From positions 1,156,607 through 1,220,606 of the forward strand of contig NZ_CH724125.1 of assembly GCF_000153345.1 (NCBI RefSeq): DNA of 64,000 nt. The letters run 5' to 3'. The first letter of the stretch is position 1, and every line of letters starts with the position of its first letter. The DNA is from Neptuniibacter caesariensis (GTDB lineage: Bacteria; Pseudomonadota; Gammaproteobacteria; Pseudomonadales; Balneatricaceae). Under the pieces are notes generated by a model. The model worked only from the letters and a program-made list of their open reading frames with translations, made no database searches and was not told the origin of the DNA. Shown here one piece after another: positions 1 through 64,000 of this stretch. The translations under genes were made by a program, and so were the position numbers.

Positions 1-25
1 CGAAACCCATTAATGCAGTAATCAT
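1..25 (-). CDS. dctM: TRAP transporter large permease DctM, 5' end only
   Basis: Only the first eight codons (MITALMGF) lie inside the window, reading leftward off the edge. An AGGAG ribosome-binding site sits at 33-37, about seven bases before the ATG. The position directly after a DctQ-type small permease and a DctP-type binding protein is the standard P-Q-M order of TRAP operons, so the large permease is the natural identification. This is inference from context; too little protein is visible to recognise the family itself. Confidence 0.6.
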
Positions 26-49
26 ATAAAATCTCCTGTACTTACCTGA

Positions 50-565
50 TTAGTCTCGTGATGAAACAAACAGCTTGTATACGCCATATGTGATCATGGT
101 TGCGGCCGTTACCCAACTCATGACCGCGATATATTCAACGATATAGCCGACCGGCATCTGCAGATACTCAGTCACTTCGCCACGGCGATGTGAACGAGCC
201 GCCAGTTCGTAGATACGTACAGCGAGGAAATAGAGGGAGGTCGACATTAGGAACGCTGAGAATAAACCCAACACCTTAATCAGAGTGTTACCCAACATCT
301 TGTCAAGAATATCGACAACAACGTGTCCTCCACGCCATGTCACGATAGGCAGCTCGGCAAAGACCAGGATAGCTATCCCCATTTCGGTAAGCTCAGTCGT
401 ACCGTCAACTGCGTTGTCCAGAAAATATCGACCAAATACATCGGCACAGGTCAGTGCCATTAAGAAGAAAAGTGTTAACGCAGCAATCAGCTCCAATAGG
501 AACGCCACCCACGCTACCGGACCTTGCTCTTCGTAGTGTGATTGAATCCAGGTAGATAAAGCCAT
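50..565 (-). CDS. dctQ: TRAP transporter small permease (DctQ)
   Basis: This 171-residue inner-membrane protein has four hydrophobic segments (about residues 20-40, 60-78, 95-117 and 140-162), the size and topology of DctQ subunits. The stretch CADVFGRYF in the first helix region is the usual DctQ signature in which a helix is followed by Arg-Tyr. An AGGAGG site lies just before the ATG. It follows dctP by 93 bases and precedes dctM by 24, so it should be co-transcribed with both. It would form the integral membrane complex of a sodium-driven solute uptake system. Its place behind the hpa operon suggests an aromatic acid such as 4-hydroxyphenylacetate as substrate, which is inference. Confidence 0.9.
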   Translation of the reverse strand: MALSTWIQSHYEEQGPVAWVAFLLELIAALTLFFLMALTCADVFGRYFLDNAVDGTTELTEMGIAILVFAELPIVTWRGGHVVVDILDKMLGNTLIKVLGLFSAFLMSTSLYFLAVRIYELAARSHRRGEVTEYLQMPVGYIVEYIAVMSWVTAATMITYGVYKLFVSSRD

Positions 566-658
566 ATAGCCTCCTGATGTTCGAAATCAATACACCAACG
601 CCTTCCCTGGCATCAGCCTGGCTATCAACACAGTTAGCGTTGCAGCCATGTTTATCTG

Positions 659-1672
659 TTACTTGTTATAAGTAACGGCAATCTGGCGAAGCTCAGTCAG
701 CGCCGCTTTAGTATCCACACCGCGACTCTCTACAGACTTGATAAAGGCAGCGTCCATACCTTGAGTCAGCGCGCTGAATTCATGCGCCAGTGCATCACCC
801 TCTTTTACAAAGGTGATATTTACACCTGCATCTTTAGCAGCTTCGATACCAGCCTTATCACCGTCATCCCAGGCTTTACCGGCCATTGCCGACAGTTTTT
901 CGCCTGATACGCTCAAAATTGCGTCACGGTCTTTTTGATCCAGATCGGCAAGGAAATCGGGGTTCATGAAGATAGCAAAGCTGCCCAGGTACATACCGCC
1001 AGGTAACGCGATCACGTTTTTCGCCACTTCTTTCAGACGCAGGGATTTCTGATCGACCATCGGGATAAACACCCCGTCGATAACACCCTGCTGCATCATT
1101 TCATAAACTTTCGGTGCGGGTGCACCTACCGCCGTGACGCCCATGCGGTGACCAAGTTCAGCCTGTACACCACCACCTAAGCGGATCTTTTTGCCTTTCA
1201 GATCAGAGAATTTTTCGACCGGTTTGGCCATATGAACCTGACCAGGTCCGTGGGTGAACAAACCAATCAGTTCCAGACCGTCATGTTCATTTGCTTGTGC
1301 GAAGTACTTTTGATGAATACGCCAGTGAGCAACAGAAGCCGCCTCTGCGCTTGCGCCTAACATTGGCTGCTCAACAGCCTGGGTGAGTTTGAATCGTCCC
1401 GGTACATAACCATGAAAACTGAAAGCGGCATCAACAACACCGTCTTCCACCAGCTCGAACATGGTTTTTGGATGGCCTAGGCCATATTCAACAACAACCT
1501 TTACGCGACCGTCTGTAGCTTCTTCAACCCACTTTGACCAGGTAGGCCATACCACTGTGTTTTGCGGATGAGTCGGTGGCAGCCAGCTACCGACACGCAA
1601 TGTCGTTTCAGCTAGTGCCTGTCCAGCTATACCCATGAACAGTCCAATAGCGAGTACTTTCTTTAAGCTCAT
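659..1672 (-). CDS. dctP: TRAP transporter substrate-binding protein (DctP)
   Basis: A 337-residue periplasmic binding protein. A signal peptide covers about residues 1-21, with cleavage likely after Ala-Leu-Ala. The mature part shows DctP-family features: LRVGSWLPPTHPQNT near the start, FSDLKGKKIRLGG in the middle and the VYEMMQQGVIDGVF segment with the conserved ligand-site region. The start is supported by AGAGGAAG a few bases upstream. A 209-base gap separates it from hpaF and contains AT-rich palindromic motifs, so dctPQM probably has its own promoter. The substrate is not readable from sequence; an aromatic acid funnelled into the hpa pathway is the contextual guess. Confidence 0.92.
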   Translation of the reverse strand: MSLKKVLAIGLFMGIAGQALAETTLRVGSWLPPTHPQNTVVWPTWSKWVEEATDGRVKVVVEYGLGHPKTMFELVEDGVVDAAFSFHGYVPGRFKLTQAVEQPMLGASAEAASVAHWRIHQKYFAQANEHDGLELIGLFTHGPGQVHMAKPVEKFSDLKGKKIRLGGGVQAELGHRMGVTAVGAPAPKVYEMMQQGVIDGVFIPMVDQKSLRLKEVAKNVIALPGGMYLGSFAIFMNPDFLADLDQKDRDAILSVSGEKLSAMAGKAWDDGDKAGIEAAKDAGVNITFVKEGDALAHEFSALTQGMDAAFIKSVESRGVDTKAALTELRQIAVTYNK

Positions 1673-1704
1673 TTTTGCTTCCTCTTACCAATCAACAGAG
1701 AAAA

Positions 1705-1724
1705 TGAATATATTAAGTAATTAA
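1705..1724. promoter_or_regulatory. AT-rich operator candidates upstream of dctP
   Basis: Two overlapping matches to an NTAA-N4-TTAA pattern, TGAATATATTAA (1705-1716) and TTAAGTAATTAA (1713-1724), lie 33-52 bases upstream of the dctP start. Similar elements sit in the hpaH/transporter divergent region, before the GST gene and before the second TRAP operon. No known consensus was matched; the role is inferred from recurrence only. Confidence 0.3.
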
Positions 1725-1784
1725 TTCTGTGCGCTCCGGGTACACAGCTATATCCATTAAATTGTTGATTCAGGCCTTCTGTCG

Positions 1785-1803
1785 AAACCGCTTCGCGGTT
1801 TTT
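1785..1803. other. Short perfect stem-loop between hpaF and dctP
   Basis: AAACCGC-TTC-GCGGTTT forms a 7-bp stem with a 3-base loop. The T-run follows on the + strand, where no gene ends, so it is not a clean terminator for leftward hpaF. It could still act as a processing or 3'-end structure between hpaF and dctP. Confidence 0.4.
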
Positions 1804-1881
1804 AAGCCAACACTCCCCCCTCCCTCTTTATGGGGACTATGATTGAGAGCGCTGGCTGATGAGAATTAAGATGAATGATGT

Positions 1882-2280
1882 CTACGCATCATTTTTCATC
1901 TTAGCGATCTTCTCATGGATGTTGTTCTTACGATAATTACGTTCAGGGTGCAGCTCGATCATCTCAAAACCGATACTCATATAGCGGCGATCAAAGATTG
2001 GCTGCAGTTGTTCGGTGAACGTTTCAAATACTTTGTCTGACGCAGCTTTAAGGACTTCTGGCTCGCGCCCGGCACCTACTTTCGCAGTCAGATGAACAAA
2101 GGTGTTTTCAGGATCACCTTCTCCTACACGAAAATGCTCACAACGTACTGCACGGGTGCGAATTCCGCCAATCGGGAATACACCTGTCGCAATCGCCGTC
2201 TCATTGAGCTTCTCGAACAATGATGGGATATCAAGATCGTCATCGAGGTTCGCAGAGTATTCCATAATAAAGTGCGGCAT
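1882..2280 (-). CDS. hpaF: 5-carboxymethyl-2-hydroxymuconate delta-isomerase
   Basis: A 132-residue cytoplasmic protein of the CHMI (4-oxalocrotonate tautomerase superfamily) type. After removal of the initiator Met the N-terminus is Pro (MPHFIMEYSANL), and this N-terminal proline is the catalytic base of the family. The E. coli HpaF hallmark PHFI.EYS.N is visible. The enzyme isomerises 5-carboxymethyl-2-hydroxymuconate before OPET decarboxylation. AGAGGAG precedes the ATG. Unlike classical hpaE-D-F order, no hpaD lies between this gene and hpaE; the 137-base gap instead holds two hairpins, one terminator-like, so hpaF expression may be uncoupled from the upstream genes. Confidence 0.92.
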   Translation of the reverse strand: MPHFIMEYSANLDDDLDIPSLFEKLNETAIATGVFPIGGIRTRAVRCEHFRVGEGDPENTFVHLTAKVGAGREPEVLKAASDKVFETFTEQLQPIFDRRYMSIGFEMIELHPERNYRKNNIHEKIAKMKNDA

Positions 2281-2311
2281 TCGATGTCTCCTCTTTTAGT
2301 CTGTTCGCAGT

Positions 2312-2350
2312 AAAAAGCCGTGGCTTAATCAGCAGCCGAAAAAGCCACGG
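2312..2350 (-). terminator. Terminator-like hairpin between hpaE and hpaF
   Basis: Read leftward, CCGTGGCTT pairs with AAGCCACGG (342-350 and 318-326 of the third kilobase) around a 15-base loop and is followed by CTTTTT. It sits 32 bases before the hpaF start, inside the presumed operon, so it would act as an attenuator or partial terminator. Confidence 0.55.
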
Positions 2351-2381
2351 AATGCACTATCGAACAATAGATGCTTTAAGC

Positions 2382-2410
2382 AGCCCTCTGGCCAGAGTAT
2401 CCAGAGGGCT
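2382..2410. other. 10-bp perfect stem-loop just after hpaE
   Basis: AGCCCTCTGG (2382-2391) pairs perfectly with CCAGAGGGCT (2401-2410) around a 9-base loop, eight bases beyond the hpaE stop. No T-run follows, so it looks more like an mRNA 3'-end stabiliser or processing site than a terminator. Confidence 0.5.
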
Positions 2411-2417
2411 GAATGTC

Positions 2418-3938
2418 TTAGCGGCCCAGTACAGGAACGCGGTGAGTATCATGAGCGATACACACGTTTTTGGTTTCCATGTAGAAGTCAAAGCTCCAGT
2501 CGCCACCGTCACGACCGATACCAGACATCTTCACACCACCAAATGGTGAAGGTAGGTTACGGTTGTTTTCAGAGTTAACCCAAAGCATACCCGCTTCTAC
2601 TTTGTCGGCCATACGCATTGCGCGACCAGTGTTAGAAGTCCAGATGTAACCTGCCAGACCGTAGATAGTCTCATTAGCCAGTTTCACCGCTTCTTCTTCA
2701 GTCTCGAATTCGATTGCTGTCAGTACTGGACCGAAGATCTCTTCCTGAGCGATACGCATGCTGTTTTTCGCTTCAACGAACAGAGTTGGTGTAACGAAGT
2801 TACCTGGGCCCATCTCATCACGCAGAGACTTACCACCTACCGCTACGGTCGCACCATCTTCTTTGGCAATTTCGAAGTAGCTAGTTACTTTATCGTAGTG
2901 ACCGGTATGAACCAGAGGACCTACTTCTGTTGCAGGATCTAGCGGGTGTCCCACTTTGATGTTAGCAACACGCTCTTTCAGGGCAGCCAGGAACTTATCT
3001 TTAATGCCGCTCTGAACCAGCAGACGGCTAGAGCTTGTGCAACGCTGACCGTTGAGGCTGTAGATCATGAACACAACCGCATCCAGCGCACGGTCAAAAT
3101 CAGCATCGTCAAATACGATTACCGGGTTCTTACCACCCAGTTCAAGATGCAAACGCTTCAGCGTTTGGGCTGTCTGAGCCTGGATCAGTTTACCTGTCGC
3201 AGAGTCACCTACCAGCGCAACCGCTTTAATAGCAGGGTGTTCAGTCAGCGTTTTACCTGCAACTGCACCGAAACCATTAACCATGTTCCAAACGCCTTTT
3301 GGTAGGCCAGCAGCTTCAGCACACTCAGCCAGGATAGACGCAGTCAGAGGGCTCAACTCAGCTGGCTTATGCACAACAGTACAACCCGCTGCCAGTGCTG
3401 GAGCAATTTTCCAGGTCGACAGCATGAATGGTGTGTTCCATGGCGTAATGACAGCCACAGGGCCAATTGGATTACGAACCGTGTAGTTAGTGTGCTCCTG
3501 CTGATGCAGAGACAGACCATTACGCGCTTCAGGAGCCTGGTCAGCGAAGAAACGGAAGTTAGCAGCACCGCGCACAGCAGCCTGTCGCATGAAACGGATC
3601 GCCTGGCCACAGTCCATAGACTCAACCATCGCAATCTCTTCTGCGCGTTTTTCCAGCTCATCACCCAGGCGGTGAAGAATTTTACGACGCTCAGCGCCTG
3701 GTGTAGCAGCCCATTCAGCCGCAGCCGCTTCTGCCGCTTCGCAAGCAGCATTTACATCAGCTTCTGTAGCCGCTGCTACTTTGCCCAAGAAGCTCTGGTC
3801 GAAAGGAGTTGTGTTATCAAATGTTTCGCCCTGACCCAGCGTCCACTCACCATTGATGTAATGGCCCAGTGTGTTTTCTTTAAAACGCGCCAGGTAGCCT
3901 TCTGCTTTTGCGATATTCTCTTGCAGCTGTTCGCTCAT
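2418..3938 (-). CDS. hpaE: 5-carboxymethyl-2-hydroxymuconic semialdehyde dehydrogenase
   Basis: An NAD-dependent aldehyde dehydrogenase of 506 residues that oxidises the homoprotocatechuate ring-cleavage semialdehyde to the dicarboxylate. Visible ALDH motifs are VITPWNTPFM (N-terminal nucleotide-binding region), LHLELGGKNPVIVFDD with the catalytic Glu, NGQRCTSSSR with the catalytic Cys and QEEIFGPV. The C-terminal PFGGVKMSGIGRDGG..SF.F..E.KNVCI matches the HpaE subgroup. The ATG at 3938 is preferred over an in-frame upstream start (3983) because GGAGAAG lies six bases before it and family members begin there. It is flanked by hpaG2 and hpaF. Confidence 0.92.
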   Translation of the reverse strand: MSEQLQENIAKAEGYLARFKENTLGHYINGEWTLGQGETFDNTTPFDQSFLGKVAAATEADVNAACEAAEAAAAEWAATPGAERRKILHRLGDELEKRAEEIAMVESMDCGQAIRFMRQAAVRGAANFRFFADQAPEARNGLSLHQQEHTNYTVRNPIGPVAVITPWNTPFMLSTWKIAPALAAGCTVVHKPAELSPLTASILAECAEAAGLPKGVWNMVNGFGAVAGKTLTEHPAIKAVALVGDSATGKLIQAQTAQTLKRLHLELGGKNPVIVFDDADFDRALDAVVFMIYSLNGQRCTSSSRLLVQSGIKDKFLAALKERVANIKVGHPLDPATEVGPLVHTGHYDKVTSYFEIAKEDGATVAVGGKSLRDEMGPGNFVTPTLFVEAKNSMRIAQEEIFGPVLTAIEFETEEEAVKLANETIYGLAGYIWTSNTGRAMRMADKVEAGMLWVNSENNRNLPSPFGGVKMSGIGRDGGDWSFDFYMETKNVCIAHDTHRVPVLGR

Positions 3939-4066
3939 CTGTCTTCTCCACTCTTCTCGCCCGAAGCTGCGAGGTTTAAACACTCATCTCACTTCAGGCT
4001 GCAATTTGGTTCAGATACGCCCGGCACACTATATGCCGGGGTATTGTTCAACGATTCAAATACTGA

Positions 4067-4840
4067 TTAGTACTTATCGCCGTAGAATTCCTGCTCGGAA
4101 ACGATGTAAGTTTCCAGAGCACCAATTTTTTCGATCTCACATACAACCTTGTCGCCTGGCTGCATATCTTTCAGACCTTCCGGTGTACCTGTTGCGATCA
4201 TGTCACCTGGCTTCAGGGTCATGATTTTACTCAGGTATTCAACCAAGAAAGGAACATCGAAGATGATATCTTTAGTTGTTCCATCCTGAGTCAGTTCACC
4301 GTTTACATGCGTTGTTACTCGCAGATCGGTGATATCACCCACATCTTCTTTATCAATAACGTAAGGACCGATCGGTAGCAGTGAATCACGGCTCTTAACA
4401 CGCAGATTTGGACGGTAGTAGTTTTCAAGGTAATCACGGATCGCAAAATCGTTACATACGGTGTAACCCGCTACGTAATCCATTGCATCTTCACGTGAGA
4501 TGTTCTTACCTTCTTTACCGATTACGGCCACCAGCTCACACTCATAGTGCTGGAATTCGATATTGTCAGGGCGATAAGCATTCTGCTTGTGACCTGTCAG
4601 GGTGTTAGTCCCTTTCAGGAATACCAGTGGCTCTTTTGGTGGCTCAAACGCCAATTCACGAGCATGGTCCGCATAGTTCAGACCCAGCGCGAAGATCGTG
4701 CCTGGGTTTTCAACAGGGCATAACCACTGAACATCTGCTTCATTGATCAGCTGACCATCTGCCTTAGATTTCAGCTGACCGTTTTCTTCTACTGTTACAG
4801 CCAGTTCGGAGCCGTTAAAAAGTACGCGTGCGTGTTTCAT
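4067..4840 (-). CDS. hpaG2: HpaG2: 5-oxopent-3-ene-1,2,5-tricarboxylate decarboxylase, catalytic half
   Basis: A 257-residue FAH-fold enzyme corresponding to the C-terminal half of E. coli HpaG. Family features are FALGLNYADHARE, EPLVFLKG, HYECELVAVIGKEG with acidic metal ligands, YVAGYTVCNDFAIRD and KPGDMIATGTPEG. It decarboxylates OPET and isomerises the product to 2-oxohept-3-ene-1,7-dioate. It is encoded 14 bases after hpaG1, and AGAGGAG precedes the ATG. The split into two genes, as in pseudomonads, suggests a G1-G2 heteromer; the acidic metal ligands are present in this half. Confidence 0.88.
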   Translation of the reverse strand: MKHARVLFNGSELAVTVEENGQLKSKADGQLINEADVQWLCPVENPGTIFALGLNYADHARELAFEPPKEPLVFLKGTNTLTGHKQNAYRPDNIEFQHYECELVAVIGKEGKNISREDAMDYVAGYTVCNDFAIRDYLENYYRPNLRVKSRDSLLPIGPYVIDKEDVGDITDLRVTTHVNGELTQDGTTKDIIFDVPFLVEYLSKIMTLKPGDMIATGTPEGLKDMQPGDKVVCEIEKIGALETYIVSEQEFYGDKY

Positions 4841-4854
4841 GTTTTAAGCTCCTC

Positions 4855-5505
4855 TTATTGACCCAGCTGGTTGTTCAAAGACACAACACCAGCAATCTCA
4901 GATGTTACTTTGTCACCTTTGTTAACTGGTGCGCGGTTACCAGGGAAAGCAACAGCGATCACATCACCAGGCTGCAGAGTCATGATGTAAGAGATAGTGC
5001 TGATCAGTTCAGCAACACCACGCACTGTGCGTGCAACAGGCATCTCATTGACAACTTCACCGTTTACTTTAGTGACAACAGACAGCGCCTGCGGGTCAGC
5101 AACATCAGAAGCCGTTAAAACAGCAGCACCGATGGGTGCGCTTCCATCCAAGCACTTACCTTTAATGTCCGGACGGTAGTAGCTTTTCTCTGGCAGAGAG
5201 AAATCATGAACCAGTGTGTAACCACCTACATACTCAAGCGCTTCTTCCTGACTTACACGGCAACACTCTTTACCGAATACAACAGCCAGGGATGCACCAA
5301 CAACCATGCTATCGGCATCAGCAGCCCACTCGACTTCAGCACCTTCAGTGCTCCAGGTGTTGTGCGGCTTGAAATACAGAACCGGCTGAGTCGGCGCACT
5401 TTTGTATGGCGCTTCGTTAAATTCTGCCTGCATTGCTTCGAACTGATCAGCATCGTTCAGCGCAACACAAACTAACTTACCTTTTACGATTGGATTGTCA
5501 GTCAT
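4855..5505 (-). CDS. hpaG1: HpaG1: OPET decarboxylase/HHDD isomerase, N-terminal-half subunit
   Basis: A 216-residue FAH-fold protein corresponding to the N-terminal half of HpaG. The fold is recognisable from VLYFKPHNTW, YVGGYTLVHDFSLPEKSYYRPDIKGKCLDGSAPIG and LQPGDVIAVAFPGNRAPVNKGD. The acidic metal-binding motif of the catalytic half (E-x-E-L) is replaced by VGASLAVVFGKEC, so this subunit is probably structural. AGGTAGAGAAC precedes the ATG. It lies between hpaI and hpaG2 with 14-16 base gaps, indicating one transcript. Confidence 0.85.
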   Translation of the reverse strand: MTDNPIVKGKLVCVALNDADQFEAMQAEFNEAPYKSAPTQPVLYFKPHNTWSTEGAEVEWAADADSMVVGASLAVVFGKECCRVSQEEALEYVGGYTLVHDFSLPEKSYYRPDIKGKCLDGSAPIGAAVLTASDVADPQALSVVTKVNGEVVNEMPVARTVRGVAELISTISYIMTLQPGDVIAVAFPGNRAPVNKGDKVTSEIAGVVSLNNQLGQ

Positions 5506-5521
5506 TGTTCTCTACCTAAAA

Positions 5522-6328
5522 TTAATATCCGCTAGAACCCGCTGCATCAGCTTTGTTCTCGCCGGATTTGAAACTTTCTGCCAACTGTTTCGCTGCGTTA
5601 CTCAGCAACAACGTATCAACACCAATACCTACAAACTTAGCGCCCTTCTCAACATAGTTGTGCGCTTTAGCCGGATTGATACACAGAAGACCAGCAGCTT
5701 TACCTGCATCATTAATAATTTTCAGACCACCTTCGATCGCAGCAACAACTTCAGGGTGATCAGGGTTACCTATATGCCCCATCGAAGCAGAAAGATCAGA
5801 TGGCCCGATAAAGACACCATCAACCCCTTCAACCGCCGCGATCTCTTGCAGATTTTCCATCGCGGTGACGGTCTCAGCCTGTACGATAAGGCAGATCTCA
5901 TCATTAGCTTTCTGCAGGTAACCCGGAATACGGTTCCAGTTTGCCGCACGGGCCAGAGAGCTACCCAGACCGCGAACGCCTTGCGGTGGATATTTCACTG
6001 CTTTAACCAGTTCGCGTGCTTGTTCAGCCGTGTCACACATTGGAACAAGCACAGTCTGAGCACCGATATCCAACAGGCGCTTCAGCAAGGCTGTGCGCCC
6101 CTCTTCCGGGCGAACAATGGCTGGCACACCGTATGGCGCAATCGCCTGCAGATGACGCATTGTGGAATCTAACTCAAACGGTGCGTGTTCGCTGTCGATT
6201 AGCAGCCAATCGAACCCCGAACCTGCCACGATTTCAGCGCAGGTCGAATCGGGAAGACCCAGCCATAAACCCCAAAGCGGTTTATCACCTTTGAGAGCCT
6301 GCTTAAATTTGTTTACCGGAAGATCCAT
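5522..6328 (-). CDS. hpaI: 4-hydroxy-2-oxoheptanedioate aldolase
   Basis: A class II (metal-dependent) pyruvate aldolase of 268 residues in the HpcH/HpaI family. Motifs seen are GFDWLLIDSEHAPFE with the active-site His, PAIVRPEEGR with the substrate-binding Arg, VQAETVTAMENL with a metal-binding Glu and GVFIGPSDLSASMGH with a metal-binding Asp. It cleaves 4-hydroxy-2-oxoheptanedioate to pyruvate and succinate semialdehyde, the last step of the pathway. The C-terminus carries a short polar extension (about 12 residues) beyond the barrel. The 20-base gap to hpaH and 16-base gap to hpaG1 support co-transcription. Confidence 0.93.
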   Translation of the reverse strand: MDLPVNKFKQALKGDKPLWGLWLGLPDSTCAEIVAGSGFDWLLIDSEHAPFELDSTMRHLQAIAPYGVPAIVRPEEGRTALLKRLLDIGAQTVLVPMCDTAEQARELVKAVKYPPQGVRGLGSSLARAANWNRIPGYLQKANDEICLIVQAETVTAMENLQEIAAVEGVDGVFIGPSDLSASMGHIGNPDHPEVVAAIEGGLKIINDAGKAAGLLCINPAKAHNYVEKGAKFVGIGVDTLLLSNAAKQLAESFKSGENKADAAGSSGY

Positions 6329-6348
6329 TCTGAAGCGCTCCAGTACTA

Positions 6349-7152
6349 TTAAACGAACTTCACAGAGATACCACCCAATGGGCCGTAATCTGCGTGAATT
6401 GTGTCACCTGCTTTAACCGGTACCGGACGTGTGAAAGAACCCGCCAGAATAACCTGACCCGGCTCCAGCGCTACACCATGTGGCGCGAAACGCTTACATA
6501 CCCAGCAGATACCGTTTGCAGGATGACCCAGTACGCCTGCTGCCAGACCTGTTTCTTCGATCTGACCATTCAGATATAGCAGACAACCCGCCCAACGCAT
6601 GTCGAAATCCATTGGTTTCATCGGGCGACCACCCATAATGATGCCAGCATTCGCGGCATTATCTGCGATCGTATCCAGAACTTTTCGGGTATAACCTGTT
6701 TCAGGGTCAGTACGGTGGCAGCGAGCTGCAATCAGTTCGATGGAAGGAATGACGTAATCTGTTGCGTTCAAAACGTCAAAGATCGTTACGTTTTCACCTT
6801 CCAGGCGATCTTTCAAGACAAACGCCAACTCGACTTCAATACGAGGATCCAGGAAGTCAGATACATTGATCTCTGCACCATCGGCAAAGAACATATCGTC
6901 CAGCAGAACACCGTAGTCAGGCTGATCGATATTTACCGCCATCTGCATTGCACGCGATGTCAGGCCAATTTTATAACCTTTAACAGATGCACCCTCTTCG
7001 ATCTTGCGATCAACCCAGGCTTTCTGGATTTTATAAGAGTCATCCATCGTCATATCAGTGTATTCCAGTGTCAGTGCTGGAATCTGTTGACGCTCTTTTT
7101 CAGCTTTATAAAGGCGATCCGCTGCGTTCTTAATCTGTTCCGGAGTTAACAT
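6349..7152 (-). CDS. hpaH: 2-oxo-hept-4-ene-1,7-dioate hydratase
   Basis: A 267-residue hydratase of the MhpD/HpaH group (FAH superfamily). Features include ASVKGYKIGLTSRAMQ, EVELAFVLKDRLEG, VIPSIELIAARC, NAGIIMGGRP and GVALEPGQVILAGSFTRPVPVKAGD, which is diagnostic of the hydratase/decarboxylase subgroup. It adds water to 2-oxohept-4-ene-1,7-dioate, giving the HpaI substrate. The ATG at 7152 is chosen over an upstream start at 7191 because GAGGACG precedes it and MLTPEQI matches family N-termini. It is the first gene of the leftward operon, so the promoter should lie in the AT-rich divergent region. Confidence 0.9.
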   Translation of the reverse strand: MLTPEQIKNAADRLYKAEKERQQIPALTLEYTDMTMDDSYKIQKAWVDRKIEEGASVKGYKIGLTSRAMQMAVNIDQPDYGVLLDDMFFADGAEINVSDFLDPRIEVELAFVLKDRLEGENVTIFDVLNATDYVIPSIELIAARCHRTDPETGYTRKVLDTIADNAANAGIIMGGRPMKPMDFDMRWAGCLLYLNGQIEETGLAAGVLGHPANGICWVCKRFAPHGVALEPGQVILAGSFTRPVPVKAGDTIHADYGPLGGISVKFV

Positions 7153-7234
7153 AAACGTCCTCGTTTCTTTACCTGAGCCCAGCTGGATCACAGCCCGGCC
7201 TGAAGCTTTTCTTATACTTATGACTGGAACATAA

Positions 7235-7269
7235 GTAACATGTTAACTACAATATACTTAATATATTAA
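7235..7269. promoter_or_regulatory. Palindromic operator candidates in the hpaH/transporter divergent region
   Basis: A perfect 12-bp palindrome TTAATATATTAA (7258-7269) and a perfect 10-bp palindrome TAACATGTTA (7236-7245) lie 83-117 bases before hpaH and 67-102 before the divergent transporter gene. This is a suitable position for control of both. The pattern resembles elements before the GST, dctP and second TRAP genes. The binding regulator is unknown; an HpaR-type MarR protein outside the window or the local LysR are possibilities. Confidence 0.4.
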
Positions 7270-7336
7270 CAAAATTCCAGCCTATTTTTATTTTTTCCAG
7301 CGGGTACACTTGAGCGCCCACACTATAAGGCAGCAG

Positions 7337-8665
7337 ATGAATAGTTCGGTGTTTACTAATAAAGCCCAAACCTACTGGCCAGGTAGCAAAATCTCGGGGC
7401 CCATCCTGTTTTCCATGTGGGGGCTGGCATTAAGTGATTACTTTATCGGCTTCAATCTAGCAGCCGCGGCAACTGTTTTGGGCTGGCTGTTCGTCGCTAT
7501 TGAAATACCGCGACTCAAAGCCAAACAACGCCCGCTTATTTTGGCGCTTGGGATTGCAGGTATGCTGTTCTCGATACTTGCCTGGAGCTACGGCTCTGAA
7601 ACCACACTGCTTGAATTACTCGATGAACACCTGAAACTGGCAATGCTGTTAACGGCGATCAGCTTTATTGGCCTGGCCATCAAACCCCAGGCCAGCCAAA
7701 CCAGTAAAGGCCTGAAGAGCTATCTAAGTACCTTTTTGGGCATGCATTTCTTCTCATCAGTAGCCAATTTTTCCGCGCTACCTGTAGTTGGCGACCAGGT
7801 TCAACGCAATGGGACAGTGGACAGGCTCTCACAAAGTATTCTTGCTCGCGGCTTCAGCCTCTCGGTTTTATGGTCACCCTTTTTGAGTATCACGCCACTG
7901 GTACTTGAGCAGGTTCCCGGCGCGTATGTCACCAACATCTACCCCTATTCGATCCCACTGGCTATCACCGGCCTGCTGCTAACGATTCTGGAGGCGCGCT
8001 TCCGTTATCAGAGCCGTTTTGATAACTACCAGGGGTATCCTATGAAGATGGCGACCCTCCACCTACCCATTATGCTAATCAGCAGTGTGCTGCTAATGAC
8101 ATGGTTATTTCCGGGTACCTCAACGGTCATTCTGGTATCGATCGTTGCGGTCTTGATTCCGTTACTGATCGTGAGCGGCCAGAAAGGAATGGCTGAAGGC
8201 GGCCAAGTGCTGAAGCTACAGGTATTTGAACGGATCAGTGAGAGTCGCACAGAGATCTCACTATTCCTCTGCGCAGGGCTTTTAGCGGCAGGGGTAAAAG
8301 CCTGCATCGGTGTCGGCCTTATCAGCCTTCCTTTTACAGAGACGAATGCGATGGTCGCATCAATCTGTTTGATCGCCATTGTGATGATCGCCTCACTCGG
8401 GATCAACCAGCTTGCGGTTGTGGCTATCTTTGCGGGCCTGCTGGCTGATGTCACCACCACCCCAACGATCATGGGCGTAACCTATATTTATGCGACAGCG
8501 TTGTCGATGTATACCAGTGTGTTTAGTGGCACGAATATGATTCTGCGAGCCCGTTATGGCTGCCGGAGTAAAGAGATTCTTCGCAATCAGCTGCCTTTTA
8601 CACTGCTGATGCTCGCCGTGGGTATTGGCACATTGTTTATCATGCAAGCGCTAGGCGTACAGTAG
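7337..8665 (+). CDS. Polytopic inner-membrane protein, probable organic-anion transporter
   Basis: A 442-residue very hydrophobic protein with roughly 11-13 membrane segments in two halves separated by a polar region near residues 240-275. I do not recognise the family. The SVLWSPF segment and the LGINQLAVVAIFAGLLAD...SGTNMILRARYG region recall ion-transporter-superfamily carriers with paired discontinuous helices, but that is a weak resemblance. The ATG at 7337 is preferred over an in-frame TTG at 7310 because AAGG lies about six bases before it. It is divergent from hpaH, which suggests uptake or export of a hydroxyphenylacetate-type acid or pathway intermediate. Confidence 0.7.
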   Translation: MNSSVFTNKAQTYWPGSKISGPILFSMWGLALSDYFIGFNLAAAATVLGWLFVAIEIPRLKAKQRPLILALGIAGMLFSILAWSYGSETTLLELLDEHLKLAMLLTAISFIGLAIKPQASQTSKGLKSYLSTFLGMHFFSSVANFSALPVVGDQVQRNGTVDRLSQSILARGFSLSVLWSPFLSITPLVLEQVPGAYVTNIYPYSIPLAITGLLLTILEARFRYQSRFDNYQGYPMKMATLHLPIMLISSVLLMTWLFPGTSTVILVSIVAVLIPLLIVSGQKGMAEGGQVLKLQVFERISESRTEISLFLCAGLLAAGVKACIGVGLISLPFTETNAMVASICLIAIVMIASLGINQLAVVAIFAGLLADVTTTPTIMGVTYIYATALSMYTSVFSGTNMILRARYGCRSKEILRNQLPFTLLMLAVGIGTLFIMQALGVQ

Positions 8666-8746
8666 AGGTTCCTAAATCACTGTTGAACCTGAACCGCAGA
8701 TAGCTTAGTTTAGCGGTCAACAAAAACAGGTTATCGCCTGAGCATA

Positions 8747-8764
8747 TAATTAACATATTAATTA
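8747..8764. promoter_or_regulatory. Near-perfect AT-rich palindrome before the GST gene
   Basis: TAATTAACATATTAATTA matches its reverse complement except for the symmetric pair at positions 8 and 11. It ends 16 bases before the GST start codon. The core TTAACATATTAA (8750-8761) has the same TTAA-N4-TTAA form as the palindrome before hpaH, suggesting one shared regulator; inference only. Confidence 0.4.
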
Positions 8765-8780
8765 CGACAGGATTATCAAC

Positions 8781-9392
8781 ATGATCAAGGTTTACGGTAG
8801 CGTCTACTCCCGCGCCAGTATGGTAATGTGCGTTTTGGAAACACTTGGACTGGAATACGAGTACATTCCTCACCTGCCAAAAGGTAAGGAGATCAAACAG
8901 GACGACTATCTGGAACTGAACCCTAACGGCAAAGTACCTACGCTGGTTGATGGTGATCTGGTGCTGTGGGAAACACAGGCAATCATGTTCTATCTGGTCG
9001 ATAAGTATGGCAATGGTCAGCTTTGGAGTGACTCTGCCGAAGGTCGCGCAGATATCTACCGCTGGTCTCTGTTTGTAGCCAATCAGCTTGAACTATTTGC
9101 CCTGGACCTGTTTATCCAGCACAAATTTGTACCGGAAGATCTCCGCGATGAAGCAGTTATCCTTCGTGCTCAGGCTGAACTGGATAAAAACCTGCCTATT
9201 CTGAACGCACGTTTAGAAGGTCGTGAATTTGTTTCAGGCGAGCAACGTACTGTTGCGGATATTCACGGTGCAACCATTCTTTCCTGGGCGAAACTGGTAG
9301 GCTACAACTTTAAGCAGTTCCCAAATGTTGATGCCTGGATCAAACGTCAGATTAAATCAGAAGCACAGCAAACAGTTAACGCTAAAGCTTAA
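8781..9392 (+). CDS. Glutathione S-transferase family protein
   Basis: A 203-residue cytosolic GST. The thioredoxin-fold N-terminal half has VYGSVYSRASMVMCVLETLGLEYE with a catalytic-type Ser/Tyr region, NPNGKVPTLVDGDLVLWETQAIMFYLVDKYG (cis-Pro and the glutathione gamma-glutamyl site) and an all-helical C-terminal half from about residue 90. AGGATTATCAAC precedes the ATG. It sits alone between the transporter and a convergent LysR gene and shares the AT-rich palindrome of the catabolic cluster. It may handle an electrophilic ring-fission product or isomerise one; the substrate is not evident. Confidence 0.88.
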   Translation: MIKVYGSVYSRASMVMCVLETLGLEYEYIPHLPKGKEIKQDDYLELNPNGKVPTLVDGDLVLWETQAIMFYLVDKYGNGQLWSDSAEGRADIYRWSLFVANQLELFALDLFIQHKFVPEDLRDEAVILRAQAELDKNLPILNARLEGREFVSGEQRTVADIHGATILSWAKLVGYNFKQFPNVDAWIKRQIKSEAQQTVNAKA

Positions 9393-9404
9393 TCACCGAT
9401 TTAC

Positions 9405-9429
9405 ACAGAGCCGGTTATACCGGCTCTGT
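9405..9429. terminator. Stem-loop between convergent GST and LysR genes
   Basis: ACAGAGCCGG pairs perfectly with CCGGCTCTGT around a 5-base loop and overlaps the last codons of the LysR gene. The symmetric placement between two gene ends suggests a shared terminator, though neither side has a proper T-run. Confidence 0.5.
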
Positions 9430-10347
9430 CCCTCCCACATCCAGATTTTCCAGATAGGTTTCCAGCACTAGATTGGATCGGGCCCCTTTACGTGTAATCA
9501 CCGAAAACTGAGTTTCATAATGATGTTCTTCCGGGTTGAGTGCGCGCATTCGCCCTTCTTTAACCCAGCGCTGGGCAAAATGCTCTGGCAGATAACCTAT
9601 GTACTCTCCCGTTAAAATAAGGAAAGCAACACCTTCACGGTCGGTGGCGGTAGCGGTAGCCTTGAGCTGTTGATAACAGGTTTTGATCTCTGGTGTTTGT
9701 GCATAAGCCGGCGCTACCGCATCCCAGGCCTTCAGATCGATATCACCCTCTGCATCAAACAACGGGTGCTCATCTGAGCAGTAGAGCTTTGAACGTTCCT
9801 CATAAAGCGGTTGGTAGCTCAATCCAGAGAGCGAACGCAGTGTAGGCACCATCCCCACATGGAGCTTACCGTCCAGGACTCCCAGCTCGATCTCATTGGG
9901 CGGAATCATACGTATATTGATAACGACCTCAGGCCCCTGCCTTTTCAGTTCGGCCAATGCATTGGTGATCTTCATCTTCGGCATAGTGACCAGGTTATCG
10001 GTGATGCCAATATTCAATTCACCGATCAACTGGGTATGCAAGGTGTTGACCTGGGTACGGAAGGTTTCGATTGAGGACAATAGCTCAAGCGTATATTCAT
10101 AGACCTGCTGCCCCTCTTCAGTCAAAGCAAATCCTGAACGGCCACGCTGACACAAACGAAATCCAAGTCGATCTTCCAGATCTGACATCGCCAGGCTGAT
10201 TGCAGATCGGGTGATGTTTAACTCAACCTCAGCAGCAGAGAACCCACCACACTCAACAACAACCTTATAGATACGCAGCATGCGCAGATCGATATCTCCG
10301 AGCTGTCCGATGGTTTTTTTCATTTTCTTCATTACATGCTCCACCAC
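9415..10347 (-). CDS. LysR-family transcriptional regulator
   Basis: A 310-residue regulator. The winged helix-turn-helix occupies about residues 19-78 (LRMLRIYKVVVECGGFSAAEVELNITRSAISLAMSDLEDRLGFRLCQRG) and is followed by the linker helix and a periplasmic-binding-like effector domain. The start is uncertain because Met codons at residues 1, 6 and 9 are all usable. It is divergent from the second TRAP operon across 217 bases containing an AT-rich palindrome, so it is the obvious candidate regulator of that transporter and possibly of the GST. Its inducer is unknown. Confidence 0.88.
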   Translation of the reverse strand: MVEHVMKKMKKTIGQLGDIDLRMLRIYKVVVECGGFSAAEVELNITRSAISLAMSDLEDRLGFRLCQRGRSGFALTEEGQQVYEYTLELLSSIETFRTQVNTLHTQLIGELNIGITDNLVTMPKMKITNALAELKRQGPEVVINIRMIPPNEIELGVLDGKLHVGMVPTLRSLSGLSYQPLYEERSKLYCSDEHPLFDAEGDIDLKAWDAVAPAYAQTPEIKTCYQQLKATATATDREGVAFLILTGEYIGYLPEHFAQRWVKEGRMRALNPEEHHYETQFSVITRKGARSNLVLETYLENLDVGGTEPV

Positions 10348-10409
10348 TTAAAACTGCGAACCAACCTCTGGTTTCTGAGCTTACCCCAACCATTACCGAT
10401 TTTAGTTTA

Positions 10410-10421
10410 GTAATTACTTAA
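10410..10421. promoter_or_regulatory. AT-rich operator candidate between lysR and the second TRAP operon
   Basis: GTAATTACTTAA fits the NTAA-N4-TTAA form found elsewhere in the cluster and overlaps the palindrome AGTAATTACT. It lies 63 bases from the lysR start and 144 from dctP, a typical divergent control position. A LysR-type T-N11-A site was not confidently identified. Confidence 0.3.
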
Positions 10422-10564
10422 CTGAATAAAAGTATTTTCAAATTTATTCAAGCAAAGAGCTGATTCATAGTTGAGCAGTCCAACTGAGTCTGCACCCATT
10501 TAAACGCTCAGCTGGCCCAGAGCAAATAGTGAAATTGACCGCAAAAAAACAACTAGAGGTCGTT

Positions 10565-11584
10565 ATGACAATTACTACTAAGATCAAAAAAACGCTAACT
10601 GCGTGCACCCTGGCAACAGCACTAACGCTTCCAGCAGCTCAGTCCGCTACTGCGGGTGAAGAATTCATGCTGGCCCATGCCTATCCAACTGATCATATCT
10701 TCCACCTGGCTTCCACTACCTTTACAGAGCAGTTGAAAGCACAAGGCTCAAACCTATCTATCGACTACCATCCAGGCGGCGACTTGGGCGATTGGTCTTC
10801 AATTTTCGAGCAGAGCATGGAAGGTGTTATCCCTATGTCCATGACATTTGCTGCGTCAGAATTTGATGAGCGTCTTGACCTGTCATGGTTGGGCTATGTT
10901 GTTGATAACTGGGATGATGCACGTAAGGTCTATGGCCCTAATGGCAAGATGACCAATGTGTATAACGAAATTATGGATGACCTGGATCTGGTTGCTCTGG
11001 GTACTATCCCAACCGGTTTCGGCTCCGTAGCTATTCGTAAGGGAGTTGACCGTATACCTACCAACTTCCCTGAAGACACTAAAGGCATCCAGATGCGAGT
11101 ACCACCGGTTGCGATCGGTATCGAGCGCTTCAAGAACTGGGGTTTCACCGCAGTACCGATGCCATTCTCTGAGCTTTATACCGCGCTTCAGCTAGGCACA
11201 GTTGATGGTCGTGCATTTGGTCCATCCGTAGAGATCTGGCAGATGCGTGATGTACTGTCTTCCTACATTCTGACCCGTGACTACTTCGAGCATGCATTCT
11301 GGGTAGTTAACAAATCCTGGCTGGAAGATCTGCCTGCTGATGAGCGCGCAAAACTTCTGGCAGCAGCAGATACCACACTTAACAAGATCTGGGATGAAGC
11401 TCAGTCTGTTGACGAAGGTTTCCTGAATCAGGTACGTGATGCAGGCATCAATGTTGTCGAGCTGTCACCTGAACAGCTGGATAAGGCTAAGAAAGCGCTT
11501 TATGCGAAAGAATGGCCTTACATGGAAGGTATTGTTGGCCCTGAAATCATGGGCATGATGCGCGAGATCGCTGGCATCAACTGA
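10565..11584 (+). CDS. TRAP transporter substrate-binding protein (DctP), second system
   Basis: A 339-residue periplasmic binding protein of the DctP family. The signal peptide covers about residues 1-31 (charged start, then LTACTLATALTLPAAQSATA). The mature protein has MLAHAYPTDHIFHLAS, the KGIQMRVPPVAIGIERFKNWGFTAVPMPFSELYTALQLGTVDGR region with the conserved ligand-binding Arg, and a typical C-terminal helical tail. The ATG at 10565 is chosen over a GTG at 10529 because AGAGGTCG precedes it. It is clearly diverged from the DctP at 659-1672, so the two systems probably import different acids. Confidence 0.92.
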   Translation: MTITTKIKKTLTACTLATALTLPAAQSATAGEEFMLAHAYPTDHIFHLASTTFTEQLKAQGSNLSIDYHPGGDLGDWSSIFEQSMEGVIPMSMTFAASEFDERLDLSWLGYVVDNWDDARKVYGPNGKMTNVYNEIMDDLDLVALGTIPTGFGSVAIRKGVDRIPTNFPEDTKGIQMRVPPVAIGIERFKNWGFTAVPMPFSELYTALQLGTVDGRAFGPSVEIWQMRDVLSSYILTRDYFEHAFWVVNKSWLEDLPADERAKLLAAADTTLNKIWDEAQSVDEGFLNQVRDAGINVVELSPEQLDKAKKALYAKEWPYMEGIVGPEIMGMMREIAGIN

Positions 11585-11686
11585 TCCAAAGAAAAGTAAC
11601 ACCCCCTGGTATTACCGCAGCCTCCGGTTCACAAGATCGGAGCGCTGCTGGTACTACCCCCTGTTTACAAAACCAGGATCAGAACC

Positions 11687-12391
11687 ATGCAACAAGAAAA
11701 GAACACTACCCGAAAATCGGTGGGTGACGCAAAGATCTACGATTATGATCCGGATCTCAGTAAGCACCCAATCCCACCTCACCTTCACGCAGTACCTGAA
11801 TCAGCAAACCATCGTTTAGATAGCTACCTAATGCGCTTCGAACGAATGCTGAACTGGCTGTTTCGCACCATGATGCTCCTCGCAGGCCTTGGCCTGGCTT
11901 TCCTGATGTTCTCACAGGTCATCATGCGCTACATTTTTGAATCACCTTTTACGGGCATAGAAGAGCTTTCGATTCTTCTCGCCGTTTGGATCTACTTTCT
12001 CGGTATGGGTTATGCAACCCGTGAACGGGAACACATTCATGGCGGTATTGTCAGCTTGGTCGTGAAGGATCCCTTTAAAGTCAATATCATCCGTTTTTTT
12101 GGATCGATCACCTGCATGATTGCCGCCATCATCTTCGGCTATTTTGCCTGCAAATACGCACTCAAAGAGATCGACCGTGGCCGGGTGAGTATCAACCTGC
12201 GCTGGCCCCGAGGCTTCTGGAGCGCCAGTATGATTGTCGGCTTTGCCATGATGGTCGGTTACTTTCTACTTGAAACGATTAATGAATTCCGCGATCTGCG
12301 TCGCAGCTGGCGCCAGCGTCGAACCTCCAGGGAAGAGTTACAACATGAAGGAGAAGAGCAAGCCAAGCACCTGAAGGAGGAAGTGCAATGA
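11687..12391 (+). CDS. TRAP transporter small permease (DctQ), second system
   Basis: A 234-residue protein with four membrane helices between about residues 58 and 195 and the DctQ-typical MRYIFESPFTGIEELSILLAVWIYFLGMGYATREREHIHGGIV stretch. It is longer than usual: about 55 polar residues precede the first helix and about 35 highly charged residues follow the last. An AGGAT site precedes the ATG. Its stop overlaps the dctM start (ATGA), indicating translational coupling. Confidence 0.9.
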   Translation: MQQEKNTTRKSVGDAKIYDYDPDLSKHPIPPHLHAVPESANHRLDSYLMRFERMLNWLFRTMMLLAGLGLAFLMFSQVIMRYIFESPFTGIEELSILLAVWIYFLGMGYATREREHIHGGIVSLVVKDPFKVNIIRFFGSITCMIAAIIFGYFACKYALKEIDRGRVSINLRWPRGFWSASMIVGFAMMVGYFLLETINEFRDLRRSWRQRRTSREELQHEGEEQAKHLKEEVQ

Positions 12392-13689
12392 CCCTGTTTC
12401 TAATTGCGATGGCCGTTATCGTCATCCTTATTCTTATTGAGATACCGGTTGCATTTGCCTTCGGCATTGGAGCCGTACTGTTTGCTTTCACAACGGGAAA
12501 CAACATCTCATTTCTGATTCCGCACGGATTCAAAACGGCTAGTGGTTTTGCCCTTCTAGCCCTGCCCCTGTTTATCTTTGCCGGATTACTGATGGCCGAA
12601 GGGGGGATCTCTGAAAGGTTACTTAACTTTGTAAACTCGATTGTCGGCCGAATTAAAGGCGGACTGGGTGCAGTAACCGTACTAACCTGCGCTCTGTTTG
12701 GCGCAATCTCTGGCAGCTCTTCTGCGGCTATAGCAGCGGTTGGGCAGATCATGATTCCACGAATGGTACGCGAGGGTTACCCCGCTGGCCACGCAACCGC
12801 ACTGGTGGCATGTTCATCAGTTCTGGCACTGTTGATTCCGCCGAGCATCCCTATGATTGTCTTTTCAATCACTGGAGGCATCTCGGTAGGCGCAGCTTTT
12901 CTCTCGACAATTATTCCAGGGATCTTGCTCACCATCCTGTACTGCCTTTTGAACATGTGGTTTTTACGCAACAACCAGGACATCAAACTGGATGAGCCTC
13001 TGCCATTTAAACAAGCAGCGAAAGGGGTCGCCAAGACCGGCTATCATGCGGTATTTGCCCTGTTGATGCCGATGATTATCCTAGGCGCCATCTACAGTGG
13101 TATAGCTACACCGACTGAAGCAGCTGCGATTGCCGTCATCTATGCGATTCCTGTGGGCTTGTTTATCTATAAAGGCATGACACTGAAAAGCCTGAGTTCA
13201 GTTACCGTACGAGCCGTCACAATGACCGGTTCTATTATGGCGGTTCTGTTCTTCCTGTTCATTATGAGTCGCGCCATGATTCTGGAGCAGGTACCCCGTG
13301 ACCTAGCTCACGCTTTACTCCAGGTATCTGAGAACAAATATGTCCTGCTTTTGCTCATCAACCTGCTACTACTACTGATTGGCATGATCGTGGACGACAT
13401 TTCCGGAAGCGTGCTTGCCGCGATTATTTTCCTGCCCATCATCAATGAACTGGGCATAGACCCGATCCATTTCGCAGCGGTAGTCGGGGTAAATCTGGGG
13501 CTGGGTAATGTTTCACCACCCTGTGCGCCGATGCTCTATATGGCAGGCGGTGTGAGTAAATTATCGCTTGATCGGTACATAACCCCCACAGTGAAATTCC
13601 TCTGCCTGGGTCACCTACCTATGGTGTTCCTGGTGACTTTCGTACCGGAGCTTTCTCTGTTCTTGCCTGAACTCTTACTGGGCTACTAA
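12388..13689 (+). CDS. TRAP transporter large permease (DctM), second system
   Basis: A 433-residue membrane protein with about 12 hydrophobic segments. DctM hallmarks are LPLFIFAGLLMAEGGI, ALFGAISGSSSAAIAAVGQIMIPRM, LLIPPSIPMIVFS, the IATPTEAAAIAVIYA loop and VGVNLGLGNVSPPCAPMLY near the end. GGAGG lies upstream of the ATG inside dctQ, and the genes overlap by four bases. With the preceding DctP and DctQ it forms a complete sodium-coupled uptake system closed by a strong terminator. Confidence 0.93.
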   Translation: MTLFLIAMAVIVILILIEIPVAFAFGIGAVLFAFTTGNNISFLIPHGFKTASGFALLALPLFIFAGLLMAEGGISERLLNFVNSIVGRIKGGLGAVTVLTCALFGAISGSSSAAIAAVGQIMIPRMVREGYPAGHATALVACSSVLALLIPPSIPMIVFSITGGISVGAAFLSTIIPGILLTILYCLLNMWFLRNNQDIKLDEPLPFKQAAKGVAKTGYHAVFALLMPMIILGAIYSGIATPTEAAAIAVIYAIPVGLFIYKGMTLKSLSSVTVRAVTMTGSIMAVLFFLFIMSRAMILEQVPRDLAHALLQVSENKYVLLLLINLLLLLIGMIVDDISGSVLAAIIFLPIINELGIDPIHFAAVVGVNLGLGNVSPPCAPMLYMAGGVSKLSLDRYITPTVKFLCLGHLPMVFLVTFVPELSLFLPELLLGY

Positions 13690-13737
13690 CGCACCTTGTG
13701 AGATCTCTTCGCTCTGATCCGCCCGGATCTCTGTTTT

Positions 13738-13764
13738 AGCACCACCTAGCGTGGTGCTTTTTTT
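13738..13764 (+). terminator. Rho-independent terminator of the second TRAP operon
   Basis: AGCACCAC pairs with GTGGTGCT around a 5-base loop and runs into TTTTTT, 48 bases after the dctM stop. It abuts the stop codon of the convergent Lrp-type gene. Confidence 0.85.
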
Positions 13765-14251
13765 ATCGTTTAATTGCAAGCTTTGAACTGTTTTTTATCT
13801 CCTTCACCGAGATATGCGACTGGATCGCGTTAACCCCCGGTATCCGGCGAATCTGAGTGATATGTTGCGAGAACTCATCCATATCCCGGGCGATCAACTG
13901 AAGCAGATAATCATTGCTTCCCGTCACGCAGTGGCACATCTGTATCCAATCATATTCGCACACTAGCTCTTCAAAGCGATCTGTCAGCTCCACATCATGG
14001 CCGGCAAAGGAAATCTGGATAAAAACCACCACTCCAAACCCCATCTTACGCCGGTCCAGAATCGTGCGGTACTGCTCAATAAATCCGTCCTCTTCAAGCT
14101 TCTTCCAGCGACGCCAGCAAGGCGTTTCGCTCAGATTAACCTGTTCCGAAAGAGCGCTATTACTAATACGTGCATCGGACTGAAGCTTGTCAAGAATCAG
14201 AAGATCCGTCTCATCTAACTCTTCATGAGAATATTCTTTCAAAATAAGCAC
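13763..14251 (-). CDS. Lrp/AsnC-family transcriptional regulator
   Basis: A 162-residue regulator. The N-terminal helix-turn-helix covers about residues 14-62 (ETDLLILDKLQSDARISNSALSEQVNLSETPCWRRWKKLEEDGFI) and is followed by a RAM (amino-acid-binding) domain with FGVVVFIQI and VTGSNDYLLQLIARDMDEF. It is divergent from a LysE/RhtB exporter gene with a 117-base AT-rich gap, the classic arrangement in which an Lrp-type protein senses an amino acid and controls its exporter. Confidence 0.92.
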   Translation of the reverse strand: MLILKEYSHEELDETDLLILDKLQSDARISNSALSEQVNLSETPCWRRWKKLEEDGFIEQYRTILDRRKMGFGVVVFIQISFAGHDVELTDRFEELVCEYDWIQMCHCVTGSNDYLLQLIARDMDEFSQHITQIRRIPGVNAIQSHISVKEIKNSSKLAIKR

Positions 14252-14368
14252 CCTTATTAGAATTTTCCTTTAAATTAGTACTTGTTATTAGTTTATTTAG
14301 CAAGGTAATTTCAGCCGCTCCAGCTAGACTGTTTAGCCGCAGACAGTTAACACTCAGACGGAACAAAG

Positions 14369-14986
14369 ATGGAAATGCTGGAAGGTCTACTCGCGCTCGC
14401 GGTCATACATTTTATTGCTACAGCCTCCCCTGGCCCCGACTTCATACTGATTTCTAAAGAAACCCTTAGTAAGGGACGAAAAGCAGGCTTTATAACGCTT
14501 GTGGGAACGCTTGGAGGAATATCAGTTCATATTACCTACTCGGCGATAGGGTTAGCTGCCATCATTGCCAAATCACCCGAAGCACTGCTTGCGATTCAGT
14601 TGCTCGGCGGGGGTTACCTCATCTATCTTGGAATCCTGGGCCTGAAAGCAAAACCTCGCGCAGCTGCATCAAACCAGCAAAGCATAGATTCAAAAGGTGT
14701 TTTGAAGAGCTTTCGAGCAGGCTTTATCTGCGATCTGCTTAACCCCAAAGCCCCTATCTATTATGTTTCGTTGTTCACTTTTGTGCTCGCTCCAGATATC
14801 TCACTCGCCGAGTTGAGTATTTACGGCACATTATTGATGGGTATTCATTTCTGTTGGTTTGCGCTGGTTGTATTACTGCTTTCAACGGATTCAGTTAATC
14901 GAAAATTTCAACTGATAGGCCATTGGATTGATCGAGTACTAGGAGGCACCATGGTTGCGATCGGCGTAAAGGTACTGGCAACTTAA
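14369..14986 (+). CDS. LysE/RhtB-family amino-acid exporter
   Basis: A 205-residue inner-membrane protein with about six hydrophobic segments. The signature ASPGPDFILISKETLSKGRKAGF near the N-terminus and LLNPKAPIYYVSLF in the second half are typical of the LysE/RhtB family. It is divergent from the Lrp-type gene, which is its likely regulator, and overlaps the convergent Crp-like gene by four bases at its end. The exported amino acid or analogue cannot be told from sequence. Confidence 0.92.
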   Translation: MEMLEGLLALAVIHFIATASPGPDFILISKETLSKGRKAGFITLVGTLGGISVHITYSAIGLAAIIAKSPEALLAIQLLGGGYLIYLGILGLKAKPRAAASNQQSIDSKGVLKSFRAGFICDLLNPKAPIYYVSLFTFVLAPDISLAELSIYGTLLMGIHFCWFALVVLLLSTDSVNRKFQLIGHWIDRVLGGTMVAIGVKVLAT

Positions 14987-15639
14987 GACGCAGTGAATTG
15001 CTGACTCAGTTTATTAGTGTCTAAGAGCTGTACCCGACCTCTGCCAGTAGCGATCCAGCCTTTTGCAGATAGGTCGGCAACAATTCTTGCAATGACCTCC
15101 CGGGTCGTACCAAGTCTGCCAGCAATATCTTGCTGGGTCATATACACCCAAGCCTGATCATCCGCATGATTTAGCAACAAGTTGATGACTCTTTGGCTCA
15201 GCGTCCAGCCCTGAATCTGCTCGACTTCGGTCATCAATTTGAATACAGCTGACGATAAAGCTGAAATAGTTAGGTCCTGTATTGATGATTCTTTCTTAAA
15301 CAGTTCTTTGAAATCTCCACCCTTGACGATGTAGACGTCAGTATCTTCGTCGGCCATCACCCAGGCTGGATAAAGTAATCGATTGAACAGGCAGTTAATC
15401 GCAAAGACACAAGTTTCCCCTGGACGGATATGATAGAAAGTGGATTCTGAACCGTTTGGCATATAGCTAAAGACTCGCAAAGAGCCCTGAGTGACAATAA
15501 AAGCACCAGAGACCTGCTTACCTTTTCTTACCGCTATCTCATGTCTTTTGACCCGTAATAGCTGACTTGCTTGTTTCAATTGAGCACGCCCCTCTTCGGA
15601 CAGGTCCAGGAAATTTGCAAGAGTGCGCGTTTTATTCAT
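14983..15639 (-). CDS. Crp/Fnr-family transcriptional regulator
   Basis: About 218 residues. The N-terminal cyclic-nucleotide-binding-type beta-roll covers roughly residues 15-130 and a winged helix follows at about 150-215, with recognition region QQDIAGRLGTTREVIARIVADLSAKGWI. No N-terminal Cys cluster of the FNR type is visible. The ATG at 15639 overlaps the end of the upstream DUF1330 gene by eight bases; an in-frame TTG at 15681 has worse ribosome-site spacing. As last gene of the DUF4242-peroxidase-DUF1330 operon it is a likely autoregulator responding to a redox, heme or NO-type signal, which is inference. Confidence 0.88.
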   Translation of the reverse strand: MNKTRTLANFLDLSEEGRAQLKQASQLLRVKRHEIAVRKGKQVSGAFIVTQGSLRVFSYMPNGSESTFYHIRPGETCVFAINCLFNRLLYPAWVMADEDTDVYIVKGGDFKELFKKESSIQDLTISALSSAVFKLMTEVEQIQGWTLSQRVINLLLNHADDQAWVYMTQQDIAGRLGTTREVIARIVADLSAKGWIATGRGRVQLLDTNKLSQQFTAS

Positions 15640-15940
15640 CAGACTGACTTTGTGTAAGTGAGAATCCTGGTACAAATACAACTACTCCCTCAGTAATTGA
15701 ATGCCTCAATTTTGATAGCTGCTGCACCTCTTTCGATTCATAAAAGGCCCTAGCAGCATCCATACTATTGAATTGATAGATGACCATGTTGCTGTATGGT
15801 TCACCTTCAAGGGCCCGAACCCCACTTCCCACAACAATCTCACCACCATATTTAGCTATAATGGGCTTCGAAAGAGGGCCTAATTCCTCGATACGATCCT
15901 GATCAAGAATATTGTAATGGTAAATAATATAGCCACTCAT
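15632..15940 (-). CDS. DUF1330-like small protein
   Basis: A 102-residue protein with the dimeric alpha-beta-barrel pattern of DUF1330: SGYIIYHYNILDQDRIEELGPLSKPIIAKYGGEIVVGSGVRALEG, then NMVIYQFNSMDAARAFYESKEVQQLSKLR. Members are small cytoplasmic proteins of unclear function, some linked to redox or ring-modifying chemistry. The ATG is preceded by GATGAGG and lies 16 bases after the peroxidase gene; its 3' end overlaps the Crp-like gene. No catalytic assignment is possible. Confidence 0.8.
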   Translation of the reverse strand: MSGYIIYHYNILDQDRIEELGPLSKPIIAKYGGEIVVGSGVRALEGEPYSNMVIYQFNSMDAARAFYESKEVQQLSKLRHSITEGVVVFVPGFSLTQSQSDE

Positions 15941-15955
15941 GCCTCATCCCTTTGG

Positions 15956-17182
15956 TCATTGGTGCTCAATAGAAACTTTTGTAGCCATTGCTTCTGTTCT
16001 AGCTTTAACTAACTTCTGACTACTTAAAGAATGGAGGAATGCGACAATATCATCAACCTGTTGCTCCGTCAGATCTGGGTTCTCTAACCGGTCCAGCTCT
16101 TTCTTATTCCAAAAAAACATACGTTTTTCACTCTTAGCCAACTGCGCCTTGCTCATGACTTTCACAACATCATGAAGATTATCGATCTCTCCGTTATGCA
16201 GCCACGGTCCGGTTAAAGCAACATTGCGTAGCGAAGGCACACGCCAGGATTGTGTATTCTTATCAATAAATGCGTATTGTTGGCTTAGCCTTTCCGGATT
16301 GGCGGGAAAACCTCTTAATCCCTGTCCCTCATTAAATACACTCGCCGCACTGAAATTTGGTCCAAAATGGCAATGAATACACCCCGTATCAGCAAACAAA
16401 ACCATGCCATTTAACTGCTGCGGTGTTAAAGCATTCCTATCTCCCAGTACAAATGCGTCGTAAGGGGTATCTCTGGTGATCAAGGTTCTTTCATAGCTGG
16501 CAATCGCCTTAACAATCTTATCGATACTGATATCACTCTCACCTGCGTAGGCGCGCATGAAAGCCTCAATATACTCAGGCTGTTCCCGAACCCTCATTTC
16601 AATCGAGCCGACGGAGGGCATCCCCATCTCCACTGGGTTCAGAAAAGGCTGTATGGCTTGTTCTTCCAGGCTACCTGCACGCCCATCCCAGAACAACAAC
16701 TTCTGAAATGCAGTATTCCATACCGTAGGCGCATTGCGATCGCCCATTTGCCCATAAATACCGGTAGAAACAGCTGCCCCATCAGCACCAGCTTTAGCCT
16801 CCAGAGCATGGCAAGATGCGCAAGATAAAGAACGGTCTGCAGATAGGTTTTTATCAAAAAACAGCTTCTTCCCCAGCTCTATTTTCGCCGGTGTCATGGG
16901 ATTATCCAGAGGAACAGGGATTTCCTCAGGGAGCGTTTGCCATTGATAACGATCAGAAGCCGATCTTTCCGGACTTAGTATCCGGTCCGGTGTTCCTGCA
17001 CCTCTTATCGCTGGAGCCGATTTAAAAAAACCTTCAGGCACAGCATTTAGAAAGGAATATACGCCGATTTTAATTCCAAGAATTAAAACTAATCCGCTTA
17101 CAACCACCAGTACCAGCCATTTTTGCTCAATGGATACTTGCTTTGCTATCACTGTTTTTGGCTTAACCTGAAGGTTTTCCAT
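15956..17182 (-). CDS. Membrane-anchored di-heme cytochrome c peroxidase / MauG-family protein
   Basis: A 408-residue protein anchored by one N-terminal membrane helix (about residues 22-42) with the rest periplasmic. Two c-type heme sites are visible, CASCH at 121-125 and CIHCH at 268-272, with the family landmarks PTVWNTAFQKLLFWDGRAGSLEEQA, the PFLNPVEMGM segment and WRVPSLRNVALTGPWLHNGEIDNLHDVV. The ATG at 17182 (AGAGAGG upstream) is preferred to a start at 17224 that would overlap the previous gene. It could reduce peroxide or, like MauG, oxidise another substrate; the sequence alone does not decide. Confidence 0.9.
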   Translation of the reverse strand: MENLQVKPKTVIAKQVSIEQKWLVLVVVSGLVLILGIKIGVYSFLNAVPEGFFKSAPAIRGAGTPDRILSPERSASDRYQWQTLPEEIPVPLDNPMTPAKIELGKKLFFDKNLSADRSLSCASCHALEAKAGADGAAVSTGIYGQMGDRNAPTVWNTAFQKLLFWDGRAGSLEEQAIQPFLNPVEMGMPSVGSIEMRVREQPEYIEAFMRAYAGESDISIDKIVKAIASYERTLITRDTPYDAFVLGDRNALTPQQLNGMVLFADTGCIHCHFGPNFSAASVFNEGQGLRGFPANPERLSQQYAFIDKNTQSWRVPSLRNVALTGPWLHNGEIDNLHDVVKVMSKAQLAKSEKRMFFWNKKELDRLENPDLTEQQVDDIVAFLHSLSSQKLVKARTEAMATKVSIEHQ

Positions 17183-17195
17183 AACAAGCCTCTCT

Positions 17196-17498
17196 TCAGG
17201 ATGCTTCCGCGAAAAACAGGTCACCGGGAGTTACACTTTTAACTTCGGTAATACTATCAAAAGGCAGCCCTACTCGATCATGTGCTCGCTTTACAGCTTC
17301 CGGGGTTTCCGCAAGGGTCAGACAAAAAGCTCGCCCTGCTTCAACCCCTGTAAATATTTTGAGTGGAACAACACCTTCTTGCTCGCAGGCAGCCTTATAA
17401 CCCTCATAAAAAGTGGAGAACTGTTCTAACGAGATATCTTCCGGAAATGTTTGTTTTTCAACATTGTGCGTATCTAAAAAAAGCTTCATCTTTTGCAT
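17196..17498 (-). CDS. DUF4242 (SCO4226-like) small protein
   Basis: A 100-residue protein resembling DUF4242, whose Streptomyces member SCO4226 is a nickel-responsive ferredoxin-like-fold protein. Visible features are MKLFLDTHNVEK, then CLTLAETPEAVKRAHDRVGLPFDSITEV, the usual A-H-x-x-x-G-L-P run. GAGGTT lies upstream of the ATG. It is the first gene of the four-gene operon with the di-heme peroxidase (13-base gap), suggesting a metal- or redox-linked accessory role; the actual function is unknown. Confidence 0.75.
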   Translation of the reverse strand: MQKMKLFLDTHNVEKQTFPEDISLEQFSTFYEGYKAACEQEGVVPLKIFTGVEAGRAFCLTLAETPEAVKRAHDRVGLPFDSITEVKSVTPGDLFFAEAS

Positions 17499-17593
17499 TT
17501 TTCTAACCTCAATAGTGAATATGTGAGATCAGGTTATTACGAAGCCAGGTAGGGGTATGTAACAAAAGCTACATAAGAGATATTAGTAACTAG

Positions 17594-17625
17594 AAAAAAG
17601 GCAGGTACGGAGACCGCAACCTGCC
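17594..17625 (-). terminator. Rho-independent terminator downstream of mmsA
   Basis: On the leftward strand GGCAGGT pairs with ACCTGCC around a 12-base loop and is followed by TTTTTT. It lies about 100 bases beyond the mmsA stop and separates mmsA from the DUF4242 operon. Confidence 0.8.
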
Positions 17626-17723
17626 AAAGGAAGCACCACTCATAGTGCGGATGAGAGATATCCGCTGAGTGACCTTAATACGAGCCTTTAGAAGAACTTC
17701 TTCCGGCTAAGTGGAGAACTGGT

Positions 17724-19217
17724 TTAACTTGGGAATGCGAAGGATACGCCTTCACGAACCCCACTGGATGGCCAGCGCTGAGTGATCGTTTTACGTTTGG
17801 TATAGAAGCGAACAGCATCCGGACCATAGGCATGCAAATCACCAAACAGAGAGCGCTTCCAACCACCAAAACTGTGGTAAGAAACAGGCACTGGTAGAGG
17901 TACATTGATACCCACCATACCTACCTGAATGTGATCAGAGAAGTAGCGCGCTGCTTCACCATCACGGGTAAAGATGCACGTGCCATTACCGTATTCATGG
18001 TCGTTAATTAGCTTCATCGCTTCCTCCATGCTGTTCGCACGAACAACCTGAAGTACTGGACCAAAGATCTCTTCCTGGTAGCTGACCATTTCAGAAGTCA
18101 CACGATCGATCAGCGTAGCCCCCACAAAGAAGCCATTTTCATAACCCGCTACCGCTGGGGCACGACCGTCAACAACGACCTGGGCACCATCGGCTTCAGC
18201 ACTGTTGATATAACCCACTACTTTTTCCTGATGAGCACGGGTAATCACGGGACCGAAATCATTGGTTTTTTCACTGAAAGCACCTACTTTCAACGGTTTC
18301 ATCGCTTCAGTCAGTTTAGAAACCAGTGTATCCGCAGCCTCATCACCTACAGCAACCGCTACAGACAAGGCCATGCAGCGCTCACCGGATGAACCGAAGG
18401 CAGCACCCAATAGCTGATTTACTGCGTTATCCATATCAGCATCCGGCATCACAATTGCGTGGTTCTTAGCACCACCCAGTGCCTGACAACGCTTCCCATG
18501 AGCATTAGCTGTGCTGTAAATGTATTCTGCGATTGGCGTTGAACCGACAAAACTTACCGCTTTAATCCGCTCATCTGTTAGCAGGATATCTACCGCTTCT
18601 TTATCACCATTCACCACGTTTAGGACGCCTTTTGGCAAGCCCGCTTCATGTAATAGTTCCGCGATAAACAGAGTCGACGTCGGATCACGCTCCGAAGGTT
18701 TCAAGATAAATGTGTTACCGCAGGCAATCGCCATTGGGTACATCCACAACGGTACCATTGCCGGGAAGTTAAACGGTGTAATACCCGCAACAACACCTAA
18801 TGGCTGAAACTCGCTCCAGGAGTCGATGCCTGGACCCACGTTACGGCTATGCTCACCTTTTAGCAGCTCAGGGACACCGCAAGCATATTCAACATTTTCG
18901 ATGCCACGGATCAGTTCACCCATCGCATCGTGGTGAATTTTGCCATGCTCTTCACCGATCATTTCGCAAATTTTATCTGCATTCGCCTCAAGCAAAGCTT
19001 TAAAACGAAACATGATCTGAGCACGTTTTGCAGGCGGTGTATCACGCCATGCAGGAAAAGCTGCCTGAGCAGATGCAATCGCACGCTCTACAGTACCCGC
19101 GCAAGCAAGCGATACTTGCTTAGAAACTTCGCCAGTTGAAGGGTTATAAACGTCCTGCGCACGTGATGCATCATCGATCATTGCGCCGTCAATCAGGTGG
19201 CCAATTGTGGTTGTCAT
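17724..19217 (-). CDS. mmsA: CoA-acylating (methyl)malonate-semialdehyde dehydrogenase
   Basis: A 497-residue ALDH-superfamily enzyme of the MmsA type: GVVAGITPFNFPAMVPLWMYPMAIACGNTFILKPSE, QALGGAKNHAIVMPDAD, the catalytic Cys in GSSGERCMALS and the C-terminal VPVSYHSFGGWKRSLFGDLHAYGPDAVRFYT. It converts methylmalonate or malonate semialdehyde with CoA and NAD+ to propionyl- or acetyl-CoA. It lies 52 bases after bauA, so the pair most likely forms a beta-alanine degradation pathway. It is followed by a terminator. Confidence 0.93.
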   Translation of the reverse strand: MTTTIGHLIDGAMIDDASRAQDVYNPSTGEVSKQVSLACAGTVERAIASAQAAFPAWRDTPPAKRAQIMFRFKALLEANADKICEMIGEEHGKIHHDAMGELIRGIENVEYACGVPELLKGEHSRNVGPGIDSWSEFQPLGVVAGITPFNFPAMVPLWMYPMAIACGNTFILKPSERDPTSTLFIAELLHEAGLPKGVLNVVNGDKEAVDILLTDERIKAVSFVGSTPIAEYIYSTANAHGKRCQALGGAKNHAIVMPDADMDNAVNQLLGAAFGSSGERCMALSVAVAVGDEAADTLVSKLTEAMKPLKVGAFSEKTNDFGPVITRAHQEKVVGYINSAEADGAQVVVDGRAPAVAGYENGFFVGATLIDRVTSEMVSYQEEIFGPVLQVVRANSMEEAMKLINDHEYGNGTCIFTRDGEAARYFSDHIQVGMVGINVPLPVPVSYHSFGGWKRSLFGDLHAYGPDAVRFYTKRKTITQRWPSSGVREGVSFAFPS

Positions 19218-19269
19218 ATCAGTAGTACTCTTAATCTTTATTTATTGTGTGTGGATTAAGTTGAATGGA

Positions 19270-20616
19270 TTAATCCAGCTCTGATATCGAATCGCCTAAT
19301 GCATTAATCAGGCTATCGATCTCGTCAATTTCAGTTGTGAATGGCAGACCCAACTGAATAGTGTCGCCGCCATAACGCACGTAGAAACCTTTCTCCCAAC
19401 ACTTCATCGCAATCTGGAAAGGTCTCAGTGCGGGTTCACCTGGTGCTGCCTCAATGGTGAGCGCTCCGGCTAAGCCAAAGTTACGGATATCAGATATATA
19501 CTGGGTTCCCTTTAAGCTATGCAGCATCTCCTGGAACTGCGGAGCGATGCTGTTGACTCGCTCAATCAGCTTGTCCTGCTCCAGAATATCCAATGCCGCC
19601 AGCCCCGCTGCACACGCCACCGGATGGGCCGAATAGGTGTAACCATGTGGAAGCTCTAGCATATAATCAGGACCGCCGGTCTCCATGAAAGTGTCATAGA
19701 TCTCTTGCTTGGCGATCACCGCCCCCATTGGAATCACACCATTGGTAAGCTGCTTAGCTGTGGTCATCAGATCGGGCGTCACACCGAAGGCTTCTGAACC
19801 AGTCTTAGCGCCCATACGGCCAAACGCGGTGATAACCTCATCAAATATCAGCAAGATATCGTGTTTGTTACAGATATCACGGAGCTTCTGCAGGTACCCT
19901 TTAGGTGGTGGAATCACCCCTGCTGAACCTGCCAGAGGCTCAACAATGACCGCGGCAATATTCGAAGCATCATGGGTGGCAATAAGGTTTTCCAACTCAT
20001 CAGCCTGTGAAGCCCCATGTTCAGGTAAACCCTGCACAAAGCGGTTTTCCGGAATCTGGGTATGCGGTAGATGAATCGCATCAATACCTTGCCCATAAAT
20101 CGCGCGGTTAGGCGCAATGCCACCGACGCTAATACCGCCAAAATTCACACCGTGGTAACCTTTTGCGCGGCCAATCAGGCGAGTCTTGCTGGACTGACCT
20201 TTTTTACGCCAGTAAGCACGGGCGATCTTCAGAGCAGTTTCGACGGATTCAGAACCAGAACCGGTAAAAAACACTCGATTAAGACCTTCTGGCATCATCT
20301 CCGTAATACGGTGTGCCAGTTCAAAGGATTTAGGATGTCCAAACTGGAACGCCGGCGAGTAATCAAGCTCGCGCACCTGTTTACTCACGGCTTCGGCGAT
20401 CTCAGGTCGGCTATGACCCGCACCACATGTCCACAAGCCGGATAAACCATCAAAGATCTTGCGACCATCAGAAGAGGTATAGTAGTTACCTTCTGCTGCG
20501 GTGATGATTCTTGGGTTCTTTTTAAACTCACGGTTCCCCGTGAAAGGCATCCAGTGCGCATCTAACTGCTCAGATGACAAACCTGCCTGGTTTAAGATTT
20601 CATTTTTATTATTCAT
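19270..20616 (-). CDS. bauA: Beta-alanine--pyruvate (omega-amino acid) aminotransferase
   Basis: A class III PLP-dependent aminotransferase of 448 residues. Seen are HWMPFTGNREFKKNPR, FTGSGSESVETALKIARAYW (phosphate-binding region), KGYHGVNFGG, LLIFDEVITAFGRMG with the PLP-binding Asp, the Schiff-base Lys in TTAKQLTNG and LPHGYTYSAHPVACAAGLAALD. The sequence is close in style to BauA/omega-transaminases. With mmsA downstream, the product malonate semialdehyde would go to acetyl-CoA. GAGGTAGC precedes the ATG. Substrate range (beta-alanine, taurine-like or polyamine-derived amines) is not settled by sequence. Confidence 0.88.
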   Translation of the reverse strand: MNNKNEILNQAGLSSEQLDAHWMPFTGNREFKKNPRIITAAEGNYYTSSDGRKIFDGLSGLWTCGAGHSRPEIAEAVSKQVRELDYSPAFQFGHPKSFELAHRITEMMPEGLNRVFFTGSGSESVETALKIARAYWRKKGQSSKTRLIGRAKGYHGVNFGGISVGGIAPNRAIYGQGIDAIHLPHTQIPENRFVQGLPEHGASQADELENLIATHDASNIAAVIVEPLAGSAGVIPPPKGYLQKLRDICNKHDILLIFDEVITAFGRMGAKTGSEAFGVTPDLMTTAKQLTNGVIPMGAVIAKQEIYDTFMETGGPDYMLELPHGYTYSAHPVACAAGLAALDILEQDKLIERVNSIAPQFQEMLHSLKGTQYISDIRNFGLAGALTIEAAPGEPALRPFQIAMKCWEKGFYVRYGGDTIQLGLPFTTEIDEIDSLINALGDSISELD

Positions 20617-20740
20617 ATCGCTACCTCATAACTCTGCAGCATTGATCAGACTATGAGGTCATTATGGCCGCGCTTAAATTTAGTTAAATTCAAACTTTCT
20701 TGATCTATGTTTAGCATTTACTAAACATAAATGAGAAAAA

Positions 20741-21733
20741 TCAGACCAGCAGGTAGTTGAGCAACAACCCACCCGCCAGCAGCAGAATAAACAGCCCTGA
20801 AGCCATCAACAGGGGTTTAGGCCCAGCTTGCCTAATAAGAGAGATTCGGGTTTGAACACCCAGCGCAGCCATGGCGATAGCCAAGAGAAACTGGCTCACT
20901 TGTGAAGCTGATTGGAGAAGTACTTCAGGTAGATCAACGATTGAATTCATTCCAGCCATCAGAATGAAGCCCAGCACAAACCATGGCATTGCATGGGCAC
21001 AGCTGAAAAAGCTCACTCCTCCTTCGCAACCATTACGGCGAATCAAAAAGATGCTTAACACAAGAATAAAAGGGGCCAATAACATGACACGGATGAGCTT
21101 TGTAACTACAGCATACTCCAGTGCCTGGGGACCAATTGACTCCCCCGCAGCGACCGCCTGAGCTACCTCATGAACCGTACTGCCAATGTAGATACCAAAG
21201 GTCTGCTCAGATAGATGGGTATAGGGAAATATCATCGGATAAGCGAACATCGCTAATGTCCCAAACAGGACGACCGTTGCAACCGCAACCGTCACCTGCT
21301 GCTGCTTGGCTTTGATTGCAGAATCTGTGGCTAACACTGCCGCTGCACCACAGATCGCACTACCGGCCGAAATTAAAATTGCTGTTTCAAGAGGCAGCTT
21401 TAATAACTTCACACCTAACCATAATCCACAGGCAACAACAGCGCAGATAACGATCATATTCAAAAAAACGGCTTCCATTCCCACACTAGCGATCTGCTGA
21501 AAACTTAGATTAAGACCAAACAAAATAATGCCGAGACGCAAGCAACGTTTTTGACAAAACACTGTAACTATCTGGTCCCGTTGCGATAATTCGGCCGAGG
21601 AAAGCTGACCAACAATCATTCCCATTAAAATAGCCAACGGCAAAGCGCTTAGGCCATATTCAGCCACCTGTGTATATTGGGAAAGCAAAACCGCAATGAG
21701 AGCAATGGCTGGAAGAAGGAATAAACGAGACAT
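20741..21733 (-). CDS. yeiH: YeiH/UPF0324-family putative sulfate or anion exporter
   Basis: A 330-residue membrane protein with about ten hydrophobic segments. Family hallmarks are AILISAGSAICGAAAVLATDSAIKAK and [42 protein letters not shown]. The ATG at 21733, with GGAG upstream, is preferred to a TTG four codons earlier. It is divergent from a YeiE-type LysR gene, the arrangement known from enterobacteria, where YeiE is linked to sulfite response. Position next to bauA-mmsA may hint at sulfonated amine catabolism with sulfite or sulfate export; that is speculation. Confidence 0.88.
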   Translation of the reverse strand: MSRLFLLPAIALIAVLLSQYTQVAEYGLSALPLAILMGMIVGQLSSAELSQRDQIVTVFCQKRCLRLGIILFGLNLSFQQIASVGMEAVFLNMIVICAVVACGLWLGVKLLKLPLETAILISAGSAICGAAAVLATDSAIKAKQQQVTVAVATVVLFGTLAMFAYPMIFPYTHLSEQTFGIYIGSTVHEVAQAVAAGESIGPQALEYAVVTKLIRVMLLAPFILVLSIFLIRRNGCEGGVSFFSCAHAMPWFVLGFILMAGMNSIVDLPEVLLQSASQVSQFLLAIAMAALGVQTRISLIRQAGPKPLLMASGLFILLLAGGLLLNYLLV

Positions 21734-21834
21734 AATGCTCTCCAATAACGGTTAAGAATGGGAGGCATTTTCCAGACAAACAAAGAATAAGTATAATGGA
21801 TATATTTAATTACAACCATTAGAAAAACTGAACA

Positions 21835-22707
21835 ATGAGCTTATCTATACGCCAACTTAAGGTCTTTGAAGCCACCGCTCGTCTGGAACGGCTCACATTG
21901 GCCGCTGACGAACAAGCACTCAGCCAATCCGCAGCAAGCCAGTCTCTAAAAGAACTTGAACAGAGCCTGGGCTATGCTCTCTTCACCCGATTAGGAAGAG
22001 AGCTGCAAATCACCGATAGAGGCGAGGATCTTTTACCCAAAGTTCGCCAGGTGATTTCGCTTTTAACTGAAATTGAAAAACCTCAGACATCAAAACTTGA
22101 AGGGACCCTACGGGTTGCGGCCAGCGTGACGATTGCTTGCTATCTTCTGCCGCAATTGACTGCCAAATTTATTAGCTGTCATCCGGACGTCAAACCAGAG
22201 ATTTTGATTGGCAACACGGGCTCCGTTATTGAAAAGCTTGAGAAAGGTCAGGCGCAAGTTGGCCTGATTGAAGGCCCCGCCTCACCAGCAAAACTTAAGG
22301 TAACCCCATGGCTTGAAGACGATCTTGCACTTTTCTGTCACCCCACAAATCCATTAGCAAAATCGGGGTTCATTACTCTGGATGAACTCCCCAAGCTCAA
22401 TTGGATACTGAGAGAATCAGGCTCAGGGACGCGCAATGTATTCGATCAGTCAGTGCAAAAGGCGGGAGGAAAAATTAATAGCGTTCTCGCCATGAATCGC
22501 CAGGAAGCGATTAAACAGTCTGTAAAAGCAGACCTCGGCATCGGATGCTTGTCCAGGCTGAGTATTCGTGAAGATGTAGAAAGTGGAAGGTTGGTAGAGT
22601 TAAGTTCAGAGTTGGACCTTAGCCGACGATTTTCCATCGTGACTCCGGAGTTAAGCTCACCGCTGGTTGAAGCATTTATTCACTCTTTACTAGGTGATGC
22701 TACATAA
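21835..22707 (+). CDS. LysR-family regulator, YeiE-like
   Basis: A 290-residue LysR protein. The helix-turn-helix is in residues 1-65 (IRQLKVFEATARLERLTLAADEQALSQSAASQSLKELEQSLGYALFTR). The effector domain carries YLLPQLTAKF, IGNTGSVIEKLEKGQAQVGLIEGPA and PKLNWILRESGSGTRNVFD, which resembles E. coli YeiE and the CysB-like subgroup. The gene is divergent from yeiH with a 101-base gap, so it is the probable regulator of that exporter. The start lacks a strong ribosome site. Confidence 0.88.
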   Translation: MSLSIRQLKVFEATARLERLTLAADEQALSQSAASQSLKELEQSLGYALFTRLGRELQITDRGEDLLPKVRQVISLLTEIEKPQTSKLEGTLRVAASVTIACYLLPQLTAKFISCHPDVKPEILIGNTGSVIEKLEKGQAQVGLIEGPASPAKLKVTPWLEDDLALFCHPTNPLAKSGFITLDELPKLNWILRESGSGTRNVFDQSVQKAGGKINSVLAMNRQEAIKQSVKADLGIGCLSRLSIREDVESGRLVELSSELDLSRRFSIVTPELSSPLVEAFIHSLLGDAT

Positions 22708-22729
22708 CATCTAGCATTAGAGCAGATGA

Positions 22730-23071
22730 CTACTTCTTAGCATCTGATTCCACATCAAGAAACTGATTTAAGGGATCCACGTCAATATCACAAGGCTTTG
22801 GTTCAAAGTCCTCGGGCTGAGGTTCCGAAAACTGATCCTTAAAATCGGCAAAGTCTATATCACCCATCATGACCGCCACCCCATCTTCAATATCTACAGG
22901 GACAGCAACACACCACTCTTCATCGGCAAGTTCTAATTCACTCTCGGTTGCACAATAATGAACATTCTTAGCGCACTTGCCACATTGCCTGACCAATGGA
23001 TCATCTGTTTTATCTAGATCACCCCAGGATTCTGGGCATTTAAAATTGATTTTGCACTTTTCAGAGTCCAT
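22730..23071 (-). CDS. Small cysteine-rich protein with a CPxxW...VRxCxxC zinc-ribbon-like N-terminus
   Basis: A 113-residue soluble acidic protein of unknown function. The first 42 residues hold Cys at 6, 12, 30, 33 and 40 in the context CPESW-x-DLDKTDDPLVRQCGKCAKNVHYC. This matches a pattern I know from many bacterial proteins (C-P-x-x-W...T...VR-x-C-x-x-C-x-K-x-V) and probably binds zinc. The C-terminal half is Asp/Glu/Pro-rich with no visible fold. AAGGTGAG precedes the ATG. It lies downstream of the Slam-like gene but beyond a terminator, so it is probably a separate unit. Confidence 0.75.
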   Translation of the reverse strand: MDSEKCKINFKCPESWGDLDKTDDPLVRQCGKCAKNVHYCATESELELADEEWCVAVPVDIEDGVAVMMGDIDFADFKDQFSEPQPEDFEPKPCDIDVDPLNQFLDVESDAKK

Positions 23072-23115
23072 TTACTCACCTTCATATGCTAAATACCAGT
23101 AACAGAATCCAGCAC

Positions 23116-23145
23116 AAAAAAAAGCACCCTATTGGGTGCTTTTTT
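23116..23145 (-). terminator. Bidirectional terminator after the Slam-like gene
   Basis: AGCACCC pairs with GGGTGCT around a 4-base loop with an A-run on one side and a T-run on the other. It lies 25 bases past the stop of the leftward barrel gene, which it most likely serves. Confidence 0.85.
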
Positions 23146-23169
23146 CTTGAACGTGTTCCGCCGGTAATA

Positions 23170-24438
23170 TTAGAACTTACGGCCAATATTAACCGAAAGC
23201 TGGTTACGGCTGTATTCGTAAAGCTCTACGTTAGAATCAGATACTGTTCTCAGCCAATATGCCGACAGTTCGTAGTCATTGCCAAAGGTGTGCTTGCCAC
23301 CAAACATCCACTGCCACTCTTCGTCGTCACGTGTTTTATTAATCAAGGTAACCGGAGCTTCGTAATCAGATTCGCTGTACGACATTCGACCAAATACACT
23401 AGTTGTAGGCTTTATCTGCCAGTTAGCTCCGACAAATGCTTCCCACCCCTCATAAGAATACTCAGTATCTTTGGCATGATTGTCATACCACTCAAAGCCA
23501 GCTTGAACACCAATGGTATTATTCTTGTAACCTTTACCCAGCGCTATACCCAGAGAGTAATAGTCGGAGTCACGACCCTGATCGCTCGCCTGTTCAAAAT
23601 CACGATCAGAAAATTCAGCATCAACAGTCAGTTCAGTACTGGCATCAAACGACCAGGTAACCGAAGGCTGGAGGCTAATATAGTTTGCAAGCTCATTACC
23701 ACCAAGGCGTATATGGTCTCCCTGCAGGGCCAGGTTTGCTCGCCAGTTACCATTAGTTACAAGCGCAGGACCTGTACGAACAGATAGAACATCTAGATTG
23801 AAGTCATCTTCGGTCTCATAACCACGGTGGTAGATAGATGCACCGCTCTGCCAGAACAGCATGCCCGTTTTCTGACCAATACGCATAGGCTTACCGGTAC
23901 GATAACTATGATCATAACTACCAGATAAAACCATCGCGTTATCATCTACAGGTCGCGTATTAATTGTTGCCAGGCTACCATTAATATCTACTACTGAACT
24001 ACCCGGACCCACATTGACATTGCTGTCATGTAGTACACCTACAGTAACATTGAACTTATGTTCATGCTGTGGTGTTAGTTGTTCAGCATCTTTTTTCAAC
24101 TGCGCTAGGAATGCAAGGATAGATACACGCACGCTCGGCGGTGTTTTCGGGTCATTCAGGACTTCCTGCGCCTGAGCTTCCGCTTCCTGATATTGAAGGG
24201 TCTGCATATACGCAACCGCTAATTCAAGACGAGCACGGTGTAATGAAGGCTGGTTACTTAGGATAGTCTGAAAAGATTCAATAGCATTATACGGAGAACC
24301 GGCTTCACGTTCTTCCATCCCCTGTTTGAAAAACTTTTCCGGATCAAACTCTTCGTTAGTTTCTGCCGTAACAACTGTCGATGCTAGCATCGACAAAACA
24401 GCACCAGACAGGATACTTACCCCGTTAGTTGCTTTCAT
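23170..24438 (-). CDS. Slam-like outer-membrane protein (TPR domain plus beta-barrel)
   Basis: A 422-residue exported protein. A signal peptide (about 1-25, ending VVTA) is followed by a helical TPR-like region (about 30-115: AGSPYNAIESFQTILSNQPSLHRARLELAVAYMQ). From about 128 on it is beta-rich with alternating patterns, many Trp/Tyr girdle residues and a terminal Phe (NIGRKF), the beta-signal of outer-membrane barrels. This layout, TPRs plus a roughly 14-strand barrel, is that of Slam (surface lipoprotein assembly modulator, DUF560) translocons. It is somewhat short for the family. The gene immediately upstream encodes a TbpB-like barrel protein, its likely client. Confidence 0.75.
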   Translation of the reverse strand: MKATNGVSILSGAVLSMLASTVVTAETNEEFDPEKFFKQGMEEREAGSPYNAIESFQTILSNQPSLHRARLELAVAYMQTLQYQEAEAQAQEVLNDPKTPPSVRVSILAFLAQLKKDAEQLTPQHEHKFNVTVGVLHDSNVNVGPGSSVVDINGSLATINTRPVDDNAMVLSGSYDHSYRTGKPMRIGQKTGMLFWQSGASIYHRGYETEDDFNLDVLSVRTGPALVTNGNWRANLALQGDHIRLGGNELANYISLQPSVTWSFDASTELTVDAEFSDRDFEQASDQGRDSDYYSLGIALGKGYKNNTIGVQAGFEWYDNHAKDTEYSYEGWEAFVGANWQIKPTTSVFGRMSYSESDYEAPVTLINKTRDDEEWQWMFGGKHTFGNDYELSAYWLRTVSDSNVELYEYSRNQLSVNIGRKF

Positions 24439-24511
24439 TCCTTAATCCCCTTCGTTACCCAATTAAAATGGGTTTTGGGGGAGTATAACTACTGCACAGA
24501 TTTCAAACAAT

Positions 24512-24540
24512 AAAAAAGGCACTAAAAAATAGTGCCTTTT
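24512..24540 (-). terminator. Intra-operon terminator between client and Slam-like genes
   Basis: An 11-bp perfect stem (AAAAGGCACTA with TAGTGCCTTTT) around five bases, followed leftward by a T-run. It sits 27 bases after the client stop and 74 bases before the Slam-like start, so it would let the client be made in excess over its translocon. Confidence 0.8.
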
Positions 24541-24566
24541 AGTCTTAATCCCTGGTTCGGACTGAC

Positions 24567-25937
24567 CTAGATATCATCAACCTGAATCTCAGGAATCTTT
24601 ACTTTTTCACTTAGCTCTGTGCTAAAAGTAGTGACATGGGTTGCATCCTGATAGCCCGCAGGATAAATCCGTTGCTCTTCAATACCATTAGGCACAACCA
24701 TTTTAGTTTTAACTATGTCAGCTACACCAGCAACTTCACCGGCGCCAGCCCCAAAGAAGCTCGCTGATACGTTACCTGTTACCGATGTTTCTGCACCGTA
24801 ATCAGTCGCCCCAAGATTTGAACTACTTGCTGTCAGATTAATTCCTTCAATAACACCACCTTCGACAGTAAAACCCACTTGTCCCATTAAGCTAGTGCCA
24901 TTTTCACTCGCATAGGCCATTACCATTCCATCACGACCTCGGTTGAACTCGCCGCTCCACGTGCTTGTAGAAAAGTTGATATCAAGAATCACCCTCGCCC
25001 CGAAAGCGGTATGCCCTGTGTAAGTTGCGGTAAGATCGGTAGCAAACTCGGCGAAATCATTACGATACTCCAGAGCGCCAATTAACGAACTAAGTTGATC
25101 AAGCGTTGAGGTAGTACCAAGTACATAACTACCTAAATATGCCTGAATAAACTCTTCTGAAGGATTGTAAGCACCTGTTGCCCAGAACCCATGTGATACA
25201 GCTCCTTCAGGGCCATCATACCCTCTGCGAAGCTGACCATCTGTTGCATCAACAAAGCCTTGTAAATGCCCCCGGTCTAATCGGTAGTAGCCACGCCTGC
25301 AGTTTCCTAGACACCTAAACGTTGCATCAGTGAGAGCATCTAGTCGATATAACCCATCATCATATTCATAGTGGATATTAAAAGGGCCTAAATGGGTTCT
25401 TTCCTCCAGAGGCATCGACAAGATATCGATATACAATCCCGGATCACCGTTAGGCGTTACTGCAAACTGAACAACACGATGACGACCTTCGGGCCCATCA
25501 ATAAATCGTACCCCCTCACCACCATCAATCCTAAGAATTTGTCCTGCAAACCCTGCCGCAACAGGGGTTAGACTCTGTATGCCATACTGGGCGAAAAGAT
25601 CTCCTCCAGGTCCAACAAACGATACCTCTGGTTCACTGTCTCCAGAATCATATGAAAATGGATAGAAACTGGCATACCCACAAGGCTGGCCAGGCTCGCA
25701 GCCCGTTTCAGGGATATTGATATCAGGATCTAGAAATACATGCTCAGGCCCTGTACCTCCAGCAAAAGCCAGTATCCCGGGACTCACTTCAGGACCTGCT
25801 GCTGGCGAAACAGGCAGCGCCCATGGGCCCCATTCGTGAACAGAATCCTTCTCACTCTCGTTATTCTGGTCAGCTTGAACCGTAGTAAACATAAGAGATG
25901 AGACTACAGCAGCCAAGGTTATTTTTTTAATGTCCAT
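24567..25937 (-). CDS. Secreted protein with TbpB-like C-terminal barrel, probable Slam client
   Basis: A 456-residue protein with a signal peptide (about 1-22, ending TVQA) and no lipobox, so it is secreted rather than lipidated. Residues about 300-410 show the TbpB/Slam-client eight-stranded barrel pattern: strands around FGARVILDINFSTSTWSGEFNRG and the signature FFGAGAGEVAGV at 394-405, matching the G-x-F-[FY]-G-x-x-A-x-E-x-x-G motif of transferrin-binding-type and hemophilin proteins. Two close Cys pairs (80/86 and 209/213) may form disulfides. AGGAGG precedes the ATG at 25937. The ligand is unknown; heme or another iron source is the family precedent. Confidence 0.72.
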   Translation of the reverse strand: MDIKKITLAAVVSSLMFTTVQADQNNESEKDSVHEWGPWALPVSPAAGPEVSPGILAFAGGTGPEHVFLDPDINIPETGCEPGQPCGYASFYPFSYDSGDSEPEVSFVGPGGDLFAQYGIQSLTPVAAGFAGQILRIDGGEGVRFIDGPEGRHRVVQFAVTPNGDPGLYIDILSMPLEERTHLGPFNIHYEYDDGLYRLDALTDATFRCLGNCRRGYYRLDRGHLQGFVDATDGQLRRGYDGPEGAVSHGFWATGAYNPSEEFIQAYLGSYVLGTTSTLDQLSSLIGALEYRNDFAEFATDLTATYTGHTAFGARVILDINFSTSTWSGEFNRGRDGMVMAYASENGTSLMGQVGFTVEGGVIEGINLTASSSNLGATDYGAETSVTGNVSASFFGAGAGEVAGVADIVKTKMVVPNGIEEQRIYPAGYQDATHVTTFSTELSEKVKIPEIQVDDI

Positions 25938-26224
25938 GGCGCACCTCCTGCGCTTCACATCATTAACGTATTCCTTTCCTTATCTCCTGTTACACTAATT
26001 TTAAGCATAGACAGCTGCTCAAATATGACTCAATTATCAACCACTAATACGCAGGATTTTTTTTCACCTCAAACAGATAGCCAGATACTTTCAGTCATAC
26101 TCACTTTAAAATAGATATAGCGCCTACTTTTACTCCAAACCGCATTGATCATCCCCGTTCACTTTTTAACTTTTTAACTTTTTTAAAACTCATATATGCT
26201 TAGGCTATTCATAGAGTGCACTAA

Positions 26225-26860
26225 ATGGACCCATTCATGCTGTTAAAGAAGCTAATCAGAGTTTTATTGCTGACTTTGCTTTTACCCCTGACTCACGTAC
26301 AGGCCGGTCTTTTTGGTTCAGAAGAACTCCCTCAGCGCTCATTAAATGAGCTTCCTGACTGGCTTAGCTACATGGAAAGACACCTTAGAGAGGATTCACC
26401 GGAAGAGATATGCGCTCAGTCAGGCCTATGCAACCTGAAACCCTGGTATAAGTTTCTTAATAGCATTAGAGGGCTTTCCAAAAGAGAACAGGTCATCAGG
26501 GTTAATAACTTTGCCAACAAGCAACCCTATATTCTCGATATTGATAACTATGGTCAGGAAGATTATTGGGCGGTAGTCAGAGAATTTTTAGCCCGGAGCG
26601 GCGACTGCGAGGATTACTCCCTTACCAAGTTTTTCTCATTAAGATTGCTAGGGTTCAGTAACGAAGAACTACGAATTGTTGTGCTTCAGGATACCAATCT
26701 CAGAATCGGGCACGCGGTGCTTGCGGTGAAATTCGGTGGAGATGAGCTTATTTTAGATAACCAAAGCCGACAAGTTTTGTCACACAGAAGTATCAAACAC
26801 TATGTTCCGCTATATACTGTGAATGAGGAACGTTGGTGGCTACACATGCCCGTATTCTAA
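26225..26860 (+). CDS. lapG: LapG-type periplasmic cysteine protease (transglutaminase-like)
   Basis: A 211-residue exported protein with a signal peptide (about 1-27, ending HVQA). The bacterial transglutaminase-like cysteine proteinase triad is visible: Cys128 in SGDCEDYS, His163 in RIGHAVLAV and Asp178 in LILDNQ. The acidic residues around Cys128 match the calcium site described for LapG. Trp114 in EDYWAVVREFL is a typical family position. LapG proteins cleave the N-terminus of large biofilm adhesins and are normally sequestered by the c-di-GMP receptor LapD. Here the next gene, 51 bases on, is not LapD but a degenerate HD-GYP protein. No adhesin gene lies nearby. Confidence 0.88.
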   Translation: MDPFMLLKKLIRVLLLTLLLPLTHVQAGLFGSEELPQRSLNELPDWLSYMERHLREDSPEEICAQSGLCNLKPWYKFLNSIRGLSKREQVIRVNNFANKQPYILDIDNYGQEDYWAVVREFLARSGDCEDYSLTKFFSLRLLGFSNEELRIVVLQDTNLRIGHAVLAVKFGGDELILDNQSRQVLSHRSIKHYVPLYTVNEERWWLHMPVF

Positions 26861-26911
26861 GATAGCTGTTATGATCAAAATAACCGAGCAACCACACAGG
26901 CTGGACAATTA

Positions 26912-28933
26912 ATGAAACGCGCCATTACAACAGGTTTTATTGTTCTCACTCTGATTTTTTTAATATGCCTAGTCTCCATTCAACGTTTCGGAGAGGAACA
27001 ACAAGAGCAAAGCCTGCAACATTGGCAAACCACACTGTCTGCTCTTGCGGATAATCAAAGCCTGAATGTTTCTCGCTGGATCTTTACCAACAAAGCCCCT
27101 CTAAAAGAGATCTCCTCAAACGGATCCGTTCAACTTTATCTGCAGCGGGTCACGGAAAAATCGGGCCAGGAGAGGGAGCAGGTCGCGCAAATTGATTATC
27201 TACGAAACCTGATTGTGGCAGCAGCGCAGCGAGAAGGATATCAAGACAAACAGCGCTCACAAGTCAATGCTAATTTACAAGTCATCGCCAACAGCTCCCT
27301 CAGTATCTACGACAAACATCTGGTCAAAATCGCCAGTACTGCCGGTACTACATTGCCATCTCCTGAGTTAGAGCGTGCAGTTTTGTTGGCAAAAGAGAGT
27401 GGAAGTATCACCACGAGTAAGATCTGGCTAAATGCCAATCAGGTACCGCAGATTGGTTTTGTCGCTCCGATCAAAGGATTATCCAATCTGGGTGCTGATA
27501 ATCAGATTATTGGTTTTTTGATCGGGGTAAAGAATGCTGAAAAAGAGCTTTTCACTCTGCTCAAAAACTTTAGTGTCGACCTTCAATCATTAGAGTCATC
27601 ATTGCTTCAGGCAACCGAAAGCGGCATTACTTATGCGAGCACCCTCCGCCAGGATAACTCTTCACCTTTAAGTAAAACCGTCGCTAGCAACAGCCAAACC
27701 GTTGCGGCAATAGGCTATAAAGAGAGTGGCTCATTTATAGAAGCATTGGATTACAGAAATGTAGAAGCGCTTGCAATCAGTAGAAACATTGCAGACAGTG
27801 ACTTAAAACTTATCCTAAAAGTTGATCGATCCGAAGCAATCGGGCCAAGTTTAAAGAAACAGGAAGAATTACAGACCATTCTGGTACTTGGTGCCGTAGC
27901 ACTACTTGCTATGCTTATCGCTGCTGGTTGGTACGGTAATCTAATCAGAGCTCAAAGGTCCAACGAAGAACTTCGCTCCACAACAGATGAATTGGAAGAG
28001 AAAACTCATCTATTAGATGCTATCAATAACAATGTCGCTGATATGGTTATGATCATCGATGAGCAACAGCAACTTGCCTTCATAAACCGGGCATTAGCGG
28101 ACAAAGTATCAACCAGCATCGAAGATAGTAAAGGCAAAAGCATTAATGCGGTGATGGGCAGCCATTATGCCGAGCAACTGGAGCCCGTCATTTCTCAATG
28201 CTTCCGCGATAAGACTGAGATGTCAGAGAAGAAAGTATTGAGCCTGAAAGGTCAGGAACTGACTTTCATGATTAGCCTCACGCCCATGCTTTATGGTTAT
28301 AAAGAATCGGTCATGCTGCATTTCCATGACATCACCCTTCTTGAAGCTCATCAACAACAGCAGACCAAGCTCCTGCGTCAGATTATGCAGTCCCTGATGC
28401 ATGCCATTGACCTTCATGATCCCTATACAGCCAATCACTCGCAGAAAGCGGCTTCTGTAGCATTAGCAGTTGCCGAAGCACTCGAGTTAGCCGAACAGGA
28501 TATAGAAACGGTAGAAATTGCGGCAAACCTTTGTAACTTAGGAAAACTCTCAATTCCTAAAGAGTTACTCACCAAAACTGAGTCTTTAACTGATGAAGAG
28601 CGTCAGATTGTTCAAAATGAAGCTAACTATGCTCATGAAATTCTCAAGGATATTGACTTTGAAGGCCCTGTGCTTGAAACCATCATTTACAAAAATGAAT
28701 ATTTGGATGGTTCAGGGCGTAAAGGCATCGTTGCTGATCAGATCCAGATCCACGCAAGGATTCTGACCGCAGTAAATGACTTTGTCGCGATGATCAGCCC
28801 TCGAGCGTATCGAGATAGCCTTCCCGTGGAGGTGGCTCTGGATCAACTGCTGCAATCAAGTGATAGCAAATATGATCGCCAGGTTATCGCTTCTTTGTTC
28901 CATGTCGTTGAAAACAAACTGGATCTCGACTGA
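26912..28933 (+). CDS. Membrane protein: periplasmic sensor, PAS and degenerate HD-GYP domain
   Basis: A 673-residue inner-membrane protein. Helices at about 7-22 and 322-340 bracket a periplasmic domain of about 300 residues. A PAS domain spans about 365-475 and an HD-GYP fold about 485-665. The HD-GYP fold is plain (LHDPYTANHSQKAA, LGKLSIPKELL, LDGSG, ARILTAVNDF) but the metal ligands are mostly lost: His509 and Asp623 remain, while HD is Cys541-Asn542, the next His is Glu570, HH is Lys594-Asn595 and GYP reads GRK. It should not hydrolyse c-di-GMP. Pairing with lapG suggests a receptor that controls LapG. Confidence 0.85.
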   Translation: MKRAITTGFIVLTLIFLICLVSIQRFGEEQQEQSLQHWQTTLSALADNQSLNVSRWIFTNKAPLKEISSNGSVQLYLQRVTEKSGQEREQVAQIDYLRNLIVAAAQREGYQDKQRSQVNANLQVIANSSLSIYDKHLVKIASTAGTTLPSPELERAVLLAKESGSITTSKIWLNANQVPQIGFVAPIKGLSNLGADNQIIGFLIGVKNAEKELFTLLKNFSVDLQSLESSLLQATESGITYASTLRQDNSSPLSKTVASNSQTVAAIGYKESGSFIEALDYRNVEALAISRNIADSDLKLILKVDRSEAIGPSLKKQEELQTILVLGAVALLAMLIAAGWYGNLIRAQRSNEELRSTTDELEEKTHLLDAINNNVADMVMIIDEQQQLAFINRALADKVSTSIEDSKGKSINAVMGSHYAEQLEPVISQCFRDKTEMSEKKVLSLKGQELTFMISLTPMLYGYKESVMLHFHDITLLEAHQQQQTKLLRQIMQSLMHAIDLHDPYTANHSQKAASVALAVAEALELAEQDIETVEIAANLCNLGKLSIPKELLTKTESLTDEERQIVQNEANYAHEILKDIDFEGPVLETIIYKNEYLDGSGRKGIVADQIQIHARILTAVNDFVAMISPRAYRDSLPVEVALDQLLQSSDSKYDRQVIASLFHVVENKLDLD

Positions 28934-28942
28934 GATCCAGTT
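28917..28942. terminator. Stem-loop at the end of the degenerate HD-GYP gene
   Basis: AACTGGATCTC pairs perfectly with GAGATCCAGTT (11 bp, 4-base loop) and includes the stop codon. On the leftward strand it is followed by TTTGTTTTC, so it probably terminates the convergent gene at 28960-29418 as well. Confidence 0.65.
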
Positions 28943-28959
28943 ATAGATTTGTACAAGTC

Positions 28960-29418
28960 TCACTGGAGCTGATATACAGTCGCACCGTTCATAACGACTG
29001 ACTTGTAAACCTGAACGCCACATTCAAAAAATGTGGCGCTCCCTACCACTTTTGAAATACACCCCGTAGGTAAACTATGAACAATGCCTGCCGGTTGAAC
29101 TATCACATACTGGGGCTGGCCCGGCATCTGCTGATAAAGCACGCCATTACAATTCTGATAAGCAATTCCTGAAATCACCTGAGTATAACAACCAGCAGGC
29201 AACACTGTTACGGGTTTAGCCGAGTCCATTGCATCATGACGGCGTTCAACCCGCCTAGCGGTCCTACGCGCTGTACGACGCGCTTCATCATTATCATCCC
29301 AATCTGCCTGAGCGGAGCTGCCCAGATTGATCGTATCTGTTCCTGCATCAACTACAGGCAGAGCAAGGGTAAAAGCCATCGCTAGGGAAGCTAAAACTAA
29401 AGTGCGTTTGATATCCAT
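28960..29418 (-). CDS. Small exported protein with Arg-rich segment and paired LPxGC repeats (DUF6515-like)
   Basis: A 152-residue protein. A signal peptide (about 1-25, ending VVDA) is followed by a short Arg-rich stretch with tandem ARRT/ARRV units (about 46-60) and then two similar beta-rich segments, each opening with LP-x-GC (PAGCYTQVISGIAYQNCNGVLY and PTGCISKVVGSATFFECGVQVY). The pattern recalls DUF6515-type proteins, a tentative match. Four Cys in the two repeats could pair as disulfides. The ATG at 29418 has GGAG at a good distance, better than the upstream in-frame start. A palindromic repeat lies about 93 bases upstream. Function unknown. Confidence 0.75.
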   Translation of the reverse strand: MDIKRTLVLASLAMAFTLALPVVDAGTDTINLGSSAQADWDDNDEARRTARRTARRVERRHDAMDSAKPVTVLPAGCYTQVISGIAYQNCNGVLYQQMPGQPQYVIVQPAGIVHSLPTGCISKVVGSATFFECGVQVYKSVVMNGATVYQLQ

Positions 29419-29510
29419 GACAGATCTCCGTTTTCTAACCATTCATCGTTAGATAAAGCGTAACCAGTACATGGCCTGCGGGATATATAGGATTATGCCT
29501 ATACCGGCAG

Positions 29511-29549
29511 GTAACCTGCGAACAAGTCCCAGACTTATTCGCAGGTTAC
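29511..29549. repeat. Palindromic intergenic repeat, copy 1
   Basis: GTAACCTGCGAA and TTCGCAGGTTAC form a 12-bp outer stem, with an inner AAGTC/GACTT stem and a 3-base loop, 39 bases in all with one mismatch. A closely similar sequence occurs at 55703-55739 (about 33 of 37 positions shared by eye). Both copies lie upstream of leftward genes for exported proteins. It looks like a REP-type element or a shared RNA structure. Confidence 0.7.
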
Positions 29550-29574
29550 CTAGACACATATTTATTAGGACCAT

Positions 29575-29598
29575 AAAAAAATCCCGCTAATGCGGGAT
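29575..29598 (-). terminator. Rho-independent terminator of the DUF3313 lipoprotein gene
   Basis: ATCCCGC pairs with GCGGGAT around TAAT and is followed by seven T residues on the leftward strand. It lies 31 bases after the lipoprotein stop. Confidence 0.85.
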
Positions 29599-29628
29599 CC
29601 CTATCGACTTTTTCTAAAGTAAAAAAAC

Positions 29629-30321
29629 TTACCGCTCTTCCACCATACGCGCTTGTCTGAGCGCTTTCTCGTAATTAACATGCAATCTCTCAGCCCATGA
29701 CTCAAGCAATCTCTGAATCTCTACAAACTCTTTTGATCCCGCCTCGGATGTATAAGGCTCACCACTCATTCGTTCCTCTAAAGAAAAAAGGAGCTCATCA
29801 GTGTTAGCATCATAGCCATTGAGCCTAAAGGCCGCTTTAAACACAGTTTCCTCGAGCCCTGCATAACTATTGTATGCATCTTTACCCAAATCCATAACTA
29901 ATCGGAACGGTATATAATCCAGCGCACTTTTTTCAGGTTCCGCTCTTGAGGCTTCAAGCAAAATCACTTTTAACTTAATTTTCTTTCCCTGAAGAGGCTC
30001 TTTTTTCGAGTTTGTTTGAGGTGTTAACACCTGCTGAAGCATAGCGGGGAAAAAAGTTTGAATCATCTTCAGTTCAGCCGGTGTCACATTGGCATATTCT
30101 CCTTCAACCCGGTCAACTTCGACAGACTCGACATCAATTGCAGAGTACCTCGCTAACTGATCGACAGAAAATCCTGGTTTTACCCAGATCCGTGCATTCT
30201 CCACCCAGGGATGATCGGTATACAGTGCCTGACCCTCTAATGGTTTCGGGCTTTGCGAAGAACAGGCTGCGAGCTGGAAAAACATAACCGACAGAAACAA
30301 AAAACGAATACAGAAACGCAT
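29629..30321 (-). CDS. DUF3313-like lipoprotein
   Basis: A 230-residue predicted lipoprotein. A basic, hydrophobic leader ends in the lipobox LAAC (Cys20) followed by SSQSP. The mature part has the DUF3313 pattern: an N-terminal WVENARIWVKPG strand pair, VTPAELKMIQTFFPAMLQQVL helix, KLKVILLEASRAEP and a later AAFRLNGYDANTDELLFSLEER strand-turn-strand. The ATG at 30321 has GGAG upstream, and a longer frame start is rejected because it would bury the lipobox. It lies 70 bases after the response regulator gene and could be in its operon. Role unknown. Confidence 0.8.
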   Translation of the reverse strand: MRFCIRFLFLSVMFFQLAACSSQSPKPLEGQALYTDHPWVENARIWVKPGFSVDQLARYSAIDVESVEVDRVEGEYANVTPAELKMIQTFFPAMLQQVLTPQTNSKKEPLQGKKIKLKVILLEASRAEPEKSALDYIPFRLVMDLGKDAYNSYAGLEETVFKAAFRLNGYDANTDELLFSLEERMSGEPYTSEAGSKEFVEIQRLLESWAERLHVNYEKALRQARMVEER

Positions 30322-30391
30322 AGTGTTTACTCCTAAACAGAAGCCCTGCACTTTAAAAGATGAAACTGGTATCTGAAATAGCGACAAACCC

Positions 30392-31027
30392 CTACGAGCT
30401 TTCGCTACGAAGTTCACCAGCCACTAATAACAGTCGCATCAACTGGGCCACACTCCTTACACCTAGCTTATGCATCACACGAGAGCGGTGTATCTCAACG
30501 GTGCCTTGGGCTATTCCCAGATCGATAGCAATAACTTTGTTTGCACAGCCCTGCGCTATCATGTGCATGATTTCAGTTTCCCTGTCTGTCAGAGACGATA
30601 AACGCGCTTTTACCTCATTCTGCTCAGATAACTCCTGCCGAGATTGCTGATCGCTCAATATTCCTTGCTCTATTTTCTCCAGCAGCTTCGCTTCACGAAA
30701 TGGCTTTTCAAGAAAATCCAAAGCGCCTTTTTGGATGCACTCTACCGCCATCTCTACATCGCCATGACCTGTGATAAAAATAATAGGCAGCAAAGCCTGT
30801 CTTTTTATCAGTTCATCCTGCAGGGCCAAGCCGCTCATTCCAGGCATCCGTATATCAAGAATCAAACATCCGGGTTGTTCCGCATCAAACTCATTGAGGA
30901 ATTCCTCAGCATCTGCAAAGTCACGAACACAATACCCATCAGATTCCGCCATCATGCGGATCATATCCCTGAGAGTCGAATCATCATCTACTACAAACAC
31001 AGTTCCTTTATGCTGCTCTGCTTTCAT
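30392..31027 (-). CDS. FixJ/NarL-type response regulator
   Basis: A 211-residue two-domain regulator. The receiver domain (about 8-125) has the acidic pair in VDDD, phospho-acceptor Asp58 in LILDIRMPGMSG, Thr in FITGHGD and Lys in FLEKPF. The LuxR-type helix-turn-helix (about 140-205) reads LTDRETEIMHMIAQGCANKVIAIDLGIAQGTVEIHRSRVMHKLG. The layout is like FixJ, TodT and StyR. Its ATGA start overlaps the stop of the histidine kinase gene, so they are a cognate, translationally coupled pair. Targets are not apparent. Confidence 0.93.
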   Translation of the reverse strand: MKAEQHKGTVFVVDDDSTLRDMIRMMAESDGYCVRDFADAEEFLNEFDAEQPGCLILDIRMPGMSGLALQDELIKRQALLPIIFITGHGDVEMAVECIQKGALDFLEKPFREAKLLEKIEQGILSDQQSRQELSEQNEVKARLSSLTDRETEIMHMIAQGCANKVIAIDLGIAQGTVEIHRSRVMHKLGVRSVAQLMRLLLVAGELRSESS

Positions 31028-32460
31028 TCCTGCTCACCGTCCTTTTTTATGACTACCGGTATTTGAATTATAAACTCCATTCCTTGGTCGGGATGGTTGA
31101 TTGCTACAAGCGTACCTTTTGCGGCTTCAACCAGATTTCGGCATATCACAAGACCGATCCCCAACCCATTGGGCTTGGTCGTTTGGAAAGGTTCGAACAA
31201 CTGATTCTCAATGCTCTTAGCTAACCCCGGGCCATTATCTTTTACTGAAAGGCAGATATATTCGCCTTCAATATACTGTCGTAGATCGATTCTCGCTCCG
31301 GATCTTCCTTCTAAAACTTCTACCGCATTATTAATCAGATTAACAAGCACCTGCTGCATCTGAACGCGGCTCATTTTGACTTCAGCACTATCCTGCTCTG
31401 TGAACTCAATCTTCACACCAGCTTGAAGTGCCCGATGCGACATTATCTCAATCCCCTCTTTCACGACGCTGGATAGATCAATGATCTCATCAGGGAGCGA
31501 TTCCCGCCGGACAAAAGATCGGGTGCGCTGGATGATCTTTGCCGAGCGCTCCGCCTCATCTCCGATCTTTGTTAGGCATTCAAGTAATTGAGGGTCAACA
31601 TGCCCCTGCTTGCCCAGGCGCAAAGCGATATCTGAGTACCCCATTATCCCGGCCAGTGGTTGATTCAACTCATGTGCCAACCCAGTAGCAAGTTGCCCCA
31701 TAGTACCAATACGCTCTAAATGAACGATCTGCTGCTCAGCTTCCTGACGTTTGTTTATGGCATCAAGTTTTGCGCTGTTTTCATCTTCGATGCGAGCAAA
31801 TAACTGGTTGAAAGAATCTGCCAGTTCATCTAGCTCATCCTGTTTTTCACCCTCGGATCGATTCAGCTGCAGAACCGGAGATGGACTATTATCAGCGTGA
31901 TCCTTATCCTTCATAAAGTTAATCATTCGCAGCACGTGTTGCCCTACCAAACTACGAAAAAGGATAAAGATAAAACAAACCACAAAGGCTGTTTTGAGGC
32001 CATTTTTTAGCAGAATAATGTAGAGCTGCCCGAGCATATGCTTGAAGACTGCATCAATACTCACTACCAGTTCCATGGTTCCTAATTGCTCATTACCGCG
32101 TCCGATATTGATAACGTAGGATCGTGAATAAGAAGACTCATTAGCGATATATTCAAGCCGCTCCCCATCTGCCAGATGAAGCTTGTTTGCATCAACAAAT
32201 TCAAGCTGGTCGATACCTTGCAGTAGTTTATGCAGCTGCTGTTTATCATTCTGCCAAATGGCTTCAGCAATCCCAGGCGACATAGTTGTTTCAATAAATT
32301 GAGGAACCTGATCCAGCTTTTTGGTGAGTTGACGAAATTCAAAGGTAAATTGAATAGCTGTCAGAATAAGCGTAACGAGTGAGCTAAACAGGACAATTCG
32401 CCATACCAGCTTACGCCCTAGCTTGTATTGGAAAAAACCTGTTTCTAAACCCTTTTCCAC
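31024..32460 (-). CDS. Sensor histidine kinase, FixL-like transmitter
   Basis: A 478-residue inner-membrane kinase starting with GTG (AGGAAGG eight bases upstream). Membrane helices at about 18-38 and 147-168 flank a periplasmic sensor of about 105 residues. A HAMP-like linker follows at about 170-230. The H-box GLAHELNQPLAGIMGYSDIAL places the phospho-His at 263 and is of the FixL/NtrB-like HxLNQPL type. ATPase motifs are VLVNLINNAVE, VKDNGPGLA, FEPFQTTKPNGLGIGL. No cytoplasmic PAS is seen. It partners the overlapping response regulator. The signal is unknown. Confidence 0.92.
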   Translation of the reverse strand: MEKGLETGFFQYKLGRKLVWRIVLFSSLVTLILTAIQFTFEFRQLTKKLDQVPQFIETTMSPGIAEAIWQNDKQQLHKLLQGIDQLEFVDANKLHLADGERLEYIANESSYSRSYVINIGRGNEQLGTMELVVSIDAVFKHMLGQLYIILLKNGLKTAFVVCFIFILFRSLVGQHVLRMINFMKDKDHADNSPSPVLQLNRSEGEKQDELDELADSFNQLFARIEDENSAKLDAINKRQEAEQQIVHLERIGTMGQLATGLAHELNQPLAGIMGYSDIALRLGKQGHVDPQLLECLTKIGDEAERSAKIIQRTRSFVRRESLPDEIIDLSSVVKEGIEIMSHRALQAGVKIEFTEQDSAEVKMSRVQMQQVLVNLINNAVEVLEGRSGARIDLRQYIEGEYICLSVKDNGPGLAKSIENQLFEPFQTTKPNGLGIGLVICRNLVEAAKGTLVAINHPDQGMEFIIQIPVVIKKDGEQE

Positions 32461-32566
32461 AATCCCAACCTTCCTGAAACCAACCCTGTATGGGTATCTG
32501 CATATTTTCCAACTGACCCAGCAATCCTAATATCAATTGCTAATATCTGACCATTGGAGCTTTGTC

Positions 32567-32866
32567 ATGAAAGTAGCATTGTCTACCCAGCAGGTAACAC
32601 CTGTCTATCCCGGTAAACCTTTATATACTCAATCGTCAGCAAGTGTTTATCAAAAGCAAAAGGAAGGAACGAATTTCAAGGAGGAGTTTAGCCAAATACA
32701 TGTAAAAGAACGGAGCGACGGGTATCAGATAGCCCTAGCAAGCGCTATGGCACTATACAACGATAAGCACACTGAGCCAGAACTAAAAAGCTATCACTTC
32801 GACAATAAACGCGAGATTATTCGCAGAATGAAGCAGCCACCACGTATACTCGACCTTAGGGTTTAA
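32567..32866 (+). CDS. Hypothetical protein, 99 residues
   Basis: A small soluble basic protein without signal peptide or membrane segment. The ATG at 32567 has GGAG about eight bases upstream, better than an earlier in-frame ATG at 32537. The N-terminal third is rich in Gln, Ser and Pro (low complexity). The middle (HVKERSDGYQIALASAMALYNDKH) looks helical. The C-terminus is basic. I do not recognise a family. Its stop overlaps the stop region of the convergent gene at 32863 by four bases, with no terminator seen between them. It is divergent from the histidine kinase. Confidence 0.6.
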   Translation: MKVALSTQQVTPVYPGKPLYTQSSASVYQKQKEGTNFKEEFSQIHVKERSDGYQIALASAMALYNDKHTEPELKSYHFDNKREIIRRMKQPPRILDLRV

Positions 32867-33669
32867 TGCAGCGTTGGCGGATCTTCTGGATCGTCAGGAA
32901 CAACAATATGTCCGCTACTATCCAGCGCCAGTGCTCCATGCTCTACGCCAAGCTCCAGCATCTGATGGAGCATCATGCGGGTTAAATGGGCACTAATAAT
33001 CAAACCTGCAGGTGGATCACCCTCAAAGAGATCTTCATCTATCAAGTCCTCAGGTCGCAGGCCCAGTAGCAGTGGATTTTCTGCGATCAAAGGTGAGATA
33101 TCCTCAGGTGCAAATACCGAGAAATCGGACGAAATATCCAATGCCAACTGATAAGCATCTTTTTCGCGAGTGTTTTCTTGTAAAGCATCGATAAAAGCAG
33201 ATTCCGCGGCTGCAAAGATTTGCGACATCTGGCTTGTTCCGCCTAAAGCAATATTCCGTTTGGCTGTATCCGAAGTACTGTAATCAACATCTATTGAATA
33301 CTGGGTATCAAGGGAGAGCTCTTCCTCATCAACCAAAACGCTGCCATCTTCATCGACTTCAAGCCATTCTCGCTCAACAGCAACAGCCAGTAATCCCTCT
33401 AGCGCCGCAGCCAAAATATTACTGCAGATAATCACCCCAACAGAAGGGTTCTCACTCTCCTGACGGTTCATGATCAGATCTCCAGCCCGCGCTGCTAAAA
33501 GCGTTGGATCCTGCTCAATTATTTCTGCGAGTTTATCCGTTTCTAGAAACAATTTTTCATGGCATAAACGCTCGGCTGTAACATAAGGCTCCGTACAACC
33601 GTTTGCCTGCATTCGAGCTACATACTCTACACGAATATCCTCAAGCAAAGCTGTCAGCAATCCACTCAT
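32863..33669 (-). CDS. Acidic protein of unknown function with an internal duplication
   Basis: A 268-residue soluble, strongly acidic protein with no signal peptide. Two halves resemble each other: residues 50-113 (IIEQDPTLLAARAGDLI..., VGVIICSNI, GLLAVAVEREWLEVDEDGSVLV) align by eye with 194-257 (LIAENPLLLGLRPEDLI..., AGLIISAHL, HQMLELGVEHGALALDSSGHIVV). The shared core is a helix, a D-L-I turn, an I-I-S/C strand and a helix ending in an acidic hairpin. AGGACG precedes the ATG. I do not recognise the family. It may dimerise or bind twice through the duplicated module. Confidence 0.75.
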   Translation of the reverse strand: MSGLLTALLEDIRVEYVARMQANGCTEPYVTAERLCHEKLFLETDKLAEIIEQDPTLLAARAGDLIMNRQESENPSVGVIICSNILAAALEGLLAVAVEREWLEVDEDGSVLVDEEELSLDTQYSIDVDYSTSDTAKRNIALGGTSQMSQIFAAAESAFIDALQENTREKDAYQLALDISSDFSVFAPEDISPLIAENPLLLGLRPEDLIDEDLFEGDPPAGLIISAHLTRMMLHQMLELGVEHGALALDSSGHIVVPDDPEDPPTLH

Positions 33670-33782
33670 AAAACGTCCTATCCACTGAATACTGTGTCAA
33701 ATGGCAAAAAATAAACTAAGGTTACTAAGACAATGGTCGATTGTTACTAAGGAAGCAACTAAAAAATCAAGGAAGGGGAAAA

Positions 33783-33860
33783 ATGTTGAACCAAAATAAA
33801 GAAACACCTGCTCCTCAAGATGATGAGGAAGGCAGCGTATACATACTATCTGATAATTAA
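33783..33860 (+). CDS. 25-residue small ORF with strong ribosome-binding site
   Basis: The ORF reads MLNQNKETPAPQDDEEGSVY plus ILSDN and a TAA stop. A very purine-rich GGAAGGGG lies directly before the ATG, and an 8-bp stem-loop starts ten bases after the stop, giving the layout of a complete small gene. It lies in the 236-base gap between two leftward genes and reads the other way. The peptide is acidic and unstructured-looking. It may instead be a small RNA with a chance frame. Confidence 0.4.
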   Translation: MLNQNKETPAPQDDEEGSVYILSDN

Positions 33861-33870
33861 GATCGATGTC

Positions 33871-33896
33871 GCTGGCCGTTTGGGTAGTCGGCCAGC
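33871..33896 (+). terminator. Stem-loop after the 25-codon ORF
   Basis: GCTGGCCG pairs perfectly with CGGCCAGC around a 10-base loop. On the + strand it is followed by TTCTCATATTT, a weak T-tract. It could end the small transcript or serve the leftward gene ending at 33906. Confidence 0.5.
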
Positions 33897-33905
33897 TTCT
33901 CATAT

Positions 33906-34550
33906 TTAATGCAAGGTTAAGCCGATCGGCTTAACATCTTCTTTGATTTTATCGAAATACTCTCTGAGATCGACTAGGCGTATCAGCCCATAGTCTTCCG
34001 GTGATACGGGCAGATCAAACCATTCCAATGCCCAGATTCGAGTCATAATCTCATACTCACCAATCAGCGCATCCAGATAGATCATGACGGCTTCAACACG
34101 AGGATCCATATCAAGAACTTTGGGAGCATCTTCCAGATAAACTTCTAGGTGAAGTTTCTTTTCAACAACCACCAGCCTTACCCAGAAATCGTGTATTTCG
34201 GAGAATTCCTCACCGATGTTTACAGATAACGGAACCGGGTCGTAACGGTTATTAAACGCTTTAAACTCGATACCTGATAGTTCAGGAGCTGCACCAATGA
34301 GGCTCAATACGGAATGAATTGATTCTGGAAAGCCGTCACAACCAAATACCATTTCGATAGAATCCTGCTTTTCATCATCGCTTTGAAAATGAAAGGTCAG
34401 GTTGCGATCAATCTTCTGCAACTCTTCACGGTATTTTTTGAGAAGCGGTTCAGCTTCAAATCGGTCATCACTACGACTGGAAAGTAACTGCTCAATCGTA
34501 TCCTGCAGTTGCTCCCAGAAGGAACTGATTTGTTTTCGGTCAAGAATCAT
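33906..34550 (-). CDS. Hypothetical cytoplasmic protein downstream of dcd
   Basis: A 214-residue soluble acidic protein with no signal or membrane segment. The order is a helical N-terminus (about 1-50), a beta-rich centre (LTFHFQSDDEKQDSIEMVFGCDG, then GIEFKAFNNRY and FWVRLVVVEKKLHLEVYLEDAP) and a C-terminal helix-rich part with EYEIMTRIWALEWFDLP. I recognise the general look of a widespread uncharacterised gammaproteobacterial family but cannot name it. It follows dcd by 28 bases and is likely co-transcribed with it. The start lacks an obvious ribosome site. Confidence 0.7.
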   Translation of the reverse strand: MILDRKQISSFWEQLQDTIEQLLSSRSDDRFEAEPLLKKYREELQKIDRNLTFHFQSDDEKQDSIEMVFGCDGFPESIHSVLSLIGAAPELSGIEFKAFNNRYDPVPLSVNIGEEFSEIHDFWVRLVVVEKKLHLEVYLEDAPKVLDMDPRVEAVMIYLDALIGEYEIMTRIWALEWFDLPVSPEDYGLIRLVDLREYFDKIKEDVKPIGLTLH

Positions 34551-34578
34551 TAGTGCTTAGTAATCTACTGCCAACAAA

Positions 34579-35145
34579 TTAGGTACGCGGAACCACAACG
34601 CCTGTCTGGCCCTGATATTTACCATTACGATCTTTGTAAGATGTTTCGCACACTTCATCCCCTTGCAGGAATAACATCTGAGCAACACCTTCATTAGCAT
34701 AGATTTTTGCTGGCAATGGCGTGGTATTCGAAAACTCGAGTGTCACATGACCTTCCCACTCAGGCTCCAGGGGAGTCACATTCACGATAATGCCACAACG
34801 CGCGTAGGTACTTTTACCCAGGCAGATAGTCAGAACATCGCGCGGGATTTTGAAGTACTCGACTGTTCGCGCAAGCGCAAAAGAGTTTGGTGGGATAATA
34901 CAAACATCTGATTGGATATCCACAAAGCTTCCCTCATCAAAATCCTTAGGATCCACGATTGAGGAATTTATATTTGTAAATACTTTAAATTCATTAGCAC
35001 AGCGAACATCATAGCCATAACTGGAAGTACCATAAGATACAATGCGAGAACCATCTACCTCACGAACCTGACCCGGCTCAAAAGGTGAAATCATCTCTTT
35101 TTCCTGCGCCATTCGGCGAATCCAGCTATCTGCTTTAATGCCCAT
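34579..35145 (-). CDS. dcd: dCTP deaminase
   Basis: A 188-residue enzyme that deaminates dCTP to dUTP for dTMP synthesis. The start [13 protein letters not shown] matches Pseudomonas-type Dcd. Conserved motifs are [25 protein letters not shown], the catalytic Glu region [31 protein letters not shown] and the C-terminal KYQGQTGV lid over the triphosphate. The ATG at 35145 is preferred to one five codons upstream. In pseudomonads dcd, apbC and metG are neighbours; here other genes are inserted between them. Confidence 0.96.
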
Positions 35146-35222
35146 ACCGGCCCTTTCCATCAGAGTAAATTTTCAAGGCGGGTATTGTACAGTTTTCTCC
35201 CTTCTACGACAAAATATACAGA

Positions 35223-35248
35223 CAAAAAAAATGACCTCATCTGAGGCC
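35223..35248 (-). terminator. Short terminator after the 59-residue ORF
   Basis: On the leftward strand CCTCA and TGAGG pair closely and an eight-residue T-run follows. It lies 30 bases past the small ORF stop and upstream of dcd. Confidence 0.6.
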
Positions 35249-35277
35249 ACTTAACTGCAATTCCTGAAAAATAAGGC

Positions 35278-35457
35278 TTAATTCAACAGGTTTGCCGTCT
35301 TTTCATACTGTTCCGCTAACCAAAATTCAGCGGCTGTTTTACCTTCATCACGAAGCGCATTCGCCTGACGGCGGAGTTCCTGTGCCATCTCTTGCCGGGA
35401 AGGGGTAGCCGGCTTGGCCTTCATCATCTTGATATTTGCGGTCGCTCTGTAGTCCAT
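35278..35457 (-). CDS. Small helical basic protein, 59 residues
   Basis: The frame starts MDYRATANIKMMKAKPATPS and continues RQEMAQELRRQANALRDEGK to ANLLN, ending in TAA. AGAGGG lies upstream of the ATG and a terminator follows, so it looks like a genuine monocistronic gene. The C-terminal 40 residues form a predicted charged helix pair. No family is recognised with confidence. Similar short KMMKAKP-type proteins are, as I recall, found near housekeeping genes in related marine bacteria, but this is weak memory. Confidence 0.6.
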   Translation of the reverse strand: MDYRATANIKMMKAKPATPSRQEMAQELRRQANALRDEGKTAAEFWLAEQYEKTANLLN

Positions 35458-35573
35458 AACAACATCCCTCTGTTTATTTTTATAGGTCGTTTTTTGAACA
35501 GTTGAAATCTAAGTGTAGCCTGTTTTTTATGAAGAAATAATTAAACTGTATATTTTTTGATCTCCATCAAAAC

Positions 35574-36776
35574 TCAGCCCACAGTGAACTCCACGCCAAC
35601 TTGACGCTTAGCATCATACATAGCCGTATCAGCCCGCGTAATCAGCGCCGCATCACTCTCTTCTGAGGTGTGGTCAAAGGCGATCCCGATACTACACCCC
35701 ACACTGACATGGCAAGACGCCGACACCTCTATAGGCTGCTTGATTGCATCAATGATGCCTTCAGTAATATTTACAGCTTCATCAAGCCTCGCAAGGTCTC
35801 TAAGAATCACAGCAAACTCATCACCACCTATCCGGGCAACTCCATCACAAGCCCTTACAACAAGTTTCAATCTCTGACCTATCTGAGCCAGAACCGTATC
35901 TCCGGTAGGATGACCGTAGCGATCATTTATCGGTTTAAAGCCGTCCAGATCGATCATCAAAAGTGCGATTGAACCTTCCTCACCAACACGAGCATGCCTT
36001 AACTGTTGCAAAAACCAAGACCGGTTGCCTATCCCCGTGAGGCTATCATGCTGGGATAAATACAGGAGTTCACTGTTTGCCTCATCTAACTCTCTCGTTC
36101 GCGCCTTAACCAATGCTTCAAGCCTGAAAATAAGCGGGCTGTTCACTCGGTGAAGCACAATAACTGCAAAGGTAATCAACCCCATCGCAACAATAAAGCT
36201 GATGGCAGCAGCCTTATAAAAGGGCTGCCTAAGTTCACTCATATCGATCTTGGCAATAATCGCGTAGCCCTCCTCCTCTAAAGGCAGAAAAGCGGCTAAT
36301 ACTTCCTCACCGCGAAAATCTCGAGCAATCATGGCCCCTTGTTTGCCTTGCAGACCCAGGAGCATAGGTGTGGCAATCGCTGACTGAATATCGATAGGGT
36401 CAGGGATCTGATTGCCCAGATGGCGGGATGGAAGTTTGAAAAGAACATGATTTCCAGCGGAGCGACCTATAACAAATTCACCGGTTTTTCCAAAGCCTTG
36501 CTGCTGTAGGTTTGCATCTTTTACCTGACTCAATGTCGCAGCAAATGACCCTTCCGGGTGATCAGCCTGGCTAAACTGAGCATCAAAGCGACCTACGGCA
36601 TTGATCAGGCCCGCTTTAACGTTGACCATTTCGATCAGGTCTATCTGACGACTGCTAAAAGCAGCCTGATAGAGGACAGTAAATGAGACCGCTGTTGAAA
36701 GGCCGGTGACTACCGCCATAACAATTATCGAGATTAGCACTCTCTGGTAACGAGCAACGGACTGTCTTAAGCTCAC
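35574..36776 (-). CDS. Membrane-bound diguanylate cyclase (Cache-like sensor plus GGDEF)
   Basis: A 400-residue protein starting with GTG (AGGAGCG upstream). Membrane helices at about 15-35 and 192-212 flank a periplasmic Cache-like sensor (GKTGEFVIGRS, DFRGEEVLAAFLPLEEEGYAIIAKID). The GGDEF domain spans about 238-400: LSQHDSLTGIGNRSWF, IDLDGFKPINDRYGHPTGD and an intact active site RIGGDEF. The inhibitory site RxxD is present five residues before it (RACD). It should make c-di-GMP with product feedback. It lies between dcd and apbC, unlike pseudomonads, and could feed the c-di-GMP pool sensed at the lapG locus. Confidence 0.92.
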   Translation of the reverse strand: MSLRQSVARYQRVLISIIVMAVVTGLSTAVSFTVLYQAAFSSRQIDLIEMVNVKAGLINAVGRFDAQFSQADHPEGSFAATLSQVKDANLQQQGFGKTGEFVIGRSAGNHVLFKLPSRHLGNQIPDPIDIQSAIATPMLLGLQGKQGAMIARDFRGEEVLAAFLPLEEEGYAIIAKIDMSELRQPFYKAAAISFIVAMGLITFAVIVLHRVNSPLIFRLEALVKARTRELDEANSELLYLSQHDSLTGIGNRSWFLQQLRHARVGEEGSIALLMIDLDGFKPINDRYGHPTGDTVLAQIGQRLKLVVRACDGVARIGGDEFAVILRDLARLDEAVNITEGIIDAIKQPIEVSASCHVSVGCSIGIAFDHTSEESDAALITRADTAMYDAKRQVGVEFTVG

Positions 36777-36915
36777 AGACGCTCCTATATCAATCAGAGA
36801 TATTGGGATCGGTATAGATACTCACCACCGCTGAATATTCCTAAAGCTTAGTAATAAAGGGATAAAAAAACGAACTTTGGAGAACAAGGGAGAGTCTCCT
36901 CCCCCTTCATACTTA

Positions 36916-38010
36916 TTAATCGTCAGCAACGACAATCGACGGGATTACAGAATCTGCCTTCGCATTTTTAGACGCAAGGCGCACCGCCAACGTTCTTGCT
37001 ACCTCACGATAAATCTGGGCATACTCACCTTCAGGCTCTGCGGCAACGCTCGGTTTTCCTGAATCTGCCTGCTGGCGAATAGAAAGTGCCAAAGGCAGCT
37101 TACCCAGTAACTCTGTTTCATAAAGCTCTGCTATTTCCTTACCACCACCATCACCAAAGATAGCTTCAGTGTGACCACAGTTACTGCAGGTATGCGTGCT
37201 CATATTTTCAACAACACCCAGCACCGGAATATCCACTTTACGGAACATTTCGATCCCCTTCTTAGCATCAAGTAACGCTATATCCTGAGGCGTTGTAACA
37301 ATAACAGCACCGGAAACAGGCACTTTTTGAGACAGTGTCAGTTGAATATCACCTGTTCCTGGCGGCATATCGATAAACAGATAGTCCAGATCATGCCAGC
37401 GCGTTTGCGTTAACAATTGCTGCAAAGCACCAGCAGCCATAGGACCACGCCATACCATCGCGGTATTTTCTTCGACCAGATAGCTCATAGACATAGACTG
37501 CAGTCCATGCGCTTCAATCGGGCTGAATGACTTTTCATCATAGGGCTGAGGCCTTACACCCTCATCAACACCCAGCATCATCCCCTGACTCGGCCCATAG
37601 ATATCCGCGTCCAGAATACCAACCTTTGCACCTTCCGCAGCCATGGCCAATGCCAGATTCACTGTCGTTGTGGACTTACCAACACCACCCTTACCAGAAG
37701 CGATAGCAATGACATTCTTCACGCCCGCCATCAACGGAATACTCTGTTGCCCTTGGCTCGCCTTTACACTATGGGAGATGCTGACCTTGCAACTGTTAAC
37801 ACCACTAAGTTCGGCCAGTTTGTCCTGAATGCTTTTTTCTAAGGCTTTCGCTACACCTGCTGAAGGGAAGTCCAGTTCAATTCCAACCAGGATCTCTCCA
37901 CCTTCGCAACTGAGGCTATTAATTGCCCCAGCTGTCAAAAGATCCTGTTCACGAAATGGAATCTCTATTTGACCCAGAACGGACTCAACATTTGTTCTTA
38001 ATTCGCTCAC
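36916..38010 (-). CDS. apbC: Iron-sulfur cluster carrier ATPase Mrp/ApbC
   Basis: A 364-residue cytoplasmic P-loop ATPase that carries Fe-S clusters to apoproteins. An N-terminal MIP18/DUF59-type domain (about 1-85) is followed by the deviant Walker A SGKGGVGKSTT near 106, DADIYGPSQGMMLG, FIDMPPGTGDIQLTL and the cluster-binding CSNCG pair. The start is GTG with GGAG ten bases upstream. It is a normal neighbour of metG and dcd in this group, though here the gap to metG holds four other genes. Confidence 0.95.
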   Translation of the reverse strand: MSELRTNVESVLGQIEIPFREQDLLTAGAINSLSCEGGEILVGIELDFPSAGVAKALEKSIQDKLAELSGVNSCKVSISHSVKASQGQQSIPLMAGVKNVIAIASGKGGVGKSTTTVNLALAMAAEGAKVGILDADIYGPSQGMMLGVDEGVRPQPYDEKSFSPIEAHGLQSMSMSYLVEENTAMVWRGPMAAGALQQLLTQTRWHDLDYLFIDMPPGTGDIQLTLSQKVPVSGAVIVTTPQDIALLDAKKGIEMFRKVDIPVLGVVENMSTHTCSNCGHTEAIFGDGGGKEIAELYETELLGKLPLALSIRQQADSGKPSVAAEPEGEYAQIYREVARTLAVRLASKNAKADSVIPSIVVADD

Positions 38011-38145
38011 TCTCAGCTCCGTTTAACAGGAAGGGCAACAATCATCTCACCAGCCCTCCGAATAAATAACCAACCAATTTACTAGGAATTATGCGGATCA
38101 TTCACAGTTTTGTCCAGAATGTAAATATCCTACTTTCTACCCCCA

Positions 38146-41100
38146 TCAAGCGACAACCGACAAACCTTCTGCCATTGCCCTTGCACTGCAGAAGTCAGTT
38201 TTACCACTACCCAAAACAGGTACCTGACTGACCATATAAACCTCAGATGGAATACTCAGAGGCTGCATTTCAGACTCAAGAAGAATCTGACGCACCTCAT
38301 CAGGTTCCAGCTCAGCCTCTAATAGAAGTACAATTTTCTCACCTTTTTTTGCATCTGGCAGGTTGACTGCGACAAGCGGAATTTCTGAATTGCCAAGGCT
38401 TTCTCGCACTTTGCTTTCAACCGCTGTAAGACTGACCATCTCACCACCCAGTTTGGCGAATCTGCTGTAACGATCAACGATGGTTAGGAAGCCATCTTCA
38501 TCAAGATGGCCCTTATCACCACTTTTATACCAACGGATACCCTCCATCTCTACAACAACATCAGCTGTTTTCTCAGGGTTATTCAGATATCCCTGCATAA
38601 TCTGTGTACCACCAATCAGTATCAGACCATCTTCACCTACGGGTAGCTCTTCCAGGGAATCGGGGTCTACAATCCTGAATGTTGAACCCGGAAGTGCCAT
38701 GCCAACTGTACCCGGCTTATTTCCGATCTGGATAGTCCACCAATCGGTATCCAGTGAATCCGGTAGGTTAGTACTTGCTACCGGTGTTGTTTCCGTAGAA
38801 CCATAACCCTCAACAACCTGAACATGGAATTTTTGTTCGAAATCTTCCCTTACATTTGGATCAAGCTTTTCCGCACCCGCCACGACTGCTCGCAGGGACT
38901 CGAACATTAACGGATGCAATCGTTTATTCTTTGCGTACAGACGCATGAAGGTCGATGTTGCACACATCAGAGTGGCTTTGTAACGTGAAACTCCCTTACC
39001 TATTTTTGGTGCATCTGTCGGGTCAGGATGACAAACGACAGGCATTCCCTCAATCAATGGCATAAAGCAAGTCACTGTTAAGCCAAAGGCATGAAACAAA
39101 GGTAAGGTCGCCATAATGCAATCATCATCTCTGACATTCAGTACATCAGCTGTCTGCTTCAAATTAGCCATGACATTACGATGACTCAACATCACGCCTT
39201 TTGGCGCGCCTTCGCTCCCTGAGGAGAAAAGAATAGCCGCCGTATCTTCAAGGTCCGAAGCGCTTAGCAACAACCTCTTTAATAAAAACTCAGGCAGTAC
39301 GGAGACCATCAATAGTGTTGATAACGCCTCAGCTTTCCCAATACTGGCCTTGATATCTTCCATGAACAAAACAGTTCTGCCTGCGAACAGCTCACTTACA
39401 TCAATTCCTCGCGCTTTAAGCTTTTTCACAAACTTATGCGCTGTGACAATAGTCTGAACATCCGATTGCTCCAATGCCGAATGAACGGATTCAATTGAAG
39501 CGGTGAAGTTCATATTTACCACTGTTTTACCGGCCATCAGCGAAGCAATATTTGCAATCGCCCCCGCACTGGATGTCGGAACTAAAAGGCCAATATTCTT
39601 ACCAGGAGAACGTGCAATATGCTTTTTGAACAACGCACAGGCGGTTAATAAACGATTATGGCTCAAAGGACCACCATCAACATCTGCGATAGCATACCCA
39701 GAGCGAGCCTGCTTCATGCTACTGATAAACGCTTCGGGAATGGTTTCCATGGTTGCGGTGTATTGATCCCAGGTGTGAATTGAAAGCTCGAAAACTTTCT
39801 TTTTCACCTCTGCCGCATTGCTTGATATTGGCATTGGCTTACCAAACGCGACTACCACATCACGCTTGCTACCTGAACGACGAATAGTTTTCATTTTATC
39901 GGTTGATCGGGAAAAACGACTCCCCCATAAACCGCGCAGGTAGAAAGGCAAAATCACCCCCTTCGCATCCACACAGGCACGTTCGAAGCCCTTTTTGAAC
40001 TCGCTCAACTGGCCTAAATGACTGATCGCACCCTCAGGGAAAAGGCATACAACCTGACCTTCGTTAATGAGGTCCCTGACCTTTTCCAGCGCCTGACGAC
40101 TATTCCCCTTAGAGATTGGGATAACTTTGAAAATATCCAGGAACCAACGCAGATACCAACGCTCATAGATACTTCTTTCCATCACAAAATGGATGTGTCG
40201 AGGGGATCCCATCTGAATCATGGCCCAATCCAGCCAACTAATATGATTACCCAGTAACAAGGTTCCTTTTCCGTCTTCCGGCAGGTTCTCAAAACCCAGA
40301 ACCTGAAGATTATACTTCCGGCGGAATAACACCATCACTAACAAACGGATAAACGCTTGGGGTAATGTAACAATGGCAAAAACTGCGCCCGCTATACCGA
40401 CAATAGCCAGAAGAGCTAATAACCAAATACCATCGATCCCCATCGCAGCGAAAGCCACCGTCAAACCGAGGAAGCCCAGCATCATCAAATTCTGAATAAA
40501 GTTGCTACCGGCTAAAACCTTGCCGGTTTCATCTTCTGTCGCATGGAATTGAATCAGGGCGTTTAAAGGAACACACATTAACGCCCCAAACAGACCAATC
40601 ATCAGAAAGATGCCGGACTGCAGAGCCATTGTTTCAAGCTGAGGAAGTAAAACCAATCCGATAGCAACGCCAGCCGCCCCCACCGGAATTAATCCTACGT
40701 TGATGTAGTGTTTAGAAAAACGCCCCGCCAGAAATGAACCAATCATGATGCCGATCCCTGCTAGCGCCATCACACCTTGAATAACAAACGTATTTCCCTG
40801 CCCCATATGCTCTTCAGCAAAGGCGGGAAAGACTGCCAGCATTACCTGGCTGATCGACCAGAAGATAGAAAGCCCAATTATCGAGAGCCAAATAGGTCGT
40901 TTACCACGTAAAAGTGCAAGATTCTGCTTCAAGATCTTGCCTTTCAGGTAAGCTTTTCTATCCAATACTGCCGCTGATTTTTCCTGCAACTGAGGTAATC
41001 GATAAGCCAGGAAAAGTTCAAGCAAAGCACCTGCCACCAGAATCCAGCCCAGTGGTGCAACCTGCTCTAAAACGACTTCAGGGGATAACCCTTCTAAACC

Positions 41101-41601
41101 GGCCAGTCTAGTCTCAAACAACAATGAAAAGACCACAATGCCCGCCAGAATAGCAATCATGGTAACGGCCTGTACCCAACCATTACCTTCACTCAGATTG
41201 TTAGCGCCTACGAGCTCTTTGATATAGCCATATTTAGCGGGCGAGTAGAATGCGCTCTGAATAGCTAAGATAAATGTCATCGCAAAAGCAGCCACAAACC
41301 AACCCAGGTAATAGCAGAGGGTAATCGCCAGCGTGATGGCTACTGCCCCCCAGGCGGAGACACGCATGACTTTATCTTTGGGGTATTTATCGGCTAAGAA
41401 ACCTGAAGGTGTGAATAGCATAATGAAAGGGAGAAGAATCAAGCCGTTCACTATCGCTGTAAGAACAATCTGAGTGTCGCCATCAAAGGACTTAAACAGG
41501 GTGTTCTGAATTATTATTTTATGCCCTAGATCGACAAACGCGTTGATAAAAGCAACACAGATAAAGGCAATAAATCCATTAATTCTTAAAAGGTCTTTCA
41601 T
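38146..41601 (-). CDS. aas: Aas-type fusion: MFS lysophospholipid carrier, PlsC acyltransferase and acyl-ACP synthetase
   Basis: About 1,151 residues in three parts. Residues 1-430 hold about 12 membrane segments of an LplT-like MFS carrier. Residues about 435-630 form a PlsC-type acyltransferase with HX4D in NHISWLDW and FPEGAIS. Residues about 640-1,150 form an AMP-binding ligase with LFSSGSEGAPKGVMLSHRN, GYGSTETTP and YKSGDKG. The ATG at 41601 (GGAGCGGG upstream) is preferred to a TTG four codons earlier. It would flip lyso-phospholipids inward, activate a fatty acid and reacylate them. E. coli has lplT and aas as separate genes, while fused forms are known. Confidence 0.93.
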   Translation of the reverse strand: MKDLLRINGFIAFICVAFINAFVDLGHKIIIQNTLFKSFDGDTQIVLTAIVNGLILLPFIMLFTPSGFLADKYPKDKVMRVSAWGAVAITLAITLCYYLGWFVAAFAMTFILAIQSAFYSPAKYGYIKELVGANNLSEGNGWVQAVTMIAILAGIVVFSLLFETRLAGLEGLSPEVVLEQVAPLGWILVAGALLELFLAYRLPQLQEKSAAVLDRKAYLKGKILKQNLALLRGKRPIWLSIIGLSIFWSISQVMLAVFPAFAEEHMGQGNTFVIQGVMALAGIGIMIGSFLAGRFSKHYINVGLIPVGAAGVAIGLVLLPQLETMALQSGIFLMIGLFGALMCVPLNALIQFHATEDETGKVLAGSNFIQNLMMLGFLGLTVAFAAMGIDGIWLLALLAIVGIAGAVFAIVTLPQAFIRLLVMVLFRRKYNLQVLGFENLPEDGKGTLLLGNHISWLDWAMIQMGSPRHIHFVMERSIYERWYLRWFLDIFKVIPISKGNSRQALEKVRDLINEGQVVCLFPEGAISHLGQLSEFKKGFERACVDAKGVILPFYLRGLWGSRFSRSTDKMKTIRRSGSKRDVVVAFGKPMPISSNAAEVKKKVFELSIHTWDQYTATMETIPEAFISSMKQARSGYAIADVDGGPLSHNRLLTACALFKKHIARSPGKNIGLLVPTSSAGAIANIASLMAGKTVVNMNFTASIESVHSALEQSDVQTIVTAHKFVKKLKARGIDVSELFAGRTVLFMEDIKASIGKAEALSTLLMVSVLPEFLLKRLLLSASDLEDTAAILFSSGSEGAPKGVMLSHRNVMANLKQTADVLNVRDDDCIMATLPLFHAFGLTVTCFMPLIEGMPVVCHPDPTDAPKIGKGVSRYKATLMCATSTFMRLYAKNKRLHPLMFESLRAVVAGAEKLDPNVREDFEQKFHVQVVEGYGSTETTPVASTNLPDSLDTDWWTIQIGNKPGTVGMALPGSTFRIVDPDSLEELPVGEDGLILIGGTQIMQGYLNNPEKTADVVVEMEGIRWYKSGDKGHLDEDGFLTIVDRYSRFAKLGGEMVSLTAVESKVRESLGNSEIPLVAVNLPDAKKGEKIVLLLEAELEPDEVRQILLESEMQPLSIPSEVYMVSQVPVLGSGKTDFCSARAMAEGLSVVA

Positions 41602-41710
41602 ATCCCGCTCCAACCAGCCTCCGCCTCATGCTAAGGCGATCACAACACCGGTATCAAGAAAATAATCAATGCCCAAAGCTAATTCGCTTGGCTCGTTAAA
41701 ACAGAAGCAT

Positions 41711-41741
41711 AAAAAAAGCCGGAGCAAATCCGGCTTTCTTT
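41711..41741 (-). terminator. Terminator downstream of trmA
   Basis: AAAGCCGGA pairs with TCCGGCTTT around five bases. On the leftward strand the stem is followed by a long T-run. It lies 32 bases past the trmA stop and separates it from aas. Confidence 0.88.
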
Positions 41742-41772
41742 AAAAAAAGTATCAGTATTTAATACTTCTGGC

Positions 41773-42861
41773 TCATTTTCTTGTCAGAAACACACCTGAC
41801 TCTAAATGATCGGTATAGGGAAATTGGTCAAAAATAGCAAAACGTTCCAGTTTATGTGTTTTGGTAATCTCTTCCAGATTGGTTTTCAGGGTCTCAGGAT
41901 TACAAGAGATGTAAAGAATATTGTCGTAGTTCTGTACCTGCTTAACCGTATCATCGTCCAAACCTGAGCGCGGCGGATCAACCAGAACTGTTGTAAAATT
42001 ACACTCTTTCAACCCCAGATCTTTAGTCCTGCGCTTTTCTACAGCACCACTGAGCACCTGAGAGAACTCTTCGGAACTAATGCGCACCACATCAACATTC
42101 TCAACACCATTAACCTCAATATTGTATTGTGCTGCACGTACTGAAGTTTTTGAGATTTCTGTTGCTACCACCCGACGGAAGTTTTGCGCGAGCGGCAGAG
42201 TAAAGTTTCCATTGCCACAATAGAGTTCAACCATATCCCCGCCTGCGCCTTCTGTTGCATCTATCGCCCAGTTAATCATGTGCTGACAGACTTCAGCATT
42301 GGGTTGAGAGAAGCTATTTTCGACCTGCTTATAATGAAATTCACCGCCCTTCACATTCAGGGTTTCAACCACAAAATCCTGATCCAGAAGGATCTTCGTT
42401 TTTCTGGAGCGGCCTATCAGTTGAATATTGAACTTCTCTTTCAATACTCTGGCTTCTTCAGCCCAGACTTCATCAATTGGGCGATGGTAAAGCAATGTCA
42501 CCAGCAACTCGCCGCTTAAAGTACTCAGAAAATCGATCTGGAAGAGTTTACGACGTAATACTTCACTCGGTTTGATCGCTTCAAGCAGTTCGAACATGAC
42601 ATTATGAATTCGCTCAGAAACCATAGGACAGTGGTCAATACGAATTCGGGCATGCTTGTTACCCTTCTCGAACATGACGTAATAAAGATCGTCTTCATCG
42701 TGCCAAACACGAAACTCGCAGCGCATACGATAATGGCTTCGCGGGGATTCAAAAACTTCTATCTCAGGAAGATCAAATTCGGCAAACTGCTGTGCAGTTT
42801 TCGTTTTTTTCTCAACTAATTGAGATTCGTAGTTTTCTGGTTCAACAACAGAGATCGACAT
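41773..42861 (-). CDS. trmA: tRNA (uracil-5-)-methyltransferase
   Basis: A 362-residue SAM-dependent enzyme forming m5U54 in the tRNA T-loop. Visible are SHYRMRCEFRVWHDEDDLYYVMFEKGN, DMVELYCGNGNFTLPLA (SAM motif I), TEISKTSVRAAQYN, VDPPRSGLDD and the catalytic nucleophile in LYISCNPETL, with the C-terminal FDQFPYTDHLESGVFL holding the general-base Glu. There is no 4Fe-4S Cys cluster of the RlmD type, which supports TrmA. GAGGC precedes the ATG. Confidence 0.96.
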   Translation of the reverse strand: MSISVVEPENYESQLVEKKTKTAQQFAEFDLPEIEVFESPRSHYRMRCEFRVWHDEDDLYYVMFEKGNKHARIRIDHCPMVSERIHNVMFELLEAIKPSEVLRRKLFQIDFLSTLSGELLVTLLYHRPIDEVWAEEARVLKEKFNIQLIGRSRKTKILLDQDFVVETLNVKGGEFHYKQVENSFSQPNAEVCQHMINWAIDATEGAGGDMVELYCGNGNFTLPLAQNFRRVVATEISKTSVRAAQYNIEVNGVENVDVVRISSEEFSQVLSGAVEKRRTKDLGLKECNFTTVLVDPPRSGLDDDTVKQVQNYDNILYISCNPETLKTNLEEITKTHKLERFAIFDQFPYTDHLESGVFLTRK

Positions 42862-42946
42862 TTATGCCTCGATATGAAAATTGCGAAGCCAGCCCGTAAA
42901 AAAAAGCGCGCTGGGGAAAGGCGCGCATTTTAGCAAGGAACAACCT

Positions 42947-44206
42947 TCAGGCAAAACTACAAACAACTCCGCCACAACCTGGATGCGAAGTTTTGTAACC
43001 CGAAGCAATTTTTTGCCATTGATTAACCATATGATCCAAGCCGAGACGCTTTAGATAATCCATATTCAAACGACTGGAAATCTGACATCCGAGAACGTTA
43101 GTGACATTAGGCAGAATCGCATCCGCAATATGTAAAGCCGTCAATGCAGAGAACTCATCACTCTTGCTGGATGTGGGGAAGTGATGGAAAAGAACAGCCT
43201 CTACAGCGGCAGGTGGCAATTTCCACTGTGACAACAGATGCGCCGTAACTTCAGTGTGACTTACTCGCATACGGAGCTTTTCTACAGCATAAAGAGGCTG
43301 TTTCAGATCACTGGCTTCCTGCATAACTCGTTGATAGTTTTCAGGGAAATTGCCAGCAAAAATCAGCATACCTAAATCTTGAAGTAATGACGCCAGAAAT
43401 GCCTGATCCGCTATTTCTGCCGGAGCTTTAACGGATTTGCAAATCTCCTGCGCTAAGCCCGCCACCAATAAAGATCGTTCGCGAATGTGCTCAAACGCAA
43501 AACTACTCCAATGACTATTCTGGGGAAGCTGATCAAAAACCTGATTCGCCAGGATCATAGAGTGGCTCTGACGAACACCTATGATATTTATCGCATCAAG
43601 CAAGTGACTAACGTTATTTTGCAGGATAAAGCATGCATTACTCACCTGCTCAATCAGTTCACTGGAGGAATGCGGCTCTTTATCAAGTAATTGTACTAAT
43701 TTTCGAGCATTCGTACCTGGATCTGAAAGACTATTCGCTATATGGCCCGATATGACAGGAAACGCAGGAAGTGAAGGAATATCAGCAACAAAGCTGCAAA
43801 GTTTATCCTGACTAAGAACACGCCTTGCTCTTGAAGCTTCTTGTAAAGCGATTTGAAGGTCGACCCCATCACCATTATTAGTAAGAAGGCGGTGGCAGTA
43901 GTTTCCGTAGGAAGCACGATTAAAAACGCTATGGGGCTTATACGCACCGATCCGAATAGCATCAGGCTGAAGCTCAGTAAAGCGCTTCAACTTTTCCAAT
44001 TCAGACACCGAAGGCTCAATGCCCAAATCAAACACTAGCATTGAGATGGTCTGCTGTTCTGCAGCTTTATGAACGGTTTCCCAATCATGGCAGACACTAA
44101 CAGGCCTGCTTAGCAGACTTTCAAGAACGGGTAGGTAACTACTTGCTTCTGCATTCTCCTTTTGCAAATACAGAGCAACCCCCTGCTCTGTGGATATGCT
44201 AATCAT
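42947..44206 (-). CDS. HDOD-domain protein with receiver-like N-terminus (paralog A)
   Basis: A 419-residue soluble protein. Residues about 1-115 have a receiver-like alternating pattern (MLVFDLGIEPSVSELEKLKRFTELQPDAIRIGAY) without the acidic pocket of a true receiver. An HDOD domain spans about 135-335 (LPAFPVISGHIANSLSDPGTNARKLVQLLDKEPHSSSELIEQVSNA). The HD dyad is changed: LASLLQDLGMLIFA has Gln where the paralog has His. The gene next door (44418-45656) is clearly a duplicate with the same C-terminal FHHFP and YLKRLGLD blocks. The start is uncertain. Likely a signalling scaffold. Confidence 0.8.
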   Translation of the reverse strand: MISISTEQGVALYLQKENAEASSYLPVLESLLSRPVSVCHDWETVHKAAEQQTISMLVFDLGIEPSVSELEKLKRFTELQPDAIRIGAYKPHSVFNRASYGNYCHRLLTNNGDGVDLQIALQEASRARRVLSQDKLCSFVADIPSLPAFPVISGHIANSLSDPGTNARKLVQLLDKEPHSSSELIEQVSNACFILQNNVSHLLDAINIIGVRQSHSMILANQVFDQLPQNSHWSSFAFEHIRERSLLVAGLAQEICKSVKAPAEIADQAFLASLLQDLGMLIFAGNFPENYQRVMQEASDLKQPLYAVEKLRMRVSHTEVTAHLLSQWKLPPAAVEAVLFHHFPTSSKSDEFSALTALHIADAILPNVTNVLGCQISSRLNMDYLKRLGLDHMVNQWQKIASGYKTSHPGCGGVVCSFA

Positions 44207-44356
44207 GGATAACAACGACTCTACTTCTTTATTGAACGACTAATCAAAAGCACATATTAAAACAAAACAACATACAATTTCAAACAACACATTTAATCAA
44301 AAGCCTATATAGCAAAGAACAAGACAGAAAATTAAAACGCCAATAAAAACCCCAGA

Positions 44357-44385
44357 AAACAAAAAGCCCCGTTAATACGGGGCTT
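44357..44385 (-). terminator. Terminator between the tandem HDOD genes
   Basis: AAGCCCCGT pairs with ACGGGGCTT around TAAT, followed leftward by TTTTTGTTTT. It lies 33 bases past the stop of the upstream HDOD gene, so the two paralogs are mainly separate transcripts. Confidence 0.85.
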
Positions 44386-44417
44386 GCAAAAGCATTAGAA
44401 AAAACCGATATGATGAC

Positions 44418-45656
44418 TTACACGAATCCAACCTGATTCTGGTAATCAGCGGTGATTAACTGCCAGCGAGCTAACTCTTTATCCATACCAATTTGCTCAA
44501 GATAAGACACACTCAAACGACTGGACATATCACAACCTACAACACTGGTAGCTGCCGGCAGCAATGCATCAGCAACATGCACTGCAGTAAGAGGCGTAAA
44601 ACCGGATGAATTGTTTGCTTTAGGGAAGTGATGAAATAAAACTGCTTCAATCACCCGAGGTGGCAAATTCCATAGAGCTAATAGGTAAGCTCCCGCTTCG
44701 GCATGGGTGACTCCCAGCTCAAGCTTTTCAATCGCATACACAGGTTGCTCCATTAGACCTGCTTTACTAATCACTCTGTGATACTCAGAAGGATTATGAC
44801 TTGCCAAAACCAAAACCCCAAAGTCATGCAATAATCCAGCGAGAAAAGCCTGGGCCTGAACATGTCTGTCAGCTTTAGCCGCACGAGCAATATGTTGAGC
44901 TGCCTTTGCTACAGCCATCGAACGTTGATGAATTTGTTTAAAAGAGAAACTCTTCCAATCATCTGTCTGCGGATACGACTCGAAGAGGTGCGAAGAAAGC
45001 ACCAGATCTCTGATCATCCTAACACCCAGAATAGTAACAGCTTCCTGTATCCGGCTAATCTCACGACTCAGCCCAAAATAAGCTGAGTTAACTAACTGCA
45101 TTATTTTGGCGGCAACGACCGGATCCTGCTCGATAATTTTTGCGATCTCTCGGGCATTAGTCCGATCAGAATTCAAGCAACTGTTAAGGCGTTCATAAAC
45201 ATCGGGTAACACAGGCAACTTTTTTAACGAAGTCACATAATCCCGAATGACCGGTTTGTTTATTAGCCCATGAACATGAAGGCTATTATAAATATCGTCT
45301 AATAGTTCCTGAGGAGTGCAATCCAGCGGCAATGAGTGATGTGCAAGTTCAGAAGCCCTCGCTGTCTGTAATGGCGTAAGCGGACCTGACAACACCACCC
45401 TTACTGTACCAGGATGCTGCTCCACAACTTTCTGCAGAAGATCCAGAGAATGGGTAGGATTATCTCCGAGTGGAAAGACAAGTACATTGGCATCTGTAGC
45501 AGAAAGAACACCAGGCAACTCATCCAGTTGAGTGACAGCCGTAGTATGCCAGTCAGTAATCTCAGCAACAGCTTGCCCCAGCTTCGTTGACTGTGGACAA
45601 ATCTGACAAATCACCGCCTGATTATTTGAAACCGCGGGGGAAACACGTGCATCCAT
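44418..45656 (-). CDS. HDOD-domain protein with receiver-like N-terminus (paralog B)
   Basis: A 412-residue soluble protein. A receiver-like N-terminal region (about 10-120, LPGVLSATDANVLVFPLGD and VEQHPGTVRVVLSGPLTPLQTARA) lacks the phospho-acceptor pocket. The HDOD domain (about 143-340) has LPVLPDVYERLNSCLNSDRTNAREIAKIIEQDPVVAAKIMQLVNSAYFGLSREISRIQEAVTILGVRMIRDLVL, and the HD dyad is kept in LLHDFGVLVLAS. The ATG at 45656 is preferred to a TTG two codons earlier. HDOD proteins are regulatory scaffolds for motility, cell cycle or c-di-GMP responses. The target here is unknown. Confidence 0.85.
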   Translation of the reverse strand: MDARVSPAVSNNQAVICQICPQSTKLGQAVAEITDWHTTAVTQLDELPGVLSATDANVLVFPLGDNPTHSLDLLQKVVEQHPGTVRVVLSGPLTPLQTARASELAHHSLPLDCTPQELLDDIYNSLHVHGLINKPVIRDYVTSLKKLPVLPDVYERLNSCLNSDRTNAREIAKIIEQDPVVAAKIMQLVNSAYFGLSREISRIQEAVTILGVRMIRDLVLSSHLFESYPQTDDWKSFSFKQIHQRSMAVAKAAQHIARAAKADRHVQAQAFLAGLLHDFGVLVLASHNPSEYHRVISKAGLMEQPVYAIEKLELGVTHAEAGAYLLALWNLPPRVIEAVLFHHFPKANNSSGFTPLTAVHVADALLPAATSVVGCDMSSRLSVSYLEQIGMDKELARWQLITADYQNQVGFV

Positions 45657-45860
45657 ATGCAATACCTATAGGTTCTTATCAATCCATGATCAGTTTTCTA
45701 ACTCTAATCATTAAATATCTAGACTTACATCCTACTTATGTCCAGAAATTAAACCGCTGTATGAAAACTATTCAGCAATAACAGCGTACAAGTGGATTTT
45801 TTATTAGAGATAGTCAAGCTTAAACGCAGAATTCCATAACAGATTACATCGGCAAAAAGG

Positions 45861-45889
45861 TTCATAAAAACGAACAAACAGCGTAGAAT
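45861..45889 (+). promoter_or_regulatory. Candidate sigma-70 promoter of metG
   Basis: TTCATA (45861-45866) and TAGAAT (45884-45889) are separated by 17 bases and lie about 40 bases before the metG start, giving a sensible leader. Matches to the -35 consensus are partial. Confidence 0.45.
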
Positions 45890-45930
45890 TTGGCCTCTTA
45901 ATTTCATGATTTCAGGTTATCAGGCAGACC

Positions 45931-47970
45931 ATGACTGACAGCACACGCAAGATTTTAGTCACCAGCGCACTTCCATACGCTAACGGCCCTATTCATTTGG
46001 GGCATTTGGTTGAGTATATCCAAACGGATATCTGGGTTCGTTTCCAGAAACAGCGCGGTCATCAGTGCACCTACGTATGTGCAGATGATGCCCATGGCAC
46101 ACCTATCATGCTGAAAGCTGACCAGATGGGCATATCTCCTCAAGAGCTTATCGACAAGGTCAGCCAGGAGCATCAGCGTGACTTTTCCGGCTTTATGGTG
46201 GGATTTGATAACTATTACTCAACTCATTCAGAAGAAAACCAGCATTTTGCATCGCTTATCTACACTGCGTTACGAGATGGTGGGCATATTGCGAAGAAGA
46301 CGATCACTCAGGCTTATGACCCTGAGAAAGAGATGTTTCTCCCAGATCGTTTTGTTAAAGGTGAATGCCCTAAATGCGGCGAGCCTGACCAATATGGCGA
46401 TTCTTGTGAAAAATGTGGCGCGACCTATAGCCCTGTTGAATTGAAAAACGCCTACTCTGCCGTTTCAGGCGCCAAGCCTATCGAAAAAGAGTCTGAACAC
46501 TACTTCTTTAAACTGGGTGATTTTGAAGGCTTCTTGCGCAACTGGGTTGATAATCATGTGCAAGAACAGATGATCCATAAGCTTAACGAATGGTTTGAAG
46601 CAGGTCTGCAGAACTGGGATATCTCTCGTGATGCTCCATATTGGGGCTTTGAAATTCCTGATGCGCCTGGCAAATATTTCTATGTATGGCTGGATGCGCC
46701 TATTGGCTATATGGCCAGCTTTAAAAACTGGTGTGATAAAAATGGCGCAAACTTCGATGAGTATTGGTCAGAATCTTCCAATGCAGAGCTCTACCACTTC
46801 ATCGGCAAAGATATCGCTTACTTCCACACTCTCTTCTGGCCTGCCATGCTTGAAGGTGCAGGTTTCCGCAAACCGAACGGAGTGTTCTGTCACGGTTTTC
46901 TGACAGTTGATGGGCAGAAAATGTCGAAATCCCGTGGCACTTTCATCATGGCGGAAACATACCTGAATCATCTCCGCCCTGAATATCTGCGCTACTACTT
47001 TGCGGCTAAACTAAGCTCAGGCATCGATGATATCGACTTAAATCTGGAAGATTTCCGCATGCGAGTTAATGCGGATCTGGTCAATAAAGTAATTAACATT
47101 GCTTCCCGCTGTGCAGGCTTCATTAAGAAAAAGTTTGACGGTGAACTCGCTAGCCAGCTTGTAGAACCTGAACTGTATACCGAGGCAGTCGCTGCTGGCG
47201 AAAGTATCGCTTCAGCTTATGAAAACCGCGAATACGGTAAAGCGATGCGTGAAATCATGGCGATCGCAGACAAAGCAAATCAATACATTGATGCTGCAGA
47301 ACCATGGGTTTTGGCAAAACAGGAAGGCAAAGAACAGGAAGTTCAGGACTGCTGCACTATGGGCATCAACCTGTTCAGAGTCATTCTGACTTACCTGGCG
47401 CCGGTGCTGCCGAAAGTAGCTGAAGATGCGCAAGCATTCCTGGCTGTAGACGATCTTGCCTGGAACAGCATTCAGCAACCTTTACTAAGCCATAAAATTA
47501 ATAAGTTCAAACCACTGATGCAGCGTGTTGAAGAAGATAAGATCAACGCTATCATCGAAGAAACCAAAGAAGCCCTAGCGGCTGCGGCAGCGGCAGCTGC
47601 GCCATCACCTGCTCCCGGACCGCTTCAGGATGAGCCTGTTGCTGAAACTATCGAGTTCCCAGATTTTGCCAAAGTGGATCTACGCGTTGCCTTAATTGCT
47701 AAGGCAGAGCATGTCAAAGGTGCAGACAAACTACTTCAGCTGACGCTGGACCTTGGTGGGGAAACTCGCAATGTGTTTGCTGGTATTAAGTCAGCCTACA
47801 ACCCTGAAGATCTGGAAGGCAAACTCACTGTAATGGTTGCTAACCTTGCACCACGCAAGATGAAGTTTGGTGTTTCTGAAGGCATGGTTCTGGCTGCAGG
47901 ACCTGGAGGCAAGGATCTATGGATCCTTAACCCTGATGAAGGCGCCCAACCCGGCATGCGCATCAAGTAA
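45931..47970 (+). CDS. metG: Methionyl-tRNA synthetase
   Basis: A 679-residue class I synthetase of the long, zinc-containing MetG1 type. Seen are [23 protein letters not shown] (HIGH-like HLGH), the zinc knuckle CPKCG...[32 protein letters not shown] (KMSKS loop) and a C-terminal tRNA-binding domain (about 575-679, [26 protein letters not shown]). An Ala/Pro-rich linker (about 548-568) joins the two parts. AGGCAGACC precedes the ATG and a strong terminator follows. Confidence 0.97.
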
Positions 47971-47974
47971 CAGT

Positions 47975-48002
47975 AAAAAGGGCAGCGAAAGCTGCCCTTT
48001 TT
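47975..48002 (+). terminator. Rho-independent terminator of metG
   Basis: AAAGGGCAGC pairs perfectly with GCTGCCCTTT around GAAA and is followed by T residues, starting four bases after the metG stop. Confidence 0.9.
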
Positions 48003-48088
48003 AATTTCCTCTTTACCTTCACCTGCAAAGCTGGCTATTCTGTGCATGTGCTCTGACACTTCATGCAGCTAGCAGGTAAGGAGGCCCA

Positions 48089-48334
48089 ATGCCTTTTAAC
48101 GACCATATTATGCAGGAACTGAACGTACTTAATCTCTTCAATCTGAGTACCACTCAGGAAGGAATCAAAGTGCATTCTTCAGCAAAACCCGAGTTAATTT
48201 CAGCCACCGAGCGTTTATTCGATAAAGGCCTTATCACCCAGAAAGACGGCGGGTACCTGACCCCATTGGGCCATGATGCTGCAGAAAGCAGCCAAACCCT
48301 GCTAACGATACTCACAACAGAAAGCCGTTTATAA
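48089..48334 (+). CDS. TIGR02647-family small winged-helix-like protein
   Basis: An 81-residue protein matching a family well known to me from Pseudomonas: MPF...ELNVLNLFNLSTTQEGIKVH, then ATERLFDKGLITQKDGGYLTPLGHDAAE. The LFDKGLI-x-x-xDGGYLT-x-LG pattern looks like a winged helix, and the family is annotated as DNA-binding, but no function is established. AAGGAGG precedes the ATG. It lies between metG and a convergent small gene and is closed by a perfect palindromic terminator. Confidence 0.88.
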   Translation: MPFNDHIMQELNVLNLFNLSTTQEGIKVHSSAKPELISATERLFDKGLITQKDGGYLTPLGHDAAESSQTLLTILTTESRL

Positions 48335-48341
48335 CAGGCAA

Positions 48342-48369
48342 AATTAAAGGGCCTTATGGCCCTTTAATT
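48342..48369. terminator. Perfect palindromic bidirectional terminator
   Basis: AATTAAAGGGCC and GGCCCTTTAATT form a 12-bp perfect stem around TTAT. It lies 8 bases after the TIGR02647 gene and 20 bases after the convergent gene ending at 48389, so it serves both. Confidence 0.85.
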
Positions 48370-48388
48370 AACAACTCGTCTGATCTAA

Positions 48389-48652
48389 TTAAACATCTGC
48401 TTCAGGATGTGTTGCCACAAAATGCTCCATCACTCTTCGCAGCAGATTAGCATGGGGATAATCACGATCACGCTCAGCTTTGGCTATATCATCAAGAATT
48501 ATTTTCTTGATCATTTTCTCCCCCTGATGTTCAACCAGATAGTTACCCATCGCCATCGCAATAATTGGATCCACATGCTCGTGTTCAGCAATGGCATTAA
48601 CTTCGCCAACTGTGAGTCCGCTCATTTCCAAGCATTCATTGTAAGTTAACAT
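48389..48652 (-). CDS. Small hypothetical protein, 87 residues
   Basis: A small acidic helical protein: MLTYNECLEMSGLTVGEVNAIAEHEHVDPIIAMAMGNYLVEHQGE, then IILDDIAKAERDRDYPHANLLRRVMEHFVATHPEADV. The first part resembles a helix-turn-helix-like or UBA-like bundle, but I cannot assign a family. The ATG at 48652, with GGTGA seven bases upstream, is preferred to a GTG three codons earlier. It is convergent with the TIGR02647 gene and divergent from the HopJ-type gene. Confidence 0.75.
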   Translation of the reverse strand: MLTYNECLEMSGLTVGEVNAIAEHEHVDPIIAMAMGNYLVEHQGEKMIKKIILDDIAKAERDRDYPHANLLRRVMEHFVATHPEADV

Positions 48653-48849
48653 GACTATCACCCCCGCTTATTGTTGTTTTTTATAACGGCATACTGCGTT
48701 GGATCTGCCTTAATTTCAGTCTACTCCACCGATATAAAAAATACTTAACCCTGGTCACAAAAAAGAAACAACAACTGACACGGATCAAACTATTGATTTT
48801 CAGCACCACCACCCTAATATCTGCGGTATTCTCTTAAAGGAAATACAAC

Positions 48850-49188
48850 ATGACTTTGAATGATTTTTTGCTTCAGCTTGGCGGTAATACTGACCTGGAT
48901 TTTGAAGACACTATGCAGGTGATCGCAGACAACTATATCTACACCGCGAGTGCGTTCAGCAACGGTGACGTTCACAATGAGGCGGGCACAAACGAAGGTA
49001 GCTGTAAGATTTTTGCTTTTGCAAAACTCAATGGCCTTGAAGAAGAAAAAACGCTGAAGTGCTTTGGTCGATTCTATCAGGATGTCCTAAACACACCTGA
49101 GGGCGATGACCACGGTAACATTCGTAACTTCATGAAGCACGGCTGGTCTGGCATCAACTTCGAAAGTGTAGCCTTGGTTGCAAAATAA
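48850..49188 (+). CDS. HopJ type III effector-like family protein
   Basis: A 112-residue soluble protein of the HopJ family: FEDTMQVIADNYIYTASAFSNGDVHNEAGTNEGSCKIFAFAKLNGL, then TLKCFGRFYQDVLNTPEGDDHGNIRNFMKHGWSGINFE. The run F-x-NG-x-x-NEAG-x-NEGSCK is characteristic. Despite the family name, members are widespread in free-living marine bacteria, so a housekeeping role is more likely than secretion. AAGGAAA precedes the ATG. It is followed by a bidirectional terminator. Confidence 0.9.
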   Translation: MTLNDFLLQLGGNTDLDFEDTMQVIADNYIYTASAFSNGDVHNEAGTNEGSCKIFAFAKLNGLEEEKTLKCFGRFYQDVLNTPEGDDHGNIRNFMKHGWSGINFESVALVAK

Positions 49189-49237
49189 AGCCGCTAAGTA
49201 AAGCTGAAAAATATAACCGCTAACTAATCATAAGCTC

Positions 49238-49267
49238 AAAAAAAGCCCGGCTATTGCCGGGCTTTTT
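49238..49267. terminator. Bidirectional terminator between HopJ-like and SulP genes
   Basis: AAAGCCCGGC pairs perfectly with GCCGGGCTTT around TATT, with A- and T-runs on either side. It lies between two convergent gene ends. Confidence 0.92.
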
Positions 49268-49279
49268 TATGCAAATCCG

Positions 49280-50833
49280 TTAAGCGAGGCTATCGTCGGC
49301 CACCTTATACTTAGGATCTTCACTGGAATTCACTTCCACCACACTACCTGCCTTAGTCAGCAAGTTGCGACATTCTGGGCTCAGATGGCGAAGATGAAGT
49401 TCTTTACCTGCCTTCTCATAGCGCTCAGCCAGCGCATCAATCGCCTCAATGCCGGAATGGTCCATTACACGACAGTTTTTGAAATCAACAATGACCTCAG
49501 GAGGGTCCATTTTAGGGTTAAAATGATCACGGAAGTTCTGTACTGAAGCAAAGAATAACGGACCATTTGGCACATAAACCTTAGTGTCATATTCATCGCG
49601 GATATCGAAAGACATATTACTTGCATGCTTCCAGGCGAATACCAAAGCAGAGATGATGACACCAACCACTACCGCAATCGCAAGATCCTGCCAAACCGTT
49701 ACCCCTGTCACGGCAACCACAACAATCAGGTCAGAACGTGGGATCTTGCCCCACAGGCGCAGGCTCGCCCATTCGAAAGTCCCAATAACTACGATAAACA
49801 TCACGCCCACCAGAGCGGCAACCGGGATCATCTCGATAAAACTGGAACCAACCAAAATAAATGTCAGCAGGAACAACGCTGCAGAAATACCGGAAGCGCG
49901 ACCAAAACCACCCGAGTTAATATTGATCATACTCTGCCCAATCATGGCACAGCCGCCCATACCGCCAAAGAAGCCTGTTGCAACGTTCGCAACGCCCTGA
50001 CCAATACACTCTTTATTACCACGACCACGTGTTTCCGTGATCTCGTCAATCAACGTTAAGGTCAGCAGGGATTCAATCAAACCAATCGCTGCCAGAATCA
50101 ACGCATATGGAAGGATAATCTTCAAGGTTTCAACAGACAGTGGCACCATTGGAATATGGAACTGTGGGAGGCCACCAGCGATTGTAGCAGCCGGGTTCCC
50201 CGTCATATCTGCAAGTACATCCTGTACAGTACGAGCGTCCAGATCTAAACCGATCACCAGCAGAGTCACAGTCAGAATAGCCGCTAACGAAGATGGAATT
50301 GCACGAGTTAGCTTTGGCAGGAAGTGAATAATCGCCATTGTCAGGGCTATCAGTCCAAGCATGAGCATCATCTGCTCACCCTGCAGCCACTGCAGCACTC
50401 CGTTTTCATCGGAAAACTGAAACTGCTTCATCTGGGCGAGGAAAATTACGATTGCCAGGCCATTAACAAAGCCAAGCATTACCGGATGGGGGACTAAACG
50501 TATAAATTTACCCAGCCGGAAAACGCCCGCCAGAACCTGGAATATACCCATGAGCACGACCGTAGCAAACAGGTATTCCACACCATGCTGCGCTACCAGG
50601 CTCACCATGACCACTGCCAGAGCACCGGTTGCACCAGAGATCATACCTGGACGACCACCAATTGCGGCAGTTATCAAACCGACCATAAAGGCAGCATATA
50701 AACCAACCAGAGGCTCGACACCTGCAACAAAAGCAAAGGCTACCGCTTCAGGAACCAAAGCCAGGGCTACGGTCAGTCCTGAGAGCACATCGCTCTTAAG
50801 TGATTGAGACTTTGAAACAAGCAGTTGAATCAT
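49280..50833 (-). CDS. SulP-family anion transporter with STAS domain
   Basis: A 517-residue inner-membrane protein with about 12-14 membrane segments and a C-terminal cytoplasmic STAS domain (about 415-510, [20 protein letters not shown] and [28 protein letters not shown]). SulP features are [54 protein letters not shown] near the N-terminus. Substrates of the family include sulfate, bicarbonate and dicarboxylates. The sequence does not settle which applies here. AGAGG precedes the ATG. Confidence 0.92.
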
Positions 50834-50924
50834 TTATTACCTCTGGGCTTTTTAATTGGTTCTTTTTTAACCAAATCGCTAAAAGCGCGCGAGTATAGCA
50901 AATGATCGTTGTAATTTCAGGCAT

Positions 50925-51491
50925 TCAAGGTCGAATAATACTGATTAACTTTTCTCGCCGTTCTGATATTTGTGCATTCGCAATATCATAAGCCAGTAAA
51001 GAAAGCTCTTTTGATTCAGAAAACTTTTTAACATCAATAAGCTGTGACAAATTAACCCAGGCATCAGGTAATCTATCGCAATGCGATAACATGCCGCCAA
51101 GTTGATCTTCCACAAGGTAGATCACCCGACCAATTCCGGCGGCAAGAATACGCGCTGTACACATAGGACAAGGTTCGAGGCTAACCAGCAAAGTTAACCC
51201 GGCTCGATCTGGATAATCGTCATAGCGAGCTTCAAAATCATCGAGTAGATTCATCTCTGCGTGACCGGCTGAATTGAATCCCTGACTAAACACTTGATTC
51301 GAACCTACAGCTAAACACTCACCCTGACGATCAAGCAGGACCGCCCCAACACCGTAATTACCTTCTTCCAGCGCTGCAAAAGCCAACTGACAACAATGTA
51401 CTGCCCACTTAGTAATGCCCGTTCCATACTCCGTCTGAAAGACACTGAGCCGAAGACGCAGATTATCGATAGAGCAATGTTTTTCAGGCAT
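50925..51491 (-). CDS. Zinc-dependent nucleoside/nucleotide deaminase-family protein
   Basis: A 188-residue cytidine-deaminase-like protein. The zinc site is visible: SAGHAEMNLLDDF (His and catalytic Glu) and SLEPCPMCTARILAAGIGRVIY (two Cys). The PCPMC spacing and the family-typical core (YGVGAVLLDRQGECLAVGSNQVF) place it among the TadA/guanine-deaminase/CMP-dCMP group. The long N- and C-terminal extensions argue against TadA itself. It starts 12 bases after dinB, so it should be co-transcribed under the LexA box. Substrate unknown. Confidence 0.85.
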   Translation of the reverse strand: MPEKHCSIDNLRLRLSVFQTEYGTGITKWAVHCCQLAFAALEEGNYGVGAVLLDRQGECLAVGSNQVFSQGFNSAGHAEMNLLDDFEARYDDYPDRAGLTLLVSLEPCPMCTARILAAGIGRVIYLVEDQLGGMLSHCDRLPDAWVNLSQLIDVKKFSESKELSLLAYDIANAQISERREKLISIIRP

Positions 51492-51503
51492 AACGCAATC
51501 CCA

Positions 51504-52562
51504 TTATGTTAAAAGTGAAAGTTGCTGGGGCTCTCCGCCTGATTCAGGCTTTAAACGGTAGCCTACCCCAATTAACCTGACCGGACGATTACCTCGACTG
51601 TATGCATCAATTAAAAGCTGTCTGAAATGAGATGGCTCTGCAACCGTTAAAGCATGTTCAGCGGTCGTTTGTACAAAATCAAAGAACTTTACTTTTACCA
51701 CGGCTCCACCCACTTGTCTTTGCGAGCTATGTCTGGCGAACCGCTCCTCTAGCTCAGCCAACAACGCAGGTAACTGGGCCAGGCAGCTCTCTAAATCCGG
51801 CAGATCATCCGGGAAGGTATGCTCAACACTGATCGATTTACGCACTCTGGAACTTCTTACTGGGCGCTGATCAATTCCCCAGGAAAGTTCATAAAGTCGC
51901 TGGCCGAACTTACCAAACCGCTCAATGAGTTCAATACGAGATTTTTCACGAATATCTTTGCAGGTTTCTATCCCGAAAGACTTGAGCTTTTCTGCGGTTT
52001 TGTCCCCTACCCCAGAAATTTTATTAACACCCAGCTGTAGAACAAACTCTTCAACCTGATCCGGAGTAATCACCCAGATTCCATCGGGCTTATTCCAGTC
52101 GCTGGCAATCTTTGCCAAAAATTTATTTGGCGCAACACCGGCTGATACCGTAATACCTACTTCATCTCTGACTCTCTGTCTTATCTCCTGAGCAATCAGA
52201 GTGGCACTTCCAGAACAGCATTCAGAATGAGTAACATCCAGAAATGCCTCATCTAAAGAGAGTGGCTCAATAAGATCCGTGTATTCCTTAAAAATAGCCA
52301 TCACCTGGGCAGATACATCCTTATATTTCTGCATATTTCCAGACAGTACTTTGAGTTGCGGACAAAGCTTAATAGCCTGCGCAGTCGCCATGGCAGAGCG
52401 AACCCCATACTCCCTGGCAAGATAGTTACAGGTAGAGATAACCCCCCTGCGATCTGACCGGCCACCTACCGCTATAGGAATTGAGGCCAATGAGGGGTCA
52501 TCCCTCATTTCTACTGCGGCAAAGAAACAATCGCAATCACAATGAATGATCTTGCGCTCCAT
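51504..52562 (-). CDS. dinB: DNA polymerase IV (Y-family translesion polymerase)
   Basis: A 352-residue error-prone polymerase. Catalytic carboxylates are in IIHCDCDCFFAAVEM and EPLSLDEAFLDVT. Other motifs are STCNYLAREYGVRSAMATAQAIKLCPQL, TVSAGVAPNKFLAKIASDWNKPDG, KISGVGDKTAEKLKSFGI and the little-finger domain after about 240. The Asp of the first motif is the Cys-flanked D in HCDCDCFF, as in E. coli HVDMDCFF. The ATG at 52562 is preferred to an upstream start overlapping the operator. A near-perfect LexA box lies 13-32 bases before the start. Confidence 0.95.
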   Translation of the reverse strand: MERKIIHCDCDCFFAAVEMRDDPSLASIPIAVGGRSDRRGVISTCNYLAREYGVRSAMATAQAIKLCPQLKVLSGNMQKYKDVSAQVMAIFKEYTDLIEPLSLDEAFLDVTHSECCSGSATLIAQEIRQRVRDEVGITVSAGVAPNKFLAKIASDWNKPDGIWVITPDQVEEFVLQLGVNKISGVGDKTAEKLKSFGIETCKDIREKSRIELIERFGKFGQRLYELSWGIDQRPVRSSRVRKSISVEHTFPDDLPDLESCLAQLPALLAELEERFARHSSQRQVGGAVVKVKFFDFVQTTAEHALTVAEPSHFRQLLIDAYSRGNRPVRLIGVGYRLKPESGGEPQQLSLLT

Positions 52563-52574
52563 AATCGCCACCAA

Positions 52575-52594
52575 TACTGTTTATTTATACAGTA
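52575..52594 (-). promoter_or_regulatory. LexA (SOS) box of dinB
   Basis: TACTGTTTATTTATACAGTA matches the gammaproteobacterial LexA consensus TACTGTATATATATACAGTA at 18 of 20 positions and carries intact CTGT-N8-ACAG half-sites. It lies 13 bases upstream of the dinB start, where LexA would block transcription of dinB and the deaminase gene. Confidence 0.9.
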
Positions 52595-52666
52595 TTATAC
52601 CTAAACGCATATTCCTGCCAAATAAAAAATCTCTGCTATGCTTGTGATAGGTTTGAAACGGTCTGG

Positions 52667-52717
52667 AGGAGTTCTGGGCAGGTTTCTCTCTTCCTCTACT
52701 CCCCGTCCAGAACTCCT
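52667..52717 (+). other. Long inverted repeat in the leader of the Arg-rich small gene
   Basis: AGGAGTTCTGG (52667-52677) pairs perfectly with CCAGAACTCCT (52707-52717) across a pyrimidine-rich 29-base loop, ending 28 bases before the ATG of the 61-residue ORF. It would form a stable mRNA leader hairpin and could be a regulatory RNA structure or an attenuator. Confidence 0.5.
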
Positions 52718-52745
52718 ATTCCAGCTATAAAATAAGGTGACCGCA

Positions 52746-52931
52746 ATGCAATTCGATCCTCACGGCAGCGAAAAGCGTTCCGGCAAGGACCGTCGCGAAC
52801 TAAAAGATCGTAGGGATGAGATTCGCTTTGAACCTGGTAAGCCTGACAGAAGGCAGAATAATGGCCGAAGGAAAGGCGATGATGACTTGTGGACAAAAGC
52901 TATGCGTGAGACTGACGCATCAGGTAATTAG
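52746..52931 (+). CDS. Small Arg/Lys-rich protein, 61 residues
   Basis: A highly charged, probably disordered protein: MQFDPHGSEKRSGKDRRELK, then DRRDEIRFEPGKPDRRQNNG and RRKGDDDLWTKAMRET. It holds three D-RR/E-RR style repeats like those used for RNA or c-di-GMP contact in other proteins, but there is no PilZ fold. AAGGTGACC lies just before the ATG. It is preceded by a long leader hairpin and followed by olsF after 69 bases. Family unknown. Confidence 0.6.
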   Translation: MQFDPHGSEKRSGKDRRELKDRRDEIRFEPGKPDRRQNNGRRKGDDDLWTKAMRETDASGN

Positions 52932-53000
52932 CAACCTGTCATTAAAACGTAAACATTTCGTCAAAGATTAGTCACGAACTCCTCATATATTTTTCACGTT

Positions 53001-54773
53001 ATGAACACACGTGAAAACAACCTCATCATTCATGAAGAGCCAACTATTAATGTAGAAAAGGCTCTGATTAGTAAGTATCCGGCATTTGTTGATAAACCGG
53101 CCCCTTTCAAACGTTCAGCCCTGTATATGCTGCGCAAACTGGTGCATGAAAGTGAAATCAACACATTTCTGGATGCCAACAAGGACGCACACGGGTTTGA
53201 ATTCATTGACCGTGTGCTGGAATACTTTAACTTCGGGTACAGCATCAGTAACCGCGATCGGGCTAATATTCCTTCATCCGGCCGAGTTGTAATCATTGCC
53301 AATCATCCTCTTGGGGCTTTGGATGGTTTATCGCTACTCAAAATGGTTGGCGAAGTTCGGCGTGATGTAAAAATCGTGGCGAATGACGTATTGATGAACT
53401 TTGATCCGATCAAGAACCTTTTTCTTCCCGTAGATAACCTAGGAAAAAGCACCCGTAAAAGGGATATCGCACGTATCGTAGATGCGCTTCATGAAGAGCA
53501 GGCAATCATCGTTTTCCCTGCGGGCGAAGTTTCCCGTGCCGGGATCACTGGTGTTAAAGACGATAAGTGGAACAGCGGCTTTATTCGCTTTGCCCGCAAA
53601 GCTAACGCTCCAGTGCTTCCAATCTTCATTGGCGGTAAGAATTCCTCTCTGTTTTATAGTGTGTCTTATATAAACAAAGCCCTTTCAACCATGATGCTGG
53701 CACGAGAGATGTTTAATAAGCACTCGGTCACCATTCCAATGAAAGTCGGCGAGCCTATCCCGTTTAGCCAAATTGATGCGGTCCCCGTATCCACTGCTGA
53801 AAAAGCTAAGCTGCTGAAGAAGCACCTTTACCGAATTGCAAAAAACAAAAAGCCGTTATTCATTACTGAGAGAACGATAGCCCACCCGCAAAACCGGCAA
53901 ACACTCAAACAGGAACTTCGCGAAGCAGAATTACTCGGCGAAACTTCTGATGGGAAGAAGATCTACCTCTTTGACTATAAGGCAGATTCTGCCGTTATTC
54001 AGGAAGTCGGACGTCTTCGCGAGATCGCATTTCGCTGTGTCGGTGAGGGTACAGGGGATAAAAAAGATCTGGATAACTACGATCAGTACTATCGTCACCT
54101 AATTCTCTGGGATGAAGAAGAACTGGAGATAGCCGGTGCTTACCGTCTTGCTGAGGCTGGAAAACTGGACTTAAATAGTGAACAGGCTCTTTATAGTTCA
54201 ACCCTATTCAAATATAACGATCAGATGAAGCCTTTTTTTGCTCAGGGAATTGAGCTGGGCCGCAGCTTTGTTCAACCCAAATACTGGGGCAAACGAAGCC
54301 TGGACTATCTCTGGTATGGCATCGGCGCCTACCTGAGAAAACATCCGGAAGTCCGTTATATGTTTGGTCCGGTCAGCCTGAGTAATAACTACCCTAAAGT
54401 CGCTAAAGATATGCTGATCTGGTTCTATAGCCACTATTTCAGTGACTCCGAAGGTCTGGCTCGTTCACTGTCCCCCTACACTCTGGACAGCGAAACCCTG
54501 GCCAATATGCAGCGCATGTTCAGTGGGGATAACTACAAGGCTGACTTCCGCATTCTCAAGGAGCAACTGGAATTCCTTGGTGTTAGCGTTCCAACCCTTT
54601 ACAAGCAGTACAGCGAGCTTTGTGAAGAGGGCGGTGTTCGCTTTCTGGATTTCGGTGTTGATGCTGATTTCAACTACTGCATCGATGGTCTGGTACTGGT
54701 TGATATTGAGTACGTTAAAGCGAAAAAGCGCAAACGTTACATGGGCGAGCCAGAAGAACCTGCTCAAGCCTGA
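53001..54773 (+). CDS. olsF: OlsF-like bifunctional ornithine-lipid acyltransferase
   Basis: A 590-residue two-domain enzyme. The N-terminal half (about 60-290) is a PlsC-type O-acyltransferase with the HX4D-like IIANHPLGALDGL (His102, Asp108) and FPAGEVSRAG. The C-terminal half (about 315-480) is an OlsB/hemolysin-like GNAT N-acyltransferase (EVGRLREIAFRCVGEGTGDKKDLDNYDQYYRHLILWDEEELEIAGAYRL). In OlsF of Serratia the C-terminal domain makes lyso-ornithine lipid and the N-terminal domain adds the second acyl chain. The predicted product is a phosphorus-free aminolipid used under phosphate limitation. No Pho box was identified. Confidence 0.82.
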   Translation: MNTRENNLIIHEEPTINVEKALISKYPAFVDKPAPFKRSALYMLRKLVHESEINTFLDANKDAHGFEFIDRVLEYFNFGYSISNRDRANIPSSGRVVIIANHPLGALDGLSLLKMVGEVRRDVKIVANDVLMNFDPIKNLFLPVDNLGKSTRKRDIARIVDALHEEQAIIVFPAGEVSRAGITGVKDDKWNSGFIRFARKANAPVLPIFIGGKNSSLFYSVSYINKALSTMMLAREMFNKHSVTIPMKVGEPIPFSQIDAVPVSTAEKAKLLKKHLYRIAKNKKPLFITERTIAHPQNRQTLKQELREAELLGETSDGKKIYLFDYKADSAVIQEVGRLREIAFRCVGEGTGDKKDLDNYDQYYRHLILWDEEELEIAGAYRLAEAGKLDLNSEQALYSSTLFKYNDQMKPFFAQGIELGRSFVQPKYWGKRSLDYLWYGIGAYLRKHPEVRYMFGPVSLSNNYPKVAKDMLIWFYSHYFSDSEGLARSLSPYTLDSETLANMQRMFSGDNYKADFRILKEQLEFLGVSVPTLYKQYSELCEEGGVRFLDFGVDADFNYCIDGLVLVDIEYVKAKKRKRYMGEPEEPAQA

Positions 54774-54776
54774 TCT

Positions 54777-54798
54777 AAGCCCCTGCCGGGGCTTTTTT
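54777..54798 (+). terminator. Rho-independent terminator of olsF
   Basis: AAGCCCC pairs with GGGGCTT around a 4-base loop and runs into TTTTTT, starting four bases after the olsF stop. Confidence 0.88.
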
Positions 54799-55678
54799 AA
54801 TACTTCACTTCTGCATAAGGTCTCAACCAATAACGCTGGTCAGTGACATCCGCTTCTTTTGGAAGCAAAGGATTGTCCAGAATGATAGCCTTCGTTTGCA
54901 ACCATTTTTCAATGGGGAAAAGATGCGATGTCACTGGGTGCTCGGTTAAAAGCCTATCCAGAAACCCAGAATCAATCGCCCTATCCAGCCCTAGCTGAAT
55001 TCGCTCCGCTAAAACTTCGTCTTTCGGGCTGACAAAGAAGTACATAGGAAAAGGATAATAGACAATTAAATCCGAAAACACCGACAGTTCGGGATACCTT
55101 TGCTTCCTTGCTTCAACTTCGCCAAAGCCTTCATGGACACCTCGGGGAAAAAAATCACAGCGCCCGGCATATAGCTGACTGAAGAGCAATTCGTAGATAG
55201 GCCCCCGCCGAACCTGGATTCCCGCAGCTTCAAGAATATCTGAATCGGGCCAATGCTCGCCCTGACAAGCGGATAAGGATTTAAGGTCCTCCAGATTTTG
55301 AATTTCTGAGAAAACACTCTCCCTTTCAGAACGGATAACCGCGACACGAAATCCCAGTAAACCTTTAAGAAGAGGCACCCTTACAGGTAGTAACCGCTGC
55401 TCTCTTTCCAATGATGTACCTGCCCAGTAAACATCAATAAATTTCCCTTTGGCAAGTTCATGCAGAGCTCTGCCTTGCTCCATCTTGGTAGTAAAGACGA
55501 TGTCGGCAGAACCATATTCAGGCACTGTAAGGTCTAATGCCTCTTGCAGTAGTTCTGCAAAATAACTGTGACTGGCATCATGCTCAGATTGAGGGGGGAT
55601 AATTCTGATCTGTTGTGCTGAGAGTTCTATAGAAGAAAGCAATAACAGGCAGGCTAATATGCTCTTCATAATTTCCAT
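54797..55678 (-). CDS. Periplasmic binding-protein-like protein (SBP type 3-like)
   Basis: About 293 residues with a signal peptide ending near LSAQQ. The mature part has the alternating pattern of a small periplasmic binding protein: RIIPPQSEHDASHSYFAELLQEAL, then ADIVFTTKMEQGRALHELAKGKFIDVYWAGTSLEREQ and a LKGLLGFRVAVI strand before the hinge. There is no adjacent ABC permease, so it may be a stand-alone sensor or orphan binding protein. The start is uncertain between ATGs at 55678 and 55669. A palindromic repeat begins 25 bases upstream. Function unknown. Confidence 0.72.
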   Translation of the reverse strand: MEIMKSILACLLLLSSIELSAQQIRIIPPQSEHDASHSYFAELLQEALDLTVPEYGSADIVFTTKMEQGRALHELAKGKFIDVYWAGTSLEREQRLLPVRVPLLKGLLGFRVAVIRSERESVFSEIQNLEDLKSLSACQGEHWPDSDILEAAGIQVRRGPIYELLFSQLYAGRCDFFPRGVHEGFGEVEARKQRYPELSVFSDLIVYYPFPMYFFVSPKDEVLAERIQLGLDRAIDSGFLDRLLTEHPVTSHLFPIEKWLQTKAIILDNPLLPKEADVTDQRYWLRPYAEVKY

Positions 55679-55702
55679 TCCGAAGGACCTTATAGCTGAG
55701 GA

Positions 55703-55739
55703 GCCTGCGAACAAGTCCTAGACTTATTATCAGGTTCCC
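55703..55739. repeat. Palindromic intergenic repeat, copy 2
   Basis: CCTGCGAACAAGTCCTAGAC continues as TTATTATCAGGTT. It keeps the inner AAGTC/GACTT stem and the CCTG/CAGG ends of the copy at 29511-29549 but has lost part of the outer pairing. It lies directly upstream of the leftward binding-protein gene. Confidence 0.65.
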
Positions 55740-55759
55740 TAAAGTGTAGCCAGAGTTCG

Positions 55760-55801
55760 GAAATAAAAAAAACGCCGGTATCCAATCATAGCGGCGGTTT
55801 A
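55760..55801 (-). terminator. Imperfect terminator after the 581-residue protein gene
   Basis: On the leftward strand AACCGCCG and CGGCGTT can pair with one bulged base around a loop of about 17 bases and are followed by eight T residues. The T-run and its position 18 bases past the stop support termination despite the imperfect stem. Confidence 0.5.
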
Positions 55802-55818
55802 TTCAAATCATGAAGCGC

Positions 55819-57564
55819 TTATTTTTTCGGCGCTTTGATATCTGCCTCGGTCACAATCTCAATGCCTTGAGGAGTCAGGTTCAGATCGATTTTGGCGCGC
55901 ATGTCCATCTTTTTCAAGACTTCCAGTTGACTGGATACTTCCGGATCACCCGCAGCCATCTCCAGAACGGGTAAAATCGGGGTAAACAGTTTTTTGTAAT
56001 CCAGTGCAATGCTGTATAAACCATTGCTCACCGGAGCCTCTGTAGCCAGAGAGTCCGCAGCAGCTTTACCACCTTCACCACTATAGATAACCAGGTGCTT
56101 ACCTTTAAGGGTCAGCATCGGCTTAGCTTTGACTTCAGGCGGTAGTGGAATGACTGTACTCAGATCAACCGGAGAGCCATCTGCTGGCAACTGAACTGCA
56201 GCTAATGGTGGCGCAAAAGATTTAGCCATATTAAACAGTACTTCCGGATTATCCGCTGAAAGAGAAACCAGACCATCCAGTGAATCAACCGTTGGCTGAG
56301 GCGCATCAAGATTCAGGCTGAAATCCTGAATACCCATAGCGATACCCTTCACACCTTGTGCCATGCCAGTAAACATAGCTAAACCTGCCGGATTGGCCTG
56401 ACGAATCCCCATCTGCATCTCGGCAAGTGGCTCGCACTTATAAACCGGTTCAAGCATATTGCTCCAGATAGTTCCCAGGGCAGGTCCCAACTTGTTTGCG
56501 TCAATACCTAAGCCAAATCCAAGCACTTGTGCTTCTTTGAGATATGAAGGAATGAAGCCCTGCATAGAGGTCAGCGCATCCATTACAACCTTGTTGTTGC
56601 TTTCAACAACGATAGACATACGCATGAAGCTATGTTCAGGCGTTATTTTCATATCATCTGCGCTTCGCATGCCAAAGACAGTACGTGGCCAGTTATCCGC
56701 CATAGCGCCCATCTCAGCCTGACACTCTGCAGTACGAATCATAGCCAGATCGTCCGGGCTGCCATCAAGCTGCATCGCTTTAGTCAGCATTTTCGCCAGA
56801 GTATTGCCTTCTGCTGTAGTGAAGGCCGTCACTAGTCCCTTATGATCAATGTACGAAATCACATCTTTCTGGAAACCATGCTTGGTTGCGATACCATCAA
56901 TAATGCCGCTATCTTTTAAGGCTGCCGCAGGTGCTTTCTGAGCCAGCGCAGTCTCTAAAGTGGCTTGATCATTAACATGGGTGTTAATAGTCCAGGTTGC
57001 CCAACCATCCTCATAAGCGACAACTAACTCCAGCAGCTCACCCCGCTCATTTTTTTCTAACGGATAAGCGCGATAATTCAAACTGCCGAGCGTGCGTGCC
57101 TCATGCTTAAACTCACTTTCCAATTCTGCCTTATCCAGAAGAGTCCAAAATGCTTTCTCATCCGTTACTTCATAACGAATTACGGGCAGGAACCCTACCG
57201 CATAAACAATGGCCTTCATTTCATCCGGAAGCGCAAAAGCTTTCTGGAACGCTTCAGCTGAACTTGCCGCTGTTAGATAAGACTTAGCCAGACTACCAAG
57301 GAAACGGCCTTGTGGCTCAGTACTGTCATCCAGCTCTTCGAGAAGATCCTGGGGGATTTGCGGCTGAGAAAAAGTGGTAGACTGGAGGTAGTCCTTAAGT
57401 GGAAAAGGTGCTAATTGCCCCGAGAAAAACACGGTATCCGCAGGCACGTAAGCCAGAGGAGATGTCTTCGTTTCAGTGATAGCATCACCGCCCTGTTGCT
57501 GCGTGAGAAAATATCCTGCTGCACCTGCAACAACGACTGCACCGGCTAGAATGACTTTACGCAC
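55819..57564 (-). CDS. Exported or membrane-anchored protein of unknown function, 581 residues
   Basis: The start is GTG with GGAG eight bases upstream. Residues about 4-21 form a signal peptide or anchor (VILAGAVVVAGAAGYFLTQ). The rest is a long soluble alpha/beta protein with no Cys cluster, repeats or motif I recognise. Opening residues after the leader are SPLAYVPADTVFFSGQLAPF, and conserved-looking blocks are FMRMSIVVESN and KPMLTLKGKHLVIYSGEGG. I recall similar long periplasmic proteins in Oceanospirillales annotated only as hypothetical. It appears monocistronic. Possible roles in envelope maintenance are not supported by any visible site. Confidence 0.72.
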   Translation of the reverse strand: MRKVILAGAVVVAGAAGYFLTQQQGGDAITETKTSPLAYVPADTVFFSGQLAPFPLKDYLQSTTFSQPQIPQDLLEELDDSTEPQGRFLGSLAKSYLTAASSAEAFQKAFALPDEMKAIVYAVGFLPVIRYEVTDEKAFWTLLDKAELESEFKHEARTLGSLNYRAYPLEKNERGELLELVVAYEDGWATWTINTHVNDQATLETALAQKAPAAALKDSGIIDGIATKHGFQKDVISYIDHKGLVTAFTTAEGNTLAKMLTKAMQLDGSPDDLAMIRTAECQAEMGAMADNWPRTVFGMRSADDMKITPEHSFMRMSIVVESNNKVVMDALTSMQGFIPSYLKEAQVLGFGLGIDANKLGPALGTIWSNMLEPVYKCEPLAEMQMGIRQANPAGLAMFTGMAQGVKGIAMGIQDFSLNLDAPQPTVDSLDGLVSLSADNPEVLFNMAKSFAPPLAAVQLPADGSPVDLSTVIPLPPEVKAKPMLTLKGKHLVIYSGEGGKAAADSLATEAPVSNGLYSIALDYKKLFTPILPVLEMAAGDPEVSSQLEVLKKMDMRAKIDLNLTPQGIEIVTEADIKAPKK

Positions 57565-57799
57565 CTTATAAACTCCATTTAATAATTTTCAATCGATACT
57601 ACCTGAACAATGTTTCACTGTCCCTACCATGAAGAAGAAAATAGGAATAATTCTTACTTACTGAATTATCGTTCAGTTTAATGGTCACAAGACTGACGGT
57701 GCGTTTAAGAAAAAATTTAATCTTCATCTGAACTCAATTGCTAGATTAATCCGTAAAACAGTATGATTTCAGGTACACATATATGTCTCGAGGTTCACA

Positions 57800-58525
57800 T
57801 TGAATCCAGTTAGTTTAGCCTTACTGGCAGGTATAGGGTTTCTTATCTTTTTTTGGCTCAAATCCCTGACTCCACGCAAAAGAGTGAAAGCCGTCATTTT
57901 GATTACGCTTGTGCTTTTTGCCCTATTTGCACTACTGATGGCGATAACCGGTCGATTGCACTGGATTGCAGCCGTTGTTGCCGGATTATTACCTTTTGCG
58001 CAAAAGTTCCTGCCTATTTTGATTAAGGCTCTACCCTTTTTGGGCCGCTGGTATCTTCGCAGACAACAACAAAAAAATGCCAACCCTCAGCATTCAGAGA
58101 TGAATACCGCAATTTTTGATATGCATATAGACCAAAGCTCGGGGGTGATTTATGGCACAGTCAAACGCGGCCCATTCAAAGGGCGGTCTCTTAATGAACT
58201 GAGCGAGAAAGAGTTCATCGAACTACTAACCTTCTGCCGCCAGATGGAAAAAGACTCAGCGAAACTATTGGAAAACTACCTTGATCGTCGCTTTGGTGAT
58301 GCCTGGCGCAAAGATGACCCAGGTAATGGCTCAACTGTTACTCCAACAGGAAGCATGAGTAAAAAAGAGGCCTATGAAATTCTGGGGCTTACTCCAGGGT
58401 GCAGCAAACAAGAAATTATCGATGCCCATCGAAAGCTGATCCAAAAGATTCATCCTGATCGCGGTGGCAACGATTATCTGGCGGCCAAGATTAATCAGGC
58501 GAAGGATATTCTACTTAGCGACTAA
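57800..58525 (+). CDS. Membrane-anchored J-domain (DnaJ-like) protein
   Basis: A 241-residue protein starting with TTG (GAGG nine bases upstream). Two or three N-terminal membrane segments (about 2-22, 30-50 and possibly 52-72) precede a charged linker. The C-terminal J-domain (about 186-241) has YEILGLTPGCSKQEIIDAHRKLIQKIHPDRGGNDYLAAKINQAKDILL, including the HPD tripeptide that stimulates Hsp70 ATPase. A C-terminal J-domain on a membrane anchor is like Tim14/DjlA-type proteins. Its 3' end overlaps the convergent lipoprotein gene by 11 bases. The DnaK client is unknown. Confidence 0.9.
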   Translation: MNPVSLALLAGIGFLIFFWLKSLTPRKRVKAVILITLVLFALFALLMAITGRLHWIAAVVAGLLPFAQKFLPILIKALPFLGRWYLRRQQQKNANPQHSEMNTAIFDMHIDQSSGVIYGTVKRGPFKGRSLNELSEKEFIELLTFCRQMEKDSAKLLENYLDRRFGDAWRKDDPGNGSTVTPTGSMSKKEAYEILGLTPGCSKQEIIDAHRKLIQKIHPDRGGNDYLAAKINQAKDILLSD

Positions 58526-59498
58526 CTTTTCGGTAGATCCGCTCCGGTCCAACCCGCTCAAGCCGGAGACCGGATTTTCCGTAAGTAGAGCTATACCCTT
58601 TAAGCAATAATCCACCACGACGATCACGTTCAAAGATCAATACTTCGCTCTCTTTACGGCCATCAGTTTCAGTCAGATGAAGTACGATTCGACCTGAAGA
58701 CAATCTCTCCCAGCTACCCTTTTGAATAATCAGAGGCTGACGATTACGATAATCCTGAGTAACAATCACATCACCCTCGCGCGTAATATCCAGCGTGATA
58801 AATCGCCCGGCACTTCGGACACCTGGTAACTCTGTACTGTAGAGCCCTGGTAGCGTTCGCAGATCAAGGTTTCCTTCTCTTGCACAACCGGAAAAAACTT
58901 TTCCATTCAGCGTCATCTCCGAACTGTATTCATACTCTATTCCATAACGGTCCCGGCAGGGTATTTCCAGAATTTTCAGAGAGAGCTTATAGGCTTCAAT
59001 CCCTTTTAGTTCACTATTCCACTCGCGGCCATTGCCAAGGTTAATCGGATCTCTGAGCGGAAAAATAAGTCTCGCCAAACGTCCATAGTTTTGAACATGA
59101 ATGCCATCTGTGCGTAAATCGGTAATCCAAACGGGTGAATTCCCAGCCGCCCGAAAGTCATTCCCGCTTAGTTCATACCCGCATGTTGATTCATTCCCAC
59201 CAATAAGATGAACTTTATAGATATCCCAAGGTCTACCTGGGGCAATATTGTCACCGCTTAATTCGACATAAACGGTCGGTTCAATCTGTTTGTTAAGGCG
59301 CTTTTGGAGTTTACCGGTGTGGTCATTGATCAGTTCTTTCTTGGCTACATAGCAGGGCTTAAACATGATTCCTTGTTCAGAATCACTGACAATTCCCCTG
59401 CGAAACAGAGGGCCCGCATCCTTTTCAAGGCTTTCGGGTATACTCTGACAACCAGCAATTAACACTATAAAAAGTAGTAAAAACAGGTTCTTAAACAC
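58515..59498 (-). CDS. Lipoprotein with a COG3650-like segment and NlpE-like C-terminal domain
   Basis: A 327-residue lipoprotein starting with GTG. The leader FLLLFIVLIAGC carries the lipobox LIAGC (Cys17). The middle part (about 170-215) ends in LNGKVFSGCAREGNLD, a G-x-x-x-x-GCAR motif typical of COG3650-type proteins. The C-terminal 110 residues look NlpE-like: LPGLYSTELPGVRSAGRFITLDITREGDVIVTQDY, then IQKGSWERLSSGRIVLHL. The metal-binding Cys pair of NlpE is absent here. NlpE senses surface and copper stress. Whether this protein does so is unknown. Its 3' end overlaps the J-domain gene. Confidence 0.75.
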   Translation of the reverse strand: MFKNLFLLLFIVLIAGCQSIPESLEKDAGPLFRRGIVSDSEQGIMFKPCYVAKKELINDHTGKLQKRLNKQIEPTVYVELSGDNIAPGRPWDIYKVHLIGGNESTCGYELSGNDFRAAGNSPVWITDLRTDGIHVQNYGRLARLIFPLRDPINLGNGREWNSELKGIEAYKLSLKILEIPCRDRYGIEYEYSSEMTLNGKVFSGCAREGNLDLRTLPGLYSTELPGVRSAGRFITLDITREGDVIVTQDYRNRQPLIIQKGSWERLSSGRIVLHLTETDGRKESEVLIFERDRRGGLLLKGYSSTYGKSGLRLERVGPERIYRKVSR

Positions 59499-59581
59499 GC
59501 AGATGCCGCCGTAAAAATAATGCTATTGATCGAAGGGAGGTGAATATTCATAATAAGGTAATAGAACAAGGAGGGCAAAAA

Positions 59582-60175
59582 ATGGCTAGGCCAGCAGAGT
59601 TTGATCGTACGGATGTATTAGAAAAAGCGATGGAAGTGTTTTGGAGAACGGGCTACAACGCGACTTCTATTACGGACTTGGTAAACGCAACTAAGTTGAA
59701 ACCGGGTTCCCTGTACGGAGCATTTCAAAGCAAGCGCGGATTATTTCTTGAAGTCATTGATACCTATGCCGAGCGCAGTATTAATCGTGCTGAAGTAGCT
59801 TTTAGTAACGCAGCTTCGCCATTAGAAGGGATTGAACGCTTCTTCCAACTTTTCTGCAACGACCTTTCCAATGATGAGATTGGTCGCGGCTGTCTAATGG
59901 TCAATACTATGTTAGAACTGGCCACTGAAGATGATGAAATCCGCGAGCGAGTCAGTGGTTATCTTAACCAGGTAGAAGACTACTTCATCAAAGCAATTAC
60001 TCAAGCTCAATCTGAAGGCTCCCTGAATTCCAACCAAGCGCCGGAAGATCTCGCTACTTACCTGATGACCAATATCTGGGGATTGAGGGTACTCAGCAGC
60101 AAACGCCCAGATCGTAAACAGTATGATGCGGTTATCACGAACATCCTGCGTTCGCTACACGCCCCATCTCACTGA
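59582..60175 (+). CDS. TetR-family transcriptional regulator
   Basis: A 197-residue regulator. The helix-turn-helix occupies about residues 8-55 (TDVLEKAMEVFWRTGYNATSITDLVNATKLKPGSLYGAFQSKRGLF) and an all-helical ligand domain follows, with GCLMVNTMLELATEDDEIRERV typical of the YxaF/AcuR-like subgroup. AAGGAGGG lies seven bases before the ATG at 59582, which is preferred over an upstream in-frame start at 59540. No obvious target lies next to it. The divergent lipoprotein gene is a possible one. Confidence 0.93.
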   Translation: MARPAEFDRTDVLEKAMEVFWRTGYNATSITDLVNATKLKPGSLYGAFQSKRGLFLEVIDTYAERSINRAEVAFSNAASPLEGIERFFQLFCNDLSNDEIGRGCLMVNTMLELATEDDEIRERVSGYLNQVEDYFIKAITQAQSEGSLNSNQAPEDLATYLMTNIWGLRVLSSKRPDRKQYDAVITNILRSLHAPSH

Positions 60176-60189
60176 GCATTAAACAGAGT

Positions 60190-60218
60190 ATAAGGCACCC
60201 TCGATTGGGTGCCTTTAT
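60190..60218. terminator. Bidirectional terminator between TetR and SUMF1-domain genes
   Basis: AAGGCACCC pairs perfectly with GGGTGCCTT around a 6-base loop. It lies between the convergent stops at 60175 and 60227. Confidence 0.85.
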
Positions 60219-60226
60219 TATGTCTG

Positions 60227-61039
60227 TTACTTCGGATCATAGGCGCATCTAAAGCCTATCGATCCATAAATACTTCGACCGCTGACAGGCGGCTTCACAT
60301 TACGAAATGAACTCCGTAGGTTATTAACATTTTCATCCCAGGAGCCGCCTCGGACGACACGTTGACGGCCATCTTCTGGCCCTTTGAGGTCTCCACTTGC
60401 ATAACGCGTTATACCCTCTCGGTCATACCAGTTCATCGTCCACTCGCCGGCATTACCATGCATATCATTCAGACCGTAGCCATTCGCAGCATGACTGCCA
60501 ACAGGCCAGGTTCTGTCTTCACCACAACCGTCTGGCTCATTGGGAACTGAACCCATCGTTACACCATCATCCAAAATAGCTTGCTTACAACTGACCGCCT
60601 GGCCCCAGGGATAACGGGTTAAACTTTGACCGCGAGCGGCTTTTTCCCATTCCGCCTCATAAGGTAAACGCCCTCCCTGCCAATGACAGTAATCGAGTGC
60701 TTCTTGCCAATCGACACAATTCGCCGGATGGTTGTCACGACCTTCAGCCCCTACATTGCAATATTTGTTTCTTTGGTGATCTTTAGGTCGCGTACATTTG
60801 CCCGCTGCTATACAAGCTTCGTATTCGGCGACAGTCACCTCATTTTTATCAATGCTAAAGGTCGGTACACTGACAACGGTTCCGCCCTCAGGCCCCTCAT
60901 CATTCTCACATGCGCTATCACCTGCCGAACATCCCATTTTAAATTCACCCGCCTCAACCACCACTATGCCACTACTTGCTTGAGCGTTAGCAGTGATTCC
61001 GGCGAACAATAGCACCGAACAATAGATTCCCCGCTTCAT
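60227..61039 (-). CDS. Exported SUMF1/FGE-sulfatase-domain protein without catalytic cysteines
   Basis: A 270-residue protein with a signal peptide (about 1-22, ending NAQA). The SUMF1-type fold is plain: GEFKMGCSAGDSACENDEGPEGGTV, FSIDKNEVTVAEYEACIAAGKC, CVDWQEALDYCHWQGGRLPYEAEWEKAARG, GLNDMHGNAGEWTMNWYD, RVVRGGSWDENVNNLRSSFRN and GFRCAYD. The two active-site Cys of true formylglycine-generating enzymes, which would lie in the RGGSW...RSSFRN segment, are absent, so it is probably a structural or ligand-binding member. Many of the ten or so Cys could form disulfides. GGAGG precedes the ATG. Role unknown. Confidence 0.88.
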   Translation of the reverse strand: MKRGIYCSVLLFAGITANAQASSGIVVVEAGEFKMGCSAGDSACENDEGPEGGTVVSVPTFSIDKNEVTVAEYEACIAAGKCTRPKDHQRNKYCNVGAEGRDNHPANCVDWQEALDYCHWQGGRLPYEAEWEKAARGQSLTRYPWGQAVSCKQAILDDGVTMGSVPNEPDGCGEDRTWPVGSHAANGYGLNDMHGNAGEWTMNWYDREGITRYASGDLKGPEDGRQRVVRGGSWDENVNNLRSSFRNVKPPVSGRSIYGSIGFRCAYDPK

Positions 61040-61117
61040 GACCTGCCTCCAGTTATTTTTGTTTTTCCCTAAACGTAGAGTCGTTACAATCCAATTAGTT
61101 CAGCAAGAGGAGTATTT

Positions 61118-61978
61118 ATGAAATTAGCCCGCTTCTATCACCAGGGAAAGATCGGTATTGGTGCAGTAACAGAAGAGTCAATAATCCCCGCCTGGAGTGT
61201 AAAGGAACTGCCACAGGAGATGAGCGCTTTTCTAGCTGCTGGCAAGGATGCATGGGCACTCCTTGCTTCAAAAGCCGGCAACCAGGAGATCCCTTTAAAC
61301 GAGGTAAGTTTGCTGGCCCCGGTAGCCTCACCGCAAAAATTTCTTGGGGTTGGACTTAACTATGCTGACCATATAGAGGAAACCGGGTTAGATACCCCCG
61401 AGTTCCCAACTTTTTTTAATAAACAGAGCAGCTGTGTTATCGGGCCGAATGAAGCGATACACCGCCCCACTGTTTCAGAAAAGCTCGATTACGAAGGTGA
61501 ACTTGCCATCGTTATCGGTAAAGCATGCCGACATGTACCTTATGAAAAAGCTTCAGAAGTTATCGCGGGGTTCACCATTGTGAACGATGTTTCTGTACGC
61601 GATTGGCAGATAAAATCACCAACCTGGACTTTAGGTAAATCCTTTGACACCCATGGACCTATGGGCCCTTGGATCGTAACTGCAGATGAAGTAAATCCAC
61701 ATAATCTGGAACTCAAAACCTGGGTTAATGATGAGCTCCGCCAGCATTCAAATACCAAGCATCTTATTTTTGACTGTTACCAACTCATCGAAACCTTATC
61801 AACCGTATGCACTCTACAACCAGGTGATGTAATTGCGACAGGTACCAGCTCCGGGGTAGGTGTCAAAATGAAACCCCGAGGCTACATGAAGCCCGGTGAT
61901 CGGGTAACCATTGAGATCGAAGGCATTGGCAAACTGAGTAACCCGGTCATAGACGAACCGGATACTCAAAAATATTGA
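61118..61978 (+). CDS. Fumarylacetoacetate hydrolase (FAH)-family enzyme
   Basis: A 286-residue member of the FAH superfamily. Conserved features are KFLGVGLNYADHIEETG, PEFPTFFNKQSSCVIGPNEAIH, KLDYEGELAIVIGKACRHV with the acidic metal ligands intact, VIAGFTIVNDVSVRDWQ, GKSFDTHGPMGPWIVTADE and LQPGDVIATGTSSGVG. Close relatives include ureidoglycolate lyase-like and acylpyruvate-type hydrolases, so the substrate is an acylpyruvate or similar 2,4-diketo acid. AGAGGAG precedes the ATG. It lies outside the hpa cluster and is a single transcript with a strong terminator. Confidence 0.9.
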   Translation: MKLARFYHQGKIGIGAVTEESIIPAWSVKELPQEMSAFLAAGKDAWALLASKAGNQEIPLNEVSLLAPVASPQKFLGVGLNYADHIEETGLDTPEFPTFFNKQSSCVIGPNEAIHRPTVSEKLDYEGELAIVIGKACRHVPYEKASEVIAGFTIVNDVSVRDWQIKSPTWTLGKSFDTHGPMGPWIVTADEVNPHNLELKTWVNDELRQHSNTKHLIFDCYQLIETLSTVCTLQPGDVIATGTSSGVGVKMKPRGYMKPGDRVTIEIEGIGKLSNPVIDEPDTQKY

Positions 61979-62075
61979 AGGTGTCGCCGTTTTCATAGTC
62001 TGATTATTCAACTGTCGCAATTTAAAACCCCTCTAACTCATTGAAATTATTAAGTTTGCATATAAAACACACAAC

Positions 62076-62115
62076 AGACTGTCTCTAAAAAGAGACAGTC
62101 TTTGGCGTTTTTTAA
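62076..62115 (+). terminator. Rho-independent terminator of the FAH-family gene
   Basis: AGACTGTCTCT pairs perfectly with AGAGACAGTCT around AAAA, followed by TT, a short GGCG interruption and a TTTTTT tract. It lies about 100 bases beyond the stop. Confidence 0.8.
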
Positions 62116-62263
62116 CTGGTTATTTTTTCCAACGGTCTAAAGCAAACCATAAATAACAATAAGCATTTGATTTATAATACTTTTTTAAAACTGGCACAGT
62201 CATTGATATATACCTAGTGATTTTTCATTTCCCTTTTTTACGGTTACTCATTAGGAGAGACAG

Positions 62264-62605
62264 ATGACTTTTAAAAACTTAACAATTGCATCCATCATTT
62301 TGCTGGGTTCTTCTGCAGCAATTGCTGCTGATCAGGCTCCTCTAAAAGTTGAGCCTGCAGCACAGCCAGAGGTTCTAAAAAGCGAAGAGATCAAAACCCC
62401 AAGCATCTTTGAAAAACTTGACCAGAACAAAGATGGCAAGGTTAGCGCCCAGGAAGCTCAGGTATCGCCAGCTCTGGTAAAAAGCTTCGACAAAATCGAT
62501 AGCAACAAAGATGGCTTCCTAAGCCAGGATGAATTTTCTCAGCTTCAGGTTAAAGCAACCACGGCAACTACGTTCATTGCCCTGGCTACTGTACATAACT
62601 ATTAA
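62264..62605 (+). CDS. Exported EF-hand calcium-binding protein
   Basis: A 113-residue protein with a signal peptide (about 1-22, ending AIAA). Two EF-hand loops are visible: DQNKDGKVSAQE (about 54-65) and DSNKDGFLSQDE (about 79-90), each with the D-x-[NS]-x-D-G-x-[IVL]-S-x-x-E pattern of a calcium-binding loop. Between the leader and the first loop is a Pro/Glu-rich linker. AGGAGAGACAG precedes the ATG. Likely periplasmic calcium sensor or buffer. No partner gene is adjacent other than the downstream histidine kinase. Confidence 0.9.
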   Translation: MTFKNLTIASIILLGSSAAIAADQAPLKVEPAAQPEVLKSEEIKTPSIFEKLDQNKDGKVSAQEAQVSPALVKSFDKIDSNKDGFLSQDEFSQLQVKATTATTFIALATVHNY

Positions 62606-62735
62606 GGGTTCACCTCTCTTGAAAAGGTGACTCACTGATTCCGAGACAGCCTCAGCAGGTCACTGATTCATGAAAGGTAACAGTTAATTCAGAGCATCCT
62701 TGTCCACACTAGCCGCCCGCTCTGGCTTGACTTGG

Positions 62736-62758
62736 CCGGATACCAGGAAGGTATCCGG
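62736..62758. other. Stem-loop downstream of the EF-hand gene
   Basis: CCGGATACC pairs perfectly with GGTATCCGG around AGGAA (9-bp stem). It is 131 bases after the EF-hand stop and 137 bases before the kinase gene, with no T-run. The rest of 62606-62894 shows no convincing gene. Confidence 0.4.
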
Positions 62759-62894
62759 TCGCCTTACTTAAGGGTATTTTGCAATCCCTCAGCAGGACTG
62801 AAAGATTGCAAAGTTTCCGCGACTAGATCGATAGTTTTGATGGAAGACCGCTTTAATGGATAATAGACATACAGATGTTTAAAAAGATTGTTTA

Positions 62895-64000
62895 ATGCCC
62901 AGAAAAAATAGCCGCTTCTGGCGATTGAGTTCACTTAAACAGTTAGTGCTACTCTCATTCCTGGTTGTCGTAACCCCCTTCGGCATCCTTATCTTTTATG
63001 CTACTGATGCTCTGGTTGCTCAGTCGGCACAAGGGCGTGTGCTTGCAAAACAGGCATTAGAAGTAACCCGCAGAGGTCAACAGCTGGAACACCTGGCCGA
63101 AGATATCACCCGTTCAGCGCGACAATATCAGATCGTTCAGAAATCTGAAATTCAACAACGCCTCGATCAGTTCCTTAATGATTATCGTACCACTCTGGAC
63201 ATACATGGTTTTCTGCTCAGTGATGCTACGACTTTTAATGAGATCAAAAGACTACTCGAGCGAATCAGTCAATCTGAACCTGTTGAAAGTAATAGCCTGC
63301 TAAGCCTCACCCGAGAGATCAATAAACAGATCGATCGTATTCTGGACAACCGAATCCAGGCGTTAAATGAGACAGCACAAAAAACACAAACTCAACTCAG
63401 TACAATGGCACTGATTCTTCTCGCCTTTGAAGCCCTCTTGATCCTGTTTTTAAGCTTCACGATCATTCAGCCAGTTCGACGTATTGCTGACCGAATCCAA
63501 GCGCTGGGCACCGGTGAAGAGTACTTTGGCGCCAAGGTTGGCGGACCTGATGAGCTGGTGGAACTTGAACAGCAACTTGACTGGCTGACCGAGCGCCTGG
63601 CAGAAGTAGAAAATGAGAAACAACGTTTTCTGCGCCATATGTCTCATGAGCTAAAAACACCTCTGACAACCTTAAGAGAGGGCTCTGACCTTCTCGCAGA
63701 TCAGATTACCGGCCCTCTCAATAACAGCCAGATGGAAGTCGCTAACCTGCTGCAAAGTAATGCCAGGCAGCTGCAGACGCTCATTGAACAGCTGTTGGAT
63801 TATAGCCGTCTGAGTCAGCATGAGCCGGTTGCAATCCAACAGGTTCCTGTTCTGCCTGTTATTGTCGAGGCATGCGAACCCTACAAATTACTGCTGGAAC
63901 AAAAAGAGATCGACTTACAGATCCCTGGGGATGACTTCCAGTGGAAAACTGACCGGGCCATGCTGGTTAGGATTCTGGGTAATCTCATCTCTAATGCTGC
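62895..64000 (+). CDS. Sensor histidine kinase, GlrK/QseE-like (3' truncated by the window)
   Basis: The first 368 codons are in the window, beginning ATG CCC AGA with no strong ribosome site. Membrane helices at about 17-37 and 172-194 enclose a helical periplasmic domain (about 38-170), then a HAMP-like segment. The H-box FLRHMSHELKTPLTTLREGS places the phospho-His at residue 251, and the visible part ends in the N-box RILGNLISNA. The H-box context and layout match GlrK (QseE) kinases. The cognate response regulator would lie past the window. No stop codon interrupts the frame. Confidence 0.85.
   Translation, partial: MPRKNSRFWRLSSLKQLVLLSFLVVVTPFGILIFYATDALVAQSAQGRVLAKQALEVTRRGQQLEHLAEDITRSARQYQIVQKSEIQQRLDQFLNDYRTTLDIHGFLLSDATTFNEIKRLLERISQSEPVESNSLLSLTREINKQIDRILDNRIQALNETAQKTQTQLSTMALILLAFEALLILFLSFTIIQPVRRIADRIQALGTGEEYFGAKVGGPDELVELEQQLDWLTERLAEVENEKQRFLRHMSHELKTPLTTLREGSDLLADQITGPLNNSQMEVANLLQSNARQLQTLIEQLLDYSRLSQHEPVAIQQVPVLPVIVEACEPYKLLLEQKEIDLQIPGDDFQWKTDRAMLVRILGNLISNA

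Follow-up and report, generated by a model that had tools for sequence, protein, structure and literature searches.

A candidate DvhG–DvhD-type proteolysis switch linked to type 11 (Slam) secretion in Neptuniibacter caesariensis

In the 64,000-nucleotide stretch of the Neptuniibacter caesariensis genome analysed here (the window), genes for a LapG-type protease and a DvhD-like membrane receptor lie beside genes for a Slam-type outer-membrane protein and a TbpB-like barrel protein. We propose, with a probability of roughly 0.6, that these genes form a DvhG–DvhD-type proteolysis switch attached to type 11 (Slam) secretion (T11SS), in which T11SS cargo is set free from the cell by a protease under c-di-GMP control. 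The proposal is based on gene content, conserved linkage, an N-terminal tag and its position in the cargo, a dead HD-GYP domain in the receptor and the structural match of the receptor to DvhD. From these we infer that the cargo depends on Slam, that the tag serves for docking and tethering, that it is cleaved, and in which direction the regulation runs.

In the proposed mechanism, the dead HD-GYP domain of the receptor would, as its homology suggests, bind c-di-GMP, and the signal would pass from the PAS domain through a stalk and the membrane helices to the periplasmic dCache domain, which would restrain the neighbouring protease (LapG2). The substrates of LapG2 would be the TbpB-like barrel proteins that the adjacent Slam would export. 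Soon after its signal peptide, each of these carries a tag that consists of a putative docking segment, DSVxxWGxW, followed by a candidate scissile site, [T/P]AAG. At high c-di-GMP the cargo would stay uncut and, by analogy with the Lap system, remain attached to the cell; a fall in c-di-GMP would free the protease, which would cut between the two alanines and let the cargo go. The presence of surface proteins with an apparent protease site suggests that the cell can cut them off on command. We regard the chances as about even for a wider form of the proposal, a widespread and so far undescribed c-di-GMP-controlled version of T11SS in which cargos of unlike sequence (five in this genome) share the tether-and-cleave tag and are all shed at once by a single LapG/DvhG-type protease that a dead HD-GYP receptor controls.

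The protease and its receptor

LapG2 (26225..26860, + strand; 211 aa) is a LapG/DvhG-type periplasmic cysteine protease by its match to Pfam Peptidase_C93 (E 5.7e-18). It has the catalytic triad C128-H163-D178 and, at residues 126-130, the GDCED calcium motif, and both the triad and GDCED (D130 included) are invariant in an alignment of nine LapG2 homologues. The LapG2 profile matches the solved LapG structure 4fgo at 5.2e-28. The intact Cys128/His163/Asp178 triad that an earlier note on this DNA had ascribed to a LapG is confirmed by the family match and by its invariance in the homologues. Taken together, the sequence and profile results place in LapG2 the LapG fold, the C-H-D triad and the GDCED motif that characterize the protease of the DvhG–DvhD module. 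Against the NCBIfam LapG model it scores 78 bits, far under the equivalog cut-off of 320, and a tree of 96 LapG rows unites the 11 canonical LapGs in one clade (100/100) and places the window-type LapG2 outside it. Judged by sequence, LapG2 is a separate, divergent protease type relative to canonical LapG.

The receptor ORF (26912..28933, + strand) starts 51 bases downstream of the LapG2 ORF on the same strand. Profile comparison with the PDB, AlphaFold2 and Foldseek give its 673 residues a predicted order of transmembrane helix, periplasmic dCache-like domain, transmembrane helix, PAS and degenerate HD-GYP, with HD_5 matching at E 2.3e-32 and the PAS match falling under Pfam's cut-off. This agrees with the periplasmic sensor, PAS and HD-GYP fold that had been noticed earlier in a 673-residue protein 51 bases after LapG. 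In the HD-GYP domain (about residues 476-668; 28337..28915, + strand; from the alignment and the PDB profile match), the HD dyad is C541-N542, the third His is E570, HH is K594-N595 and GYP reads GRK. These replacements (HD to CN, His to Glu, HH to KN) had also been read correctly from the sequence alone, and they are conserved: neither H nor D stands at the HD dyad in any of 57 aligned receptor homologues (56 distinct, as L070 and L110 are one genome). Because the degeneracy is shared across homologues it is not recent decay, and with the dyad residues absent in all 57 rows an active phosphodiesterase is unlikely.

A profile built from seven receptor homologues had as its top match in the PDB the DvhD of Desulfovibrio vulgaris (9rc0, 4.1e-62; 9rbz, 4.7e-47). 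In a Foldseek search with the AlphaFold2 model of the receptor (mean pLDDT 85.6, pTM 0.49), DvhD PAS/HD-GYP was ranked first, HD-GYP with c-di-GMP took ranks 2-5 and the periplasmic domain 9rc2 came at rank 15, so that all three solved DvhD fragments are matched by profile or Foldseek. The modelled periplasmic dCache-like domain (about residues 30-305; 26999..27826, + strand) superposes on 9rc2 with a TM-score of 0.78 by target length. Its approximately 275 residues, compared with 124 positions in the LapD domain model, are in line with the earlier expectation of a sensor larger than that of LapD. By profile and predicted fold, the 673-aa protein is a DvhD homologue.

DvhD is described as binding c-di-GMP without hydrolysis and as controlling the LapG-like DvhG in Desulfovibrio (PMC13090378). 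At the eight canonical c-di-GMP contacts of DvhD, the window receptor keeps five (the equivalents of Y523, L577, M646, R650 and Y652), has a conservative R at the K582 equivalent and has lost the equivalents of Y621 and E668; the equivalent of DvhD P567 is also retained. Among the 57 receptor rows, the R650 equivalent is found in 57, L577 in 52 and Y652 in 47. With five contacts kept, K582 changed to R and two lost, the window receptor is likely, though not assured, to bind c-di-GMP. The earlier note had proposed that a dead HD-GYP domain could form the basis of an alternative inside-out switch; the matches to the three DvhD fragments favour such a switch, but it is not new, as DvhG–DvhD is published. 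We accordingly set aside the idea of a new kind of switch, since DvhD, the top structural match of the receptor, is already in print (PMC13090378).

Slam and cargo genes

The Slam and cargo genes are divergent from the LapG2–receptor pair. The predicted T11SS/Slam cargo (24567..25958, - strand) is a TbpB-like beta-barrel protein according to Foldseek of its model, which returned TbpB, NHBA and fHbp; the pLDDT of this model is only 58, higher in the barrel part. Its signal peptide, assessed by eye, has no lipobox and is probably cut near residue 30. The called start is GTG, and an ATG at 25937 is the likelier start. Pfam TbpB_B_D is found in 9 of 22 cargo homologues, with the window cargo itself at only E 0.038. 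The neighbouring gene (23170..24438, - strand) encodes a Slam/T11SS (DUF560-like) outer-membrane protein with TPR and beta-barrel parts, scoring 23.4 bits with SlipAM, just over the cut-off of 22, and 31.3 with TPR_Slam, under the cut-off of 35.2; across 13 aligned Slam members, TPR_Slam is found in 11 and SlipAM in eight. Two features of a T11SS are present, namely the TPR and SlipAM barrel and the neighbouring TbpB-type barrel cargo, the latter resting on a model of moderate quality. The first reading of this neighbourhood had picked out the LapG2–receptor pair, which is real, and had overlooked the Slam and cargo genes that diverge from it.

A terminator-like hairpin (24514..24540, - strand), a consensus match only, lies in the gap that separates the cargo gene from the Slam gene and could set the ratio of cargo to Slam expression; seven such matches were found in the region against 4.9 expected. 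A promoter scan was uninformative (8 found, 10.1 expected), and Rfam and tRNA scans of the window were empty.

Linkage across genomes

Across 145 genomes of the order, LapG2 (E<1e-30), Slam (>600 bits) and the tag (E<1e-5) were each found in three, and these are the same three genomes (G000, G003 and G047), whose scores are inflated as they are rows of the Slam profile (A3) and of the tag profile (A6). The next-best Slam score in the order was 178 bits, and the best tag match in any other genome had E 0.02. Among 20 relatives, Slam scored >600 bits in all six that have the LapG2–receptor pair and in none of the 14 others (next score 134 bits); the Slam profile (A3) includes relatives G217, G226 and G175, whose scores are inflated for that reason, but not G182, G169 and G233. 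Six further genomes of the family, five from the window's genus and one from another, have the same neighbourhood, as do many loci of the genome scan and two genomes from a different family of the order; in these two, no receptor was found in the approximately 4 kb fetched on each side. Neptuniibacter loci L109 and L110 carry the same gene set; because they duplicate L069 and L070, the counts of cargos, Slams and tree rows exclude them. The pairing of LapG with the receptor, proposed earlier as a check in other genomes, is thus conserved, and chance is ruled out as an explanation of the Slam neighbour by co-occurrence and conserved linkage.

At least 32 distinct loci have a window-type LapG near Slam, and 27 of the 32 also have the receptor. 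The receptor is absent in three Slam and LapG2 loci with enough flank (L050, L051 and L180); L124 and L130 end too soon. All 32 distinct Slam and LapG2 loci listed have the tag, 31 of them with the site (L114 ends at a contig end within the tag, before the site), but because most Slam loci were reached through LapG2 this count does not show that Slam needs LapG2, a question on which the searches of the order (145) and of the relatives (20) do bear. The tag pattern had no match in 3.2 Mb of shuffled window. It was found in none of 18 loci around other LapG genes (one of which, L065, has no intact LapG ORF), in one of 55 LapG2 loci without Slam among the loci listed (L128, which holds a cargo gene) and in one of eight further Slam-like loci (L194, where the match is loose and does not resemble the tag).

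We tabulated the neighbourhoods of 87 loci, comprising 78 of the best 80 of 560 scan matches (L109 and L110 being left out) and nine others; two of the 87 rows, L139 and L152, have no LapG2 ORF. Slam is present in 32, at least two type 1 secretion (T1SS) parts (ABC, HlyD, TolC) in 19 and both in none, the T1SS parts being identified solely through BLAST comparison with those of L160 and L174. In the LapG tree, all 32 Slam-type rows fall in one group of 35 (95/82) together with L119, L120 and L128, which have no Slam in their stretch, and 18 of the 19 T1SS-type rows fall in another (99/96), the exception being L138. By record title, the linkage of Slam and tagged cargo spans several proteobacterial classes among the matches listed, and this spread, drawn from the best 80 of 560 matches, is a lower bound. 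Two outlying records, L141 (Mesoflavibacter) and L154 (Anaerolineae), have LapGs that group with or nearly equal alphaproteobacterial ones and are probably misplaced bins.

The N-terminal tag and candidate cleavage site

The tag of the window cargo, DSVHEWGPWALPVSPAAG, runs from residue 38 (25794..25847, - strand), soon after the signal peptide, in the pattern DSVxxWGxW...PAAG with PAAG at 25794-25805. This PAAG fits the site [T/A/P]AAG published for LapG/DvhG (motif in PMC13090378). In the alignment of 22 cargo ORFs (A5), in which the others are 20-58% identical to that of the window, nine columns are invariant and two of these are in the tag (W46 and A53), with S39, V40, W43, G44, A54 and G55 nearly invariant. 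When 32 tags are aligned, S, W, G and W are invariant and the two Ala nearly so. Among 38 distinct cargo ORFs, retrieved with a profile that itself contains the tag, [TAP]AAG is found in 30 and two adjacent alanines in 35, where five offsets after the second W of WGxW were compared and the best tetrapeptide was kept. For the second copies in L068 and L069, whose called ORFs have no WGxW, scoring relied solely on TAAG; L132, whose frame runs off the contig, is not among the 38. The eight sites off the strict motif are PAAS (2), TAAS, PAAA, PASG, PEAG, PKAG and PAAM; PEAG, PKAG and PASG have lost one of the two alanines. Shuffling puts the chance of a site match at 0.2% for an 8-residue slot and at 5% for anywhere in residues 20-150.

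The genome of the window has five tagged TbpB-like cargo paralogues at four places, with 63% identity in the tag and 26% after it. The four other than the window cargo, at three places (L205, L206 and L207), have no LapG2 gene in the stretches fetched; the L207 cargo has EYGPW for EWGPW and a weak score (E 0.0086). One of the tagged proteins at these places has a long Pro-Thr repeat linker. The receptor profile weakly matches (1.2e-14) a 589-aa protein (L205:1370-3139) encoded just upstream of a tagged cargo in L205. A gene pair beside one of the four extra cargos is presumably DUF1538.

Cargo architecture varies among the loci. Loci L111, L112, L113, L115, L116, L117, L125 and L131 carry a short tagged protein (113-195 aa) with Pro-rich sequence following the site, and in most of these eight a separate secreted-looking ORF comes next. 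The cargos of L050, L051, L123, L124, L126, L127, L129, L130 and L180 have the tag some 45-85 residues later than most, with a spaced-cysteine stretch before it that is perhaps a small retention domain. In two related genomes a second cargo copy (L068:3875-5098 and L069:3722-5049) has a frame break near its N-terminus.

LapD and other lapG genes

Profile searches found a lapG-lapD pair on contig C3 of the same genome, and the only LapD_MoxY_N match of the genome is the one on C3, beside its own LapG. The earlier suggestion that an HD-GYP protein stands here instead of LapD therefore fails, and replacement of LapD by the HD-GYP receptor in this genome is ruled out by the lapG-lapD pair. At the window locus itself, a domain search did not find LapD_MoxY_N, and the domains of the receptor are not of LapD type. 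A third, lone LapG-type gene lies on contig C4 (L005:5859-6536) with no LapD or receptor gene adjoining; a gene near it is, we assume, glmS-like.

LapD absence in genomes with the pair, the other check proposed earlier, gave a divided result: of 33 searched genomes with a window-type LapG2, many of them metagenome bins, 25 have no LapD match and eight do. The 33 genomes correspond to 35 loci, as one genome was absent and two loci share one. The 25 genomes with no LapD match include Pelagibius litoralis DSM 21314 (L160) and Pelagibius marinus (L163). Replacement of LapD by the HD-GYP receptor may hold in other genomes.

Alternative explanations

There are possible explanations other than cargo release. 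The pair could be an ordinary DvhG–DvhD (Lap-like) module that cuts a T1SS adhesin encoded elsewhere in the genome, with Slam and cargo as incidental neighbours. Related LapG2 loci, mostly alphaproteobacterial by record title, do carry T1SS genes (the 19 of 87 with at least two of ABC, HlyD and TolC), and the known substrates of DvhG, which cuts at [T/A/P]AAG, are large adhesins (PMC13090378). We nonetheless consider this quite improbable, since no T1SS part was found in the window, no listed locus combines Slam with two or more such parts, the Slam and cargo linkage extends (by record title, among the matches listed) over several proteobacterial classes, the LapGs of the two kinds of locus lie in separate tree groups apart from T1SS row L138, and the genome already has a lapG-lapD pair. 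Alternatively, as the tag and Slam are nearly always found together, the tag could serve Slam instead of the protease; in that case Slam or some other factor would recognize it as a signal for T11SS sorting or retention, [T/P]AAG would be no protease site, and the protease would act elsewhere in the pathway. The pattern of conservation is consistent with such a signal, in that S, W, G and W never vary across the 32 aligned tags, whereas the two Ala fall just short of constancy and three sites lack one of them. The agreement with the LapG site known from the literature is specific, however, and in the stretches fetched the eight other Slam-type loci of the order show neither a TbpB-like profile match nor a convincing tag. 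LapG2 is also linked in each Slam locus found, a weak point given that most were reached through LapG2. We think a sorting role in place of cleavage unlikely.

A further alternative concerns the signal rather than the substrate: the receptor may sense another cyclic dinucleotide or a periplasmic dCache ligand and control the protease accordingly. The lost Y621 and E668 equivalents would allow for this, and DvhD is reported to hold 3'3'-cGAMP as well, while its dCache ligand could not be determined (PMC13090378). We find this doubtful in view of the five of eight canonical-site residues kept in the window receptor, the R650 equivalent in 57 of 57 rows and the precedent of DvhD as a c-di-GMP receptor. 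Control of cargo release by c-di-GMP through the LapG2–receptor pair remains our preferred reading.

Comparison with known systems

In published accounts, as far as these sources extend, LapG-type proteolysis acts on large adhesins, and those of T11SS show no regulator of cargo release. If the proposal is true, the DvhDG switch would be a portable part plugged into two unrelated secretion systems, the T11SS of environmental bacteria would gain a regulator and a tag by which cargo can be found, and dozens of unannotated surface proteins would become predictable protease substrates.

The closest known system is DvhG–DvhD of D. vulgaris, which shares with the window a LapG-like protease adjoining a membrane receptor of dCache, PAS and dead HD-GYP domains. 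The neighbours differ, being Slam/T11SS and barrel proteins of a few hundred residues in the window and T1SS with giant adhesins in Dvh, and the HD dyad is CN in the window receptor and SQ in DvhD. Ahead of the candidate cleavage site the window cargo has WGxW, whereas Dvh has a retention domain and targeting helix; in many cargos only a short segment precedes the site, with no folded retention domain as in DvhA. A Dvh operon joins T1SS parts and a large adhesin to the pair, and because no T1SS part was found in the window we claim only the DvhDG pair. PMC13090378 maps DvhDG across bacterial classes and looks at the genes around 78 DvhD homologues, among which its authors may have encountered Slam-linked loci; the words 'Slam' and 'transferrin' do not occur in its accessible text. 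With LapG–LapD of Pseudomonas fluorescens, the window has in common the protease family, the [T/A/P]AAG site and, by analogy, inside-out control, whereas its receptor is not LapD-like and LapG2 lies outside the canonical LapG group.

In the open-licence literature we found no publication that appears to join T11SS with LapG or DvhG, and the words LapG, transglutaminase and HD-GYP are absent from the main texts, as accessible, of PMC8406197 and PMC12282271. The T11SS/Slam systems with TbpB-like cargo that these papers describe share with the window an outer-membrane TPR-barrel protein beside a TbpB-type barrel cargo with a signal peptide; relative to those descriptions, the window adds a dedicated LapG-type protease and a tag. 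The DvhDG pair is thus already known, and its coupling to T11SS appears to be new.
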